A stretch of DNA of 64,000 nucleotides, taken from Dialister pneumosintes. Its GTDB lineage: Bacteria > Bacillota > Negativicutes > Veillonellales > Dialisteraceae. Within the stretch, counting starts at the first letter, position 1, and each line of letters starts with the position of its first letter. The notes below the pieces were generated by a model. It had not been told where the DNA came from. It did not search any database and worked only from the letters and a program-made list of their open reading frames with translations. The stretch spans positions 721,001 to 785,000 of the forward strand of contig NZ_CP017037.1 in the NCBI RefSeq assembly GCF_001717505.1, written 5' to 3'. Shown here piece after piece: positions 1-64,000 of the stretch. The translations under genes and the position numbers were made by a program.

Positions 1-685
1 GATTGCTAAACCATATAATAGCGGCTTTAAAATCTTCAACAGTAAAATCCGGCCACAAAGTAGGTGTAAAGTATAATTCTCCATAAGAAATTTGCCATAA
101 CAAGAAATTAGAAATACGAGATTCTCCACCGGTTCTAATCATTAAATCTACATCATCTGATGAAGAAGGATACAAATGACTACGAATTGTATCTAAATCA
201 ATTTGCTTAGCGGACAATACACCGTTTTCCACTTCTGAAGCTATAGATTGAACCGCTTGTAATATTTCTTGTCTACCGCCATAATTAATAGCTATATTCA
301 GAATTACACCTGTATTTTCTCTAGTTTCTTCTTCACAATCCTTAATATTTTGTTGCAAGCTTTCTGATAAAGCAGAAATATCTCCTACAATATGAAGCTG
401 TACATTATCATTAACTAACGCTCTCAATTCATTCATTAAGTAGTTATTAAACAGCTTCATTAAAAATTGTACTTCTGTATTTGGTCGCTTCCAATTTTCT
501 GTAGAAAAAGCATATAAAGTAATAACTTCAATACCCATTTCTCCTGCTGCCATTACGATATTCCTTACATTGGCAGCTCCGAACTTATGCCCATACGTTC
601 GCACATGACCTCGTTTTTTAGCCCAACGACCATTTCCATCAAGAATGATTGCTACATGCTTCGGACACTTCTTTTTCTCCAACAA
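1..685 (-). CDS. uppS: Isoprenyl transferase (undecaprenyl diphosphate synthase), 3' end cut by window
   Basis: The product condenses isopentenyl diphosphate onto farnesyl diphosphate to make the C55 lipid carrier for peptidoglycan precursors. The N-terminal motif HVAIILDGNGRWAKKRG carries the catalytic Asp. Further family motifs are LYAFSTENWKRP, NIAINYGGR and DLMIRTGGESRISNFLLWQ. About 228 codons are present, so only some 10-25 C-terminal residues are missing. The start is a TTG at 683-685 (a second TTG follows directly) behind an AGGAG-type ribosome-binding site near 692-697. It overlaps the small upstream ORF by about 47 bp and continues the rpsB-tsf-pyrH-frr gene train. Confidence 0.93.
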   Translation of the reverse strand, partial: MLEKKKCPKHVAIILDGNGRWAKKRGHVRTYGHKFGAANVRNIVMAAGEMGIEVITLYAFSTENWKRPNTEVQFLMKLFNNYLMNELRALVNDNVQLHIVGDISALSESLQQNIKDCEEETRENTGVILNIAINYGGRQEILQAVQSIASEVENGVLSAKQIDLDTIRSHLYPSSSDDVDLMIRTGGESRISNFLLWQISYGELYFTPTLWPDFTVEDFKAAIIWFSN

Positions 686-917
686 GGTTGCTCTCCTCAC
701 CATACATTTCTATAATTTTCTTTATAGCTTCTTTTCCATATGCCATTCTTGGCATAATTACTGCATTCTCGCCCATGCGTACTACATATTTAAAATTTCC
801 TTCCAATGCAAAATGACGGCCACAGCTTTCTGAAATAGTCCCCTTAGGAAACTTTTCAGAAAACTGTATCCGCATTTCTTCATTCCATGGAAGCCCAAGT
901 TCCATCTTATTTTTCAT
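639..917 (-). CDS. Small hypothetical protein between frr and uppS (92 aa)
   Basis: I do not recognise this protein. Its ATG shares one base with the frr stop codon (TAATG), which suggests translational coupling to frr. Its 3' end overlaps the uppS start in another frame. It is charged and soluble, with no membrane segment or obvious motif; the C-terminal half contains MPRMAYGKEAIKKIIEMYGE. The placement and tight coupling argue for a real gene, but the overlap with uppS and the lack of a known family leave room for a chance ORF. Confidence 0.55.
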   Translation of the reverse strand: MKNKMELGLPWNEEMRIQFSEKFPKGTISESCGRHFALEGNFKYVVRMGENAVIMPRMAYGKEAIKKIIEMYGEESNLVGEKEVSEACSNHS

Positions 918-1474
918 TATACAGACATTATTTCCTTAATCTTTTTATCAGTTACTTCTTCTACTTCTTTAATTTTCTTATCTGTTAATTTCTGAATATT
1001 TTCTTCTGCCTGTGTAATAATATCTTCAGAAACATCACTCTTCTTAGCTTCTTTCTTCATAAAATCATTACCATCACGACGAATATTACGAATGGCAACC
1101 TTAGCTTCTTCAGATTTTTTATTAACAACTTTTACCAATTCTTTTCTACGTTCTTCTGTTAACTGTGGAATAGCTAAACGAATTAAATTACCGTCATTCA
1201 TTGGAGTAAGTCCTAAATCAGACTGTAAAATCGCTTTTTCAATCGCCTGCAATAAAGACTTGTCCCATGGCTGAATAACAATTAAACGTGCTTGAGGTAC
1301 AGTTACAGATGCCACCTGTGTAATCGGAGTGCTGGAACCATAATAATCTACAAATACACGATCAAGCAAACTTGCGTTAGCTTGTCCGGTACGAACAGAT
1401 GCAAATTCTGTATGTAAAGAACGAATAGACTTATCCATTTTTTCCGTTAATGCTTTTAATTCATTTTCATACAT
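917..1474 (-). CDS. frr: Ribosome recycling factor
   Basis: RRF splits post-termination ribosomes together with EF-G. The 185-aa length is standard. Family signatures are ASVRTGQANASLLDRV near residue 25, DKSLLQAIEKAI in the middle and RRDGNDFMKKEAKKSD towards the C-terminus. The gene starts 5 bp after the pyrH stop codon, in the widely conserved order rpsB-tsf-pyrH-frr. Confidence 0.98.
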   Translation of the reverse strand: MYENELKALTEKMDKSIRSLHTEFASVRTGQANASLLDRVFVDYYGSSTPITQVASVTVPQARLIVIQPWDKSLLQAIEKAILQSDLGLTPMNDGNLIRLAIPQLTEERRKELVKVVNKKSEEAKVAIRNIRRDGNDFMKKEAKKSDVSEDIITQAEENIQKLTDKKIKEVEEVTDKKIKEIMSV

Positions 1475-1479
1475 AATAA

Positions 1480-2253
<774 letters not shown>

Positions 2254-2268
2254 TTATTGAAATCAAAA

Positions 2269-2916
2269 TTAATTATTAATCTGGTTCATAACTTCATCAG
2301 CAAAATTTTCTTGTTTCTTTTCAATACCTTCACCAAGCTGATAGCGAACAAAACGACGAATAGAAATCTTTTCGCCCATCTTTGCAATTGCTTCAAGAAT
2401 AACTTCACTAATAACCTTATCGCCATCCTTAATGAAAGGCTGTTCGAGTAAGCATACTTCTGCAAAATATTTTTCTACACGACCTTCAACCATGCGATCG
2501 ATAATCTTTTCCGGTTTACCTTCATTTAAAGCCTTCTGACGATATACTTCTTTTTCATGTGTAATAACGTCAGCTGGAACTTCTTCACGGCTTACATAAA
2601 GCGGATTAGATGCAGCAATTTGCATTGCAATATCCTTTACTAAAGCATGGAAACCTTCTGTTTGTGCCACGAAATCGGTTTCGCAGTTAACTTCTACGAG
2701 AACGCCGATACGCCCATTCCCATGAATATAAGAACTAACAATACCTTCTGCTGCAATACGCCCAGCTTTCTTTGCGGCTTTGGATAAACCTTTTTCACGA
2801 AGAATATCTACTGCTTTGTCCATATCACCGTTAGCTTCTGCTAATGCTTTTTTGCAATCCATCATACCAACGCCTGTACGTACACGCAGTTCCTTTACCA
2901 TAGCTGCAGTAATCAT
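2269..2916 (-). CDS. tsf: Translation elongation factor Ts, short form
   Basis: EF-Ts is the guanine-nucleotide exchange factor for EF-Tu. The N-terminal UBA-like motif is [22 protein letters not shown], followed by the conserved [28 protein letters not shown] core. At 215 aa it is a compact EF-Ts, clearly shorter than the roughly 280-300 aa form of many bacteria; short forms are known in other lineages. The C-terminal module [29 protein letters not shown] is retained, so this is a family variant rather than a truncation. It follows rpsB by 37 bp. Confidence 0.96.
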
Positions 2917-2953
2917 TCTATAACCTCCATCATCACTAAAAGGGATTTATATA

Positions 2954-3691
2954 TTATTCCTGTTCTGCTTCTACTTCTTCAGTAGCTACTTCAGCAACTT
3001 CTTCCTGCTGACCCTGACGACCTTCAAGAACTGCATCTGCAATCTTACCGGTCAAGAGTTTTACAGCACGGATAGCATCATCATTTGCCGGAATCGGGAA
3101 ATCAACAACATCCGGATCACAGTTAGTATCAACGGTGGAAATTACCGGAATATTCAACTTATGTGCTTCCTTAACAGCAATTTCTTCCTTCTTGGAGTCA
3201 ATAATGAAAATACAACCCGGTAACTTCTTCATATCCTTGATACCGCCAAGGTTCTTTTCAAGCTTCTGCAATTCACGTTGCATAAGCATTGCTTCTTTCT
3301 TTGTATACTGTTCAACAGTTCCATCTTCAAACATCTTTTCTAACTCTTTAAGACGTGCAATTCTTGTCTGAATAGTACGGAAATTTGTAAGCATACCACC
3401 CAACCAACGTTCATTTACATAGAACATATTACAGCGTTCTGCCTCTTCACGAATAGCATTCTGAGCCTGTTTCTTAGTTCCTACAAATAAAATAGGTTCA
3501 CCCTTAGCTGCTACTTCACGAACAAATTCGTAAGCTTCTTCCACCTTCTGCACGGTTTTCTGTAAATCAATAATATAGATACCGTTACGTTCAGCAAAAA
3601 TAAATCTAGCCATCTTTGGATTCCAACGACGGGTTTGATGACCAAAATGAACGCCTGCTTCTAATAATTGCTTCATGGATACAACTGACAT
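2954..3691 (-). CDS. rpsB: 30S ribosomal protein S2
   Basis: A component of the 30S subunit head/body junction. Family motifs: [20 protein letters not shown] at the N-terminus, [31 protein letters not shown] and [14 protein letters not shown] choose the ATG at 3691 (MSVVSMKQ..., 245 aa), which has an AGGAGGAG ribosome-binding site; the frame is open for 12 more codons upstream. The C-terminus is a Glu/Val-rich acidic tail. It is first in the rpsB-tsf-pyrH-frr-uppS train. Confidence 0.98.
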
Positions 3692-3793
3692 AATAAAAAC
3701 TCCTCCTGTTTTAACTTCTGACTGCATCCTCCTTCATATTCACCTATATGGCACAGATACAAAGTCCGCAGTCATGTATACTCATGCTTTTTT

Positions 3794-3822
3794 ATTTTAG
3801 CAAAAGCAACATTTAAACGCAA
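3794..3822 (-). promoter_or_regulatory. Predicted sigma-A promoter for the rpsB gene train
   Basis: On the minus strand, TTGCGT at 3817-3822 and TAAAAT at 3794-3799 are separated by 17 bp. The leader to the rpsB ATG would be about 95 nt. No other good match was seen between rpsB and the divergent acyltransferase gene. Confidence 0.6.
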
Positions 3823-3931
3823 GATATTTTATATGTAGCTTTTTACTTTTTATTATAATTCTTATCAGGTATACTACTTGATAGATAAACATATTATATA
3901 AAACTCTATCATTTAAGAAAGAAGGATTCTT

Positions 3932-5029
3932 TTGTCAGCTTATTCACCACAAACAACACCGGTAAATCAAAAAAAGAAAAAATTATTACATATTGAATTT
4001 TTACGAATAATTTGTATATGGCTTGTTATGTTTACACATACTGCCACCTCAGGCTTTTCTATCTACATTCCCATGCAGCACTCTATATGGTTTCCTTTAT
4101 ATTTACTGGTTCCTTTTATTGTAAAAATATCCGTGCCTATATTTTTTATGATTTCAGGGGCACTCTTATTACAAAAAGAAGAACCGATTTCTGTAGTTTT
4201 AAAAAAGAGAGTTTGGCGCTTTATACAAGTCCTTTTTATTTTTTCGTTTATTAGTTACCTTTGTGCCTATCGAAATTTAAATTTTATACATTTCATAAAA
4301 TTACTATATACATCTCATCTAGCTACTGCTTATTATTTTTTATATATTTATCTCGGTTTTTTATTAATGCTCCCCATATGGAGGGCGTTAATAAAAAATA
4401 TGACAAATACTCTCTATGTATACTTAATAGCACTTAATTTATTCTTTGTCGGATGTATTCCTATTTTTTCTTTCTTACTCTTCAAAGGTTCCGCTGAAAT
4501 CAATTACTTTATCAATCCATTATTAGCAGTAAGTGAACCCACTTTTTACTTTTTAATAGGGTATTGGATAGAACATTTATTACCGCAAAAAGTATTAACA
4601 AAGAAAAATTTATGCAAATTAGGAATAGCTGCTGCTGCCGGCACTCTGTTGGCAGCTACTATGACTTGGTACCATGGAGTAGTAGCAGGAGGTTTAACAG
4701 AAGACATATCACAACGTTTTTATGATTCTTTCTTATTTTTAAATACATCATTTGTTTATTGTCTGGCACGTTGGTGGTTTTCTACACATACTGTTTCCGA
4801 GAACACACAACATCGACTGATTCTAATAGGAAACCTTTCGTTCGGAGTAATGCTTTTTGAGGAAATCACTCGCAATATTACACGCCCCTTCTTCACCTCG
4901 ATATTACTTCGTTACATACCTCAGCTTCCTTTTATTGACGCAATCATTTGGATCTGTCTCGCTTTTGCTCTAGGACTGGCTATTACCTATCTATTAAAGA
5001 AAATTCCTTATTTTAAACATTTAATTTAA
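3932..5029 (+). CDS. Acyltransferase family 3 membrane protein
   Basis: This is a multi-pass membrane protein of the acyltransferase-3 (OafA/YrhL-like) family, whose members O-acylate cell-surface glycans; the substrate cannot be read from sequence. The N-terminal signature HIEFLRIICIWLVMFTHTATS holds the conserved Arg and His. About ten hydrophobic segments follow over 365 aa. The start is TTG at 3932 with AGAAGGA upstream. It is the only plus-strand protein gene in the left half of the window and looks monocistronic, ending in a bidirectional terminator. Confidence 0.85.
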   Translation: MSAYSPQTTPVNQKKKKLLHIEFLRIICIWLVMFTHTATSGFSIYIPMQHSIWFPLYLLVPFIVKISVPIFFMISGALLLQKEEPISVVLKKRVWRFIQVLFIFSFISYLCAYRNLNFIHFIKLLYTSHLATAYYFLYIYLGFLLMLPIWRALIKNMTNTLYVYLIALNLFFVGCIPIFSFLLFKGSAEINYFINPLLAVSEPTFYFLIGYWIEHLLPQKVLTKKNLCKLGIAAAAGTLLAATMTWYHGVVAGGLTEDISQRFYDSFLFLNTSFVYCLARWWFSTHTVSENTQHRLILIGNLSFGVMLFEEITRNITRPFFTSILLRYIPQLPFIDAIIWICLAFALGLAITYLLKKIPYFKHLI

Positions 5030-5033
5030 TATA

Positions 5034-5066
5034 AAAACAGGTATCTCATATAAAGATACCTGTTTT
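5034..5066. terminator. Bidirectional Rho-independent terminator
   Basis: A perfect 13-bp inverted repeat (AAAACAGGTATCT / AGATACCTGTTTT) with a 7-nt loop and A/T tracts on both sides. It lies between the convergent acyltransferase and YhaN-like genes and can serve both. Confidence 0.85.
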
Positions 5067-5111
5067 CGATTGTTATAAACATTTTTCTATATCTATGATA
5101 CAAAAAGTAAA

Positions 5112-8100
5112 TTATAGATTATTGCTACTTGTATTAAAATCAGTAACTACTTGTCCTGACTGTAATCTAATGAATGCCCCTGTTTGTAATTCTTTTCCTA
5201 CTTCCTGTGCAATCTCCATCGTACGTTTATGACAGGTAAATAAGAAAATTTGTTGTTCTTTCCCTAATTCCATCAAAAAACGTAAAGTTTGACGTTGTCT
5301 ATCTTCATCAAATCGAACAAAAATATCATCCAATACGATAGGTAATGTTTCAACCTGTTTCCCAAATGCCAATGCCATTGCCAAACGTATAGAAAGGTAA
5401 ACTTGATCTCCCGTTCCGGACGACCAAATTCTATCATTCTTTCTATTATGTGTTTTATCAACTAAAACAACGTCATCCCCTTCTTCATTGACTACTAAAG
5501 AGTATTTATTGGCAGTCATAGCTTGCAAAAATTCATTTGCCTGTTTTAATACGGCAGGACGTTTTCCTATTTCATATTTTTTCTGTGCTTGTGCAATTAA
5601 ATAATCTGTATATTTATATTTCATCCAATCACACAACAACATTTGTAAATCACTTATAATTTCTTGCCGTTCTTGTAATTTTTTAGTAATCGACTCATCT
5701 TTAGCTAATCTAAAAATCTCATTTTCTAAAGCTCCCGCCTCTTTTTGCAAAGCAGCTAATTGTATGTCACCTTCTTCAATTTGCACTTTCAGCTGCTCGT
5801 AAGATGTCATCCAAGTATCATATTGTCCGGTTTGCAAAGATGTCCAAAGCTTATGATATTCTTCATCACTTCCTGCATAAAAACGGAGATCCTGTTTAAT
5901 ATTTGCCCAATCTTTTAATAACTGATCATGATGTTCATGAGCCGTAACTCTTTCTGCAAACTCTTCCGCAGTGGTTGCATGTACAAAATCCATAAGTGTT
6001 TGCATTTCTTTCTGACAAGTGTTCCAATCTTTCTCTATTTTTTTCATTTCAGATAAAAATACTTCATGTTGTTTGTTTTTCTCTGAAATACTCTGCCATT
6101 GCAAACTACGATTTCTATTTTCCTCATAAATTCCCGCAATAGTCTCCGGATGTACAGAAAGATTAACTCCTGTTACATTAATAATACAAATAGCACGCTC
6201 TTCAAATACTTGTAGTTGTTTCTTGTTCTTCTCTATCAGCGCATCAATAATTTTCCCTTTACCTTTGGATGCATAGATTTTTTGCCATTCTTCTTGCAAC
6301 TGGCTTAATTTCTCTGCAGGTACAACAGGAAGTTTATTATGTGTTAGCCACTCTTCCCACCGGTTAATTGCTTCTGTTTTCGCTTTCTTTAAAAGCTCAC
6401 CTTCTGCTTTCCATTGATTATGAGTTTCTTCTTGTTGCCTAATAGTTTCTTTTTTCCATGATAAAGCTTGTAAAGAAGCTTGTGTTTGATAAAAAGTACT
6501 TCTCATTTCTTGTAATACATTATGGAACGTCTGTAAATCTTCTTCAGATTCCGGTGCCTCTACCGGTAATTCGTCTACTATATTTTCCCTTTCTCCCGCA
6601 AGAGCAGATTGTGCATTAAGTGCTTTATGTAACTTATTATTTTTCAGTCTGGATATCATAGCATTTATAAATAAGAAAAATATACCTACACCTAAACATC
6701 CTGCTGCAATGTAAAGTGCTATCGTTCCGGAAAATGCCGCAAAAAACGCTCCTATACCAGCCGTAGCTACCATCAATAATACGAACCCCATCCAAAACCA
6801 AATCGTATATTTCTTTTCTGCTTCTTTTCTTAGAATAATTAAATTTTTTGATAAGTTGCTCTCTTCACGAATAAGTTCTTCTAAACGAATTGCATTATTT
6901 TCAAAAGCATTCCACTCTTTTTCATCAGTAATAATACCTTTATCTGTTTGTATATCCGGTAACTCTTCTATATGAGGTTCTCTTTGCTCCCAAAAGTGAA
7001 GCTCATTTTGTCTAATGCTTACCCCTTTAGCTAACAATCTACCATCTTCCCAATTAATGGATTTCCACTCTTCTGATGGATTAAGAGGCTCTCCCCATAA
7101 AGAAAGAGTATATCCTAAGTGACTATGCTCTTTACACCAAGCATCTCTTTGGTGTGATAAATCTTCTCCATCCAAAAGAGTTTGTTTCCATTGTCCTAAA
7201 TCAACATAAAGCTGTTCCAACTCCTGTTCTAAGCCAACCCATGGAATAATCTGCTCTTTTTGCTTTGGTGTATAAGAGTCAATTTTCCCCTGCAATGCTT
7301 CTTTTTGCTCATGAATGACTTTCATTCGTCCCATAAGCTTATTCCATTGTTCTTTTCCATTAGAAGGAAACACTTTGACTTCTTTGCTCAAATCAAGTCC
7401 ACGCTTAATTTCTTTTGCTTTCTTATAGTACTCCCATGCCCCTAAACGCTTTCCAAGTGCACGATAAGTATCCCTCTTATTTTTTAAGTCATTCTTAAGT
7501 GTCTTTAACTGTTCCGTCACTTCCGATTGTCTTTTTTGCAAGACTGCAAATTTCGTTTCTTGTGTAGATAAAAGAGAAATTTCCTGATCCAATTCTCTCT
7601 TTTTCAAAAGAAGCATATTAATTTTTCTTTTTCCTTGTAAAGAAGCAATTAACAAGTCTCCCATTTGTTTTTGCACTACTTCTTTAGCATCATTTAAATG
7701 ATCGCCACCTTGCATCATGAAAAAACGACTTTTTACACTTTCGTCCGTCAATAAACGAGTCCCTTGTAAGTCTTCAAGTCCCACAGCAAATATATGTTCA
7801 TACATAGAACGTGTTAAACCATGCCACCACAACTCCGGCAATTCCTCTGTATATTTTTCATTGGCAGCATCAATAAAACAAGTATCTTTTTCATGTCTAA
7901 AAAGACGATATGTATCTCCATTTGAACGAATAAAAGCCATATTCCCCTTACGGCCTTTCCAATTACCTCTGCTAAAACCGAATAACATATCACGTATAAA
8001 ATGCAGTAAGGTTGTTTTTCCACTTTCATTCTGTCCCATAACCACTACCAATTGATTTTGCGGTGGTTTTATAGACACTTTTTTATAAATTCCATAATCT

Positions 8101-8126
8101 TCCAATTGCAGGTCAGTAATTTTCAT
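5112..8126 (-). CDS. YhaN/Rad50-like AAA ATPase with coiled coils
   Basis: This is an SMC/Rad50-type ATPase that probably works with the neighbouring SbcD/YhaO-like nuclease in DNA end processing. Walker A is VVMGQNESGKTTLL near residue 35. Long coiled coils flank a central hydrophobic pair of segments (FWMGFVLLMVATAG and ALYIAAGCLGVGIFFLF), as in B. subtilis YhaN. The C-terminal ABC signature is IWSSGTGDQVYLS and Walker B is PIVLDDIFVRFDE. I start at ATG 8126 (1004 aa) behind GGAGG; this overlaps the upstream nuclease gene by 14 bp, so the two are coupled. Confidence 0.88.
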   Translation of the reverse strand: MKITDLQLEDYGIYKKVSIKPPQNQLVVVMGQNESGKTTLLHFIRDMLFGFSRGNWKGRKGNMAFIRSNGDTYRLFRHEKDTCFIDAANEKYTEELPELWWHGLTRSMYEHIFAVGLEDLQGTRLLTDESVKSRFFMMQGGDHLNDAKEVVQKQMGDLLIASLQGKRKINMLLLKKRELDQEISLLSTQETKFAVLQKRQSEVTEQLKTLKNDLKNKRDTYRALGKRLGAWEYYKKAKEIKRGLDLSKEVKVFPSNGKEQWNKLMGRMKVIHEQKEALQGKIDSYTPKQKEQIIPWVGLEQELEQLYVDLGQWKQTLLDGEDLSHQRDAWCKEHSHLGYTLSLWGEPLNPSEEWKSINWEDGRLLAKGVSIRQNELHFWEQREPHIEELPDIQTDKGIITDEKEWNAFENNAIRLEELIREESNLSKNLIILRKEAEKKYTIWFWMGFVLLMVATAGIGAFFAAFSGTIALYIAAGCLGVGIFFLFINAMISRLKNNKLHKALNAQSALAGERENIVDELPVEAPESEEDLQTFHNVLQEMRSTFYQTQASLQALSWKKETIRQQEETHNQWKAEGELLKKAKTEAINRWEEWLTHNKLPVVPAEKLSQLQEEWQKIYASKGKGKIIDALIEKNKKQLQVFEERAICIINVTGVNLSVHPETIAGIYEENRNRSLQWQSISEKNKQHEVFLSEMKKIEKDWNTCQKEMQTLMDFVHATTAEEFAERVTAHEHHDQLLKDWANIKQDLRFYAGSDEEYHKLWTSLQTGQYDTWMTSYEQLKVQIEEGDIQLAALQKEAGALENEIFRLAKDESITKKLQERQEIISDLQMLLCDWMKYKYTDYLIAQAQKKYEIGKRPAVLKQANEFLQAMTANKYSLVVNEEGDDVVLVDKTHNRKNDRIWSSGTGDQVYLSIRLAMALAFGKQVETLPIVLDDIFVRFDEDRQRQTLRFLMELGKEQQIFLFTCHKRTMEIAQEVGKELQTGAFIRLQSGQVVTDFNTSSNNL

Positions 8127-9390
8127 CAATGTCCTCCAAAGAAATTCTTTCCGCACCTTCATTCTCTGCACCGGAAAAAGATTCTTTTATCATTTCTTCA
8201 GAAATATAATTCATAAGTTCAGGCATTTTCTTAAATTCTGCTGTTTCTGCAAGAACTTCTTTTAATACTTTTATCTTCTCTATATCCGGTAATTTCGCTA
8301 CTGCATCATAGGAATGCAAATAATCCGCTAATATATCCGGCAATTTTCTTCTTTCTTCTAAATCTAATACAGGTTTAGTCCGATCAATAATTTGACTGAA
8401 ATAAGCAAAAATATATCTAAACTGTTCTTTTGCATTGATAGCCTGTAAAATATATTCTCGTCCTTCTTCCGAGGAAATAATTTTATGAAGAGGGCCTCTT
8501 CCTATCAGTATAAGTCTTACAATATCAGGCCTTTCCGTTAATTCTTTAAAACTTGCCCGCTCTTTTAAAACCAATCCAATAAGTTCTTCTTGATTCTTAA
8601 TCGATGAAATATCTATTGTCATATCCATCCATCGAATAGCATCTGTATCAATAAACTCCATATTCACAGTGCCGAAAGCACCTACATCAACAAAATAGCA
8701 TCCTCTTGCTCCTTGCTCACGACTACTAAGTCCTTGTGTATTCCCGGGATATACTATATAAGGTTTTTCTTTCACAATTTGTTTAGTGTGCACATGTCCT
8801 AATGCCCAATAATCTATACCGGAAGATACAAGATCATCTATTGTACAAGGAGCATATGGACTTTCTGCATTTCCAACTTCAGTATGTAACATACCAATAG
8901 CAAAAACATCATCCGCCTGCTTGTGAAACTCTTTAGCAACATTCTCCTTATTATGCATAGTTTTATAACTTATTCCATATATAGTTGCTACTTTCTCTCC
9001 ATTTATAAGAAGTGGTACAGAGGAAACTTTATCGCTTGCAAAAACATGTACGGATTCCGGTAACGGAATATCCGCCTTCCAAGCATCTTCCGCATCATGA
9101 TTCCCATGCACAATAAAAACTTGAATACCGGCTTGTGCCGCACGATATAATTCTCGTCCAAAAGCCATCTGTGCAGCCAAACTATGATGATTACTATTAT
9201 ATATATCTCCGGATATGAGAATAGCATTGGCTCTCTTTTCCAGTGCTATATCAACTACACGTTCAAAGGCTTTAAATGTAGCTTTACCAATAGCCTCCGT
9301 CCATGGCCCGACTACACCGCTCCGTAACCCCTCAAAAGGTTCTCCTAAGTGAAGATCTGCACAATGGACAAAAGAAAAATGCTTACCCAT
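8113..9390 (-). CDS. YhaO/SbcD-like DNA repair metallophosphoesterase
   Basis: This is a calcineurin-type metallophosphoesterase of the Mre11/SbcD group. Metal-binding motifs appear in order: CADLHLGEPF near residue 10, ISGDIYNSNHH, VHGNHDAED, and ALGHVHTKQI. The start is ATG 9390 (MGKHFSFVHCAD, 425 aa) behind TTAGGAGG; the open frame extends 24 codons further without a better site. It is translationally coupled to the downstream ATPase, the usual nuclease-ATPase arrangement for double-strand-break end processing. Confidence 0.88.
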   Translation of the reverse strand: MGKHFSFVHCADLHLGEPFEGLRSGVVGPWTEAIGKATFKAFERVVDIALEKRANAILISGDIYNSNHHSLAAQMAFGRELYRAAQAGIQVFIVHGNHDAEDAWKADIPLPESVHVFASDKVSSVPLLINGEKVATIYGISYKTMHNKENVAKEFHKQADDVFAIGMLHTEVGNAESPYAPCTIDDLVSSGIDYWALGHVHTKQIVKEKPYIVYPGNTQGLSSREQGARGCYFVDVGAFGTVNMEFIDTDAIRWMDMTIDISSIKNQEELIGLVLKERASFKELTERPDIVRLILIGRGPLHKIISSEEGREYILQAINAKEQFRYIFAYFSQIIDRTKPVLDLEERRKLPDILADYLHSYDAVAKLPDIEKIKVLKEVLAETAEFKKMPELMNYISEEMIKESFSGAENEGAERISLEDIDENY

Positions 9391-9550
9391 ATTTCCTCCT
9401 AAAAATAAAATTTTCTTTATTTTACCACAAACATTATTTCGGAAAGATGATTTTGTTAACATTTCTTAACCAAACTTATAAAATCTTCTTTTAATTTCAT
9501 TATAATAAAAGATTTTCTAACCAATCATATATCCTCTTATTTGATAAATA

Positions 9551-9580
9551 AAAACACCTTTACCTAGGTAAAGGTGTTTT
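9551..9580 (-). terminator. Rho-independent terminator after the alaS operon
   Basis: A perfect 30-bp palindrome (AAAACACCTTTACCT and its complement), immediately after the DUF1292 gene. The outer A/T tracts make it potentially bidirectional. Confidence 0.85.
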
Positions 9581-9583
9581 TAT

Positions 9584-9850
9584 TTACATCTTCTCGTAAA
9601 TAGATGCTACCGCCTCAAACTCGTCATCACTGGGAGCAATATATTCAGTTTCCCCCTGCTCATTGATAATCATTTTTGCAAGGATAATATCCGGTTCTTC
9701 CTCATCATTCATAGAATCAGGAATAGATACTAATACGGCAAAATGTTTTCCGGCAAAAGGAATAACTGCTTCTTCTACAAATTCTCTTTCAAATCCATCC
9801 GGATCGGTAACTACGACCGGAATGGATTCTCTATTTTTTTCATTAGTCAT
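9584..9850 (-). CDS. DUF1292 family protein (88 aa)
   Basis: A small acidic protein of unknown biochemical role. The pattern [20 protein letters not shown], followed by acidic stretches and IIEN-like strands, fits DUF1292 (YrzB-like), which commonly follows ireB and ruvX in Firmicutes. It overlaps the 3' end of ruvX by 8 bp, so it is the last gene of the alaS-ireB-ruvX operon. It is directly followed by a strong terminator. Confidence 0.8.
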
Positions 9851-10283
9851 TCTGCTGACTCCTTTTTTGTATGCTCAATCGATCCAAATACCCTTGTAAA
9901 ATAACCACCGCTGCCATTTTATCAATAACTTGTTTTCTTTTCTTCCTACTTACATCTGCTGCTATAAGTTCTTTTTCAGCCATGGCAGTAGTTAATCTTT
10001 CGTCCCAAAAATGATATGGAATATCAGGAAAAGCTGCTGCTAATTCTTGTGCAAATTCTTCTGTACGTTCTGCTCTTACACCTTTAGTACCATTCATATT
10101 GTATGGCATCCCCAAAACAAATTCTTCTACTTGATATTGGTTAGTAAGCTCACGAAGACGTGAAAAATCTTTTTCTCTCGTCGTATGACGGATTGTTTCG
10201 AGTCCTTGTGCCGTCCAACCAAATGGATCACTCACTGCAACCCCAATCGTTTGAGATCCTACATCTAATGCCATAATTCTCAT
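9843..10283 (-). CDS. ruvX: RuvX/YqgF putative pre-16S rRNA nuclease
   Basis: An RNase H-like fold nuclease implicated in 16S rRNA 5' maturation and formerly called a Holliday junction resolvase. The N-terminal [20 protein letters not shown] carries the first catalytic Asp. [21 protein letters not shown] and [13 protein letters not shown] follow. At 146 aa it has the usual length. It sits 3 bp after ireB and overlaps the DUF1292 gene. Confidence 0.94.
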
Positions 10284-10286
10284 TGA

Positions 10287-10553
10287 TTACAACTCCCTAT
10301 GTTTAACATAGAAACGAACCATTTCTTCAACCAATTCATCTCGCTCAATGCCGGAAATAATTTTTCTTGCATCATGAAGACTTGTTATATAAGTAGGTTC
10401 ACCTGAAACAAGATATCCTACCAATTGTACTACCGGATTATGTCCCGCTTCTTTAAGGGCGGCAAACACTTCTTCTAAAACCATCGCAGCTTGTCTATTC
10501 TCAACATCATCCTGCTGATTACCAAGTAATATGGTCTTATCTGTTACTGACAT
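10287..10553 (-). CDS. ireB: IreB family regulatory phosphoprotein (DUF965)
   Basis: An 88-aa member of the IreB/YrzL family, known in enterococci as a small substrate of the PASTA kinase IreK that affects cephalosporin resistance. The family pattern is strong: DVENRQAAMVLEEVFAALKE, then NPVVQLVGYLVSGEPTYITS. The N-terminal Thr/Ser residues (SVTDKTILL) are in the region where the phosphorylated threonines lie in homologues. It is located between alaS and ruvX, the standard Firmicute arrangement. Confidence 0.9.
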   Translation of the reverse strand: MSVTDKTILLGNQQDDVENRQAAMVLEEVFAALKEAGHNPVVQLVGYLVSGEPTYITSLHDARKIISGIERDELVEEMVRFYVKHREL

Positions 10554-10565
10554 AAATATCCCTCC

Positions 10566-13172
10566 TTAGTTAAGCATGCCGATAATAAGTTGTATCCCTT
10601 CTGCAATAGCTGCATCCAACTTAGATACATCTTTACCTCCGGCTTGTGCTTTATCTGGCTTACCACCGCCACCACCATTACAAATTTTAGCGGCAGCAGA
10701 TACTACTTTCCCCATATGTACACCTTGTGCAACAGCATCTTTAGATGCCATACCTACAAAATTTACCTTATCACCACTTACGCAACCAAGAATAAAAGCT
10801 CCCTTATCTAACTTATCCTTTACCAAATCTGCTATTTTACGAAGTTCATTCATATCTTCGGCCTCTACAACAGCACCTAAATAAGCTACTCCGTTCTTTT
10901 CTTCCGCCTTTGCTAATAAATCTCCAATAGTATCTTTAGCATGTTTTGCCTTAAGTTTATCCATAGCCTGCTTTGCTTCTTTCAATGCTAACGATAACTT
11001 TTCTATTCTTTCGGTAATTTCTTCCGGTTTTCCTTTAAGCAAATAAGCTGCTCTATTTATTAATTGGCGATCTTTATCCATAGCGTCATAAGCTGCTAAT
11101 CCGGTAATCGCCTCTATACGACGGATGCCTGAGCCGATACCACTTTCACTGACAATACGAAATGAACCGATTTCGCCTGTATTGGATACATGGCTACCAC
11201 CACAAAGTTCAATACTGAAATCTTTTACAGACACGACACGAACTACATCTGCATATTTTTCGCCAAATAATGCCATAGCTCCCAGTTTCTTCGCCTCGAC
11301 AATTGGCATAGTACAAAACTCTACAGGTGTCCCCTTAACAATTTCTTCATTAACCAAACGTTCCACTTCACACAACTGTTTAGCGGAAATCGCTTCCGGC
11401 CAAGTAAAATCAAAACGAAGTCTGTCGGGTAGAACTAAAGATCCCGCTTGATTAACCGTATTCCCTAAAACTTTACGTAATGCAGCTTGTAATAAATGGG
11501 TTCCTGTGTGATTGCGTGCCAGTGCATGTCTTCTTTCTCTATCAACAATCACATTAACAGACGAATTTAATTCAATAATACCTTCGCTCACTGTACCGAT
11601 AACATAAGAAATTCCGTCCGGAAGAGTTCTACAATTTTCAACAGTAATAACACCTGATTTTCCGATAATACGACCGGTATCTCCTATCTGTCCGCCACCT
11701 TCTGCATGGAAAGGATTATTAGCTAAAATAACGGTTACTTCTTCTCCATCAGTTGCAGATTGAATTTCTTGTCCATTCTTCCCAAGAAGTACAACTTCTG
11801 TTTCCCCATCACAATCTTCGTATGTCAATCGAGAAGAATCCACTCCTGTTGTATCCGGAGTAACCACTTTCATAGATACTTTAGCACGTGCATTACGTGC
11901 ACGTTCTTTTTGTTCATTCATAGAAGTAACAAATCCGTCTTTATCGATAGAAAGTCCCTGTTCTTGTGCAATTTCTTCCGTTAATTCCCAAGGAAATCCA
12001 TAAGTATCATAAAGTTTAAATACATCCGCACCGGATAAGCTATCCTGTTTTTTCTTCTTCGCATCTTCCATAACTTCAGACAACAAATCCATGCCTGCAT
12101 TTAAAGTTGATTGGAATCTTGCTTCTTCAACACTTGCAACTTTTTTAATGAAGCTTTGTTTCTCCAATAATTCCGGATAAGCAGGCTTCATCATAGCAAT
12201 AACAACGTCAATCATTTGAGACATGAATTGTTCTTGAATTCCAATCAATTTTCCGAATCGAATGGCTCTACGCAATACTCGACGAAGAACATATCCACGT
12301 CCTTCGTTAGAAGGAAGTACGCCATCAGAAATAAGATTGGTAATTGCACGAGAATGATCCGCAATAACTTTTAAGGCAATATCGCCTTGCGGATTAACGC
12401 CATATTCTACTTTAGCCAATTTAGAAGCTTCTTGCATAATCGGGAAAAATAAGTCCGTTTCAAAATTATTTTTCTTATGTTGTAAAACAGCTGCCAATCG
12501 TTCAAGACCGGCACCGGTATCAATATTCTTCTTAGCCAAAGTTAAATAAGAACCATCTTTTTGTCTATCAAATTGACTGAATACCAAATTCCAAATTTCC
12601 AGGAAACGGTCTCCATCTCCCCCCATCTGATTGGCAGGGTCTGTACCGAATTCTTCCCCTTGATCATAGAATATTTCTGTATCCGGACCACAAGGACCTT
12701 CTCCAATTTCCCAAAAATTATCTTCTAATGCAAAAATATGATTTTCCGGTATTCCTATCATATTCTTCCAGTAATCATACGCTTCCTTATCTTTAGGATA
12801 AACAGTCACATATAATTTTTCTTTTTCTAACTTAACTACTTCCGTTAAAAATTCCCATGCCCAAGAAATAGCTTCTTTTTTAAAGTAATCTCCAAAAGAA
12901 AAATTTCCCAACATTTCAAAAAATGTATGATGTCGAGCCGTACGACCTACATTTTCAATATCCCCCGTACGAATACATTTTTGGCTGGTTGTAATACGAT
13001 GACAAGGAGGCTCTACCTTTCCTGTAAAATATGGCTTAAGAGGTGCCATACCTGCTCCAATTAACAACAAACTGGGGTCATCTTTTGGAATTAATGAAAA
13101 GCTATCTAATTTTAAATGTCCTTTCGATTCAAAAAAAGATAGGTATTCTTTTCTAATATCATTGCCTTTCAT
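10566..13172 (-). CDS. alaS: Alanyl-tRNA synthetase
   Basis: This class II synthetase charges tRNA-Ala and edits Ser/Gly mischarging. It has full length at 868 aa. The aminoacylation core begins at KEYLSFFESKGH and has RITTSQKCIRTGDIENVGR and GGGDRFLEIWN-like motifs. The editing-domain zinc ligands are ARNHTGTHLLQAAL and ELCGGSHVSNTGEIGSF. The C-terminal C-Ala domain has the CNGGGGGKPDKAQAGGKD glycine-rich motif. It is first gene of the alaS-ireB-ruvX-DUF1292 operon. I see no T-box in its roughly 140-nt leader. Confidence 0.98.
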   Translation of the reverse strand: MKGNDIRKEYLSFFESKGHLKLDSFSLIPKDDPSLLLIGAGMAPLKPYFTGKVEPPCHRITTSQKCIRTGDIENVGRTARHHTFFEMLGNFSFGDYFKKEAISWAWEFLTEVVKLEKEKLYVTVYPKDKEAYDYWKNMIGIPENHIFALEDNFWEIGEGPCGPDTEIFYDQGEEFGTDPANQMGGDGDRFLEIWNLVFSQFDRQKDGSYLTLAKKNIDTGAGLERLAAVLQHKKNNFETDLFFPIMQEASKLAKVEYGVNPQGDIALKVIADHSRAITNLISDGVLPSNEGRGYVLRRVLRRAIRFGKLIGIQEQFMSQMIDVVIAMMKPAYPELLEKQSFIKKVASVEEARFQSTLNAGMDLLSEVMEDAKKKKQDSLSGADVFKLYDTYGFPWELTEEIAQEQGLSIDKDGFVTSMNEQKERARNARAKVSMKVVTPDTTGVDSSRLTYEDCDGETEVVLLGKNGQEIQSATDGEEVTVILANNPFHAEGGGQIGDTGRIIGKSGVITVENCRTLPDGISYVIGTVSEGIIELNSSVNVIVDRERRHALARNHTGTHLLQAALRKVLGNTVNQAGSLVLPDRLRFDFTWPEAISAKQLCEVERLVNEEIVKGTPVEFCTMPIVEAKKLGAMALFGEKYADVVRVVSVKDFSIELCGGSHVSNTGEIGSFRIVSESGIGSGIRRIEAITGLAAYDAMDKDRQLINRAAYLLKGKPEEITERIEKLSLALKEAKQAMDKLKAKHAKDTIGDLLAKAEEKNGVAYLGAVVEAEDMNELRKIADLVKDKLDKGAFILGCVSGDKVNFVGMASKDAVAQGVHMGKVVSAAAKICNGGGGGKPDKAQAGGKDVSKLDAAIAEGIQLIIGMLN

Positions 13173-13312
13173 ACATAGCCTCCTGAATATCGATTATAAA
13201 AAAACAACTGCAACACAATCATGGATTGATATATTCAGGGACAGACACTTGAATTTACATATTATTTTGTAACTCAAATCAATCTCCGAACTCATTGTTT
13301 TATATTTTCTAA

Positions 13313-13341
13313 ATTATATATGACTTAAACAGGTCATGCAA
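13313..13341 (-). promoter_or_regulatory. Predicted alaS promoter with an inverted repeat in the spacer
   Basis: Minus strand: TTGCAT at 13336-13341, 17-bp spacer, TATAAT at 13313-13318. The spacer contains ATGAC-N8-GTCAT, an inverted repeat that could bind a regulator. The leader from here to the alaS ATG is about 140 nt and lacks the T-box core sequence. Confidence 0.6.
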
Positions 13342-13366
13342 ATAGATGTTTCCTGTATTCTATTAC

Positions 13367-14146
13367 TTATCGAATGCCCCAATCCGGTTTATCAAGACAA
13401 ATTACATTCCTCGTAGTAGCCAACTCTTTATATCGTGATGCTTCATATTCTCCATAATATATATGCTCTTTCATATCTCCTTCAAAAGAAGAATATCCCT
13501 CCGGATTAATAAACATACTATGTCCGCCAACCACAGCATCCTTATATTTCCCTACCATATTAACCGCGCAAACATATATTCCATTCTCTATAGCTCGAGC
13601 TTTAGCTAATACATTCCAATGTGCAATATGATTAGCAGGCCATGCCGCAGGTACAATAACTAGGGTAACTCCTTTGTTTGACATTTTTCTAAACATTTTA
13701 TGAAAATACAATTCAAAACAAATTCCCATTCCGCACTGTATTCCATCAATTTCTGTCACCATCAATCGAGTTCCCGGTTTCATCAATTCATATTCAAGAT
13801 ACTCATGAAAAAGATGTCTCTTACTATAGCTTGCCTGTATCTCTCCTTTTTTATTAATAATAAAACCTGTGTTATAAATATGCTTCCCTTTTTTCATTGG
13901 CAATGTACCCGGAATTAAGGTAATTTGATGAAATTTTGCAAAATTACAAAGTCTTTCTATTAGAGAATCCCCTATCTGTACTGTTTTAGTTTCCAAATCA
14001 TGAAAATTGTACCCAATTGTCCATAATTCAGGAAGAACCACCATATCTGAAGAACTAGCAGCTTCTTCCATAAGTTTAAAACCATGAGAAATGTTGTATT
14101 CTACATTTCCCGCTGCCGCCTCCATTTGAATCATTCCTATTTTCAC
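13367..14146 (-). CDS. Carbon-nitrogen hydrolase (nitrilase/omega-amidase superfamily)
   Basis: A 259-aa cytoplasmic amidohydrolase. The Glu-Lys-Cys triad is visible: VLPELWTIGYN (Glu), YSKRHLFHEYLEYE (Lys) and GMGICFELYFHKM (Cys). The best guess is an omega-amidase or 2-oxoglutaramate-type amidase, since YSKRHLF and WTIGYN resemble that group, but the substrate is not settled. In omega-amidases the Cys motif is usually CYD, so the CFE seen here is a variation. It stands alone between alaS and the NlpC gene. Confidence 0.82.
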   Translation of the reverse strand: MKIGMIQMEAAAGNVEYNISHGFKLMEEAASSSDMVVLPELWTIGYNFHDLETKTVQIGDSLIERLCNFAKFHQITLIPGTLPMKKGKHIYNTGFIINKKGEIQASYSKRHLFHEYLEYELMKPGTRLMVTEIDGIQCGMGICFELYFHKMFRKMSNKGVTLVIVPAAWPANHIAHWNVLAKARAIENGIYVCAVNMVGKYKDAVVGGHSMFINPEGYSSFEGDMKEHIYYGEYEASRYKELATTRNVICLDKPDWGIR

Positions 14147-14172
14147 CTATGGCTCCTAGTTATAAAAACAAG

Positions 14173-14195
14173 AATGGAGGGATTTCCCCTCCATT
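14173..14195 (-). terminator. Rho-independent terminator of the NlpC/P60 gene
   Basis: A 9-bp inverted repeat (AATGGAGGG / CCCTCCATT) with a 5-nt loop, followed on the minus strand by CTTGTTTTTAT. It lies 24 bp after the NlpC stop codon. Confidence 0.8.
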
Positions 14196-14218
14196 AACAA
14201 TGCCTGTAACAACAACTA

Positions 14219-15004
14219 TCATAAAATTCTTTTAGCGCCTATATATCGTTCAAACCAATAACCGCTTTTCATATCTGAAACTATAATTCCTTTACTGGTT
14301 GTAGCACTAATAAAATCGCCATTACCAACATAGATTCCTGAGTGAGATACCCCTTCCGTATAAGTAGAGAAAAACACTAAATCTCCCGGTTCCAAAGAGT
14401 TTATAGGAACATATTTACCTTTACTATACTGTTCATCTGCCGAGCGAGGAAGTTTTATCCCTTGACGATTAAATACATATTGTATAAATCCGGAACAATC
14501 AAATCCATTCACATCTGTTCCACCGAATCGATAAGGAATTCCGATATATTTCTTAGCCTCATTCATTATTCCTTGTTCTTTTCCCGTCAATGTATACGTC
14601 TTATTCCAATTAATATGTTCTAAATGATTTTTATTTGATTCTTTTTTCTTATTTTCTTTATTACCTTTAGATTTTGACTCTACTTTTACCGGTGTATGCC
14701 TTCCATTTGCCTTACTTCCTGATTTTATAGTAGGCATAGTTCGTCCGGTTAATTCTCTATATGTTTCGTCTCCAACAACACCGTCTACTGTTAATTTCTT
14801 ATTTTTTTGAAATAGTTTAACCGCTCGAGCCGTACCTTGACCATAGACTCCGTCTATAGTCACATCATAACCCGCTTTGATGAGACGTTGTTGAAGCATT
14901 CTCACTTCATTACCTTGATCTCCAACAAAATAATCTGCATATCCTATACTAAATAATCCGACAGCAATAATTCCTGTTGTCAAAAGTGCTTTTAATATTT
15001 TCAT
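14219..15004 (-). CDS. Secreted peptidoglycan-binding NlpC/P60 endopeptidase
   Basis: An exported cell-wall hydrolase of 261 aa. Residues 1-23 are a signal peptide (MKILKALLTTGIIAVGLFSIGYA). A PG_binding_1 domain follows at about 29-90 (QGNEVRMLQQRLIKAGYDV). A Lys/Ser/Asn-rich linker runs to about 135. The NlpC/P60 domain has its catalytic Cys in GFDCSGFIQYVF and the first His in SHSGIYVGNGDF. The position that usually holds the third catalytic residue (His, Asn or Gln, 12 residues after the first His) is Ser here (FISATTS). It probably cleaves gamma-D-Glu-diamino-acid peptide bonds. Confidence 0.9.
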   Translation of the reverse strand: MKILKALLTTGIIAVGLFSIGYADYFVGDQGNEVRMLQQRLIKAGYDVTIDGVYGQGTARAVKLFQKNKKLTVDGVVGDETYRELTGRTMPTIKSGSKANGRHTPVKVESKSKGNKENKKKESNKNHLEHINWNKTYTLTGKEQGIMNEAKKYIGIPYRFGGTDVNGFDCSGFIQYVFNRQGIKLPRSADEQYSKGKYVPINSLEPGDLVFFSTYTEGVSHSGIYVGNGDFISATTSKGIIVSDMKSGYWFERYIGAKRIL

Positions 15005-15262
15005 ACCATCAGCCCCGCTATAGTAAACCTATCTATATGTTATTTGTTATATTACTATACTCCGTCCATCAAGTAATGTAATATAAAGTTTATATAATCT
15101 CAATAAATAGTATAACCATTCTCATTTATTTTATCATAAATTTAATTTTTATTCTATAAAATGCCTATAAATCAAGCAAATTACAACTTATCTACTCCAC
15201 TTCCATAAAAGGAACATAAGTAAATCCTATCATTATTTTGTTTCTTATAATTATTTATATGC

Positions 15263-15291
15263 TTGACAAATGATTACTTCATCGATATACT
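15263..15291 (+). promoter_or_regulatory. Promoter of the tRNA operon
   Basis: TTGACA at 15263-15268, 17-bp spacer, TATACT at 15286-15291, with the first tRNA starting 15 bp downstream. A near-consensus vegetative promoter driving all five tRNAs. Confidence 0.85.
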
Positions 15292-15305
15292 TATGTAGTA
15301 ATTAC

Positions 15306-15382
15306 GGCCCGGTGGTGTAGTGGTCTAACATGTCGCCCTGTCACGGCGAAGATCGTCAGTTCAAATCTGATCCGGGTCGCCA
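15306..15382 (+). tRNA. tRNA-Asp (GTC)
   Basis: A complete cloverleaf of 77 nt with encoded CCA. Acceptor stem GGCCCGG/CCGGGTC; the anticodon loop CTGTCAC gives GTC. First of five tRNAs. Confidence 0.97.
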
Positions 15383-15385
15383 TTT

Positions 15386-15460
<75 letters not shown>

Positions 15461-15465
15461 TACGA

Positions 15466-15539
<74 letters not shown>

Positions 15540-15567
15540 TCTATTAATGAATTTGTTAATCACGTAT

Positions 15568-15642
15568 GGCGGCATAGCCAAGTGGTAAGGCGAAGATCCG
15601 CAAGATCTTGACCCCCTAGTTCAAATCTGGGTGCCGCCTCCA
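15568..15642 (+). tRNA. Second tRNA-Cys-like gene (GCA) with atypical anticodon loop
   Basis: Shares the acceptor stem, D-arm and U73 discriminator of the preceding tRNA-Cys, with encoded CCA (75 nt). The anticodon arm differs: stem AAGAT/ATCTT and loop CCGCAAG. Position 33, almost always U in elongator tRNAs, is C. C32 and G38 can pair and shrink the loop to five bases. The variable loop is one base longer. It could be a specialised isoacceptor, a tRNA with a non-decoding role, or a decaying duplicate. The stems are intact, which argues against simple decay. Confidence 0.8.
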
Positions 15643-15659
15643 CTTTATCAAATTCACAT

Positions 15660-15748
15660 GCCGGGGTGGCGGAACTGGCAGACGCAAGGGACTTAAAATC
15701 CCTCGAATCGAGAGATTCGTACCGGTTCGATTCCGGTCCTCGGCACCA
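15660..15748 (+). tRNA. tRNA-Leu (TAA)
   Basis: A complete class II tRNA of 89 nt with a long variable arm (TCGAATCGAGAGATTCG region) and encoded CCA. The anticodon loop CTTAAAA gives TAA. Last gene of the tRNA operon. Confidence 0.97.
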
Positions 15749-15756
15749 AAATCGAA

Positions 15757-15789
15757 GAAAAGACCATGGATATTATCCATGGTCTTTTC
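15757..15789 (+). terminator. Rho-independent terminator of the tRNA operon
   Basis: A 15-bp inverted repeat (GAAAAGACCATGGAT / ATCCATGGTCTTTTC) followed by TATTTTTATTT, 8 bp after tRNA-Leu. Confidence 0.88.
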
Positions 15790-15809
15790 TATTTTTATTT
15801 ATATAACAA

Positions 15810-15846
15810 AACAAAAAAGACCTCTCTATACAAGGTCTTTTTTGTT
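15810..15846 (-). terminator. Rho-independent terminator of the glutamine synthetase gene
   Basis: Inverted repeat AACAAAAAAGACCT / AGGTCTTTTTTGTT just downstream of the stop codon; T-rich on the minus-strand 3' side. Confidence 0.82.
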
Positions 15847-15850
15847 TAAA

Positions 15851-17749
15851 CTAATCATCCAATATATTTAATTTATAGATTCGATAATCATTTTCTAACG
15901 CTTTTAATTTCTGTGCCATTTCTACCTGAAGTGCAGAAGCCGTGTCATAATCTTCACTCATCAATGCTTCTTTAAGTCTGGTACAAATACACTTCTGATC
16001 AATCTTATCTTTACCTAATTCAATACGAAGAGCTTTAATAGCTTTCCAGCGTTTCTTATCCAATTCATCTTCATCATCCAGATGCTTATAAGACTTTAAT
16101 GTATTCTCTACTGCAAGAACAATTCTTTCTTCTAATTCTTTAGACCACCGATACATAATAGAAGAAACAAAAGAGTTTACAATTTCCTCTGTAAGTGCAC
16201 CGCTCCTGGTTAATGTTTCTATCTTAGGAACATTTTCACGCATTGTTTTTACATTTTCCCAAACAGTTGCCGGTGGCTTACCGAACATAGCATCACGTTC
16301 TGCCTGTGTAAAATCTTCAAAAATATTATCTTCACAACGATAAGCTCTTCCTTCTTCAAGATAATCGGCTTTATCTTCCGGTTTCTTAGAAAGCTCTGCA
16401 CAAAGTTCTTCCGGTGTCTTACCCGATGTGACTGCATATTTAATACCGTCTAATGCCGTAAGATACATACACGCTATAGCAATATAAGTATTCGTAAACG
16501 GATTGGACGCACGTAATTCAAAACGAGTTGCCTTAGGATTTTCTATATCACGAATTAACCCCATAAGAATAGTTCGATTTCTGGAAGGAATTTCAGGACT
16601 ATGTCCTAAAGAAGTTACAATACAAACAGGTGCTTCAAATCCCGGTTCCAATCGATTAAACGCATCTGTAGTAGAGGAAATGAAAGGATTGGTTGCTTCA
16701 TAATTTTTTAAAATGCCCATAATAAAGCCATATCCGATAGTAGATAAGAAATCTTTTCTCATATCTTCCGGTGCTAATAAATTAATCATTTTTCCATTCT
16801 TAAGGCGAGCTGCAATACCTACATGTGTATGTTCTCCATTGCCTGCTACATCTGCAAGAGGTTTTGCACGGAAAGAAACATCCAGTCCATTCTTCCTAAA
16901 TACTTCACGTACAACGATACGCGCTTCTAATTCATTATCCCCTGCCTGCAAAGGATTATTACTGAATTTCCAGTCGATTTCCAACTGTTCAACAACATCA
17001 ATAATATGACCGTCATCGTCAACATGAGGTTTAATACCTCCGGTTTCCTTATGTCCCATTTCTACTTGCATACCACGTGCTTCTAATGCTTCAATAGTTT
17101 GTTCCATCGCGGTACGAACATTCCCACGCATACGCTGCCAGTACTGTTCCTGTAATTTCTGTGAGCTGGAAAGACTTAAATCGGAATGTTTTTCACTAGG
17201 TGTTTTTACCCAGAATTCTAATTCTGTTCCGGTAGTAAATACAATATCTTGAATTTCATGGAAAGGTATGTTTTCCATCCCTTTTACCGGATAAGTAGTT
17301 AATAATTCTTTTAATTCACGGGATACATATTCACAAGAATTTTTCAAAATAGCACGTGAATCAACAAACTTACCATTATGAAGTAAGAATGCCGGAATTC
17401 TTACAGTGCCAACCGGACGTCCTGTCTTTTCATCAATATTATCTTCATTATAGTCAATATACCAATTAACACTGCTATCAGCTACGATATCAACACGTGC
17501 ATCATTTAAAGTAGCAATATTCATTAATACAACGGAGGAACCATCTGTCTGTACTGCTTTCCCTGCAAAAAAGTCTTCATAATCTTCTTTGAAAATGCGA
17601 ATTGGAATTTTTTCATCTGTATCGTTACCTGCTAAGTCAATCCCTACTAACGATACAAATTTAATTTCAGGATGTTGTGCCAAAAGAGACAACACGCCCT
17701 CTTTTCCATATTGTCCTGCAGGGATGTAATAAAGTAACTCGTCAGACAT
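15851..17749 (-). CDS. glnA: Glutamine synthetase, long divergent form (632 aa)
   Basis: Makes glutamine from glutamate, ammonia and ATP. GS hallmarks: TGTELEFWVKTP (metal-binding Glu), MGHKETGGIKPH, GNGEHTHVGIA in place of the usual NGSGMHxH, PSRNRTILMGLI, and ATRFELRASNPFTNTYIAIACM near the RxExRxPDPSANPY position. At 632 aa it is longer than GSI (about 440-470) and shorter than GSIII (about 700). A charged, helical C-terminal extension of about 130 residues follows the catalytic domain. It is monocistronic with a palindromic promoter and a leader hairpin. Confidence 0.9.
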   Translation of the reverse strand: MSDELLYYIPAGQYGKEGVLSLLAQHPEIKFVSLVGIDLAGNDTDEKIPIRIFKEDYEDFFAGKAVQTDGSSVVLMNIATLNDARVDIVADSSVNWYIDYNEDNIDEKTGRPVGTVRIPAFLLHNGKFVDSRAILKNSCEYVSRELKELLTTYPVKGMENIPFHEIQDIVFTTGTELEFWVKTPSEKHSDLSLSSSQKLQEQYWQRMRGNVRTAMEQTIEALEARGMQVEMGHKETGGIKPHVDDDGHIIDVVEQLEIDWKFSNNPLQAGDNELEARIVVREVFRKNGLDVSFRAKPLADVAGNGEHTHVGIAARLKNGKMINLLAPEDMRKDFLSTIGYGFIMGILKNYEATNPFISSTTDAFNRLEPGFEAPVCIVTSLGHSPEIPSRNRTILMGLIRDIENPKATRFELRASNPFTNTYIAIACMYLTALDGIKYAVTSGKTPEELCAELSKKPEDKADYLEEGRAYRCEDNIFEDFTQAERDAMFGKPPATVWENVKTMRENVPKIETLTRSGALTEEIVNSFVSSIMYRWSKELEERIVLAVENTLKSYKHLDDEDELDKKRWKAIKALRIELGKDKIDQKCICTRLKEALMSEDYDTASALQVEMAQKLKALENDYRIYKLNILDD

Positions 17750-17788
17750 AATTTCCTCCTATACAATCAACGGGATATTCCCTAAAAA

Positions 17789-17836
17789 TAAAGATGGCTC
17801 ATCCCTAGTTGGAATGAGCCATCTTTGACAGAATTA
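17789..17836 (-). terminator. Terminator-like hairpin in the glnA leader / yqeY terminator
   Basis: A 13-bp stem (AAAGATGGCTCAT / ATGAGCCATCTTT) followed on the minus strand by ATTTTTAGGG. It lies 64 bp after the yqeY stop. It also lies downstream of the predicted glnA promoter, so transcripts from that promoter would have to cross it; it could act as an attenuator. Confidence 0.75.
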
Positions 17837-17846
17837 TTAACTTATG

Positions 17847-17880
17847 TGACAAGAATACTCTAAATTAGTATCTTTGTCAA
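17847..17880 (-). promoter_or_regulatory. glnA promoter overlapped by a 13-7-13 palindrome
   Basis: Minus-strand promoter: TTGACA at 17875-17880, 17-bp spacer, TATTCT at 17852-17857. An inverted repeat at 17847-17879 (TGACAAGAATACT / AGTATCTTTGTCA, 11 of 13 positions matching, 7-bp centre) covers both promoter boxes, as expected for a repressor operator. It does not match the B. subtilis GlnR/TnrA consensus TGTNA-N7-TNACA well. Confidence 0.7.
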
Positions 17881-17899
17881 GCTCTTTGAAAAATCAGTT

Positions 17900-18349
17900 C
17901 TAAGCAAGTAATTCTCGTACTATCGCACTAATTACTTTACCATCTGCTTTTCCCTTAAGCTGAGCCATAGCAGCCTTCATCATTGAACCCATATTTCTCT
18001 GTTCCGGATCCATGGCATCCACAATTTCCTGCACAACCTTCCTGATCTCTTCTTCTGAGAGTTCAGCCGGGAGGTATTTCTGTAATACAGCGATCTCAGC
18101 ATTGGTTTGTTCAATCAGATCATCTCTGCTTGAATCAGCAAGTTCAGCGAGAGTTTCCTTACGCTGCTTTACTTCTTTGCGCAGAACTGCAATCACTTGG
18201 TCATCGGTTAATTCCACATGACCATTATCAATTTCCGCTTGTCTGATATGCGCCCGTGCCATACGGATTACAGTCAGAGCCAGCTTTCCTTCTGCCTTTG
18301 CTTTCATAGCAGATTTCATATCTGCTAGAAGTTGTTCCTTAATTGACAA
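17900..18349 (-). CDS. yqeY: YqeY/GatB-domain protein
   Basis: A GatB_Yqey domain protein whose role is unclear, possibly tRNA- or amidotransferase-linked. Family features: QLLADMKSAMKAKAEGKLAL with RMARAHIRQAEID, then AEIAVLQKYLPAELSEEEI, and the C-terminal MKAAMAQLKGKADGKVISAIVRELL. I prefer the TTG start at 18349 (SIKEQLLADM, about 149 aa), where homologues begin; a GTG three codons upstream is the alternative. It directly follows rpsU, a conserved pair. Confidence 0.9.
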   Translation of the reverse strand: MSIKEQLLADMKSAMKAKAEGKLALTVIRMARAHIRQAEIDNGHVELTDDQVIAVLRKEVKQRKETLAELADSSRDDLIEQTNAEIAVLQKYLPAELSEEEIRKVVQEIVDAMDPEQRNMGSMMKAAMAQLKGKADGKVISAIVRELLA

Positions 18350-18369
18350 TCTAATCACCCGATTACTGA

Positions 18370-18546
18370 TTACTTGAATTTACGTTTTCTTGCAGCTTCA
18401 GACTTGAGCTTACGTCTTACGCTAGGTTTTTCGTAATGTTCACGCTTTCTTACTTCAGAAAGAACCCCGGCCTTTTGGCAGGAACGTTTAAATCTGCGAA
18501 GAGCGCTGTCAAGAGTTTCGCCCTTTCTGACTTTAACTTCAGACAT
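18370..18546 (-). CDS. rpsU: 30S ribosomal protein S21 (58 aa)
   Basis: A small basic ribosomal protein needed for translation initiation. The frame starting at ATG 18546 gives [20 protein letters not shown] near the N-terminus, then [20 protein letters not shown] and a Lys/Arg-rich C-terminus, a clear S21 match at the normal 58-aa length. AGGGAGGG-type ribosome-binding sequence lies just upstream at about 18,551-18,557. It is followed after 20 bp by yqeY. Confidence 0.96.
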
Positions 18547-18686
18547 TTTATCCCTCCCTCCAATAAGACGATGGGGTGCTAATGCACACTCTTTGATTAT
18601 AAATTATTGTCTCTTTTGTGTCAATTAATGAATTTATAATCAAAACAACAAAATAGGGCTGAATGGTAAGAATTTTTAGAAATTTA

Positions 18687-19043
18687 TTATTCTTGAACAG
18701 GGAATGGAGGGCATCCCATTTCTTTCCCGCCAATAATATGCGCATGGAAATGGAATACGGTTTGACCGGATTGTTCTCCTGTGTTCATAACTAAACGAAA
18801 TCCGGACTCTTCTAATCCTTCTTGTTCAGCAATCTTTTTTACAATCAAGAAAAAGTTTGAAAAATATGTAGAGGTTTCTTCTGTAAAATCTAATATATTT
18901 TTTACATGTATTTTAGGAATTAATAAAACATGTATCGGTGCACAAGGCGAAATATCACGGAAAGCAAACCAATGTTCATCTTCATATACTTTTGTACTTG
19001 GAATTTCTCCTGCTATAATTTTGCAAAATAAACAATCTTTCAT
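18687..19043 (-). CDS. HIT family nucleotide hydrolase/transferase
   Basis: A histidine-triad protein (HinT-like purine nucleoside phosphoramidase class) of 118 aa. The N-terminal CLFCKIIAGEIPS has a zinc-type CxxC. The C-terminal triad is HFHAHIIGG. I start at ATG 19043 (MKDCLFC) with AGGAG spaced correctly; a GTG 9 bp upstream lies too close to that site. It is probably monocistronic, with about 140 bp to rpsU downstream in which I see no clear terminator. Confidence 0.93.
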   Translation of the reverse strand: MKDCLFCKIIAGEIPSTKVYEDEHWFAFRDISPCAPIHVLLIPKIHVKNILDFTEETSTYFSNFFLIVKKIAEQEGLEESGFRLVMNTGEQSGQTVFHFHAHIIGGKEMGCPPFPVQE

Positions 19044-19177
19044 TGTAACCACTCCTTTACACTCCTATTAAAATACATTATTTCATTAAAATTATAACAT
19101 AGAATGATTTAGTATCCCTCATATAGACGAGTATTCCTCCCTAAATAAAATCTTCTTCTCCTAAAACTTACCATAAT

Positions 19178-19210
19178 AAAAGTACGTAAAGAGTAACTTT
19201 ACGTACTTTA
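19178..19210 (-). terminator. Rho-independent terminator of the pnp-dut-NUDIX cluster
   Basis: A perfect 13-bp stem AAAGTACGTAAAG / CTTTACGTACTTT with a 5-nt loop, directly after the NUDIX stop codon. Confidence 0.8.
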
Positions 19211-19216
19211 TAAATT

Positions 19217-19744
19217 TCATAAATGCTCCTTGGCTAAGGTAAAAGCAGCTAAGGTTTTAGCATCTGTAATTTGTCCTTGTTTAATCAATTTCCATATCTC
19301 TTCTAAAGGAATGGAAACTACATTGAGAAATTCGCCTTCATCCAAATGCTGTTTTGTTTTCACAAGATTTTTAGCTATATACAAATGAATTAACTCATTA
19401 CAGAATCCCGGTGAAGTATAGACAGCTCCTATAGGAATTAAATCTCCAATATAACCGGTTTCTTCTTCTAACTCTCTTTTTGCACAAGCATCCGCCTCTT
19501 CACCGAAATCAACTTTTCCGGCAGGCAATTCTAATAATACTTGTTCAATAGCATACCGATATTGTTCTACAAACAATACTTGCCTATCAGCAGTAACAGG
19601 GATAATTGCACATGCATCTTGATGAAGAACCACTTCTCTTTGTGCCAACTTTCCTGCAAGCTGAACCTCATCCAAATAAACTTGAACAAGATGCCCGTTA
19701 AACACGCTTTTTCGATGAATTCGTTTTTCCTTCTCAATGCTCAT
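19217..19744 (-). CDS. NUDIX hydrolase, ADP-ribose pyrophosphatase type
   Basis: Hydrolyses nucleoside diphosphate-X compounds, most likely ADP-ribose, by similarity to NudF/YqkG. The NUDIX box GKVDFGEEADACAKRELEEETGY matches GX5EX7REUXEEXGU. The typical N-terminus KRIHRKSVFNGHLVQVYLDEV precedes it. I start at ATG 19744 (175 aa) behind AGGAG; the longer frame runs 19 codons into dut and is unlikely. Its start lies 1 bp beyond the dut stop. Confidence 0.9.
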   Translation of the reverse strand: MSIEKEKRIHRKSVFNGHLVQVYLDEVQLAGKLAQREVVLHQDACAIIPVTADRQVLFVEQYRYAIEQVLLELPAGKVDFGEEADACAKRELEEETGYIGDLIPIGAVYTSPGFCNELIHLYIAKNLVKTKQHLDEGEFLNVVSIPLEEIWKLIKQGQITDAKTLAAFTLAKEHL

Positions 19745-19745
19745 A

Positions 19746-20195
19746 TTAAACTCCTGTGCTACCGATTCCGCCCTCACGTACTCCGGTTGCACTATCATCA
19801 TCTGCTTTTAGATATTTTACAAAAATTCCTTGTGCAATACGATCCCCGACATGTATTTTAAAAGCCTTATCAGTGGAGTTATATAGTGCTACCATGATAT
19901 GTCCTTCATTATCAGGATTATTATAGTAATCAGAATCAATAATACCGGTACTATTAGCAAGCATTATTCCATGTTTAATCCCCATACTGGAACGAATATG
20001 AATAGCCAGATATTCATCACTGTTCATATACGCTTTAAGCCCGGTAGGTACAATAGTTACCTGCTTAGCCGGTACTTCTATATCGACAGCACTTTCAATA
20101 TCATAACCTGCACTTTTAGCAGTTTTACGTTCCGGTAAACAAACATTCTTATCTTCAAAAGAGGATATTATTTCAAACCCACGTTGCTTACTCAT
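19746..20195 (-). CDS. dut: Deoxyuridine 5'-triphosphate nucleotidohydrolase
   Basis: A trimeric dUTPase that hydrolyses dUTP to dUMP and keeps uracil out of DNA. Motifs in order: [12 protein letters not shown] (motif 1), [12 protein letters not shown] (motif 2), [16 protein letters not shown] (motif 3), [12 protein letters not shown] (motif 4) and the flexible Gly-rich motif 5 [10 protein letters not shown] at the C-terminus. 149 aa. Its start overlaps the pnp stop by 4 bp. Confidence 0.95.
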
Positions 20196-22282
20196 TTTTT
20201 ATTCTTCTCCACAAGCAATACTTTTCTAGAAAGATTAATACGTCCTTTATCATCAATTTCTACAACCTTAACCATAATTTCATCGCCTTCATGAACCACA
20301 TCTTCCGGCTTTTCTACACGTTGCATAGCAAGTTGCGATACATGAACAAGACCTTCTTTACCAGGAAGAATTTCAACAAATGCCCCAAACTTCATCAAGC
20401 GTGTTACCTTACCAAGATAAGTTTCTCCAACGGCAACCTCACGAGTAAGGTCTTCTACAATTTTCTTCGCCTTATTAGCCGCCGCTTCGTCCGTTGATGC
20501 GATATATACACGACCGTCTTCTTCAATATCAATAGTAACACCGGTATCCGCAATAATCTTATTGATAACCTTGCCTCCGGTACCTATAACATCACGAATC
20601 TTATCTACCGGAATAGATAAGGTAATAATCTTCGGTGCATAATCAGATAAATGTGCAGAAGGTGTAGTAATACATTCTGCCATCTTCCCAAGAATAAACA
20701 TACGTCCTTTTTTCGCTTGTTCTAAAGCAGATATAAGAATTTCTCTGGAAAGTCCATGAATTTTAATATCCATCTGAATAGCAGTAACACCGGTTGCTGT
20801 ACCTGCCACTTTGAAATCCATATCTCCAAGAGCATCTTCCATTCCCTGAATATCGGTTAAAATGGTAAAATGCTCCCCATCTTTAACCAAGCCCATAGCA
20901 ATACCTGCTACCGGTGCTTTAATGGGAACGCCTGCATTCATCAAAGATAACGTACTTCCACATACAGATGCCTGTGAAGAAGACCCGTTAGATTCCAAAA
21001 TCTCAGAAACAACACGAATAGCATAAGGGAATTCTTCTACAGAAGGAATTACCGGTATAAGAGCTCTTTCTGCTAAAGCACCATGTCCAATCTCTCTACG
21101 CCCCGGTCCTCTGGATCCTCTAGCTTCCCCTACACTATATCCGGGGAAATTGTATTGATGTATGTATCTTTTTTCTTCAACTAAAGTTAAATCATCAATA
21201 ATTTGAGTTTCAGACATAGGAGCTAAAGTAGTAATCGTCAACGCCTGTGTCTGTCCACGTGTGAATAGAGCAGAACCGTGTGTACGTGATAAAAGACCTA
21301 CTTCACAAGTAATTGGACGAATTTCATCCAATGCTCGTCCATCCGGACGAATCTTATCCACGGAAATCATATGGCGAACAATTTCCTTCGTTAACTGATC
21401 TAAACAAGTAATAACATCTTTTTCATTTTCCGGGTAAATTTCCTTGAAATGTTCTTCTGCTGCTTTCTTTACTTCAGCCATATGTGCTTCACGAGTAAGT
21501 TTATCCGGATTGAATATAGCCTCTTTTAAACGTACTTCCGCATAATTACGAATAGCAGTTTCAATGTCTTTCGGTATTTCAGGGAATTCCATAATCAACT
21601 TAGGCTTCCCTACTTCTGCAATAATCGTTTTCTGGAAAGCAATTAATTTTTTAATAGTTTCATGACCAAACATAATAGCATCCAGAATCTTATCTTCCGG
21701 TACTTCTTCCGCTCCGCCTTCTACCATAAGAATCGCATTTTCAGAACCGGCAACGGTTACATTTAAGGTAGAATGTGTCAACTGTTCTTGTGTCGGATTA
21801 ATGACATATTGACCATTTATACAACCGACACGCACACCTGCAATAGGCCCTTCCCATGGAGTATCAGAAATTGCAAGAGAAATAGATGCACCTAACATAC
21901 CGCACAATTCAGGAGCATTATCATAATCTACAGATAATACAGTAGAAACTACATGTACATCATGACGACATCTTTTATCAAATAAAGGACGAATAGGACG
22001 ATCAATAAGTCTTGCATTCAAAATAGCAGAATTCCCCGGACGCCCTTCTCTACGTAAAAATCCGCCCGGCATTTTCCCTACCGCATACATTTTTTCTTCA
22101 TAATCAACCGTTAAAGGGAAAAAATCAGTTCCTTCCCTTGCTTCTTTACTCATGGTAGATGCTACTAATACAGCAGTGTCTCCATATTTTATTAATACAG
22201 AACCACTTGCTTGCTTTGCCATTTTACCGGTTTCTACAATTAACTTACGGCCGGCAAGCTCCATTTCAAAACTTCTGAACAT
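20192..22282 (-). CDS. pnp: Polynucleotide phosphorylase
   Basis: A phosphorolytic 3'-5' exoribonuclease of the RNA degradosome. The complete 696-aa architecture is present: two RNase PH domains ([45 protein letters not shown]), a KH domain ([19 protein letters not shown]) and a C-terminal S1 domain ([23 protein letters not shown]). The gene overlaps dut. The rpsO-pnp pairing common in bacteria is interrupted here by the dehydrogenase gene. Confidence 0.97.
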
Positions 22283-22370
22283 TCCCTGTTCCTCCTATAA
22301 TCATCAACTATTATTGTATTTCCTTATTATATAATATTTGATTTGTTTTTTACAGATATCGATATAAAAC

Positions 22371-23312
22371 TTACGCTTTCATAAGTTGATGAGCTATTGT
22401 AATTCCATCTTTAATTTTTTTACAACTGGATGCAAAAAGTTTTTGTTCTTCTTCCGTAAGTTGAAGTTCAATAACCTTTTCAATTCCATCTTTTCCAATA
22501 ACAACAGGAACTCCTGCACAAACATCACTTTCTCCATATTCACCATGCAATGGAACACTCAACACAAAAATTTTCTTTTCATCCGCAAATATGGATTTTG
22601 CAATGGAAGCGGTAACTGCGCCTATTCCATATTCTGTACAGCCTTTCCCTTTATATATTTTTCTTGCGGTATTCATAACTTGTTCTACCACATCTTCACG
22701 ATTAAGAGAAATTCCCCATTGTTTTTCTATAGCATCTAAAGGTTGTCCCATAAATTGAATGTGTGACCAAGGAATCATTTGGCTATCCCCATGTTCTCCC
22801 ATAACGATAGCATCAAAAGAATTGTGTTCTAACCCGGTAGCGGTAGAAAGATAGGAGGAAAGTCTGGCAGAATCAAGACTTGTTCCTGTACCAAATACTC
22901 GGCCTTTACCCAACTTACCATTTTCAACAACCAATTGTGTAATGACATCGCAAGGATTCGCCACATTGATAAAAATTCCTTTAAATCCGCTATCCTGTAC
23001 TTTTTTAATACAAGATAATATTAAGCGTGCAGTAAAAATGAGTTCATCATCTCTACTAGCAGCACTCATACTTGCTTTTCCTGCCGTATTAATTAATACG
23101 CCACAATCACCTAATTCCGCATAAGTTGCTTGTTCAAAACGCACTTTCCCCGGCATATATTTTGTCGCATCATTTAAATCTTGTACTTGACTACGAACTA
23201 CCTCTTCGTTAATATCACATATTTTAATAACATCTGCTGCATGCAGCAATCCGGCTGCATATGCAATATGTGAACCTACATGACCTGCACCAATAATTCC
23301 TAATACCCTCAT
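22371..23312 (-). CDS. LDH/MDH-family 2-hydroxyacid dehydrogenase
   Basis: An NAD-dependent L-lactate/malate-type dehydrogenase (313 aa). The nucleotide-binding motif is GIIGAGHVGSHIAYAAG and the catalytic centre includes GTGTSLDSARLS (Asp, Arg) and MGEHGDSQM (His). The substrate-specificity loop reads TAGKASMSAASRDD instead of the LDH pattern with Gln and PGxxR, so lactate as substrate is not assured. It may be a 2-hydroxyisocaproate-type enzyme. It lies between rpsO and pnp, with the rpsO terminator upstream. Confidence 0.82.
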   Translation of the reverse strand: MRVLGIIGAGHVGSHIAYAAGLLHAADVIKICDINEEVVRSQVQDLNDATKYMPGKVRFEQATYAELGDCGVLINTAGKASMSAASRDDELIFTARLILSCIKKVQDSGFKGIFINVANPCDVITQLVVENGKLGKGRVFGTGTSLDSARLSSYLSTATGLEHNSFDAIVMGEHGDSQMIPWSHIQFMGQPLDAIEKQWGISLNREDVVEQVMNTARKIYKGKGCTEYGIGAVTASIAKSIFADEKKIFVLSVPLHGEYGESDVCAGVPVVIGKDGIEKVIELQLTEEEQKLFASSCKKIKDGITIAHQLMKA

Positions 23313-23357
23313 CCCTATCTCCTCTCTACTGTTTTTTATTATTTATAACACATATAA

Positions 23358-23384
23358 AAAGCAGCGGAAAAAATCCGCTGCTTT
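23358..23384 (-). terminator. Rho-independent terminator of rpsO
   Basis: A perfect 11-bp stem AAAGCAGCGGA / TCCGCTGCTTT with a 5-nt loop, followed by TTTATATG on the minus strand. Confidence 0.85.
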
Positions 23385-23391
23385 ATTGATA

Positions 23392-23661
23392 TTACTTGAT
23401 ACGAAGTCCGAGCTTTTCACCAAGAGTTCTGTAACGGTTAATATCCTTCTTACGAAGATATTCAAGAAGGCGTCTACGTTGACCAACCAATTTTAAAAGA
23501 CCACGACGAGAGTGATGATCCTTCTTGTGGGACTTCAAGTGTTCAGTAAGAAGTGCTACTCTTTCAGAAAGCATAGCAATCTGTACTTCGGGAGATCCTG
23601 TATCCCCTTCATGTACTGCATATTTAGCAATAATTTCTTTTTTCTGTTCTACTGTTAACAT
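23392..23661 (-). CDS. rpsO: 30S ribosomal protein S15
   Basis: Primary 16S rRNA-binding protein of the platform, 89 aa. Signatures: [36 protein letters not shown], and [24 protein letters not shown] ribosome-binding site. It has its own promoter, a leader of about 80 nt, and its own terminator. Confidence 0.98.
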
Positions 23662-23744
23662 AATTTCCTCCTAAATAAATAAAATTGCCATATCTGGGTT
23701 AACGTTGGAGAATCGTATAACTCAGGTACGGTTCAACTCTATTG

Positions 23745-23773
23745 ATTATACCTGTCTTCTCATTCTTTTTCAA
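23745..23773 (-). promoter_or_regulatory. rpsO promoter
   Basis: Minus strand: TTGAAA at 23768-23773, 17-bp spacer, TATAAT at 23745-23750. The leader of about 80 nt contains imperfect inverted repeats (GTTG...CAAC and CGTA...TACG) that might form an S15-responsive structure; that part is a guess. Confidence 0.75.
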
Positions 23774-23832
23774 GTTATTTTATAAAAATAACCCTTAGTT
23801 GCCATTTTATAAAAATTTTTTCACCAAAGCAA

Positions 23833-23857
23833 AAACACACCCTACGTAGGTGTGTTT
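23833..23857 (-). terminator. Rho-independent terminator of rpmF
   Basis: Stem AAACACACC / GGTGTGTTT around a TACGTA-containing loop, followed on the minus strand by TTTTTGC. Confidence 0.8.
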
Positions 23858-23868
23858 CTCATTCATCA

Positions 23869-24054
23869 TTATTCTGCTGCATTAGCTGCCACAACGGACT
23901 TTCCTTTGTAGAAACCGCATTCTGGACAAACTCTATGAGGCTTAATTAATGTATGACACTGTGGACATTCCACCAATCCTGGAATTGTCAATTTCCAATT
24001 AGCACGTCTCTTATCACGGCGAGACTTGGAATGTTTTCTCTTTGGACTTGGCAT
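23869..24054 (-). CDS. rpmF: 50S ribosomal protein L32, zinc-binding form
   Basis: A 61-aa ribosomal protein. The N-terminus MPSPKRKHSKSRRDKRRANW is diagnostic. The CPQC...CPEC pairs mark the zinc-ribbon (C+) form of L32. A GGGGGT-type ribosome-binding site lies upstream. It has its own promoter and terminator; no yceD/DUF177 gene precedes it. Confidence 0.97.
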   Translation of the reverse strand: MPSPKRKHSKSRRDKRRANWKLTIPGLVECPQCHTLIKPHRVCPECGFYKGKSVVAANAAE

Positions 24055-24148
24055 TTCGGCACCCCCTTATCATTCGGACGACTCCGCTATTTTCGTTTTA
24101 CGATTCACAAACCGTTTTCATTGCATGATGAAAATATTCAACTTCAAT

Positions 24149-24177
24149 ATTATACGAAGTGCCGATTCTTTTGTCAA
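24149..24177 (-). promoter_or_regulatory. rpmF promoter
   Basis: Minus strand: consensus TTGACA at 24172-24177, 17-bp spacer, consensus TATAAT at 24149-24154. The -35 box lies just after the stop codon of the padR-type gene. Confidence 0.85.
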
Positions 24178-24187
24178 CATAATATGT

Positions 24188-24595
24188 TTATTTACTGAAT
24201 GCATCACGTACTGCAGTTATGAATTTTTCAAAACGTTCAACCCATTCTAATACTTTATCCTTCATGTACGGATAAGCTTCACGACCTGTATCCATAATTT
24301 GATAAATTCGTTTGCTTCTCTTATCCGGGCTGTCCCACTGACTCTTTACGAAACCTCGTTCTTCCATAAGACGTAACACCGGATATAGCTCATTTGGATT
24401 CGGCTTATAAATCTTTTTAGTTCTTGCGTGAATATCTTTTTCTAATTTATTACCATAGCTATCTGACTCTAAAAGAAGTTCCAATATAAAAGTTGCTGTC
24501 AACAATCTCTTCCATTGGTTTTTAGTCACTAGCTCATCAATATGCTGCTTCCAATACTCTTCTCCTACATATAGAGAATCTTTTGTATTTTGCAT
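24188..24595 (-). CDS. PadR family transcriptional regulator
   Basis: A 135-aa winged-helix regulator. The PadR core is LTATFILELLLESDSYGNKLEKDI, then NELYPVLRLMEERGFVKS and KRSKRIYQIMDTGRE. The N-terminal extension of about 25 residues is not typical. It has no transporter partner next door, the common PadR target, so its regulon cannot be inferred. A palindrome 37 bp upstream of the start may be its operator. Confidence 0.88.
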   Translation of the reverse strand: MQNTKDSLYVGEEYWKQHIDELVTKNQWKRLLTATFILELLLESDSYGNKLEKDIHARTKKIYKPNPNELYPVLRLMEERGFVKSQWDSPDKRSKRIYQIMDTGREAYPYMKDKVLEWVERFEKFITAVRDAFSK

Positions 24596-24631
24596 GTTAT
24601 ACCACCTTTGCGTATAAGTTCAAATGTTAAA

Positions 24632-24651
24632 TTACATAATAATCTATGTAA
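24632..24651. promoter_or_regulatory. Candidate PadR operator palindrome
   Basis: TTACATA-N6-TATGTAA is a 7-bp inverted repeat between the padR-like start and the uvrC 3' end. Its position suggests autoregulation. Confidence 0.45.
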
Positions 24652-24712
24652 ATATGTGTGTTTATTATATATTTTTTATTTACTTATTACAAGGGTATAT
24701 TACTATATTGAT

Positions 24713-26596
24713 TCATATATGAGACTTTTTATCATCCTTCCTATCATTTCGTTCTGTTTCATATATAATCATCTGCTTTTTATCTTTTCTCAACCTAAAA
24801 AAATTATATATATTTTCTGCTACTTTTCTATTCATTCCTTGTACTTGTAACAGCTCATCGATGCTTGCTTTTTTCATATCATCCAAAGAACGAAAAGCTC
24901 TCCATAAAGCCTTTCTACGAACAGGCCCTATCCCTTCTATATGTTCTAAAATAGAACCGGTATTCCTCTTTCGCATCCAATTTCGATGATAAGAAATAAC
25001 AAAGCGATGTGCCTCATCTCGAATATGTTGAAGGAGCTGCAATGCCGGTTCATGTACATCAAGTAAAATAGGAGTATCGCTTTCTTCTATATAAATCTCT
25101 TCCATACGTTTTGCCAATCCGATAACAGGAGCATCCACCCCACAACCACGAATAACCGGTAATGCAGCATTCATTTGCCCCAATCCACCATCTAATACAA
25201 TAAGATCCGGCATAGTCCATGATTTTTCTTTCCCATAGCGACGTTGCATGACTTCTGCCATCGACTTAAAATCGTCCGGTTTTCCTTGTGTGATTTGCAA
25301 CTTAAATTTTCGATATTCTCTTTTAGCAGGACGTCCGTGCTCAAATACAACCATAGAACCGGTAGTCTCTGCTCCTTGATTGTGTGATATATCAAAACAC
25401 TCCATCCGTTCCGGCAATCTTGGTAAAGAAAGAAGTTTTTGTAATTTTTTCAAAGCTCCTTGCTCTCTCGCATCTTGATAAGTCCACTGTAATTTCTTAT
25501 CTTTTATATACTTTTCTGCATTTTCTTGTGCCATATCTTTAATCCGTCGTTTAAATCCTCGCTCCGGCACCACAATGGATACCTGACTTCCTCGTTTTCC
25601 TGAAATCCAGTTTTCTAATAAATCCGCATCTAGCGGTAAAAAAGGAACTAATATACTTTTAGGGATTTGCAAAGAATTTCCGCCATAAAAATCTTTGATA
25701 AAAGCAGAAATAATAGTTTCATTACTTTCAGACTGACTTTCCGGAATATTAAAATTCTCTTTACCAATCATTTTCCCATAACGCACATAAAAAATCTCAA
25801 TACCGGCGTGTTCACCATCACGTGCCAATCCAATAACATCAAATTCGCCTTCTTTAGCAACAATATTTTGTTTTTGCTGAATACTTTTAACAGCTACTAA
25901 TTGATCACGTAATAAAGCCGCCTTTTCATAAGCCATATCTGCCGAAGCTACTAACATTTCTTTTTCTAAATCTTGTATTAAAGAAGTATTCTTACCTTCA
26001 AAAATATCACAAATTGCTTCTACATCTGCCATATATTGTTCATGAGAAACCTTATTACAACAAGGAGCTGTACAAAGCCCCAGATGATATTGAAGACAAG
26101 GCCTGTCCACTTTCATAGAGCGACATGTCCTTATAGGAAATCGACGTTCTATGAAACGAAGTGCTTTACGCAAACCTCCTACATCGGTAAAAGGACCATA
26201 ATAAGTAGCCGCATCATTTCTACGTACATTGCGAGTAACAAAGATACGAGGCCATTTTTCATGAGTTATTTTTACATAAGGATATGTTTTATCATCTCGA
26301 AGGGAGATATTGTACTTAGGATGCAATTCTTTTATAAGATTGCATTCAAGAATTAATGCTTCCATTTCGGTTTTCGTCATCGTAATATCCAAATCATCCG
26401 CATGACGAAGCATGGCAGCGACCTTAGGAGACCTGTTCTTATCGACTCTTATATAAGAACGAACACGATTTCTCAGATTGACTGCTTTCCCTACATAAAT
26501 GACTTTACCGTTTTTATCAATCCATCGATATACGCCGGGAGTAGTCGGTAACGTTTCTACCTTCGCACGTATTTTGTCATTTACATCCATCTCCAT
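24713..26596 (-). CDS. uvrC: UvrABC excinuclease subunit C
   Basis: Makes both incisions in nucleotide excision repair. The N-terminal GIY-YIG domain is TPGVYRWIDKNGKVIYVGKA. A UVR motif (DLEKEMLVASADMAYEKAALLRDQL) follows. The C-terminal RNase H-like and HhH region contains ECFDISHNQGAETTGSMVVFE and IEGIGPVRRKALWRAF. The start is one of several in-frame ATGs at 26590-26602; I use 26596 (627 aa) for its spacing from GGAGAG. It overlaps the uvrA 3' end by about 20 bp. Last of the uvrB-uvrA-uvrC cluster. Confidence 0.95.
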   Translation of the reverse strand: MEMDVNDKIRAKVETLPTTPGVYRWIDKNGKVIYVGKAVNLRNRVRSYIRVDKNRSPKVAAMLRHADDLDITMTKTEMEALILECNLIKELHPKYNISLRDDKTYPYVKITHEKWPRIFVTRNVRRNDAATYYGPFTDVGGLRKALRFIERRFPIRTCRSMKVDRPCLQYHLGLCTAPCCNKVSHEQYMADVEAICDIFEGKNTSLIQDLEKEMLVASADMAYEKAALLRDQLVAVKSIQQKQNIVAKEGEFDVIGLARDGEHAGIEIFYVRYGKMIGKENFNIPESQSESNETIISAFIKDFYGGNSLQIPKSILVPFLPLDADLLENWISGKRGSQVSIVVPERGFKRRIKDMAQENAEKYIKDKKLQWTYQDAREQGALKKLQKLLSLPRLPERMECFDISHNQGAETTGSMVVFEHGRPAKREYRKFKLQITQGKPDDFKSMAEVMQRRYGKEKSWTMPDLIVLDGGLGQMNAALPVIRGCGVDAPVIGLAKRMEEIYIEESDTPILLDVHEPALQLLQHIRDEAHRFVISYHRNWMRKRNTGSILEHIEGIGPVRRKALWRAFRSLDDMKKASIDELLQVQGMNRKVAENIYNFFRLRKDKKQMIIYETERNDRKDDKKSHI

Positions 26597-29438
26597 GACC
26601 ATCTCTCTCCATAAACTGTTTTGTACGAGCAATCACCGGTTTTAAATACTGTCCTGTATAAGATGCTTTTACTTTACATACTTCTTCCGGTGAACCGCTT
26701 GCTACAATTTCACCTCCGCGATTACCGCCTTCCGGTCCCAAATCTATAATATAGTCCGCCACTTTTACTACATCCAGATTATGTTCAATAACCACAACCG
26801 TATTTCCTGCATCTACCAGTTTTTGTAAAACTAGCAATAACTTACGAATATCTTCTGAATGAAGTCCGGTAGTCGGTTCATCTAATATATACAAAGTATC
26901 ACCGGTATCACGACGCATGAGCTCTGTAGCTAACTTCACACGCTGTGCTTCCCCACCTGACATAGTAGTTGCCGGTTGTCCTAAATGAATATATCCTAAA
27001 CCTACTTCTTGCATGGTTTTTAATTTACGTAAAATCTTAGGATGATTTTCAAAAAAAGGAATCGCTTCATCGACAGTCATCATTAATATATCGTAAATAC
27101 TTTTACCTTTATACTTGACCTCTAACGTTTCTCTGTTATACCTGGCACCATGACAAACTTCGCAAGGAACATATACATCTGACAAAAATTGCATTTCAAT
27201 TTTTATAATGCCATCCCCATGGCAAGCTTCACAGCGTCCACCTTTCACATTAAAGCTAAACCGTCCCGGTTTATATCCGCGCATCTTGGCTTCGGAAGTT
27301 TGACTAAATAACTCTCGTATATCACTAAAAACTCCTACATAAGTAGCCGGATTTGAACGTGGAGTGCGTCCGATAGGCTGCTGGTCAATATTGATAATTT
27401 TATCTATATATTCATCGCCCTCAATAGCTTGACAACCGCCGTTTCCTAAAGGCAATTTACTCTTAATACGAGCAAGTCCTTTATAAAGAATATCATTAAT
27501 CAAGGTACTTTTACCTGAACCTGATTCCCCCGTAATTACAGTAAATGTTCCTAAAGGAATAGTGACATCAATATTTTTCAGATTATGCTCCGTTGCACCT
27601 AACACTTTTAAAAACATACCATTTCCGCTTCTTCGATTAGCCGGCAAAGGAATATATTTGATTCCTTTTAAATATTGTCCGGTAAGAGATTTATGTCTCT
27701 CTTCTACTTCTTGAGGTGTCCCTTCCTCCATAATCTCACCGCCATGTTCACCTGCACCGGGTCCAATATCAATAACCCAGTCGGCAGCACGAATCGTATC
27801 TTCATCATGCTCAATGACAATAACGGTATTACCCAAATCACGCATACCTTGTAAAGTGGCAATAAGTTTATCATTATCACGTTGATGCAAACCGATAGAC
27901 GGTTCATCCAGTATATAGAGAACCCCTACTAATCCCGATCCAATTTGTGTAGCAAGGCGAATACGTTGTGCTTCGCCACCGGAAAGAGTAGTTGCACTTC
28001 TAGCCAGAGTAAGATAATCGAGCCCTACATTCTTTAAAAAGAGCAATCGATTTTTTATCTCTTTCAAAATTTGTTCCGATATAATTTTTTCTTTTTCAGT
28101 AAACTGAACTTTTTCAAAAAATTCCAATAATTCACTGACAGACATAGTGGAGAGCTCTGCAATATTTTTATCCCCTACACGAAAAGCCAATACTTCTTCT
28201 TTTAACCTTGCACCATGACATACAGGGCATGGTTTCTCAATAAGATATTCTGCCAAACCTTCTTTCATCTTATCAGTAAAGGCTTCTTCATACCTACGCT
28301 TAACCATAGGTACCAGCCCTTCAAAAACTCGAGTATACGTATTGGTATCTCCTCGCATATTCTCATATTCAAAAGTTAAAAGTTCTCCGCCCCCATACAT
28401 AAATTCCTGCTGTGCCGACTTCGTTAAATCATTAAAACAACTATCCATCGTAAGTCCATAATGATGTAAAAAAGCTCCCAGTTGCCTCATAAGCCAACTA
28501 TCCGGGTTTACAGGAAAAGAAATAATAGCTCCCTGTCTAAAAGACTTATTCTTATCAGGAACGACTCTATCAAAATCCACTTCTAAAGAAGACCCTAACC
28601 CGGAACAGGAAGAGCAAGCGCCAAACGGATTATTAAACGAAAAAATACGTGGTTCCGGCTTAGGTAAAGAAATTCCACATTCCGGACATGCAAAATGTGT
28701 ACTAAAAATTAAATCATGGGAGTCAATAACATGTACCAACAACATTCCCTCCCCTAAAGAAAGTGCTGTTTCTATAGAGTCTGTCAGCCTTTTATTAATT
28801 CCATCTTTAATAATAATACGATCAACCACTACTTCGATGGTATGTTTTTTATTTTTTTCCAAAATAATATCTTCCGAAAGAAGTTTAATTTCTTTGTCTA
28901 CACGAACACGAACATACCCTTCTCTGCGTAATTGCTCTAATAATTTTTTATGTGTCCCTTTTTTCTCAAAAGCAACCGGTCCTAAAATCATAATTTTAGT
29001 TCGTTCATCAAGTCCGGCTACTGCATCTACAATCTGGTCAATCGTCTGTCTGGTAATCGGCTTGCCGCACTTAGGACAAAAAGCTCGACTTGCATGTGCA
29101 AAAAGCATACGAAGATAATCATGTACTTCGGTCACTGTTCCTACAGTAGAACGTGGATTATGACTCGTGGATTTTTGATCAATGGAAATGGCAGGAGATA
29201 ATCCTTCTATCTTATCTACATCCGGTTTATTCATTTGTCCTAAAAATTGGCGTGCATAAGCAGATAATGATTCTACATATTTACGTTGTCCTTCTGCATA
29301 AATAGTATCAAATGCCAAAGATGATTTCCCCGAACCGGAAAGTCCACTTAATACAATCAATTTATTACGAGGAAGTGTTAAGTCAATATTTTTTAGATTA
29401 TTTTGACGTGCCCCCTGTATAACAATACCTTTTTCCAT
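26577..29438 (-). CDS. uvrA: UvrABC excinuclease subunit A
   Basis: The damage-recognition ATPase of excision repair, a tandem ABC ATPase of full length (953 aa). First Walker A: LSGLSGSGKSSLAFDT; second: ITGESGSGKSTLINDI. Two ABC signatures (TLSGGEAQRIRLATQ and TMSGGEAQRVKLATE). Zinc-finger Cys pairs at CPKCGKPITR, CPECGISLPK...CSSCSGLG and CEACHGDG...CEVCHGARY. It lies between uvrB and uvrC. Confidence 0.98.
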   Translation of the reverse strand: MEKGIVIQGARQNNLKNIDLTLPRNKLIVLSGLSGSGKSSLAFDTIYAEGQRKYVESLSAYARQFLGQMNKPDVDKIEGLSPAISIDQKSTSHNPRSTVGTVTEVHDYLRMLFAHASRAFCPKCGKPITRQTIDQIVDAVAGLDERTKIMILGPVAFEKKGTHKKLLEQLRREGYVRVRVDKEIKLLSEDIILEKNKKHTIEVVVDRIIIKDGINKRLTDSIETALSLGEGMLLVHVIDSHDLIFSTHFACPECGISLPKPEPRIFSFNNPFGACSSCSGLGSSLEVDFDRVVPDKNKSFRQGAIISFPVNPDSWLMRQLGAFLHHYGLTMDSCFNDLTKSAQQEFMYGGGELLTFEYENMRGDTNTYTRVFEGLVPMVKRRYEEAFTDKMKEGLAEYLIEKPCPVCHGARLKEEVLAFRVGDKNIAELSTMSVSELLEFFEKVQFTEKEKIISEQILKEIKNRLLFLKNVGLDYLTLARSATTLSGGEAQRIRLATQIGSGLVGVLYILDEPSIGLHQRDNDKLIATLQGMRDLGNTVIVIEHDEDTIRAADWVIDIGPGAGEHGGEIMEEGTPQEVEERHKSLTGQYLKGIKYIPLPANRRSGNGMFLKVLGATEHNLKNIDVTIPLGTFTVITGESGSGKSTLINDILYKGLARIKSKLPLGNGGCQAIEGDEYIDKIINIDQQPIGRTPRSNPATYVGVFSDIRELFSQTSEAKMRGYKPGRFSFNVKGGRCEACHGDGIIKIEMQFLSDVYVPCEVCHGARYNRETLEVKYKGKSIYDILMMTVDEAIPFFENHPKILRKLKTMQEVGLGYIHLGQPATTMSGGEAQRVKLATELMRRDTGDTLYILDEPTTGLHSEDIRKLLLVLQKLVDAGNTVVVIEHNLDVVKVADYIIDLGPEGGNRGGEIVASGSPEEVCKVKASYTGQYLKPVIARTKQFMERDGHGDGCK

Positions 29439-29499
29439 ACATCCTCCATAATAGATAAGAAAAGGAAAAGCAAAACCTTTGCCCTTCCTTATACCATTC

Positions 29500-31605
29500 T
29501 TATACTTTCTTTTTTAATTCTCTATTAATTCTATTTTTTCCACTCTTTTTTTGCTTCATCGCCATATGTGAACGAGAACCGAACCGGTCATTCCATTGCT
29601 GTTTAAGAGTTGCCAATTGATTACGCCACAAAGCTGCTTCTTCAAATTCAAGTGCTTCTGCAGCTCGTTTCATATCTTTTTCTGTATCTATTATCTGTTG
29701 ATACAAAGCATCATCAGAAAGTTCTTTAGTATTATGTGTGACATCATAAGAAGAACTTCCTTCTTCTACCTTTGTTAAATCAATCAAATCTTTAACTTTC
29801 TTCTGAACGGTTTTAGGAATAATACCATGTTCTTCGTTGTATGTTTGCTGAATTTTTCTACGACGATTGGTTTCATCAATAGCATGTTTCATCGACTTAG
29901 TCATCCGATCTGCATACATAATGACATGTCCGTGAGCATTGCGTGCTGCACGACCAATGACCTGAATCATCGATGTTTCTGATCGTAAAAATCCTTCTTT
30001 ATCCGCATCCAGAATAGCTATCAAAGATACTTCCGGCATATCCAAACCTTCTCTTAATAAGTTAATTCCTACTAAAACATCAAAAACTCCAGCACGTAAA
30101 TCTCGAATAATTTCAGCACGTTCAATCGTTGCAATATCGGAGTGAAGATAACGAACTTTAACGCCTACTTCTTTTAAATAATCTGTCAAATCCTCCGCCA
30201 TCTTTTTGGTCAGTGTCGTAATAAGCACACGTTCATCGACCTCTTCACGTTTATGAATCTCTCCCAACAAATCATCAATTTGCCCCTCAATCGGACGTAC
30301 TTCAATACTTGGATCCAATAATCCCGTCGGACGAATAATTTGTTCCGCCAAGTTAGTTTGTGCCCCCAATTCATAGGCACTCGGTGTCGCCGATACATAA
30401 ATAACCTGATTAATTCTTTCTGTAAACTCATCAAAAGTTAAAGGTCTATTATCTAATGCACTTGGCAAACGAAATCCATAATCTACCAACGTCGTTTTTC
30501 TAGCTCTATCTCCATTATACATGGCTCGAAGTTGAGGAACTGTAACATGTGATTCATCAATCATAAGTAGAAAGTCATCCGGAAAATAATCCAATAATGT
30601 AAAAGGCGGATCTCCGGGATTTCGTGCTGACATGTGCCTGGAATAATTTTCTATTCCCGAACAATATCCTACTTCCTGCATCATTTCCAAATCATATTCC
30701 GTTCGTTGCTTAAGTCGCTGTGCCTCCAGTAATTTATCTTCCGATTTTAACACTTGTAAACGTTCTTGTAACTCTTGCTCTATACTGCTGACCGCACGTC
30801 TTAACTTAGGACCTGTTGTTACATAGTGAGAAGCAGGAAAAATTCCGATATGATTTCGTTCTGCAACGGTTTGTCCTGTAAGAACATCAAACTCTGTCAA
30901 TCGATCAATCTCATCACCAAACATTTCTATACGAACAGCCGTATTATTCGATGAAGCAGGAAATACATCAATCGTATCTCCATGAACACGAAAAGCATCA
31001 CGAGTAAAATTGACATCATTACGTAAATATTGCATTTCCACCAAACGAGTCAACAGTTCATCTTGAGAAATCATATCTCCCGGACGAAGAGATAACCCCA
31101 TTGCACTATAATCTTCAGGATCTCCTAACCCATATATACAAGAAACAGAAGCTACAATGATAACATCTCGACGTTCGAACAAAGACATCGTTGCCGAGTG
31201 ACGAAGCCTGTCAATTTCTTCATTCATCGAAGAATCTTTTTCAATATAAGTATCCGTTGTAGGAAGATACGATTCCGGTTGGTAATAATCATAATAGCTT
31301 ACAAAATAATAGACTGCATTATTCGGGAAAAAATCTTTAATCTCACTCGATGTTTGTGCTGCCAATGTTTTATTCGGTGAAATAATCAACGTCGGTCGTT
31401 GTACTTTTTCAATAATATTTGCCATTGTAAAAGTTTTCCCCGTACCAGTAGCACCCACTAAAACCTGTGCCCAATGCCCATCTTGCAAGCCATTTACCAA
31501 TTGACTAATGGCTTTCGGTTGATCTCCCATCGGTTTAAATGGTGCTTTTAAAGTAAACGGAACTGGTGGCTCTCTATAATTTCTTTTTATTCTGGAATTA
31601 TTCAT
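29500..31605 (-). CDS. uvrB: UvrABC excinuclease subunit B
   Basis: A helicase-like damage verification subunit (701 aa). Walker A is [14 protein letters not shown]; the beta-hairpin region is [23 protein letters not shown]. Helicase motif VI is [12 protein letters not shown]. The C-terminal UVR domain ([24 protein letters not shown]) contacts UvrC. First gene of uvrB-uvrA-uvrC; a LexA-like box overlaps its promoter. A weak hairpin with T-run lies at about 29,461-29,485 between uvrB and uvrA. Confidence 0.98.
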
Positions 31606-31625
31606 GCATACACCTCTTTGGATTC

Positions 31626-31654
31626 ATTATAACATCAGAGGCAACATTTGTTCC
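31626..31654 (-). promoter_or_regulatory. uvrB promoter with LexA/DinR-like box
   Basis: Minus-strand TATAAT at 31626-31631. At 31642-31653 is GAACAAATGTTG, which matches the Gram-positive SOS box core GAAC-N4-GTTC except for the last base. It covers the -35 region, the usual place for LexA control. No good TTGACA box is visible. Confidence 0.45.
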
Positions 31655-31720
31655 GCCCCTTTTTAATATTCATCCAAACACATTTTTGTAAAAATATCAT
31701 CATAATATAGATTCTCTAAT

Positions 31721-31755
31721 AAAAAAAGATGCTCAATATTTCGAGCATCTTTTTT
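31721..31755 (-). terminator. Rho-independent terminator of the gat operon
   Basis: Stem AAAAAAAGATGCTC / GAGCATCTTTTTT with an 8-nt loop, overlapping the stop region of the small membrane protein gene. Confidence 0.85.
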
Positions 31756-32074
31756 ATAATAATCGACGTAAAAAGTAAAGGATACTTCCTACCACCGCTA
31801 TGACACCAAACCAAAGAAAAGCAAACCATGCAAATATCGCTAAAGCAATAAGAACTCCTATTACTACGATTCCATATAAAACCTTTTTCCAAAGAGGTAA
31901 ATCATTGATTCGAATAACACGCACTTGTGCATGAGAATTTTCCCAAGTACCTTCCGCCTGATAATCTTCTTCTCCCTGTTCATTTAAAGTAATACCTTCA
32001 TAATCTTTTACATCATGAGTAGACATCACTCTCGGTTCTTCCTCAAAGTTCGTCTTCTTTTCGTTTTCTATCAT
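31754..32074 (-). CDS. Small membrane protein after gatB (106 aa)
   Basis: Not recognised. The acidic, hydrophilic N-terminal 60 residues are followed by two closely spaced hydrophobic segments (about 64-82 and 84-104: [19 protein letters not shown], then [17 protein letters not shown]), ending in RRLL. This predicts a small inner-membrane protein with a cytoplasmic tail. Its ATG overlaps the gatB stop (ATGA-type), so it is translated with the gat operon and is its last gene. Confidence 0.75.
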
Positions 32075-33516
32075 AATTCTTGCAACTTCTTCATAACCAT
32101 ACCACTTACTACACGTGGATTTGCTTTCCCCTTAGTAGCTTTCATAATCTGCCCCATAAAGAAGCCGACAGCCTTCTTATTACCTGCCTTAAAGTCTTCA
32201 ACAGACTTCGGATTTGCTTGAATAACTTCCATAACAATGGCTTCTAATTCTGAAGTATCGCTAATCTGAATTAATCCTTTTTCTTTAACAATTTCTTCTG
32301 CCGCTTTACCGGTTTCCCACATTTCCGGGAATACCTGTTTAGCAATCTTGCCGGAAATAGTTCCCTTAGAAATCAAAGTAAGTAATGCTGCCAGTCCTTC
32401 CGGTGTAACAGGTGATTCTGTAATTTCAATACCGTTTTCAGAAAGTTTTCCGGCAAATTCTCCCATAAGCCAGTTACAAGCTTCCTTAGGTTCCGCACCT
32501 GCTTTAACCATTGCTTCAAAGTAATCCGCTCTCGCCTTATCATTAGTTAAGTAATCAGCATCATAAGAAGATAACCCGAAAGATTCCATATAACGAGCCT
32601 TGCGTGCATCCGGAAGTTCAGGGAGTGTCTGACGAATCTTTTCAATATATTCATCTGATACAGTAAACGGAACTAAATCCGGTTCCGGGAAGTAACGATA
32701 ATCGTTAGCTTCTTCCTTAGAACGCATACTCTTAGTTACGCCTTCTTTTTCATCCCAAGTTCGGGTTTCCTGTTTAATAGTACCGCCGGCTTCTAAAATC
32801 TTAGCCTGACGAATCGCTTCATATTCAATCGCTTTTTCAACACCTTTAAAAGAGTTGATATTCTTAATTTCCGTCTTTGTTCCCAATTCCTTTTGTCCTA
32901 CAGGACGTACGGAAATATTTGCATCACAACGCAAAGAACCTTCTTCCATACGGCAATCGGAAATACCGCAATACTGAAGAATAGCACGCATCTTTTCCAT
33001 ATAAGCGACTGCCTGTTTAGCAGAACGAATATCCGGTTCCGATACAATTTCCAAAAGTGGCGTACCCGTACGGTTATAGTCAACTAAAGAATAATCCGCC
33101 GTTGTAATAGAATCACCGTGGTGAACCAATTTTCCCGCATCTTCTTCCATATGAGCACGAGTGATACGAATACGGCTGACTTCTCCATCTACTTCTACAT
33201 CCAAATACCCTTCCTTGCAAATCGGAAGATCAAACTGTGATGTCTGGAAATTTTTCGGCAAATCCGGATAATAGTAATTTTTTCTATCAAATTTACTAAA
33301 TCTTGCAATTTCACAATTTAATGCCAAACCGGCACGAACTGCAAATTCCAATACCTTTTTATTTAAAACAGGTAATACCCCCGGAAGCCCTAAACATACG
33401 GGAGAAACATTCGTATTCGGAGGTGCTCCGAAAGAAGTTTTACTATTACAAAAAATCTTAGTAGCCGTTTGAAGTTCTGTATGCACTTCAAGACCGATGA
33501 CTGCTTCATATTTCAT
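32071..33516 (-). CDS. gatB: Asp/Glu-tRNA amidotransferase subunit B
   Basis: Subunit B activates mischarged Glu-tRNA-Gln/Asp-tRNA-Asn for amidation. The N-terminus [20 protein letters not shown] and [19 protein letters not shown] are diagnostic, as are [17 protein letters not shown] and the GatB/YqeY tail domain. 481 aa. It starts 2 bp after gatA. Confidence 0.97.
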
Positions 33517-33518
33517 GC

Positions 33519-34970
33519 TTACATTTCTCCTTTCGGCGCTGTTTTAGTAAATTCAGGATGATTCTGCTCAAATGCATAAGCGGCACGCAAAATCTTCTTT
33601 TCTCCTAAAGTCGGTCCGATAATCTGCATTCCTAAAGGAAGTCCGTCGTGGAATCCAACAGGGATGCTGATAGATGGCAAACCGGCTAAATTCACAGGAA
33701 CAGTACAAATATCTTCCATATAAAGTGCTAACGGATCTGTAAATGCACCAAACCTGAATGCTGTACCGGACGCAGATGGAGCTAATAATACATCACATTG
33801 TTCATATGCTTTATCAAAAGCTTCCTTAAGCAATCTACGAACTTTCAATGCCTTCTTGTAGTATGCATCATAGTAGCCGGCAGAAAGTACATAGTTACCA
33901 AGCATAATACGTCGCTTAACTTCCATACCGAATCCCTGATTACGGGTATTAATATACATATCAACAATGTTATCGCCATCAGCACGGAATCCATAGCTTA
34001 CCCCATCATAACGAGCTAAATTAGAACTTGCTTCTGCCGGCGCAATAATGTAGTAAATAGATACCCCGCTCTTAACATGAGGAATTGATACCGGAATAAT
34101 TTCAGCTCCTGCTTTCTTATAAAACTCAATAGCTTTATCAATAGCAGCGCGAGTTTCCGCTTTAATACCTTCTCCGAAGAATTCTTTCGGGATACCGATT
34201 TTCATGCCTTTTACATCGTCAACTAATGCATCACGATAATCTACTTTTTCCTGTGGAATAGAGGTAGAATCTCGTTCATCATGACCTGCAATACTGTTCA
34301 ACACAATAGCTGCATCAGTAACATCCTTAGTAATCGGTCCGATTTGATCTAAAGAAGAGGCAAATGCAATTAAGCCATAACGAGATACTAATCCATAAGT
34401 CGGTTTAAGTCCTACCAATCCGCAGAAAGAAGCCGGCTGACGTATAGAGCCGCCGGTATCAGAGCCAAGAGTCCATACCGCTTCCCCTGCCGCTACAGCT
34501 GCTGCACTACCGCCGGAAGAACCGCCGGGTACATAGTCTACATTCCAAGGATTCTTTGACGGACCAAAGAAAGAGTTTTCAGTAGAGCTACCCATAGCAA
34601 ATTCATCCATATTAGTTTTGCCAATGGATACATAATCTTCCGCCATCAAGCGTTCAATAACGGTTGCATTATAAGGAGACACCCAGTCTTCAAGCATTTT
34701 AGATGCTGCAGTACACTTTTGTCCCTTAACACAAATATTATCTTTAATTGCCCCCGGAATACCGGCAAGCATAGAAATCTCTTCGCCTGCTGCAATCTTT
34801 GCATCCACAGCCGCTGCCTGTTTTAATGCTTCTTCATCCGTAGTAGACAAGAAAGCATGTACATCCGCTTCCACTTTATCACGATGAGCGATAAACTGTT
34901 TTGTCAATTCCACGGAAGAAATTTCTTTATTTATCAACTTTTCATGAAGTTCATGAATGGTATAACTCAC
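33519..34970 (-). CDS. gatA: Asp/Glu-tRNA amidotransferase subunit A
   Basis: The amidase subunit that releases ammonia from glutamine. The Ser-cisSer-Lys triad is visible in [15 protein letters not shown] (Lys), [16 protein letters not shown] and [15 protein letters not shown] (Ser). 483 aa. It sits between gatC and gatB in the standard operon. The GatCAB system implies that the organism makes Gln-tRNA and/or Asn-tRNA by the indirect route. Confidence 0.97.
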
Positions 34971-34981
34971 AGTCTTCCCTC

Positions 34982-35266
34982 CTATATGATTCTCTTTACT
35001 TTAAAATAGCCGTCTTCTTGTTCCGGTGCATTCATCAACGCTTCTTCATGAGTAAATGATGTATCCGGAATATCTTCACGCATTACGTTAAACTGTTCTA
35101 CCGCATGCGCCATAGGTGCTACACCTTCCGTGTCATACTGTTTTAATTCTTCCATATAAGTAAGAATTCCACTCATGGAGTCCTTCAAATTTTCCAACTC
35201 ATCTTCACTAAAAGACAAACGAGAAAGAAGAGCTATCTTTTTTACTTCTTCAGTTGTAATTTTCAC
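34982..35266 (-). CDS. gatC: Asp/Glu-tRNA amidotransferase subunit C
   Basis: A small stabilising subunit of GatCAB (about 94 aa). The N-terminus KITTEEVKKIALLSRLSFSE and the C-terminal MREDIPDTSFTHEEALMNAPEQEDGYFKV are typical. I prefer the second of two in-frame GTG codons (35266), which matches homologue starts and is better spaced from AAGGAAG. First gene of the gat operon. Confidence 0.95.
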   Translation of the reverse strand: MKITTEEVKKIALLSRLSFSEDELENLKDSMSGILTYMEELKQYDTEGVAPMAHAVEQFNVMREDIPDTSFTHEEALMNAPEQEDGYFKVKRII

Positions 35267-35395
35267 TATTTCCACTTCCTTTTCAAGACATTTACCCTTT
35301 TAGTATATCATAATTTTATTGTATCTACCTTACTAAAAATAAGGTACATTTGTAAGAATAAAACCTACTTTATCTCTAATAAAATATCAGAAAAA

Positions 35396-37435
<2,040 letters not shown>

Positions 37436-37486
37436 TCAGGTTTTAACACCCTTTTATTTTATCACGATACCACTTGTTAACAAAAC

Positions 37487-37536
37487 AAAAACTACCTTTC
37501 CATGAAACAGATTCTGTCCCAGAAAGATAGTTTTTT
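37487..37536 (-). terminator. Rho-independent terminator of pcrA
   Basis: Stem AACTATCTTTC / GAAAGGTAGTT (one G-T pair) with a long loop, followed on the minus strand by TTTTTGTTTTG. Confidence 0.75.
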
Positions 37537-37539
37537 ATT

Positions 37540-39750
37540 TTATTCTTCTTTTTCAATCGGAGCAAAAGCAACCATAACTTGGCGAACCTGCTGTCCGGGA
37601 AATTGCAATTTCAAGGTCATACTCTTACCTTCACCGGAAATCGCTACTACCACACCATGTCCCCATAATTTATGAACAACTTTGTCGCCCTCTTTCCAGT
37701 CATAACGAGCCGTTTTGCTCTTGCTCTTCGGAACACCGGAATAAGCTGCTGTTGAAAGTGCTTTTTCACTTGCAAAACGATTATATCGATGCATAACTTT
37801 CGTTTTCCGCCGCTGTTCCTCTTCCACCTTAATTTCTTCTACCAAAGAAAATGGAATTTCATCCAAAAAGCGACTGGGCGTATATGGCTTTAATTGTCCA
37901 TACATCGTTCTCATACGTGTATTCGTAATATATAGTTTCTTTCTTGCACGTGTAATCCCTACATAACAAAGTCTTCGTTCTTCTTCCACGGCAGACTCAT
38001 CCATTAAAGAACGAGCTCCCGGGAAAACTCCTTCATCCAATCCTGCCATGTATACGATAGGAAATTCCAAGCCCTTTGCACTATGTAAAGTCATCAAAGT
38101 TACTTTTTCATTTTCCCCTTCATAATTATCTACATCATTAACCAAGGCAACCTGTTCTAAGAATGCAATTAAGTCTCCATCCGGATTATTTCTCGTAAAA
38201 TCTTTAGCTACCGATAAAAGTTCTCCCAAGTTTTCTTCCCGACTCTGCGCTTGCGGATCCTGTTGTTCACGTAACATATGTAAATATCCGGTTTCCGCCA
38301 TAACCGTTTCAATCAAGTGAAATACATCACCTTCAGCCGCTGCATTAATGAGAGAGAAAATTAAAGCGCTGAACTTTTGCACCTTATCTTTCGTCCCCTT
38401 CGTTAAAGACGACTCTTCGACTGCCATAATGGCTTCAAACAAAGAAATTCCCTGTTCTTCCGCAAATGCCATCAATTTCTCTACCGTCGTGTTTCCGATA
38501 CCACGCTTCGGAACATTGATAATACGCTGTAAGCTGACCGTATCTCTACTATTTCCAAGAACTTTTAAATAAGCCATGATATCTTTAATTTCTGCACGAT
38601 CATAGAATCGTACCCCGCCTACCATGGCATAAGCAATGCCTTTACGAACTAAAGATTCTTCTAAGATTCGAGACTGTGCATTCATACGATACAAAATCGC
38701 CATATCCCCATACGGAATATGATTCGTATCATGTTCTTTCTTCATAGAAGAAACGATAAAATCAGCTTCTTCATGCTCATCCATCGCTTCAAAACGTTGA
38801 ATCAATGCCCCTTTTTCATTTTCGGTCCATAACTTTTTAGGTGGACGGTCTGTATTGTTTTTAATAACAGCATTGGCTGCCTTGAGTATCGTATCCGTAG
38901 AGCGATAATTTTGTTCCAACTTAATAATTTTTGCATCAGCATAATCTTTTTTAAAATCGATAATATTACGAATATCTGCACCACGCCAAGAATAAATACT
39001 CTGATCAGCATCCCCTACGACGCAAATATTCTGACGGTCGCCTGCAATATATTTTGCCATTAGATATTGTGCATGATTGGTATCCTGATATTCATCAATT
39101 AAAATATAATGAAAACGATCTTGCCACTTGGTTCTGATTTCTTTTTTCTGCAACAAAGAAGTGGTAACCAATAATAAATCGTCAAAATCTAATGCATTAT
39201 TTTGTTTCATTTCTGCATCATAACGATCATAAATATCCGCTATACGCTGTGCAAAAAAATTATCGCCAATCGATGCACGAAAAGCTTTAGCTGTCAACAA
39301 TCGATTCTTTGCCCCGGAAATATGACTTTGTATAGAACTTGGCTGAAACTGCTTATCATCCAAATTCATTTCCTTCAAAATATTTTTTATCAGTTGTTTC
39401 GAATCGTCCGAATCATAAATAGTAAACTGGCTATTATACGGCGGATACTTCTCTATTTCACTTCTTAAAAATCTCGCACCAAAAGAATGGAATGTATACA
39501 TCCAAATGTGTTCTGCTTCCGCCCCCACTAATGAATGCACACGCTCACGCATTTCTTGTGCCGCTTTATTAGTAAAGGTAATTGCTAAAATTTTACGTGG
39601 ATTAATCCCCTGTTTAAGCATATAAGCAATACGACAAGTCAATGCTTTTGTTTTACCCGAACCGGCACCTGCCATAATCAAAAGTGGACCTTCTATTTGT
39701 TCTACAGCCGCACGTTGCTCTTTATTAAGACCATTTAAAAAGTCTGCCAT
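37540..39750 (-). CDS. pcrA: ATP-dependent DNA helicase PcrA/UvrD
   Basis: A 3'-5' SF1A helicase in repair, replication restart and plasmid replication. Walker A is MAGAGSGKTKALTCRI; Walker B is ILIDEYQDTNHAQY; motif III is GDADQSIYSWRGAD; motif VI is CYVGITRARKKL. The C-terminal Tudor-like tail GDKVVHKLWGHGVVVAISG is of PcrA type and binds RNA polymerase in B. subtilis. I start at ATG 39750 (736 aa) behind AGGAGG; the frame is open for 27 more codons. Confidence 0.96.
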   Translation of the reverse strand: MADFLNGLNKEQRAAVEQIEGPLLIMAGAGSGKTKALTCRIAYMLKQGINPRKILAITFTNKAAQEMRERVHSLVGAEAEHIWMYTFHSFGARFLRSEIEKYPPYNSQFTIYDSDDSKQLIKNILKEMNLDDKQFQPSSIQSHISGAKNRLLTAKAFRASIGDNFFAQRIADIYDRYDAEMKQNNALDFDDLLLVTTSLLQKKEIRTKWQDRFHYILIDEYQDTNHAQYLMAKYIAGDRQNICVVGDADQSIYSWRGADIRNIIDFKKDYADAKIIKLEQNYRSTDTILKAANAVIKNNTDRPPKKLWTENEKGALIQRFEAMDEHEEADFIVSSMKKEHDTNHIPYGDMAILYRMNAQSRILEESLVRKGIAYAMVGGVRFYDRAEIKDIMAYLKVLGNSRDTVSLQRIINVPKRGIGNTTVEKLMAFAEEQGISLFEAIMAVEESSLTKGTKDKVQKFSALIFSLINAAAEGDVFHLIETVMAETGYLHMLREQQDPQAQSREENLGELLSVAKDFTRNNPDGDLIAFLEQVALVNDVDNYEGENEKVTLMTLHSAKGLEFPIVYMAGLDEGVFPGARSLMDESAVEEERRLCYVGITRARKKLYITNTRMRTMYGQLKPYTPSRFLDEIPFSLVEEIKVEEEQRRKTKVMHRYNRFASEKALSTAAYSGVPKSKSKTARYDWKEGDKVVHKLWGHGVVVAISGEGKSMTLKLQFPGQQVRQVMVAFAPIEKEE

Positions 39751-39813
39751 ATCCCATCCTCCTATCTGCCATGTATCATATACTGATTCTATCACGGTCA
39801 GATACTCATAAGA

Positions 39814-39852
39814 AGACCCGTACACGAACATGCCATGTACGGGTTCTTTTCA
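39814..39852 (-). terminator. Terminator hairpin after ppaC
   Basis: Inverted repeat around ACCCGTACA / TGTACGGGT with a 12-14-nt loop, just past the ppaC stop codon. T-runs are modest, so efficiency is uncertain. Confidence 0.65.
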
Positions 39853-39864
39853 TCTATAATTAAA

Positions 39865-40809
39865 TTACTTTGCGTATGCATTAATCAATGGTGGAGATAC
39901 CTGCTTCTTACGAGACATGACCTTAGGTAAATATACACACTGATTGTCAGCCTTCTTTTCAAAAGCAGCTTCTACAATTTCCTGTGCTCCGTCAGTAAAC
40001 CACAAGAATGTATCTTCTGCCAGAATATCAGTAACCATCAAATAAGAGGCAACATATCCTTTTTCTGCCTTGTTCTTTTCAAGAACTGCCATAATAGCAT
40101 CTTTCTTTGCATTGATAGGTGCTACATCCATCACGGAAATCTGCCCTACCGTAAAAGTATTTCCGGCAGATTCAAATTCCTTGCGGTCATTACTTGCCAA
40201 CTGCTCGGCAGAATAGTCAGAAATATCCGCACCAGCCTTGAGCATTTCCATACCATACTGTTCATAATCTACACCCGCAAGTTCCGCTAATTCCTTAACG
40301 GCTTCACGATCTTTATCCGTAGTAGTCGGAGAACGGAATAGTACGGTATCAGAAATAATAGCGGAAAGCATCATACCTGCTACCGCCTTGGTCGGCTGAA
40401 TACCACGCATTTTATACAAATTATAAATAATAGTATTTACACATCCCACCGGACAAAACAGCATAAAAATCGGATTGGAAGTTTCAAAATCTCCCAAACG
40501 ATGATGATCTACTACTTCAATAACTTCTGCGTCCTGAATACCGTCTACACATTGTTTCGATTCATTATGATCAACGAGAATCACCTTCTGCTTTTCATCA
40601 GATTCACTCTTACGTGCTACCGAAGAAATGAATTCCGGTGCTTCTACGCCAAAATATTCCAAAGCAAATTTAGATTCTTTATTCAATTCACCGGCACGAC
40701 CTGCTATAGCTTCCACACCCATTTGACGCTGCAAATAGGAATAACTGATAGCTGCTCCGATAGAATCTGTATCCGGAGACTTGTGACCGATAACTATTAC
40801 CTTACTCAT
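39865..40809 (-). CDS. ppaC: Manganese-dependent inorganic pyrophosphatase (family II)
   Basis: Hydrolyses pyrophosphate released by biosynthesis. DHH-family metal ligands: GHKSPDTDSIGAAI near residue 10, VDHNESKQ, VVDHHRLGDFE, and the DHHA2 domain with SDTVLFRSPTTTDKD. 314 aa, standard for the family, without the CBS-domain insert found in regulated clostridial forms. Monocistronic. Confidence 0.95.
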   Translation of the reverse strand: MSKVIVIGHKSPDTDSIGAAISYSYLQRQMGVEAIAGRAGELNKESKFALEYFGVEAPEFISSVARKSESDEKQKVILVDHNESKQCVDGIQDAEVIEVVDHHRLGDFETSNPIFMLFCPVGCVNTIIYNLYKMRGIQPTKAVAGMMLSAIISDTVLFRSPTTTDKDREAVKELAELAGVDYEQYGMEMLKAGADISDYSAEQLASNDRKEFESAGNTFTVGQISVMDVAPINAKKDAIMAVLEKNKAEKGYVASYLMVTDILAEDTFLWFTDGAQEIVEAAFEKKADNQCVYLPKVMSRKKQVSPPLINAYAK

Positions 40810-40987
40810 TTCATCTCATCCTTTTCTATAAAAAATGTATATTTGTATTATATCACAATTTTATATAACACTCTCTATATATTTTTGTCTATTTTTAAGT
40901 AAATTTTACAATATTTATCATAAAACAAAGATTTTAATCTATTTTATGTAAATTTTATATTAATTTTTCTTTCTTCCTTATATTTCT

Positions 40988-41776
40988 CTATTTTTCCTTG
41001 CAAGTGATTCTCATTAAACCACTCAACTCATCCGCAGTTAACTTACGATAAGTCCCTTCTGCTAATTCCTCATCTAAGAGAAGCGTTCCCATTCGTATTC
41101 TTTTTAAGAAAAACACTTCCTTCCCAATCGCATGAAACATCTTTTTCACCTGATGATATTTCCCTTCATGAATAACGATAGAAATTTCAGTTATCCCCTG
41201 AGAAAGATGTTTTTGCGGTGCATTACTCTGCTCTACATCCAACAAATCTTCTTCTGTTGCTTTTTCTCTATAAGAAAGAATTTTTAACTCTGCCGGTAAC
41301 GCACGAAATCCGTCTTCAATAAAAACCCCCTTAGCAAATATTTTCACATCCTCTTCCGTAACTCGTCCGCTAATCTTTGCAACATACTCTTTGTCCACAT
41401 GCTTTTTGGGAGATAACAACCGATGATTCAAATCTCCGTCATTCGTTATAAGAAGTAACCCTACCGTATCCTTATCTAAACGCCCCACAGGAAACAAATC
41501 TTTTCGACGATTTTCTTCCATTAAATCCAACACCGTATCCTGCCTGGAATCCTCTGTTGCCGTAATTACCCCCTGTGGCTTGTTCATTACATAATATTCA
41601 TACTTGGCATACACAACTGACTCGCCATCCACCTCTATACAGTCGCTTTCGTTCACCGCCATTCCTGAATTGGTAGCGGTCACTCCATTCACGGCTACTC
41701 GCCCCTGTCTAACTAACCGTTTCAACTCCTTACGAGTTCCCTTATTCATATCCGATAAAAATTTATCTAAACGCAT
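40988..41776 (-). CDS. rsuA: RsuA-type 16S rRNA pseudouridine synthase
   Basis: A 262-aa pseudouridine synthase. The N-terminal S4 domain is MRLDKFLSDMNKGTRKEL. The catalytic block GRLDKDTVGLLLITNDGDLNH contains the catalytic Asp in the RLD motif; KEYVAKISGRVTEED follows. RsuA modifies U516 of 16S rRNA in E. coli; RluB/RluE-type targets cannot be excluded. It is divergent from the structured RNA gene beside it. Confidence 0.88.
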   Translation of the reverse strand: MRLDKFLSDMNKGTRKELKRLVRQGRVAVNGVTATNSGMAVNESDCIEVDGESVVYAKYEYYVMNKPQGVITATEDSRQDTVLDLMEENRRKDLFPVGRLDKDTVGLLLITNDGDLNHRLLSPKKHVDKEYVAKISGRVTEEDVKIFAKGVFIEDGFRALPAELKILSYREKATEEDLLDVEQSNAPQKHLSQGITEISIVIHEGKYHQVKKMFHAIGKEVFFLKRIRMGTLLLDEELAEGTYRKLTADELSGLMRITCKEK

Positions 41777-41850
41777 AACTCATCCGCCTTTTAAGAATTT
41801 TCTCTATTGTAACATGTATATACTAAATAATAGGTATATCACTTACTTTT

Positions 41851-41879
41851 TTGACACCCCCATTTTCTTTTGATACACT
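41851..41879 (+). promoter_or_regulatory. Promoter of the structured RNA gene
   Basis: TTGACA at 41851-41856, 17-bp spacer, TACACT at 41874-41879, on the plus strand. No ORF follows; transcription would begin near 41,885 and end at the terminator near 42,004. Confidence 0.78.
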
Positions 41880-41885
41880 AAAATT

Positions 41886-42006
41886 GCCGGATGAGTAGAG
41901 CTGAGTATCCAGCGTTGAAACCCTAGCACCGGATGCTGGTCGAGGATACTCTGACAGTCCAGCTCTGATATTATCGCCGATATCTCTACGATATCGACTT
42001 TTTTAT
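41886..42006 (+). ncRNA. Unassigned structured small RNA (about 120 nt)
   Basis: A free-standing transcript bounded by a near-consensus promoter and an intrinsic terminator, with no coding potential. Seen by eye: stem P1 (41897-41903 with 41960-41966, AGAGCTG/CAGCTCT) stacked on P2 (41904-41910 with 41944-41950, AGTATCC/GGATACT), with a 9-nt bulge at 41951-41959. Inside is hairpin P3 (41923-41928 with 41934-41939) capped by CCGGA. The P3 loop CCGG can pair with CCGG at 41887-41890, a possible pseudoknot. The terminator is CGATATC/GATATCG at 41978-41996 then T6. I could not match it to SRP RNA, 6S, tmRNA, RNase P or a riboswitch class that I know. Confidence 0.75.
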
Positions 42007-42026
42007 TTCCCATTTTCATTCCATTA

Positions 42027-42056
42027 AAAAAGCAGAGAAAATTTTCTCTGCTTTTT
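42027..42056 (-). terminator. Rho-independent terminator of pepD
   Basis: A perfect 30-bp palindrome AAAAAGCAGAGAAAA plus its complement, 8 bp after the dipeptidase stop codon. Confidence 0.88.
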
Positions 42057-42063
42057 ATATTTC

Positions 42064-43536
42064 TTACGCATCACTTCTTGCAAATGAATTTTTCATTCCG
42101 TTACTTGCCGTATACAATACACTCGACAATGTTTTCTGCGTTTCTTCTTTTGCCATTTTTGCCATTTCTTCATTACAACCTTCTAAGAAATGTTGTACCT
42201 GATTCGGCTTTTCTGTCATAAACTGCTTATCAAACTTACTCAAAAGTGCATGTCCTTTACTATGTACCTGATTTTGGTATCTTTCAATAAAAATAGCAGT
42301 TGTCTGGAAGTGAGCATCTGCTAATGTGCCGATAAGGCGGTTTGCCCAATAGAAATTCTCCGTCGTAACTTCTGCTGTTGTATTCGCAATATATTCCGGA
42401 GTCTTTGTAATATTTGCATAAAAAGGAACAAACGCATTAAACACATTACAACCTTCTGCAATCCACTGCACCGCCATAATTTCTTTCGGCATATACGGAC
42501 GAAGCTGTGTCAACGCCACAAAATTATTACGATTAATTCCAATCACACGATATTTATTTTTCTTTGTATGGCAGCCATGCTTTGCATACGGGTCATACGG
42601 AGTCCCCTGATAATGTGCAGATAATACATACTTCACATCTTCAACCGTAATCAACTTTTCAGGAACCATGCTCCACGGCAAATCATCGGATTCAGGAGTA
42701 AAATCGGCATCTTCTCCATCCCACAGATAGGTATTCGGATTTAAGTACCGCTCCATGAACCAGGCACGACAAGTATTATAGGTATGATCCGAATCATCAT
42801 GACTGCCAAAAGCGGCTCTTACATCAAAAGCTCTTTCATTCTTTAAACAATATCCGTCTTCATGACGTACCAAGTCCAGATGATTTTCTGTAATAAATTC
42901 TAATAAATCTGCTGAGCACATACAAGATTCTTGCTCACCAAAAGCATCTACCAAATCAAGATAGTCGATACCGAGCTGATTCGGTACTACTACATATCTG
43001 TCATCCGGTACACGCTTTGCGATCCAGTGATGTCCGCCAATGGACTCAAACCACCAAATTTCATCTTTATCTTGTAATCCGATACCATTCATCTCATACG
43101 TGCCGAACTGTTCATGAAGCATTCCCAAACGTTTTACACCCTCACGAGCAGAACGAATATAAGGAAGAACAATCGTTACATAATCTTCTTCCCCAATACC
43201 TCCGGGTACTAAAGGGTCTGCTCCCAATACACGTGGATTCGAAGTAATCGTTTCAGTTGCCGACATAGCTACATTCACTTCATTAATTCCTGCTTCTCCC
43301 CAAATCCCCTGCTTAGAAGGAGCATCCGGCATCGCTGTATAACGCATCGGATTTTCAGGCAAATCCATTTCCACCTTAGAAATTACAGATTTATAATAAC
43401 GAGGTTGCTCCTCCGGATTTACCACAATAAACTTTTTCGAAGTAAATACACCGGATGGAGAATCCTCATTACGAGCCATCATCGTTGAACCGTCATAAGA
43501 AGCCTTTTTACCAACAAGAATTGTAGTACAAGCCAT
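42064..43536 (-). CDS. pepD: C69 family dipeptidase
   Basis: An Ntn-hydrolase dipeptidase with broad specificity. The nucleophile Cys follows the start (MACTTILVGKKASYDGST), with the typical MMARNEDS and YVTIVLPYIRSAREGVKRLG segments and EIWWFESIGGHHWIAKRVPDD. 490 aa. I use ATG 43536 because GAGGAGG lies at the right spacing; an ATG two codons upstream abuts it. No signal peptide is visible, so it is cytoplasmic. Monocistronic. Confidence 0.92.
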   Translation of the reverse strand: MACTTILVGKKASYDGSTMMARNEDSPSGVFTSKKFIVVNPEEQPRYYKSVISKVEMDLPENPMRYTAMPDAPSKQGIWGEAGINEVNVAMSATETITSNPRVLGADPLVPGGIGEEDYVTIVLPYIRSAREGVKRLGMLHEQFGTYEMNGIGLQDKDEIWWFESIGGHHWIAKRVPDDRYVVVPNQLGIDYLDLVDAFGEQESCMCSADLLEFITENHLDLVRHEDGYCLKNERAFDVRAAFGSHDDSDHTYNTCRAWFMERYLNPNTYLWDGEDADFTPESDDLPWSMVPEKLITVEDVKYVLSAHYQGTPYDPYAKHGCHTKKNKYRVIGINRNNFVALTQLRPYMPKEIMAVQWIAEGCNVFNAFVPFYANITKTPEYIANTTAEVTTENFYWANRLIGTLADAHFQTTAIFIERYQNQVHSKGHALLSKFDKQFMTEKPNQVQHFLEGCNEEMAKMAKEETQKTLSSVLYTASNGMKNSFARSDA

Positions 43537-43609
43537 AAACATCCTCCTCTATATAAACAAACTAAATGAAAGTAATTATCACTTATATTATTATACTCTT
43601 AAATAAGAA

Positions 43610-44092
43610 TTAGATAAACACATTTTGTAATGATTCTGCACACTCCATAGACGCTTCTGTTTCAGGAATTTCTATATATTCTATGTTCACCATGCTGAAA
43701 TCTTTTCTGAATCTTTGATCAAAACGTATACCGAACTCATGTAAAAACGTAACACCCATTCGAGTAATATACACACTATAATCACTGGACTCCTGTTGTT
43801 TCCCACTGATAAGTCCGGGAGCAAATAATCTTCGTAAATATTTTTGTAAAGACTCAGATACCGGATTAATACACTGCTTACGATAAAAACGTCGAATCTG
43901 ATAAAACACAAGTCCCATTTTAGATTGTTCAAAAATCTCCATCGTATTATCAATATACGTATAAATACGTTTTCTACTCAAAATAAATAACGCACGCAAA
44001 GTAAAATAGTCTTCATATTTAAAGATATACCAATCACTCTCATCCAAATATCTTCTAATAGCAGATAACAATTTTTCTATATCTTGTCCCAT
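43610..44092 (-). CDS. Hypothetical protein (160 aa)
   Basis: Not recognised. A soluble protein rich in aromatic and Arg residues, e.g. DWYIFKYEDYFTLRALFILS and QIRRFYRKQCINPVSESLQK, with a segment ITRMGVTFLHEFGIRFDQRF near the C-terminus. No signal peptide or membrane helix. Its start lies within the stop region of the 64-aa gene upstream, so the two are probably co-translated. It sits between pepD and the restriction operon. Confidence 0.65.
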   Translation of the reverse strand: MGQDIEKLLSAIRRYLDESDWYIFKYEDYFTLRALFILSRKRIYTYIDNTMEIFEQSKMGLVFYQIRRFYRKQCINPVSESLQKYLRRLFAPGLISGKQQESSDYSVYITRMGVTFLHEFGIRFDQRFRKDFSMVNIEYIEIPETEASMECAESLQNVFI

Positions 44093-44093
44093 A

Positions 44094-44288
44094 TTAAAGG
44101 TTCGATTCGCAAAAAAAAATCGTTCTATGGTCAGCTATACGAATAGGAAGATAGGCAAACTCCCCACGTTGAAAAAGAATATATATCGTTCCCGTCTTTT
44201 TAGCAATAGAAAAACTCCTTATCCGCTCCCCCGCAAGCAAGATACTCTCTATAAAAGATTCCCAATTCTCCTCCATACACTCCCCCAT
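44094..44288 (-). CDS. Small hypothetical protein (64 aa)
   Basis: Not recognised. Short and soluble: NWESFIESILLAGERIRSFS, then strand-like TGTIYILFQRGEFAYLPI. It ends 1 bp before the ATG of the 160-aa gene (TAATATG). This suggests a two-gene transcript; alternatively both pieces descend from one gene split by a frameshift. An upstream start on ATG GGAGAATG-like sequence fits an AGGGGG-type site only weakly. Confidence 0.5.
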   Translation of the reverse strand: MGECMEENWESFIESILLAGERIRSFSIAKKTGTIYILFQRGEFAYLPIRIADHRTIFFCESNL

Positions 44289-44379
44289 AAACCAATAAAA
44301 ATAATTCCTATTTATATTTTAAATATTAACACTAATATTATACTCCATTTTGTTCATAATCTGTTTATTTTAAATATTA

Positions 44380-44406
44380 AAAAGGACTGCTTTTAGCAGT
44401 CCTTTT
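44380..44406. terminator. Rho-independent terminator of the restriction operon
   Basis: A perfect 11-bp stem AAAAGGACTGC / GCAGTCCTTTT with a TTTTA loop and T-runs on both sides, 15 bp after hsdR. Similar in sequence to the terminator at 53,211. Confidence 0.88.
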
Positions 44407-44420
44407 TTGTGTATATTAGT

Positions 44421-47400
44421 TTAAATTCCTATAAATACCTCTACGATTCTCTTTATCTTTTCTAACACCGATTCTTTCTTTTTCTCTCTTGCGCCTTGTC
44501 TACGGGAGGTTGGTGGAATGATTTGGTCCAATTCATCACCGGCATACTCTACATACCCTTTATTAATAGCTCTATTAATAAAGCGCTTAGAAATTTCTTT
44601 TAATCTTTCATCCTCTACCAATTTATTAACCGTATTCTCTTTTTCTTTCTTTGCAAAGCTGTAGAAAGATTCCAGAATATCATCGGTATTCTTTAATTCT
44701 GAAAGATTCGTTTGGTTTATAAAATCGATAACCAACTCTTCTTTAGCCCTAGTTCCTAAACTGGATCTAATAACTCTACGAACTTCAGCTTTTAAACTTT
44801 CTATATCATTATGTTCTTTCGATTTGTCTAAAATTAAAGCCAAAATATAATCTAAGTTGATTTCGTCTGTTTTTAACAAATCAATTTGAAATTCAATATC
44901 AGAAAAATCCACCTGTTCCTCATCCGATACTGATTGGCACTGTGATAATAAAACTCTTTCTCTAATATCTACGTATACGCTCTTCATATCTTGCATTTGT
45001 CTTTCAGATATAATTGTCTCAAAGCTTTCAAATTCATCAAAGTTTTTAAGAACATTTTCCGCTTTTAACAATTCACCAAAAAGCTCTGCAAATTCTTTTT
45101 TCTCTGAATCAAGAATAATACTTGTCGGATCCGGGAATTTACAAATAATTTCATTACACAAATCTTTATACCCTTTAACAAACCTACCTGTTTCTTCATC
45201 TTTAAAACCTTCGATGTATTCAGAATAACTCTTTTCTAAAATAACATTTACACTGTTTTCATCACCAAAAGTTTTAATAGCGTCTTCTGTTGCTTGTTGT
45301 AAATCTCTGAAACAAACAATATTCCCAAATGCCTTTACCTTATTCAAAATACGATTAGTTCTTGAAAATGCTTGAATCAATCCATGATATCTAAGATTTT
45401 TATCTACAAATAAGGTATTCAAAGTAGGTGCATCAAATCCGGTTAAGAACATACCTACCACAATCAGTAAATCAACTTCTTTATTTTTTACTCTTTGTGA
45501 TAAATCTTTATAGTAATTTTGAAATTCATTCCCTTGTGTTGAATAATTTGTTTGGAAAGACTGATTATAGTTGGAAATCACCTTATCTAAAAATTCTTTT
45601 GCAGAAGAATTCATAGCACTTACATCAAAATTTTCTTCTGATATTTCACCAATAGCGGTTTGTTCTTCATTCGGCGCAAAACTATAAATAGTCGTAACTT
45701 TTAATCTCTTTTCCTTTGGTAATTCTGCTTGCTGTTTTTCGAACTCTTCATAATACGATTTAGCCGCTTCTACACTCTGAACAGCAAACATAGCATTAAA
45801 CCCGTTCAATCTACGTTCTTTTACATTATAAAATTCATTTCTATGTGTTTTAGTGTTAAAAATAGTTAATATATGCTTTGTAATTTCAGCAATGCGTTCC
45901 GGATGAAGCAATAGTTTTTTCTCAAGCTTTGCTAATTTTTTGTCATCCTTTTCTTTTTCTGCAGACTTGGAAAATGGTGTAATGTTGTTATAATCCACCT
46001 TAAATTTCAAAACCTTACCATCTCGTATAGCATCTGTAATAACATAACTATGTAACTGCGCTCCGAATATACCTGCTGTCGTATCCCCACCAATTGAATT
46101 CTCCGGAAAAATCGGAGTCCCCGTAAACCCAAATTGATAATATTTATTGAATGCTTTTCTAATATTCTTCTGTGCATCTCCAAACTGAGAACGATGACAT
46201 TCATCAAATATAAGAACACAATGCTTATCATAAATTTCATGAACAGGATTTTTCTTTACAAATTCATTTAATTTTTGAATGGTAGTAACGATAATTCTAT
46301 CATCATCCTTTTCAATACTTCTTTTCAATTCTTTGGTATCTTTACTTCCATTGACACTATTTTCTTGAAACTTTTGATATTCTTTCATTGTTTGATAGTC
46401 TAAATCTTTCCTATCTACAACAAAAAACACTTTATCAATAAAATCTAATGCGGTTGCAAGTCTTGCGGTCTTAAAAGAAGTTAATGTTTTCCCTGAACCG
46501 GTCGTATGCCAAATAAATCCCCCTGCCCCCGTAGTTCCTGCTCTTTTATTTTCATAACTGGACTTTATTTTCCATAAAATACGTTCTGTTGCTGCAATTT
46601 GATAAGGTCTCATAACAAGTAATGTATTATTGCAATCAAAAATACAATACTTGGTTAATACCTCAAGCAATACACGTTTCTCGAAAAATGTTCTTGTAAA
46701 GTCTTCCAAATCTCGAATAACCTGATTTCTAGCATCTGCCCATTCACAAGTAAATTCATAATTATTTTTATTTTGTGCTGTTGTATTAGCAAAATACCGT
46801 GTATATGTACCATTAGAAATAACAAAAATTTGTACATACTTATATAAAGAATTTTCTATATTAAAACTCTCTTTACTATATCTATGAATCTGATTAAACG
46901 CTTCATGCAGATTTACGCCACGTTTCTTTAACTCAATATGAACCAAAGGTAACCCATTCACTAAAACCGTTACATCATAACGATTATGATGACTTCCCGT
47001 TTGTTGAACCTGGTTCGTAACCTGCAAAAAATTATTATGGATATTCTTTTTATCTATGATTTTAATATTTTTTAAATGCCCATCATCAAAAATAAAATCA
47101 TAAATATGATTTTCCTGTACTTTACGAGTTTTTTCTATCATCCCGTCATTAGGCGCATCTAAATATTCCTGAAGAAAACGTCCCCATTCTGCCGAAGTAA
47201 ATTCAACACCATTTAATCGCTCAATCTGTACTTTCAAATTGGCATATAATTCTTCTTGTGAATTAATAACTAGACGCTCATATCCCTGAGAAACTAGATT
47301 TTCTATCATATTTGCTTCCAATTGTGCTTCAGTTTGATAAGAAGTTTCTCCTACATAATTGGATTTTTTGAAGTTTGCCAAAATAATTCCATTAGTCATT

Positions 47401-47438
47401 TCTGCAATAGTTTTATATTCTTGTCTTACTTCTGACAT
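44421..47438 (-). CDS. hsdR: Type I restriction enzyme R subunit
   Basis: The motor-nuclease subunit that translocates and cuts unmethylated DNA. The N-terminal PD-(D/E)xK nuclease has NRYDVTVLVNGLPLVHIELKKRG near residue 180. Walker A is GFIWHTTGSGKTLTS, the DEAD box is VLIFDECHRSQFG, motif III is FTGTPIF and motif VI is QAFSRTNRILN. I start at ATG 47438 (1005 aa) behind AAGGAG. Length and partners fit the type IC (EcoR124/EcoprrI) class. Last gene of the operon, 4 bp after the prrC-like gene. Confidence 0.95.
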   Translation of the reverse strand: MSEVRQEYKTIAEMTNGIILANFKKSNYVGETSYQTEAQLEANMIENLVSQGYERLVINSQEELYANLKVQIERLNGVEFTSAEWGRFLQEYLDAPNDGMIEKTRKVQENHIYDFIFDDGHLKNIKIIDKKNIHNNFLQVTNQVQQTGSHHNRYDVTVLVNGLPLVHIELKKRGVNLHEAFNQIHRYSKESFNIENSLYKYVQIFVISNGTYTRYFANTTAQNKNNYEFTCEWADARNQVIRDLEDFTRTFFEKRVLLEVLTKYCIFDCNNTLLVMRPYQIAATERILWKIKSSYENKRAGTTGAGGFIWHTTGSGKTLTSFKTARLATALDFIDKVFFVVDRKDLDYQTMKEYQKFQENSVNGSKDTKELKRSIEKDDDRIIVTTIQKLNEFVKKNPVHEIYDKHCVLIFDECHRSQFGDAQKNIRKAFNKYYQFGFTGTPIFPENSIGGDTTAGIFGAQLHSYVITDAIRDGKVLKFKVDYNNITPFSKSAEKEKDDKKLAKLEKKLLLHPERIAEITKHILTIFNTKTHRNEFYNVKERRLNGFNAMFAVQSVEAAKSYYEEFEKQQAELPKEKRLKVTTIYSFAPNEEQTAIGEISEENFDVSAMNSSAKEFLDKVISNYNQSFQTNYSTQGNEFQNYYKDLSQRVKNKEVDLLIVVGMFLTGFDAPTLNTLFVDKNLRYHGLIQAFSRTNRILNKVKAFGNIVCFRDLQQATEDAIKTFGDENSVNVILEKSYSEYIEGFKDEETGRFVKGYKDLCNEIICKFPDPTSIILDSEKKEFAELFGELLKAENVLKNFDEFESFETIISERQMQDMKSVYVDIRERVLLSQCQSVSDEEQVDFSDIEFQIDLLKTDEINLDYILALILDKSKEHNDIESLKAEVRRVIRSSLGTRAKEELVIDFINQTNLSELKNTDDILESFYSFAKKEKENTVNKLVEDERLKEISKRFINRAINKGYVEYAGDELDQIIPPTSRRQGAREKKKESVLEKIKRIVEVFIGI

Positions 47439-47442
47439 AGAC

Positions 47443-48528
47443 TTACTCCTTCCATTTATATTCTTTAAGAAATTTTTCAAATATTCTTTTTAGGAATTGT
47501 TTTTCATGAGGTTCCAATATTTTTGCTTCTAAAACAGAATGATTGCTATGACTATATAAATTTATTCGCTTAACATAAGCATCTTTGTCATCTTCATTTA
47601 TTAAATCTTTCCAACTATCATAACCTAAAAAATGTGCTGTTTTTTCTAATAAATTACGCATCAAATTAAAATGATATCGTTTTATCATATTGTTAGCTAT
47701 TGCTTTTTTTATTTCTTTTTTAAGTAACAAATGATATCCAAACGGTGTTTTATTTTCATCCAATTTATCCAAAATATACTTATTACCATCTCTACTCAAC
47801 CACAATTTTTGTGCCTTTTTAAGTTCAGTATGCAAAACATTATAAAATAAAGCATGATGTGTAGACACAATAAAATGCAAATTTTCATTCTCCGAAGAAT
47901 TCATTGTTTCCTTTAATGCTAACGCTATATCAATAGCATGGTTATCATCCAAAGAGGAAATAGGATCATCTATAAAAATATATTGAATAGCATTAAATTC
48001 GTCTGTACTTCTATCACTAATTTCATCAATATTCAGTTCAGCTATAATAGTTTCCATTAAGACAAAAAATACAGCCCAAATAAAAATGCTTTCTTCCCCT
48101 TTTGAAATCTTTATATTATCAACTGCTTCCTTATCTCCGGTCGGTAAGCTAAAAGTAATTTCTCCGGTACTCGTATTGATGTGTGGTTCAATCTTGGACG
48201 AAGTAAATTCTTGGAACTTTTGGGCTATTTGCTTCTCTTTGCCTTGCTCCTCAATCATCCTAATAAAGCTTGAATTTTTATTAATCTTAAGCTTTCTATC
48301 ACTATCATTTTCTAAATCATTATCCCAATAGAATAAATCTTCTGTAAATGCATTGTAATAAATTACATGCTTAATAATTTCGTCTTCTTTATATTCATTA
48401 ACAAGATTTTTAAATTCCATAGATAATCTTGTTTTTCCTGTTGCATTAAAAGCATATAGCAAAGTAACTTTCTTATTGGAACCTCTAATTTTTTGAGCAA
48501 TCTTTTTTAACGAGTTATACTCCTCCAT
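47443..48528 (-). CDS. PrrC-like anticodon nuclease (AAA/ABC ATPase) in the RM operon
   Basis: Probable tRNA anticodon nuclease held in check by the restriction complex. The ABC-ATPase part has Walker A YAFNATGKT (25-33, with Ala replacing the first Gly), signature ISKGEES (141-147), Walker B/D-loop FIDDPISSLD (185-194) and H-loop STHH. The C-terminal domain carries Arg291, Glu295 and His327: spacings of 4 and 36, identical to the Arg320-Glu324-His356 active-site triad reported for E. coli PrrC. 361 aa against about 396 for PrrC. It lies between hsdS2 and hsdR, as prrC lies within its type IC locus. Alternative: another AAA defence ATPase. Confidence 0.75.
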   Translation of the reverse strand: MEEYNSLKKIAQKIRGSNKKVTLLYAFNATGKTRLSMEFKNLVNEYKEDEIIKHVIYYNAFTEDLFYWDNDLENDSDRKLKINKNSSFIRMIEEQGKEKQIAQKFQEFTSSKIEPHINTSTGEITFSLPTGDKEAVDNIKISKGEESIFIWAVFFVLMETIIAELNIDEISDRSTDEFNAIQYIFIDDPISSLDDNHAIDIALALKETMNSSENENLHFIVSTHHALFYNVLHTELKKAQKLWLSRDGNKYILDKLDENKTPFGYHLLLKKEIKKAIANNMIKRYHFNLMRNLLEKTAHFLGYDSWKDLINEDDKDAYVKRINLYSHSNHSVLEAKILEPHEKQFLKRIFEKFLKEYKWKE

Positions 48529-48547
48529 ATTTCCACCTTACCCTAAA

Positions 48548-49144
48548 TTATGTCTTAAAACTCAATAACCTATCTCTATAATATTCGTATTGCTTTTGCC
48601 GTAACTCGATTTCTTTCGGCAAACCTTGCTTGATATCCTTAACCAGTGTTTCAAACTGATCAAGAATTTTTACTACATAATTTTGTACTTTTATTGATGG
48701 GATTGGAATTTCAAGCTCCAAAATCTTATACATATGTGGATGTTTAATCCCAGAACCTCTATAAAAGCTGGCTATCAAATCTATTTTGTTTAATAAACTA
48801 TGATATAAAAACTTATTATTTAATGTCTCAGTATCTAAAGAAGTTGCTATTCTATTATCACCAGTAATAAATTTACCATTGTAGTATTGAATGATTGGAT
48901 TTCCACCCCATGGAATACAAACAATCTCTCCTTCACTAATATTATTCTTTACTCTTTCTTCAATAGCATAAAGTTCAGTTTTATTAGTTGTTAAAACCTT
49001 AATTGTTCCTTTTTCGGAAGACAATTCTTTTAACTCATTAGATAAATAATAGTGATATTTAATAGTTTTATTTTGCTTGAATTTCTCAACTCCATTAAAT
49101 TTTTTATCCCACATTGTGACTTCCCACAATTTCTTCCATTCCAC
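48548..49144 (-). CDS. hsdS: Half-length type I specificity subunit, third recognition domain
   Basis: A single-TRD HsdS unit (198 aa). It begins VEWKKLWEV, parallel to VEWKKLGEV at the start of hsdS1. One target-recognition domain follows, then the conserved helical region ELRQKQYEYYRDRLLSF. The only listed start is GTG with a poor ribosome-binding site. The frame is open upstream through a 20-odd-residue linker into the CTTG tract that ends hsdS1, so this may be a phase-variable extension of hsdS1 rather than an independent gene. If translated alone, half-S proteins of this kind can dimerise. Confidence 0.8.
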   Translation of the reverse strand: MEWKKLWEVTMWDKKFNGVEKFKQNKTIKYHYYLSNELKELSSEKGTIKVLTTNKTELYAIEERVKNNISEGEIVCIPWGGNPIIQYYNGKFITGDNRIATSLDTETLNNKFLYHSLLNKIDLIASFYRGSGIKHPHMYKILELEIPIPSIKVQNYVVKILDQFETLVKDIKQGLPKEIELRQKQYEYYRDRLLSFKT

Positions 49145-49209
49145 TTCAAATAAATTAATCCCAACAATATTTGCTGCTTTTTTGAGAAGTTTAAAATAAC
49201 TATGAGAGA

Positions 49210-50473
<1,264 letters not shown>

Positions 50474-50481
<8 letters not shown>

Positions 50482-51475
50482 TCTTGCCACCTTCTTTTGC
50501 CTTTTTCTCAATGGCTTTTATTTCATTTAAGTAATCTTTTTCTACCTGAGTCAGTGTGTTGTGTTGATATCTTCTATACTCTGTCTGCACTTTTTTATTG
50601 GCTTGTTCTTTCGAAATACTTCCATTTCCAACTAATAACTCTTCTCCAGTAATACTTAATACTTTATCTGTATATTGCAGCCAATCATTCATCGTCATGA
50701 CAATTTGTTTTTGTGCTTGTCTTTCTGCAAACTCAAGAAACCCCGAAACTAAGGTATTTAAACTCTTCAATTCCTTTTCACTCAAATAATTCTTGGCAGT
50801 TTTAGCCTCTTTTAAAGTTGGTAATTCTCCTTGAAATACGGTAAGCCCCATAAATTCTTTAGCTGAATCCACACGTTCGTAAATCAGTTCACTGGCTGTA
50901 TGATGATGAATAGCAAAATGCATTTTATTTTGAATCGTTGCAAAAAATAATTTTGCATCATCACTATGAGAACAATAGTCTATGCTAGTAGCAAATAAAT
51001 CTAAGACTTGACGATAAAAAACTTTCTCACTAGAACGAATATCTCGAATTCTGTCTAAAAGTTCTTTAAAATAACTGCTTACACCAAGATTTTTCAGTCT
51101 ATTATCATCTATAGCAAATCCTTTGATTAAGTATTCTTTTAATATAGTGGAAGCATAATTTCTAAATTGAATACCACGAGGAGAACGAACTCGATATCCA
51201 ATTGCCAAAATCATATCCAGAGAATAATAAGCTATATTACGAGAAATATTTCGCCCACCTTCATTTTGAACTGTCAACTTATAGTTGACAGTTGACTCCT
51301 CATCCAATTCTCCATCCTCAAGAATAGCTTTAATATGTTTACTGATATTCTGTTTGCTCGTTTGAAACAACTCTGCCATCTCAAGTTGGTTTAGCCAAAC
51401 AGTTTCATTTTCTACATGAAGTTCAATTTTAGCTTTTCCATCTTCTGTATTATATAAAATAATATTATTCTTCAT
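50474..51475 (-). CDS. RhuM family protein in the RM operon
   Basis: A 333-aa RhuM (virulence_RhuM) family protein, named after a Salmonella pathogenicity-island gene; its biochemical role is unknown. The N-terminal segment [21 protein letters not shown] looks like a DNA-binding helix-turn-helix. [20 protein letters not shown] and [17 protein letters not shown] are family-specific. The start is ATG 51475 behind GGAG, overlapping the hsdM stop; its own stop overlaps hsdS1. It is embedded in the operon by overlaps on both sides, which implies co-regulation with the RM system. Confidence 0.88.
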
Positions 51476-53048
51476 TTTCAAGCTCCTTTACAATTTCATT
51501 GATAGAAGCTCTTAATTCATCAATTTTACTTACAGTTTCTTCAATCTGTTTATTTAATACTTTTATATCAATTTTTTCTCTCGTATCTTCCTTCTCTATA
51601 TAGGTAGATACGGAAAGATTGTAATCATTTTCTTCTATTTCAGATAACTCTACATATCTTGAAAAATATTTTGTATCTTTTCTATTTCTAAATGCATGAA
51701 GTATGGCTTCAATATTCTTTTCTTCTAAGATGTTATTATTCGTTTCTTTCTTAAATTCTTTACTTGCATCAATAAATAGAATTTTATTTTCTGTTTTATT
51801 TTTAGCCATTACTAAAACACAAGTAGCAATAGAAGTTCCATAAAATAAATTTTCCGGAAGTTGAATCACACAATCGATAAAGTTATTATCTACTAGATAT
51901 TTACGAATTGTTTTTTCTGCACCTCGACGATAAAAAATTCCAGGGAAACAAACAATAGCAGCACGCCCTTTACTCGAAAGATAGCTTAAAGAGTGCATAA
52001 TAAAAGCATAATCAGCATAAGATTTTGGTGCGAGTTTCCCCGCCGGAGCAAAACGTTCATCATTAATTAAAGTAGGATCAGCATCCCCAATCCATTTAAT
52101 AGAGTAAGGAGGATTAGAAACAATAGCATCAAACGGTTTTTCTTCTCCATGTCTCGGATGTAATAAGGTATCCCCTCGCTCGATAGAAAAATGATTGTAA
52201 TTAACATTATGTAAGAACATATTCATACGAGCTAAGTTGAAATTCGTCATATTGATTTCTTGCCCATAGAATCCTTCATCAATGATATGTTCATCAAACT
52301 GTTTTTTCATTTGCAAAAGTAACGAACCGCTTCCACAAGTCGGGTCATATACTTTATTAATTTTGTCTTTTCCATCCATAACTAAACGAGATAATAGTTT
52401 AGATACAGTTTGTGGCGTAAAAAATTCCCCACCGGATTTACCGGCATTACTTGCATAATTCGATATCAAATATTCATAAGCATCCCCGAATGCATCAATA
52501 TCATTATCTTTAAAATTGCCAAAGTTAATGCCGGCTATCCCTGTCAATATATCTACGAGCCTCTTATTTTTCTCCGGTACACTTCCACCAAGACGATTAC
52601 TGGTTGTATCCACATCATCAAATAATCCTTTAATATCTTCTTCTGAAGCAGATCCTACGGCACTTCCTTCGATGGCTTTGAAAATATTAGTTAAGTCAAT
52701 ATTTAAATTTTCATTAGTTTTTGCATTTTTCACTACATTCTCAAATAACTGGCTCGGTAAAATAAAAAAACCTTTATCTTCTACTGTACCGGGTCTAAAG
52801 TCTTTTTCTGCTTCTTCATCACTTAAATCGGCATAATTAAACTCTAAATCCCCCACCTCATGTTCTGCTGCATTAAAAAATTCTGTTATATTTTCAGAAA
52901 TAAACCGATAAAAAAGTATACCTAAAATATATTGCTTAAAATCCCATCCATCAACGGCGCCTCGAACATCATCGGCAATCGCCCATATTTTACGATGTAA
53001 TTCTGCTCTCTGTGCTGCTCCATTAGATTCACCGGTATAATTGCTCAT
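51465..53048 (-). CDS. hsdM: Type I restriction-modification DNA methyltransferase M subunit
   Basis: N6-adenine methyltransferase subunit (527 aa). The N-terminal HsdM helical domain has [24 protein letters not shown]-binding motif I is [15 protein letters not shown]; catalytic motif IV is [15 protein letters not shown]-terminal coiled-coil contacts HsdS. RBS CAGGAG. First gene of the operon hsdM-rhuM-hsdS1-hsdS2-prrC-hsdR. Confidence 0.96.
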
Positions 53049-53210
53049 TTATAACACACTCCTGATTGACTTTATAAAATCTCAACAATAATACACATAA
53101 ATTATCATTGTCATTCATTATAGTATCGATAACTTCACACTTTTACAGTATAGCATATATTATTAACAGTAATTAAACACTTTATAAACTCCATTTATTT
53201 ATCCCCATAC

Positions 53211-53240
53211 AAAAAAGACTGCATGTATTGCAGTCTTTTT
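53211..53240 (-). terminator. Rho-independent terminator after the 263-aa gene
   Basis: Stem AAAAAGACTGC / GCAGTCTTTTT, loop ATGTATT, with flanking A/T runs. The rest of the 290-bp gap up to hsdM holds A/T-rich sequence with candidate -10 boxes (TATACT, TATAAT) but no convincing -35. Confidence 0.85.
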
Positions 53241-53337
53241 TACTAATTGTTATTCCATTATTTTCGCAAATTTCTCTGCTAGGTTATCCAGTGGTTAAAA
53301 TTATATATTCTTTACATAGAAGTAAACTTTACTATGA

Positions 53338-54129
53338 CTATTCCTTATTTTTTCCAAATGGTAGTTTCTTTAAAAGGTTTTGAATACCATTTTTTATTTT
53401 TGTTGACAGATTTGACTGTTCTTTATTTTTCTCGGATTCTTGTATAAATCTCCCCAATTGCTTTAAAGCAATCTTTTCATAAATAAGTGCCCCTTCTGTA
53501 TCGCAATTTAATAAATTTGAGTAGGATTCGGAGTTGTTTAAGTCTAAAGGATTCGGTTCTACTACTTCAGATGCTTCTAATAATCCTAAATTATTCTCTT
53601 TTGCATACTGTAACGCTTTTATAAAAACCGGAAGATTCTGTACATAAAAGTCATCGATAATTTTTCGTGTTTCTTCCTGTTTTTCATAATCATCCAACAG
53701 CTGTACGACTTGCTCCGGTGCGATGTAAACACCTCCGGAATAATTTTCAACAAGTCCTCCATTTACCGGACTATGAATAAAATCTGGTTTTAATTGCTCC
53801 CATGGAGTTACATATTTCTTCATCTGCGGTTTATCATCCATTAAAAAGGAAAAAGCAGTTCCTCTTGTATAGTAATAAGGACTAAAATAACCTTGTACAA
53901 TTGCTATATAGAATACATGCAATTTTTCAAAAGCTATATTCTCCTCTACTTTGGATGCTACACGCATGGTATCGATATATTCGTTCATAAAAAAGGGTTT
54001 CAAATGATACTCTTCCCCTATCTTTTCTAATGCAGCAATATTTCCGTCTGCTACATCCAACAGTTTTGAAAAATACCATTGTGTCATCTGCTCTACAGAA
54101 ATCGGATGATAAGTAATGTCAAATCCCAT
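53338..54129 (-). CDS. Hypothetical protein, possible immunity-type (263 aa)
   Basis: I cannot name its family. A soluble protein starting MGFDITYHPISVEQMTQWYF, Tyr/Phe-rich through residue 110, with an acidic helical middle and a basic C-terminal tail (KIKNGIQNLLKKLPFGKNKE). It lies 29 bp downstream of the DUF4241 gene and probably shares its transcript. The style of the pair, soluble and of unknown function beside DUF4241, resembles immunity genes of polymorphic toxin loci, but no toxin gene is in the window. Confidence 0.75.
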   Translation of the reverse strand: MGFDITYHPISVEQMTQWYFSKLLDVADGNIAALEKIGEEYHLKPFFMNEYIDTMRVASKVEENIAFEKLHVFYIAIVQGYFSPYYYTRGTAFSFLMDDKPQMKKYVTPWEQLKPDFIHSPVNGGLVENYSGGVYIAPEQVVQLLDDYEKQEETRKIIDDFYVQNLPVFIKALQYAKENNLGLLEASEVVEPNPLDLNNSESYSNLLNCDTEGALIYEKIALKQLGRFIQESEKNKEQSNLSTKIKNGIQNLLKKLPFGKNKE

Positions 54130-54158
54130 ATTTCTTCTCCTTTATAACAACTATATAA

Positions 54159-55247
54159 TTACGCTTTACGTGGGTCTACAAATAAGGTCACTAATTCACA
54201 ACGCTTTCCATTCTTATCCACGCCCCAGAACACTTGATAGATACCATCGCCGAAACCGGTAGCAACCATGACTATTTCATTGTTAGACTCCGGAATTTTA
54301 AAGCGGATAAAGTCACCGCCTTCTCTTTGTAAGTCAGGATATGCTTCTGCACTTTCTTTAAATAAATCGGCTAAGTAGTCATTATACCAATTTCCATTGG
54401 GGTGTTCTTTATACCATGCATACAATACTTTCCAATAACTTTCTGCCGCTTCCTTATCACAGAATGTAGACATGCCTGCATCCACCGGAAAAGCTGCTCG
54501 AAATTCCTTTTTATCTTTAGCTTTATACATTGTTGCCGCTTGATATGACAACGCTTCCTCTTCTGTCACTTTGAGACGCATACCTGTCATTCGTATACCG
54601 ACCAACTCAGAGTCCAATATCCCAATAGTAATTGGGTAATATCCTGACGGAATAGTTTCTTTTATTACCGGAACATACATGGATTGCAATTCACAAATAG
54701 GATCTGCCGCCATTAACGTGCCGGACGGGAAATACACTTGTTCAAAAGTATATGTCTTAACATGTCGTGAATGAAATACTGCCTCTACTGTTTCCGGTGC
54801 GATGGTTTCTGCTTGTAACAGTTCATCTGTTTGTTCACAAATTTCTCTAATGGTCTGCTCTTCTTGCAATGCCACTTCCATATTTTGAACAAAGATTTTC
54901 ATATCTTCAAGAGTAAGTCCACGAAGTAATACTAGCGGAAATTTATCTTCTACTACATAGTCTTTTAAAAAACGTACACTTTTGTAAAAAGGTAAATTAC
55001 CAATAAGGGTGTCTTCTGTCGTACTTAATAGCAACAAACGATATTCTACTTCTTCCGGTTTATCTACGGAATACACTTCTGCCGGTTGTAAACATAAAAC
55101 GGTATCTACCCCTTCTTTTAAAGTAAAGAACATATATCTTTTCCCGTCTTTTTCGTACATATTCGGCTGTGCTTTATGGCAGCTTTCCCATGAAGTATGA
55201 TTCGTTTCTTTTATATCTTTATTCTTACCAAAATTGAAAAATCCCAT
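54159..55247 (-). CDS. DUF4241 domain protein (362 aa)
   Basis: The C-terminal half fits DUF4241: FPSGTLMAADPICELQ, IPSGYYPITIGIL, then RMTGMRLKVTEEEA and FPVDAGMSTFCDKEAAE, with the terminal FGDGIYQVFWGVDKNGK. DUF4241 proteins have no established activity; some occur as candidate immunity proteins. The N-terminal 180 residues form an additional domain that I do not recognise. Cytoplasmic by sequence. Adjacent to the 263-aa gene in the same direction. Confidence 0.75.
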   Translation of the reverse strand: MGFFNFGKNKDIKETNHTSWESCHKAQPNMYEKDGKRYMFFTLKEGVDTVLCLQPAEVYSVDKPEEVEYRLLLLSTTEDTLIGNLPFYKSVRFLKDYVVEDKFPLVLLRGLTLEDMKIFVQNMEVALQEEQTIREICEQTDELLQAETIAPETVEAVFHSRHVKTYTFEQVYFPSGTLMAADPICELQSMYVPVIKETIPSGYYPITIGILDSELVGIRMTGMRLKVTEEEALSYQAATMYKAKDKKEFRAAFPVDAGMSTFCDKEAAESYWKVLYAWYKEHPNGNWYNDYLADLFKESAEAYPDLQREGGDFIRFKIPESNNEIVMVATGFGDGIYQVFWGVDKNGKRCELVTLFVDPRKA

Positions 55248-55288
55248 GATTATTCTCTCTCCATATGTGTCATAAAAGTCATGTTGTT

Positions 55289-56533
55289 CTAATCATCAAA
55301 GTATTCAAAAAATACTCTGTCATATTTTTCTCGGGAATCCATTTGTGGAGCTTTAAAATATTTTAAATAGCCCCAATAACTATAATTATTAATTCGTATC
55401 AGCTCTATAGTTACGGATTGTGGTTTCCACAATTTATTTAGAGTTTTACACCAAGTAAGTAAAGAGTCTTCATCTTTTAATTGATAAGATTCTACAGATA
55501 ATTCATATCTTTTAAATAATACCAACTCTCGCAATAAGGAAAGAAAAGTATCCCTCTTTATATTTTTAAGAAGAAACATCGTATATGACGTTTGATGCAG
55601 CAAAGTCATACCTACCCTTGCAATCTGTTTTTCTCGAGTCAATCCGTCTTCTGCAGTATATAAAGGGGGATATGCATATTCTCCATCTATTCCATTTGCT
55701 ATTTGTTTTTCTATATAATCACCAGGTTCTGCAATGCACTTGCTCATTTCCATCATAAGAGAATCATCATAGGTGGAAATCGCACCTACCGTTCTTAATA
55801 TCTCTTTTTCTGTCGTGGGAAGTGCATGAACGGCTACCTGTATTCGACTATTCTGAAATATATTCCAAGCAGAATTTTCCATAAGTGCCAGTAATAAAAA
55901 AGCGGCAAGGATAAAAAACGTACCTTTTATAAAAGAATTTTCTTTCCAAAACTCTATTCCTAGATAAGTAAAACTACAAAGTAATCCAGTAAACCAAACA
56001 AATAAAATAATATTAGTTATATATTTATCTCGCTTATATAGGAATTGGTTCTTCATGCTTCCAGCAATTAATTCTTTCCATCCTAAATATTCGAATCCTA
56101 ATAAAGTATAGGGAATCCCCTCTTTTTCTAAATCGGATTGTACTCGATGGATGGCACGAAAAATATCATCTTGATGATATTTAAAATTAAAAACTTTGCG
56201 AGTCACAACACTAATATCAAAATAATAGCGACAAGAGCGATTACCATTCGGATATACAATACGTAAAAATCCGATGTAAGGTCTACCATGCCGGTGATAA
56301 GGTGCATAACCGACTTCAACTCTTTCTATATCATCTAATGAAAAAGTAGGTTTCCATAAAGAATTGATAATAAAGGTTCCATCTTCTATGTAAAATACAT
56401 CAAATCGTGCATCACCAACTCGGTTGTACTTACTGAGTAAATATAGATAAACACCAATAATCGTTAAAGAAATAAAAAGTATACTCCCTAAAAAAATATT
56501 TCCGGAATCCGTAATAATTTTCATCCAATCCAT
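55289..56533 (-). CDS. Membrane protein of unknown function (414 aa)
   Basis: One N-terminal transmembrane helix (about 12-33), a beta-rich soluble domain (about 45-150) that loosely resembles bacterial PH-like domains, two more helices (about 172-193 and 203-222), then a soluble C-terminal domain of about 190 residues. I do not recognise the family. It is the upstream neighbour of the DUF4241 gene, 41 bp away. Confidence 0.7.
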   Translation of the reverse strand: MDWMKIITDSGNIFLGSILFISLTIIGVYLYLLSKYNRVGDARFDVFYIEDGTFIINSLWKPTFSLDDIERVEVGYAPYHRHGRPYIGFLRIVYPNGNRSCRYYFDISVVTRKVFNFKYHQDDIFRAIHRVQSDLEKEGIPYTLLGFEYLGWKELIAGSMKNQFLYKRDKYITNIILFVWFTGLLCSFTYLGIEFWKENSFIKGTFFILAAFLLLALMENSAWNIFQNSRIQVAVHALPTTEKEILRTVGAISTYDDSLMMEMSKCIAEPGDYIEKQIANGIDGEYAYPPLYTAEDGLTREKQIARVGMTLLHQTSYTMFLLKNIKRDTFLSLLRELVLFKRYELSVESYQLKDEDSLLTWCKTLNKLWKPQSVTIELIRINNYSYWGYLKYFKAPQMDSREKYDRVFFEYFDD

Positions 56534-56609
56534 AAATACCCACTTTTAAATAACGAATAATATCTTTGAACCATGTGGATTTTATAAATACGATACGCCC
56601 GTTTTATTA

Positions 56610-57086
56610 TTAGTAATACAATATAGACTTCTCACAATGTGGGCAATTCTCACGTATAACCGGACGTCTACTTATCCAACGATGTCGCGACAAAAGTTCT
56701 CCATCCATAACTTTTCCACAATGAGGGCATCTCCAAAATAACCAAAAGCTAAGTAGAGTACGACCGTAAAGCAAAAGCAAGAAACCTGCAATCCAAATGA
56801 AACTACTCGAAAATTCACTCTTGATAAAAATAGGTATGAAATCAAAATATACCATAAGAATGAAATTAGCTACAACAACCCCCAGAGTATATTTAACGTA
56901 TTGTGAAGTGTGTTTGACCCCCTTTACAGTCTCTTCATCCACCTTCTTACCGTCTACCACCACATTTTGGTATAAAAACAATTTCCTTATCATATAGGCA
57001 CTATGAATAAGAAAAAGAGTAGCAAGCAAATGATCTCCACCAAATAAAAAATCAAATAAATACGAAATAACATCGAGTGATATCAT
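56610..57086 (-). CDS. Zinc-ribbon membrane protein (158 aa)
   Basis: Unknown function. Three hydrophobic segments (about 15-35, 60-80 and 92-115) precede a C-terminal zinc ribbon, CPHCGKVMDGELLSRH...CPHCEK. Similar in design to the 145-aa protein 550 bp upstream, though the ribbon is at the other end relative to the helices. The 220 bp between this gene and the KTSC gene contain only A/T-rich sequence and a terminator. Confidence 0.65.
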   Translation of the reverse strand: MISLDVISYLFDFLFGGDHLLATLFLIHSAYMIRKLFLYQNVVVDGKKVDEETVKGVKHTSQYVKYTLGVVVANFILMVYFDFIPIFIKSEFSSSFIWIAGFLLLLYGRTLLSFWLFWRCPHCGKVMDGELLSRHRWISRRPVIRENCPHCEKSILYY

Positions 57087-57241
57087 GAATTTACACTTAT
57101 CTTTTTACACACTTAAACGCCATATACATTCTTCTAATTAGAAATAAAACTCATTATTTCCATTCCTATTATATTCAAAAAAGAAGTAATAAAAAATATA
57201 TAAATTAATTTTTTATCAATATTTGTTTTAATTTCACACCA

Positions 57242-57279
57242 CAAAAAAAGAGCATTGCAATAATACAACACTCTTTTTA
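57242..57279 (-). terminator. Rho-independent terminator of the KTSC gene
   Basis: Stem AAAAAGAG plus TGTTG / CAATG plus CTCTTTTT with two wobble pairs, T-rich on the minus-strand side, 30 bp after the stop codon. Confidence 0.7.
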
Positions 57280-57310
57280 ATATAAGTTTTTACTACTATA
57301 AAAATTACTT

Positions 57311-57517
57311 TTATTCAATACGAATTGTTGGAAAATTATCTTTTAACCTTTGATGAACAAATCGTCCTTTACTTTCTGAATTAAGAAACTCATCAAACAA
57401 ACTACTTGTAGTGCCTGTATATTGATATACATATCCATTGTTAAAATGAACCTCAATAACTCCATCTTCATATCCAATACACTCTACATTGGAAGATTCG
57501 ACCGAAATTAAATGCAA
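57311..57517 (-). CDS. KTSC domain protein (68 aa)
   Basis: A single KTSC domain: VESSNVECIGYEDGVIEVHF, then NGYVYQYTG, and the C-terminal NSESKGRFVHQRLKDNFP. KTSC proteins are small, often phage- or island-borne, and have been linked to nucleic-acid-related systems without proof. A promoter is not obvious. Confidence 0.85.
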   Translation of the reverse strand: MHLISVESSNVECIGYEDGVIEVHFNNGYVYQYTGTTSSLFDEFLNSESKGRFVHQRLKDNFPTIRIE

Positions 57518-57636
57518 AATAGTTCTCCTTCCTAAGTTCTTTCTATTGTAATATAAAATATTATACCACTACACATAAAAATAAGTTGCTTTATATGTAA
57601 CATTATTTTAATGCTCTCAAACTACACAAACAATGT

Positions 57637-58074
57637 TTACAATTTAATATTAAATAATACGCTACATAAGCATATCCATAATGCCGCCATTCCCATGTAT
57701 TTAAAAACAGGTACATACATTGCTATAAAAAGAGGTGGTATATGCTTTCTTAATGAAAATGCGTTAATGTTATCCCAATTGCAATAGGTTTCTTTCCCAC
57801 ACTTAGAACAAAATACTTTACGCATCTCTTTGAGAGGATTAATTTTAAAAAGCCGCCTTTCTCTAATAGCCATGACATGCTTTGTATACTCTTCCATCGT
57901 AACCGTAAAAGAATGACCACAAACCCGACAAGTCACATGAACCGGAAAGTCTATATTTCTTATCGCTTGCTTCCCACTTTTCATTAATGTAATGAATGCC
58001 ATGATAACAAAAATAAAAGTGGGGACACCTACTACCAACACATGTATAACTGCGGAATCAATAGAAAATAACAA
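57637..58074 (-). CDS. Zinc-ribbon membrane protein (145 aa)
   Basis: Unknown function. An N-terminal helix (about 8-29), a zinc ribbon formed by VTCRVCGHSF and VFCSKCGKETYC, and a C-terminal helix (about 118-142). Probably membrane-anchored with the ribbon in the cytoplasm. The gaps on both sides (about 120-130 bp) show no clear promoter. Confidence 0.65.
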   Translation of the reverse strand: MLFSIDSAVIHVLVVGVPTFIFVIMAFITLMKSGKQAIRNIDFPVHVTCRVCGHSFTVTMEEYTKHVMAIRERRLFKINPLKEMRKVFCSKCGKETYCNWDNINAFSLRKHIPPLFIAMYVPVFKYMGMAALWICLCSVLFNIKL

Positions 58075-58206
58075 TTATATGCCTCCTTAATTCATTTTAC
58101 TTGTCTTATATGCATTACATTAATGAGTAGTTACTCTGATTTCCTACTAATATATACTAAATATTACCTAGAATTTTAAAACCATCTCACCTTATTTTTT
58201 ATACTT

Positions 58207-58752
58207 CTAATCTTTTTCTTCTTTATTATATTTGAAATGGTCATATTTCATAAGCTGAATAAAAGCTATACACGCTAATGCAGCACCTGCCATATATTTC
58301 CAATCGATAAAATCCGGAATTTCCTTTATCATTACATAAATTTCTTTGCCACTTACTCCATGTAAATAGGTATCAAATAGTAAAATCCCAAAGAAAGAAA
58401 ATATCCCATTAAGAGCCATCGATAACATAACTATTTTCTTGTCTTTCCACTTCGCCTGTTCTTTGGAGTATCCTAACAAAACTACAGAATATCCGGCAGG
58501 TACAAGAAGGAGAACCATTCCCAATACTTCTTTATTAATACGAATATGCGTACTTGTAGACTGAAAAGCCATTTTTATCCATGTATACTCATTACATAAC
58601 ATAGTAATTCCAAGCAAAATCGCATAAGCAACCATCATTCCTATTATATAGTTTAATCCTCTATAGTTACTTCTATCTAAAATCTTTTTCTTAAAAAAGA
58701 AAAGTAAACTGATATATGCAATAATAATTCCTAAAACCAATAAAAAAGCCAT
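58207..58752 (-). CDS. Five-helix membrane protein (181 aa)
   Basis: Unknown function. Predicted helices at about 2-20, 35-53, 75-95, 107-128 and 150-168, ending in a charged tail KYNKEEKD. Codon reading is clean, and an overlapping ORF in another frame has no such pattern. Confidence 0.65.
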   Translation of the reverse strand: MAFLLVLGIIIAYISLLFFFKKKILDRSNYRGLNYIIGMMVAYAILLGITMLCNEYTWIKMAFQSTSTHIRINKEVLGMVLLLVPAGYSVVLLGYSKEQAKWKDKKIVMLSMALNGIFSFFGILLFDTYLHGVSGKEIYVMIKEIPDFIDWKYMAGAALACIAFIQLMKYDHFKYNKEEKD

Positions 58753-58793
58753 AAGATGCCACTCCCAATTTACTACTTATTGATGTAAACAAA

Positions 58794-59811
58794 TTACTCC
58801 CACAAACTATATTGCGCCCCAACTTCATATCTGTAGCAACTACCATGAGAGTTAAAATTTCCTGTAATTGTATACCTTTTCCATAAAGAATAGAGTTCAG
58901 ATTGAAGTTGTAAATTAAAATTAGTATTGCCTCTTTCGTACTCTTTGAACTCCTTATATGATGCCGGCTGTAATCCAAATACTTCAATCAATTCTTTATT
59001 TTTAATATCTTCCCAACTTATATCTTTAATATTTTTTCCGTTGATTTTCACACTTCCAATCGTTTTTTTCCCTATTATCTATAATAACTCGAGTAACGAT
59101 GCAATCTTTAAGTGGTGCTACATCTCTCCATGCAGGGGTAAGATAAACAATTCCATAGACTTTCTGATCTTTCATTAAAAATGTTTTTTCTCCATAATAA
59201 AAATGATTATTTCTTTCGTTTACAATTATATTTTCCGGTTTTTCGTCCTTAAAATAATACCCTTATGCCAAAAGTTCTTCCGCCTTGGTTTCACCGATGA
59301 TAACTGTACTTCCATTAAATTCAATCCGAGGAGCTTTCTCCGGAAATCCTGTCATATTAAGAAACAACAATAACGCAAAAGATGAGATAACAAGCATTCC
59401 CTGTACAGCATTCGCAGAAGCGTATACATGCAGAGGTCTTACCATTAAAAGTTTTATGATACTTGTAAGAAATTCTACCCCCAAAACCATTATAAATTCT
59501 GTTTTTAAACAAAAGTAAATAGACGCAGGAATGCCAACTCCCTTACTGTATTGTATGAAAAAAACAATACCATTAAGAACTATAAAAAGTAATAAAGTCA
59601 TATTAACTTCTTGTAAAGCCTGACGGTTCGTTGTATTTTCATAAGAATTTTTTACTCTTGCTTTTAATGCATGTCCAATTTTATACATCCAAGAAGGTAC
59701 TTCTTCTTTATTTTGTACAGCCTTAACCAACAAAAAGTACAAAAATGCCGTAAATAAAAACAGTCCAAGCGTAAAACCTCCAAAACATACTGCCAAAATA
59801 AAGGATTCCAC
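58794..59811 (-). pseudogene. Broken membrane-protein gene (internal stop plus frameshift)
   Basis: Three pieces read as one protein. The 5' part (59263-59811) encodes four membrane helices and ends SSTV-like NGSTVIIGETKAEELLA at a TAA (59263-59265). Translation in the same frame continues GYYFKDEKPENIIVNERNNH...VIIDNREK. At an A7 run (59063-59069) the frame must shift by one base (deletion) to continue as TIGSVKINGKNIKDISWEDI and the last ORF (58794-59051). The intact form would be about 338 aa. A member of the paralogous group at 60,374-62,513 by its C-terminal pattern. Confidence 0.75.
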
Positions 59812-59916
59812 GTAGGCACCTCTTTTTCATTTTCAATTAAACAAAATAGAGTTTATTTTTCATTATATCTAAAAAAGTTTGCTATCATAAAGTGATACTA
59901 AGTTTTTATTTTATAT

Positions 59917-60357
59917 CTAAATTTGATTATCCATGTGCTTAATTTCAAATCTTTTCTGCTTTTTATAATCAATACCACCACTATATATAGTAGTCACATC
60001 ATTATAAAATTTTACTAGTTCCACTTGATGTACACCGTGTTTTATGAAATATCTAGCTGTCATTTTGTTCCGTTTAAATAATCCATATATCACTTCGGCA
60101 AATTAATGTTGACTTACGAGCTATTTCTTTATCAATGGATACTATGTTTACTTTATACACATACTTGTATCCAAATATTTTTTCTTCTTTTGAAAAATAC
60201 TATTTCCCTTTTGATCTATATTTTATAACTCTATTTTTTATTTAATTTCGTGATTTTTAACTACTAATGTAAAAACACTATCTCCATAATAAAATAGATT
60301 TTCTTTAGATTATTTCATAAATCCTTTTATGTCTCCCACATAAGAATCTATAAATAA
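59917..60357 (-). pseudogene. Decayed paralogue remnant
   Basis: The 560-bp gap between the two membrane-protein genes is not empty. In changing frames with several stops it encodes ENLFYYGDSVFTLVVKNHE (compare NNHFYYGEKTFLMKDQKV in the preceding pseudogene), KIFGYKYVYKVNIVSIDKEI and MTARYFIKHGVHQVELVKF. This looks like the C-terminal half of a paralogue with multiple frameshifts. Confidence 0.6.
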
Positions 60358-60373
60358 TAAAAGTGATAATTCT

Positions 60374-61663
60374 TTACTGATTCATCGGATGTAAACTGGA
60401 GTGGCTCTTATTAAAGGAGTAAGCATGTACAATTTTAGTGTGTGGATAAAATTCTAAAGATAATTTTTGCTCTTCCGTCAAAGGAAAGTCAAACTGTGAT
60501 TCTATCGCCCAAGCTAAACCACGATTAATAACATAATAGTTTCCGTGATAGTATATACAAGCTTGCTTCTCTTCTAAATACACACCTTCATAATAGTCGA
60601 AACGAAGAATATAACCTATATCTAAATCAGTTACTGCCATCGTTACTGTTTGCGGTTTCTCAAAAGAATCCTGCATTGCATAAAGCCCCCTTAGTCCATA
60701 GCTACTAAGAAATAATGTCGTAATTAAAATAAAAGGAATACTATATAAAAATTTCCCTTTCCTTGATAATAATTGGATATGCAAGAAAAAATACCATGAA
60801 AATAGGCAAGCTGCTAATCCAATCGCGAATTGAAGAATCCAATTACTTAAATAGATAGCAGCAGAATACATATCTCCATCCTGCTCACCAACCAAGAAAA
60901 AGGCTACCCAGGCATGTGCTGCTAAAATAAGTGGGATATAATGTTCTCTCCACTGCCAACGATTCTTTTTTTCTTTTAAATCCTGTGGTCTCTCATTTAA
61001 ATTTTGAATCTTGAATCCACTATCTTCTTCCGGAATAGGAATATAGTATGTCCTCCCCGGCTGAACTATTATCTGCAATTCTTGACGAAGTAATTCGGAC
61101 ATCAGATCACTATAACGGTATGAATGACGCTGTTGCCAAGAAAGTTCTAAAAGGTGTCTCCCCGGTGTCAGCAGAATCTTCAATGATGCTGCCCCCGGTA
61201 AATTTGTTATAGTTTCTGCGGTAATACAAGCAAATTCTTTTTGAATACTTGTCTTATCAAGAGATAAAAGTTCCACCTTCTCTAAACGAAAAATGCTTTC
61301 TTTTTTACCTAAAACCAATACGGCATAATCCGGGTGATTTCTTTTCCATTCTTTTGCTTTAGCATTAATAAAAAATAGACTTCCCCATAATATAAAAATA
61401 AATACCGTTATAAAACCAATTAATGCAACAAAAGGATATAACGAATGAATCGCCATCATGAATAAAAATGCCGCCACAAAAATAAAAGACATCCCTATCA
61501 ATTCTGCTATCAAGAAATTTTTTAACCAAGAAGTAAATGTTTTTTCCCAATATTTAGATCGAACCATAAAAATAGAAACATACAATATAATAAAAAAAAT
61601 AACAATCGCTACTATGGTAAAATTCTCGATATCAAGTTGATTAATGTGTCTCATCCACTTCAT
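60374..61663 (-). CDS. Multi-pass membrane protein (429 aa)
   Basis: Unknown function. Two hydrophobic blocks (about 15-95 and 245-345) hold seven or so helices around a soluble domain with PGRHLLELSWQQRHSYRYSD, a carboxypeptidase-regulatory-like beta pattern. The C-terminal domain AVTDLDIGYILRFDYYEGVYL...IYYHGNYYVINRGLAWAI matches that of the neighbouring 265-aa protein. I start at ATG 61663, preceded by GGGAG; the open frame extends 36 codons into the upstream gene. Confidence 0.7.
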   Translation of the reverse strand: MKWMRHINQLDIENFTIVAIVIFFIILYVSIFMVRSKYWEKTFTSWLKNFLIAELIGMSFIFVAAFLFMMAIHSLYPFVALIGFITVFIFILWGSLFFINAKAKEWKRNHPDYAVLVLGKKESIFRLEKVELLSLDKTSIQKEFACITAETITNLPGAASLKILLTPGRHLLELSWQQRHSYRYSDLMSELLRQELQIIVQPGRTYYIPIPEEDSGFKIQNLNERPQDLKEKKNRWQWREHYIPLILAAHAWVAFFLVGEQDGDMYSAAIYLSNWILQFAIGLAACLFSWYFFLHIQLLSRKGKFLYSIPFILITTLFLSSYGLRGLYAMQDSFEKPQTVTMAVTDLDIGYILRFDYYEGVYLEEKQACIYYHGNYYVINRGLAWAIESQFDFPLTEEQKLSLEFYPHTKIVHAYSFNKSHSSLHPMNQ

Positions 61664-61715
61664 ACACTTTAATCTCCCTTGTTTTAAAACAATTATATAA
61701 AAATATTGTTCCCCT

Positions 61716-62513
61716 TCATCGATATAAGGTATACGACTGTACAATCTTAGAACGAGGATAATAAGCAACACATAAAGTCAAACTTTTATCATAGATTCTC
61801 TTTTCCAATATCTGCTTAGAAATAGTATTACTCATCGCATGGTTTATAAAATACTTTTCACCATTATAAACTATAAAATACTCTTTGAAATCATCTATAG
61901 CATACCGCCATCCATTTCCACGATGTATTCTCTTTTCTACTCTCATATTATTTGCAGACACCTGTATAATTTTTGTGGGTGTATTCAAATCGAGTACAGC
62001 ATTTACTGCACCGAGTCCTATATCCCCTAATACCACCGTTATCACCATGACAGGAATAAGATAATACCATTTTCCATATTTGCAAGAATAACCCGTAGGA
62101 TATACCCACATATATGTTATGCCTGCAACTAATATAGAAATTGCCTTAACAAGAAAAGAGACTATATACCAACGACTCCAATTCACCCCAAGCACATCTT
62201 GATAACTATAATAAGAATTTATAGAATCAGACAGCAAAAAAATGGTAATCATCAAGAGTAAAGTAAGATGTGCCAACTGTCTGCTTTTTCCAAACTGTTT
62301 TTGTGTATCAATGTAAGATTTTAAAGTACTCTTTGGTTCAGAATGGCACAATAGGATAACTATAAAAAAATCAGAGAGAATAACAATACCAACTATGAGC
62401 ATTACTTCTACTAAGTACCAGTAGAACGAATCCCAATAATTATAATTTTTAATAACTTTTACAATCCACATATTGCCTAACAGCAATAAAAAACTACTTA
62501 TATATGTTTTCAT
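61716..62513 (-). CDS. Membrane protein, paralogous C-terminal domain (265 aa)
   Basis: Unknown function. About five helices in residues 1-172, then a soluble C-terminal domain (KEYFIVYNGEKYFINHAMSN...YPRSKIVQSYTLY) that aligns with YHGNYYVINRGLAWAI...YPHTKIVHAYSF of the downstream gene. The two genes are therefore diverged tandem duplicates that differ in their membrane parts. Confidence 0.7.
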   Translation of the reverse strand: MKTYISSFLLLLGNMWIVKVIKNYNYWDSFYWYLVEVMLIVGIVILSDFFIVILLCHSEPKSTLKSYIDTQKQFGKSRQLAHLTLLLMITIFLLSDSINSYYSYQDVLGVNWSRWYIVSFLVKAISILVAGITYMWVYPTGYSCKYGKWYYLIPVMVITVVLGDIGLGAVNAVLDLNTPTKIIQVSANNMRVEKRIHRGNGWRYAIDDFKEYFIVYNGEKYFINHAMSNTISKQILEKRIYDKSLTLCVAYYPRSKIVQSYTLYR

Positions 62514-62576
62514 TGGTTTTGCTCCATCTATGCAAATCCTGATATTAAATCTTCATTAATACATCTTGTAAATATA

Positions 62577-63038
62577 TCAATGATTAGACACAAGACTTTC
62601 CTTATCTGTAGTATCAGAAAGTTGACTTTGCATCTTTTCATTGAATTTTCTTTGCACCTCTTCATTAAATTCCATCATATAAGCAGAACTATCATTTAAT
62701 ACATTCTTATGAACCAAATGATTTGGCAGATATGTATGAATAAAAGCACTATAAGTTAATATGAGCAACGTATTCCCTATCAGAAGTGCAGCAAGAGTAA
62801 TCTTCTTTCTTCCGGAAACATGTGGAAAATCATGTTGATAATAATAAGGTAGGATAGAAAACAGCGGAAATATACCAATTATCATTGCAATATATAGGGA
62901 AAAAGAATAATTTAAAAATCGTGTATTAATAAGCCAATCGCCCCATGCAGGAAACCGACAACTACTATATATCATAAAAATACAACTGCTATGCAAAAAT
63001 ATGTGGTATAAAAGATATTTTATTGTCTTATTTTTCAT
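62577..63038 (-). CDS. Small membrane protein (153 aa)
   Basis: Unknown function. Helices at about 8-25, 40-62 and 78-100, then a polar C-terminal tail of 50 residues (EFNEEVQRKFNEKMQSQLSD). Upstream gene of the membrane-protein run. It is first on the minus strand after the prophage edge. Confidence 0.6.
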   Translation of the reverse strand: MKNKTIKYLLYHIFLHSSCIFMIYSSCRFPAWGDWLINTRFLNYSFSLYIAMIIGIFPLFSILPYYYQHDFPHVSGRKKITLAALLIGNTLLILTYSAFIHTYLPNHLVHKNVLNDSSAYMMEFNEEVQRKFNEKMQSQLSDTTDKESLVSNH

Positions 63039-63225
63039 ATTTCTCTCCCACCTATTTTACTTGTAATGTATAACAAGCAATTTAAATAGTTCCACCGACT
63101 CTCACTATGTTTAACCTTTATAAATATAAAAAGATTGATATCTTTATTATAATATTTTGCTATATTGTTTTAAAAGTAAAAACTTTATGAATTCTTTCCA
63201 TTTTTTAATAATTCTCAATAAAGAA

Positions 63226-63260
63226 AAAGAGTAAATAGATAGTATCTACTTACTCTTTTA
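63226..63260. terminator. Terminator-like hairpin between the island and the prophage edge
   Basis: Stem AAAGAGTA-ATAGATA / TATCT-TACTCTTT (imperfect) with A and T runs on either side. It reads on both strands. The rest of the 63,039-63,335 gap is A/T-rich with nothing else evident. Confidence 0.65.
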
Positions 63261-63335
63261 TTTTTTATGCCCACTCTTCATATAAAAGCTATTAGAACTA
63301 CATCCAAATTTTCCTGTCACATAATTTATTAGTTA

Positions 63336-63662
63336 AAAATCGGAAAATATCATAAATTATTTAAACCTATCCGCAAAGGAGGCGAATTTCAAGCATCGCT
63401 TGAATTATTAATGGAATTTGTAGAAGCATGGCTCGGTCATAAGGTTGATGTTGAGTTTATTTTTAACAGAGATTTGCCACTCAATCAAGCGGATGCAATT
63501 AATAACTGCAAAAACTCTATTGGTGTTATTAGTAAAGAAACTGTCATAGCTAACCATCCATGGACACAGAATACAGCAGATGAACTGAAACGAATTAAAG
63601 AGGAAGAAGCACAGCTTATAGATGATTATGTAGAAGATGGTGGTGCAAGCGATGACACATAA
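63336..63662 (+). pseudogene. 5'-truncated SPP1-type phage portal gene
   Basis: The frame from just after a TAG (63333-63335) reads HKLFKPIRKGGEFQASLELL, then VDVEFIFNRDLPLNQADAIN and NSIGVISKETVIANHPW, which is the C-terminal end of SPP1 gp6-like portal proteins. Portal proteins are around 450-500 aa; only the last 105-110 residues remain and no start precedes them. The left boundary of the phage-derived DNA is therefore near 63,300-63,336. A downstream ATG at 63411 is the only start within the frame. Confidence 0.75.
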
Positions 63663-64000
63663 TGAGTATTGGCAAAAGCGATTTGAAGAATTAAAAGACA
63701 ATCAAATGAAAAGGGCAGAATTAACCAAAAGAGAAATAAAGAAACTCTTTAGGCAGGCTCTTAAGGAATCAGAAAAAGAAATACTTGCATGGTATCAACG
63801 ATATGCAGAAGAAAATAATCTTACTCTTCCACAAGCAAAGAAAGAATTAAATGCACGAGAAAGGAAAGATTTCCAGTTTACGCTCGAACAATATAAAGAA
63901 TTGGCGCAAAAACAAAATCTGTCACCGGAATATATAAAAATGCTTAATAATGCGTCTATGCGAGTAAGGTTAGATCGTAGTCAATCGTTGTATCTGAAGC
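63652..64000 (+). CDS. Phage minor capsid/head morphogenesis protein, 3' end cut by window
   Basis: Begins MTHNEYWQKRFEELKDNQMK, followed by a helical, charged region with KEILAWYQRYAEENNLTLPQ and EYIKMLNNASMRVRLDRSQS. This is the start of SPP1 gp7/Mu F-like head proteins that follow portal genes. The ATG overlaps the portal stop by 11 bp, as in intact phages. At least 116 residues are open to the window edge. It appears intact, unlike the portal. Confidence 0.85.
   Translation, partial: MTHNEYWQKRFEELKDNQMKRAELTKREIKKLFRQALKESEKEILAWYQRYAEENNLTLPQAKKELNARERKDFQFTLEQYKELAQKQNLSPEYIKMLNNASMRVRLDRSQSLYLK

What the first reader, a model, noticed from the sequence alone, without database searches (positions are those of the whole stretch)
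41851..42006. Orphan structured RNA with promoter, pseudoknot and terminator between rsuA and pepD
A good -35/-10 pair, nested 7+7-bp stems with a 9-nt bulge, an inner 6-bp hairpin whose CCGG loop can pair with CCGG at the 5' end, and a terminator form a compact unit with no ORF and no downstream plus-strand gene. CCGGATG occurs twice, once at the 5' end and once in the loop. I cannot place it in a known class; it could be a new sRNA, a riboswitch-like remnant or a ribozyme.
Basis: partly seen in the sequence, partly recalled or inferred. Interest (0 to 1): 0.8.

Follow-up and report, generated by a model that had tools for sequence, protein, structure and literature searches.

The report
New mobile kissing-loop RNA family
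The spot holds a gene for a small folded RNA, about 120 letters long, that makes no protein and belongs to a family I could not find in any catalogue; relatives in other bacteria keep its unusual two-loop knot while the letters change, and they sit in viruses, on a plasmid-like piece and beside anti-virus genes, so it may take part in the contest between bacteria and their viruses.

Summary
The finding holds. Window 41851-42005 carries a sigma-70-type promoter, a ~93-nt structured core and an intrinsic terminator. It matches no Rfam 15 family. Homologues, found by blastn and then by covariance models, occur in 15 of 380 genomes of the window's class (20 copies, at least four taxonomic families) and in 1 of 398 genomes sampled across the phylum (the window's own). 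All 20 copies keep a promoter at identical spacing. Copies lie antisense inside giant prophage genes, on a plasmid-like contig, in a tandem array, and on chromosomes within 4 kb of defence genes in 6 of 8 regions tested (1 of 18 random regions; p about 0.0008). Best reading: a standalone, horizontally moving, trans-acting ncRNA that works through its folded shape, probably by binding a host protein. Fold and mobility are shown; function is inferred. Caveat: nearest-neighbour energies favour the long hairpin.

The parts
41851..41879 (+). Promoter: -35 TTGACA 41851-41856, 17-nt spacer, -10 TACACT 41874-41879; start site predicted at G41886
   Evidence: all 20 homologues have a promoter-like pair whose -10 ends at the same distance from the RNA (mean 9.5 of 12 matches; 19 of 20 score 9 or more against 6% of shuffled upstreams)
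41886..42005 (+). Predicted ~120-nt non-coding RNA (93-nt conserved core 41884-41976 plus terminator)
   Evidence: covariance-model hits R1-R3; covariation
41887..41890 (+). S1 5' strand CCGG, pairs with 41929-41932
   Evidence: S1: 98.8% of cells paired; types CG/UA, GC/AU/CG, GC/AU/GU
41929..41932 (+). S1 3' strand CCGG
41893..41896 (+). S2 5' strand (k-turn NC stem) GAGU, pairs with ACCC 41920-41923 (one A.C mismatch in this copy)
   Evidence: a full stem in most relatives
41897..41899 (+). K-turn, non-bulged strand AGA (3n, G2n, A1n)
   Evidence: 14 of 20 copies have exact tandem G.A / A.G
41900..41903 (+). S3 5' strand (k-turn C stem) GCUG, pairs with CAGC 41910-41913
   Evidence: 97.5% of cells paired; three of four pairs change on both sides
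41904..41909 (+). Loop 1 AGUAUC, kissing with 41945-41950
   Evidence: 97.5% of cells paired, all six pairs change on both sides in some member
41914..41919 (+). K-turn, bulged strand: GUU bulge, then G1b A2b and 3b
41920..41923 (+). S2 3' strand ACCC
41935..41939 (+). S4 5' strand GCUGG, pairs with CCAGC 41959-41963
   Evidence: 96% of cells paired; four of five pairs change on both sides
41945..41950 (+). Loop 2 GAUACU, kissing with 41904-41909
41953..41957 (+). Conserved largely unpaired GACAG on the 3' side of hairpin 2 (GAC.G conserved across the family)
   Evidence: conservation line of the 20-member alignment
41959..41963 (+). S4 3' strand CCAGC
41978..42005 (+). Intrinsic terminator: 7-bp stem CGATATC/GATATCG and T run
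   Evidence: a hairpin plus T run follows in most homologues (by eye)

Best explanation
A new family of small standalone non-coding RNAs carried by mobile elements. SHOWN by sequence: its own promoter and terminator; a conserved two-hairpin fold in which hairpin 1 (S1-S2-k-turn-S3) and hairpin 2 (S4-S5) have fully complementary 6-nt loops; sporadic occurrence in prophages, on a plasmid-like contig, in a tandem array and in defence-rich chromosomal sites. INFERRED: the k-turn bends hairpin 1 so that the two loops kiss within one molecule; helix sequences drift freely while the shape is kept, so the RNA acts in trans through its 3D shape rather than by pairing with a fixed target; its most likely partner is a host protein, with k-turn-binding L7Ae-family proteins (YlxQ/YbxF type, encoded in all 15 carrier genomes) the first candidates; and it is kept because it benefits the element or host in phage-host conflict.
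For: No Rfam match. Homologues by blastn, then covariance models: 15 of 380 class genomes, including other families. Covariation: 87.6% of cells paired, 21 of 28 pairs with changes on both sides, 105 double-change cells against 31.6 in shuffles (0 of 500 as high), 13-18 when slid. Kissing loop re-paired in many lineages: AGUAUC:GAUACU, AGCGUC:GACGCU, AAUAUC:GAUAUU, GGCAUU:AAUGCC, GGCACU:AGUGCC, AGCAUC:GAUGCU, GAUAUU:AAUAUC, GGUAUU:AAUACC. K-turn signature in 14 of 20. Promoter spacing identical in 20 of 20. Prophage copies antisense in a 1,771-aa gene, with raised synonymous conservation over the RNA (0.83 against mean 0.66). Defence genes in 6 of 8 copy regions against 1 of 18 random regions. 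L7Ae-family genes in 15 of 15 carriers.
Against: No expression data. Nearest-neighbour energies (no credit for tertiary contacts) favour other nested folds in every member, by about 18 kcal/mol in the window copy before the kissing pairs are counted. The five tandem-array copies have lost the G.A pairs of the k-turn. L7Ae proteins are widespread in Bacillota, so their presence proves nothing. No function is tested. Defence-gene proximity may reflect shared island hotspots rather than shared function, and a random region also gave one weak hit.
Confidence: 0.7

Rival explanations
1. The two loops kiss between molecules, not within one, so the RNA forms homo-dimers or rings, as in phi29 packaging RNA or the phage-associated ROOL and GOLLD RNAs.
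For: Covariation cannot tell intra- from intermolecular pairing; several copies are prophage-borne; ROOL and GOLLD are prophage-encoded and use conserved intermolecular kissing loops (PMC12286853).
Against: A k-turn and a 2-nt linker between the hairpins suit folding back within one molecule; tandem copies in one genome (G020) carry different loop pairs, each matched to itself, which is also possible for homo-oligomers.
Confidence: 0.2
2. The conserved shape is the reader's long bulged hairpin (7+7 bp plus an inner hairpin), or the RNA switches between that and the kissing-loop fold.
For: In the window copy the long hairpin has the lowest predicted energy; loop 1:loop 2 pairing is shared by both folds.
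Against: The helices specific to the long hairpin are kept in only 66% and 65% of cells, with pairs having changes on both sides no more frequent than in shuffles (9 against 8.1), while S1, S3 and S4, which exclude it, are kept in 96-99%.
Confidence: 0.12
3. A base-pairing regulatory sRNA that targets mRNAs or phage RNAs through its loops.
For: Standalone transcript with terminator, multicopy in some genomes, exposed hexamer loops.
Against: The loops change in concert with each other, not toward a fixed target, and no long conserved single-stranded seed exists.
Confidence: 0.12
4. An orphan riboswitch (aptamer plus terminator) or a remnant of one.
For: Compact aptamer-like fold with k-turn and kissing loops, directly followed by a terminator.
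Against: No consistent downstream gene: convergent genes in the window and at L008/L015, antisense inside phage genes at L043-L045 and L050, tandem copies each with its own promoter. Few conserved unpaired positions.
Confidence: 0.05
5. Self-cleaving ribozyme.
For: Small pseudoknotted RNA in mobile elements.
Against: No Rfam ribozyme match; apart from the k-turn G.A pairs and GAC.G, unpaired positions vary.
Confidence: 0.03

Closest known systems
ROOL and GOLLD RNAs
   Same: Prophage-encoded structured RNAs of unknown function; conserved kissing loops (PMC12286853)
   Different: Those are several hundred nt, form nanocages and match their own Rfam models; this is ~93 nt with an unrelated fold and no Rfam match
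phi29 packaging RNA (pRNA)
   Same: Phage-linked, about 120 nt, complementary loops
   Different: pRNA loops pair between molecules and sit on a three-way junction; here two side-by-side hairpins, and many copies lie outside phages, so packaging cannot be the general role (comparison from own knowledge)
Kissing-loop riboswitch aptamers (purine, lysine; SAM-I for k-turn plus pseudoknot)
   Same: 6-bp loop-loop contact or k-turn-assisted side-by-side helices
   Different: No downstream gene controlled, no junction ligand pocket, own promoter and terminator in each copy (comparison from own knowledge)
Published Veillonella/Negativicutes motifs gltD, ldh2, ilvD, potE (PMC8632094)
   Same: Structured RNA candidates from the same bacterial group
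   Different: Those lie upstream of particular genes; this one stands alone and matches none of the descriptions read

Membership tests
Any Rfam 15 family | Score at or above the gathering cut-off of one of 4227 models | tested here: not met
   (window and 12 homologue loci); best sub-threshold match 22.6 bits against a cut-off of 52, to the flanking terminator
Kink-turn motif | C stem, 3-nt bulge, tandem sheared G.A / A.G, NC stem | tested here: met
   14 of 20 members by sequence, including the window copy; geometry not tested
Kissing-loop interaction | Loops of two hairpins complementary and covarying | tested here: met
   97.5% of cells paired, six of six pairs with changes on both sides
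cis-regulatory riboswitch | Located in the 5' UTR of a consistent set of genes | tested here: not met
   contexts differ and are often convergent or antisense
ROOL / GOLLD | Rfam model match; length of several hundred nt | tested here: not met
   PMC12286853
phi29-type pRNA | Intermolecular loop pairing and role in DNA packaging | not testable with these tools
   oligomeric state unknown; no Rfam match

The most novel reading that the evidence does not exclude
The RNA is itself a player in phage-host conflict: a stand-alone structured RNA cargo of prophages and defence islands that modulates host defence or superinfection by binding a host protein, with no protein partner encoded beside it.
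Probability: 0.3. Interest if true: 0.9.

Novelty: new variant of a known kind. Interest (0 to 1): 0.75.

Why it matters
It is an uncatalogued RNA family with a pairing model strong enough for direct tests (kissing loop, k-turn, fixed start site). Stand-alone structured RNAs in prophages are known and unexplained (ROOL, GOLLD); a ~93-nt example that recurs beside restriction systems, ietAS and a CRISPR array would be a far easier handle on what such RNAs do. It also shows that a single-sequence lowest-energy fold can mislead where comparison corrects it.

Tried and rejected
Rfam at gathering and permissive thresholds: nothing credible. Pattern hit in a Bacteriovoracaceae contig (L005): chance, no similar structure, GC-rich stretch spanned by overlapping frames. 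blastn of three members against phage or plasmid collections: no credible match. Covariance search of 398 genomes across the phylum: only the window genome. Two weak blastn hits, L013 and L014: not members (not recovered by model R1 at E up to 1). An empty site for the phage insertion: the gene was found only in copies that carry the RNA, plus a 162-bp remnant in G054 around the RNA. The rsuA-pepD synteny is not conserved in the one sister genome held (G001), which lacks the RNA. Further viral-contig patterns from other lineages: none. Literature searches found no description; only CC-licensed papers are held, so an unseen description is possible.

Full report
Observation. The sequence at 41851-42006 is as described: TTGACA-17-TACACT, two CCGGATG copies, the stems, and a terminator with a T run. 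Single-sequence folding is better than 199 of 200 shuffles. The flanking genes rsuA and pepD are both on the minus strand. A 58-aa minus-strand ORF overlaps the region but has no support.

Not in Rfam. No family reaches its cut-off in the window or in twelve homologue loci. With permissive settings only weak matches to the flanking A+T-rich terminator region appear.

Relatives. The window genome (1.27 Mb, one contig) has one copy; a sister species of the same genus lacks it. blastn across the order found clear homologues in two other families, including tandem copies in G020. I aligned twelve sequences and built covariance model R1. A search of 380 genomes of the class gave 13 positive genomes, in further families; models R2 and R3, enlarged with these, settled at 15 genomes and 20 copies. 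A sample of 398 genomes from the phylum gave only the window genome.

Fold. In A6 (20 sequences) the model is: S1 closing hairpin 1 (window 41887-41890 with 41929-41932), S2 (41893-41896 with 41920-41923), k-turn, S3 (41900-41903 with 41910-41913) with a 6-nt loop; hairpin 2, S4 (41935-41939 with 41959-41963), carrying a loop complementary to loop 1. Cells paired: S1 98.8%, S3 97.5%, kissing loops 97.5%, S4 96%; all six kissing pairs change on both sides in some member; covariation score 0.563 against 0.217 in shuffles and at most 0.119 when slid. A6 was fitted to a model containing the nested helices, which favours those; the kissing pairs were never in the model, so their support is independent of the fit. 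S2 is weak in the window copy (one A.C mismatch), and S5 is poorly supported.

K-turn. Between S2 and S3, 14 of 20 copies have a 3-nt bulge followed by exact tandem G.A/A.G, with 3b.3n mostly A.G. The five copies of the tandem array have Watson-Crick G-C there instead, and the weakest member (L037) departs too. The k-turn label rests on sequence rules from own knowledge.

Transcription unit. In all 20 members a promoter-like pair ends at the same distance from the RNA, giving a predicted purine start one nucleotide before S1. Terminator-like hairpins with T runs follow most members.

Energy caveat. By nearest-neighbour energies the nested part of the conserved fold is less stable than the best nested alternative in every member, in the window copy -11.9 against -30.4 kcal/mol, with a naive kissing-duplex term of -4.5. 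The model gives no credit for tertiary contacts. I follow the covariation, but a conformational switch stays open.

Mobility. Two IMG/VR contigs (L035, L038) and three genomes (L043-L045) carry the RNA antisense inside a 1,771-aa phage gene next to a GH25-type lysozyme gene. G278 has it overlapping the start of a ddrB-ParB-domain phage-type ORF (L050). In the three phage genes, codons for identical amino acids are identical in 83% of cases over the RNA against a mean of 66% elsewhere (sd 8%; 21 of 1652 other windows as high, in two blocks, one of them over the terminator side of the RNA). G054 keeps the RNA with only 162 bp of that gene around it. G163 has the RNA on an 11.3-kb contig with a parA-like gene.

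Defence context. PADLOC and Pfam scans show near chromosomal copies: a type II REase with MutH domain plus C5 methylase (L042, and L046 by ORF similarity), EcoRII-type REase plus methylase plus Vsr (L048), a type IIG enzyme 170 nt downstream (L052), IetA/IetS (L040), an SspH/HerA-like protein (L053), a Fic protein (L027) and, in the window, HsdR. Within 4 kb, 6 of 8 copy regions carry a defence gene at E below 1e-25, against 1 of 18 random 8-kb regions from the same genomes (one weak mads_3 hit; a TnpB-like Cas12f hit not counted as defence), one-sided Fisher p 0.0008. I assigned hits to regions and excluded the housekeeping PcrA hit by hand. A CRISPR-like array with 67-nt period ends about 150 bp from the L041 copy; it is not counted.

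Mechanism. Shown: structure conservation, own promoter, terminator, sporadic mobile distribution. Inferred: intramolecular kissing aided by the k-turn; action in trans through shape; protein binding; role in phage-host conflict. L7Ae-family genes are present in all 15 carriers but are widespread.

Comparison. Prophage-encoded RNAs with conserved kissing loops are known (ROOL, GOLLD; PMC12286853) but are unrelated in size and fold. A 2021 survey that covered Veillonella describes gene-linked motifs (PMC8632094), none like this.

Noticed in passing
L041 3512-7666: CRISPR-like array, 67-nt period, more than 37 units, ending about 150 bp before the RNA copy in G054.
   Followed up: partly
L043/L044/L045 phage gene, codons ~390-430: A second block of unusually high synonymous conservation in the 1,771-aa phage gene, higher than over the RNA; may be another overlapping element.
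   Followed up: no
L012 1501-1935 and L016 1501-1762: Five RNA copies in two clusters 6 kb apart in G020, with three different, self-matched loop pairs; a transposase-like remnant lies just upstream of one cluster.
   Followed up: partly
window 49210-50511: HsdS-like protein ending in about five SKQA repeats (SKQASKQASKQASKQASKQAR), a possible slippage or phase-variation tract within the type I restriction locus 44421-53048.
   Followed up: no
window 47443-48528: AAA-type ATPase ORF lying between the HsdS-like and HsdR ORFs.
   Followed up: no
window 42027-42056: Perfect 13-bp inverted repeat flanked by A and T runs, likely a bidirectional terminator serving pepD on the minus strand.
   Followed up: no
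L047 8203-8574 and L048 8515-8937: Similar stretch of unknown nature (ORF text ...SDCCW.GLTHAEV...) downstream of the RNA in two genomes of one genus.
   Followed up: no
window 15306-15745: Cluster of five tRNA genes.
   Followed up: no
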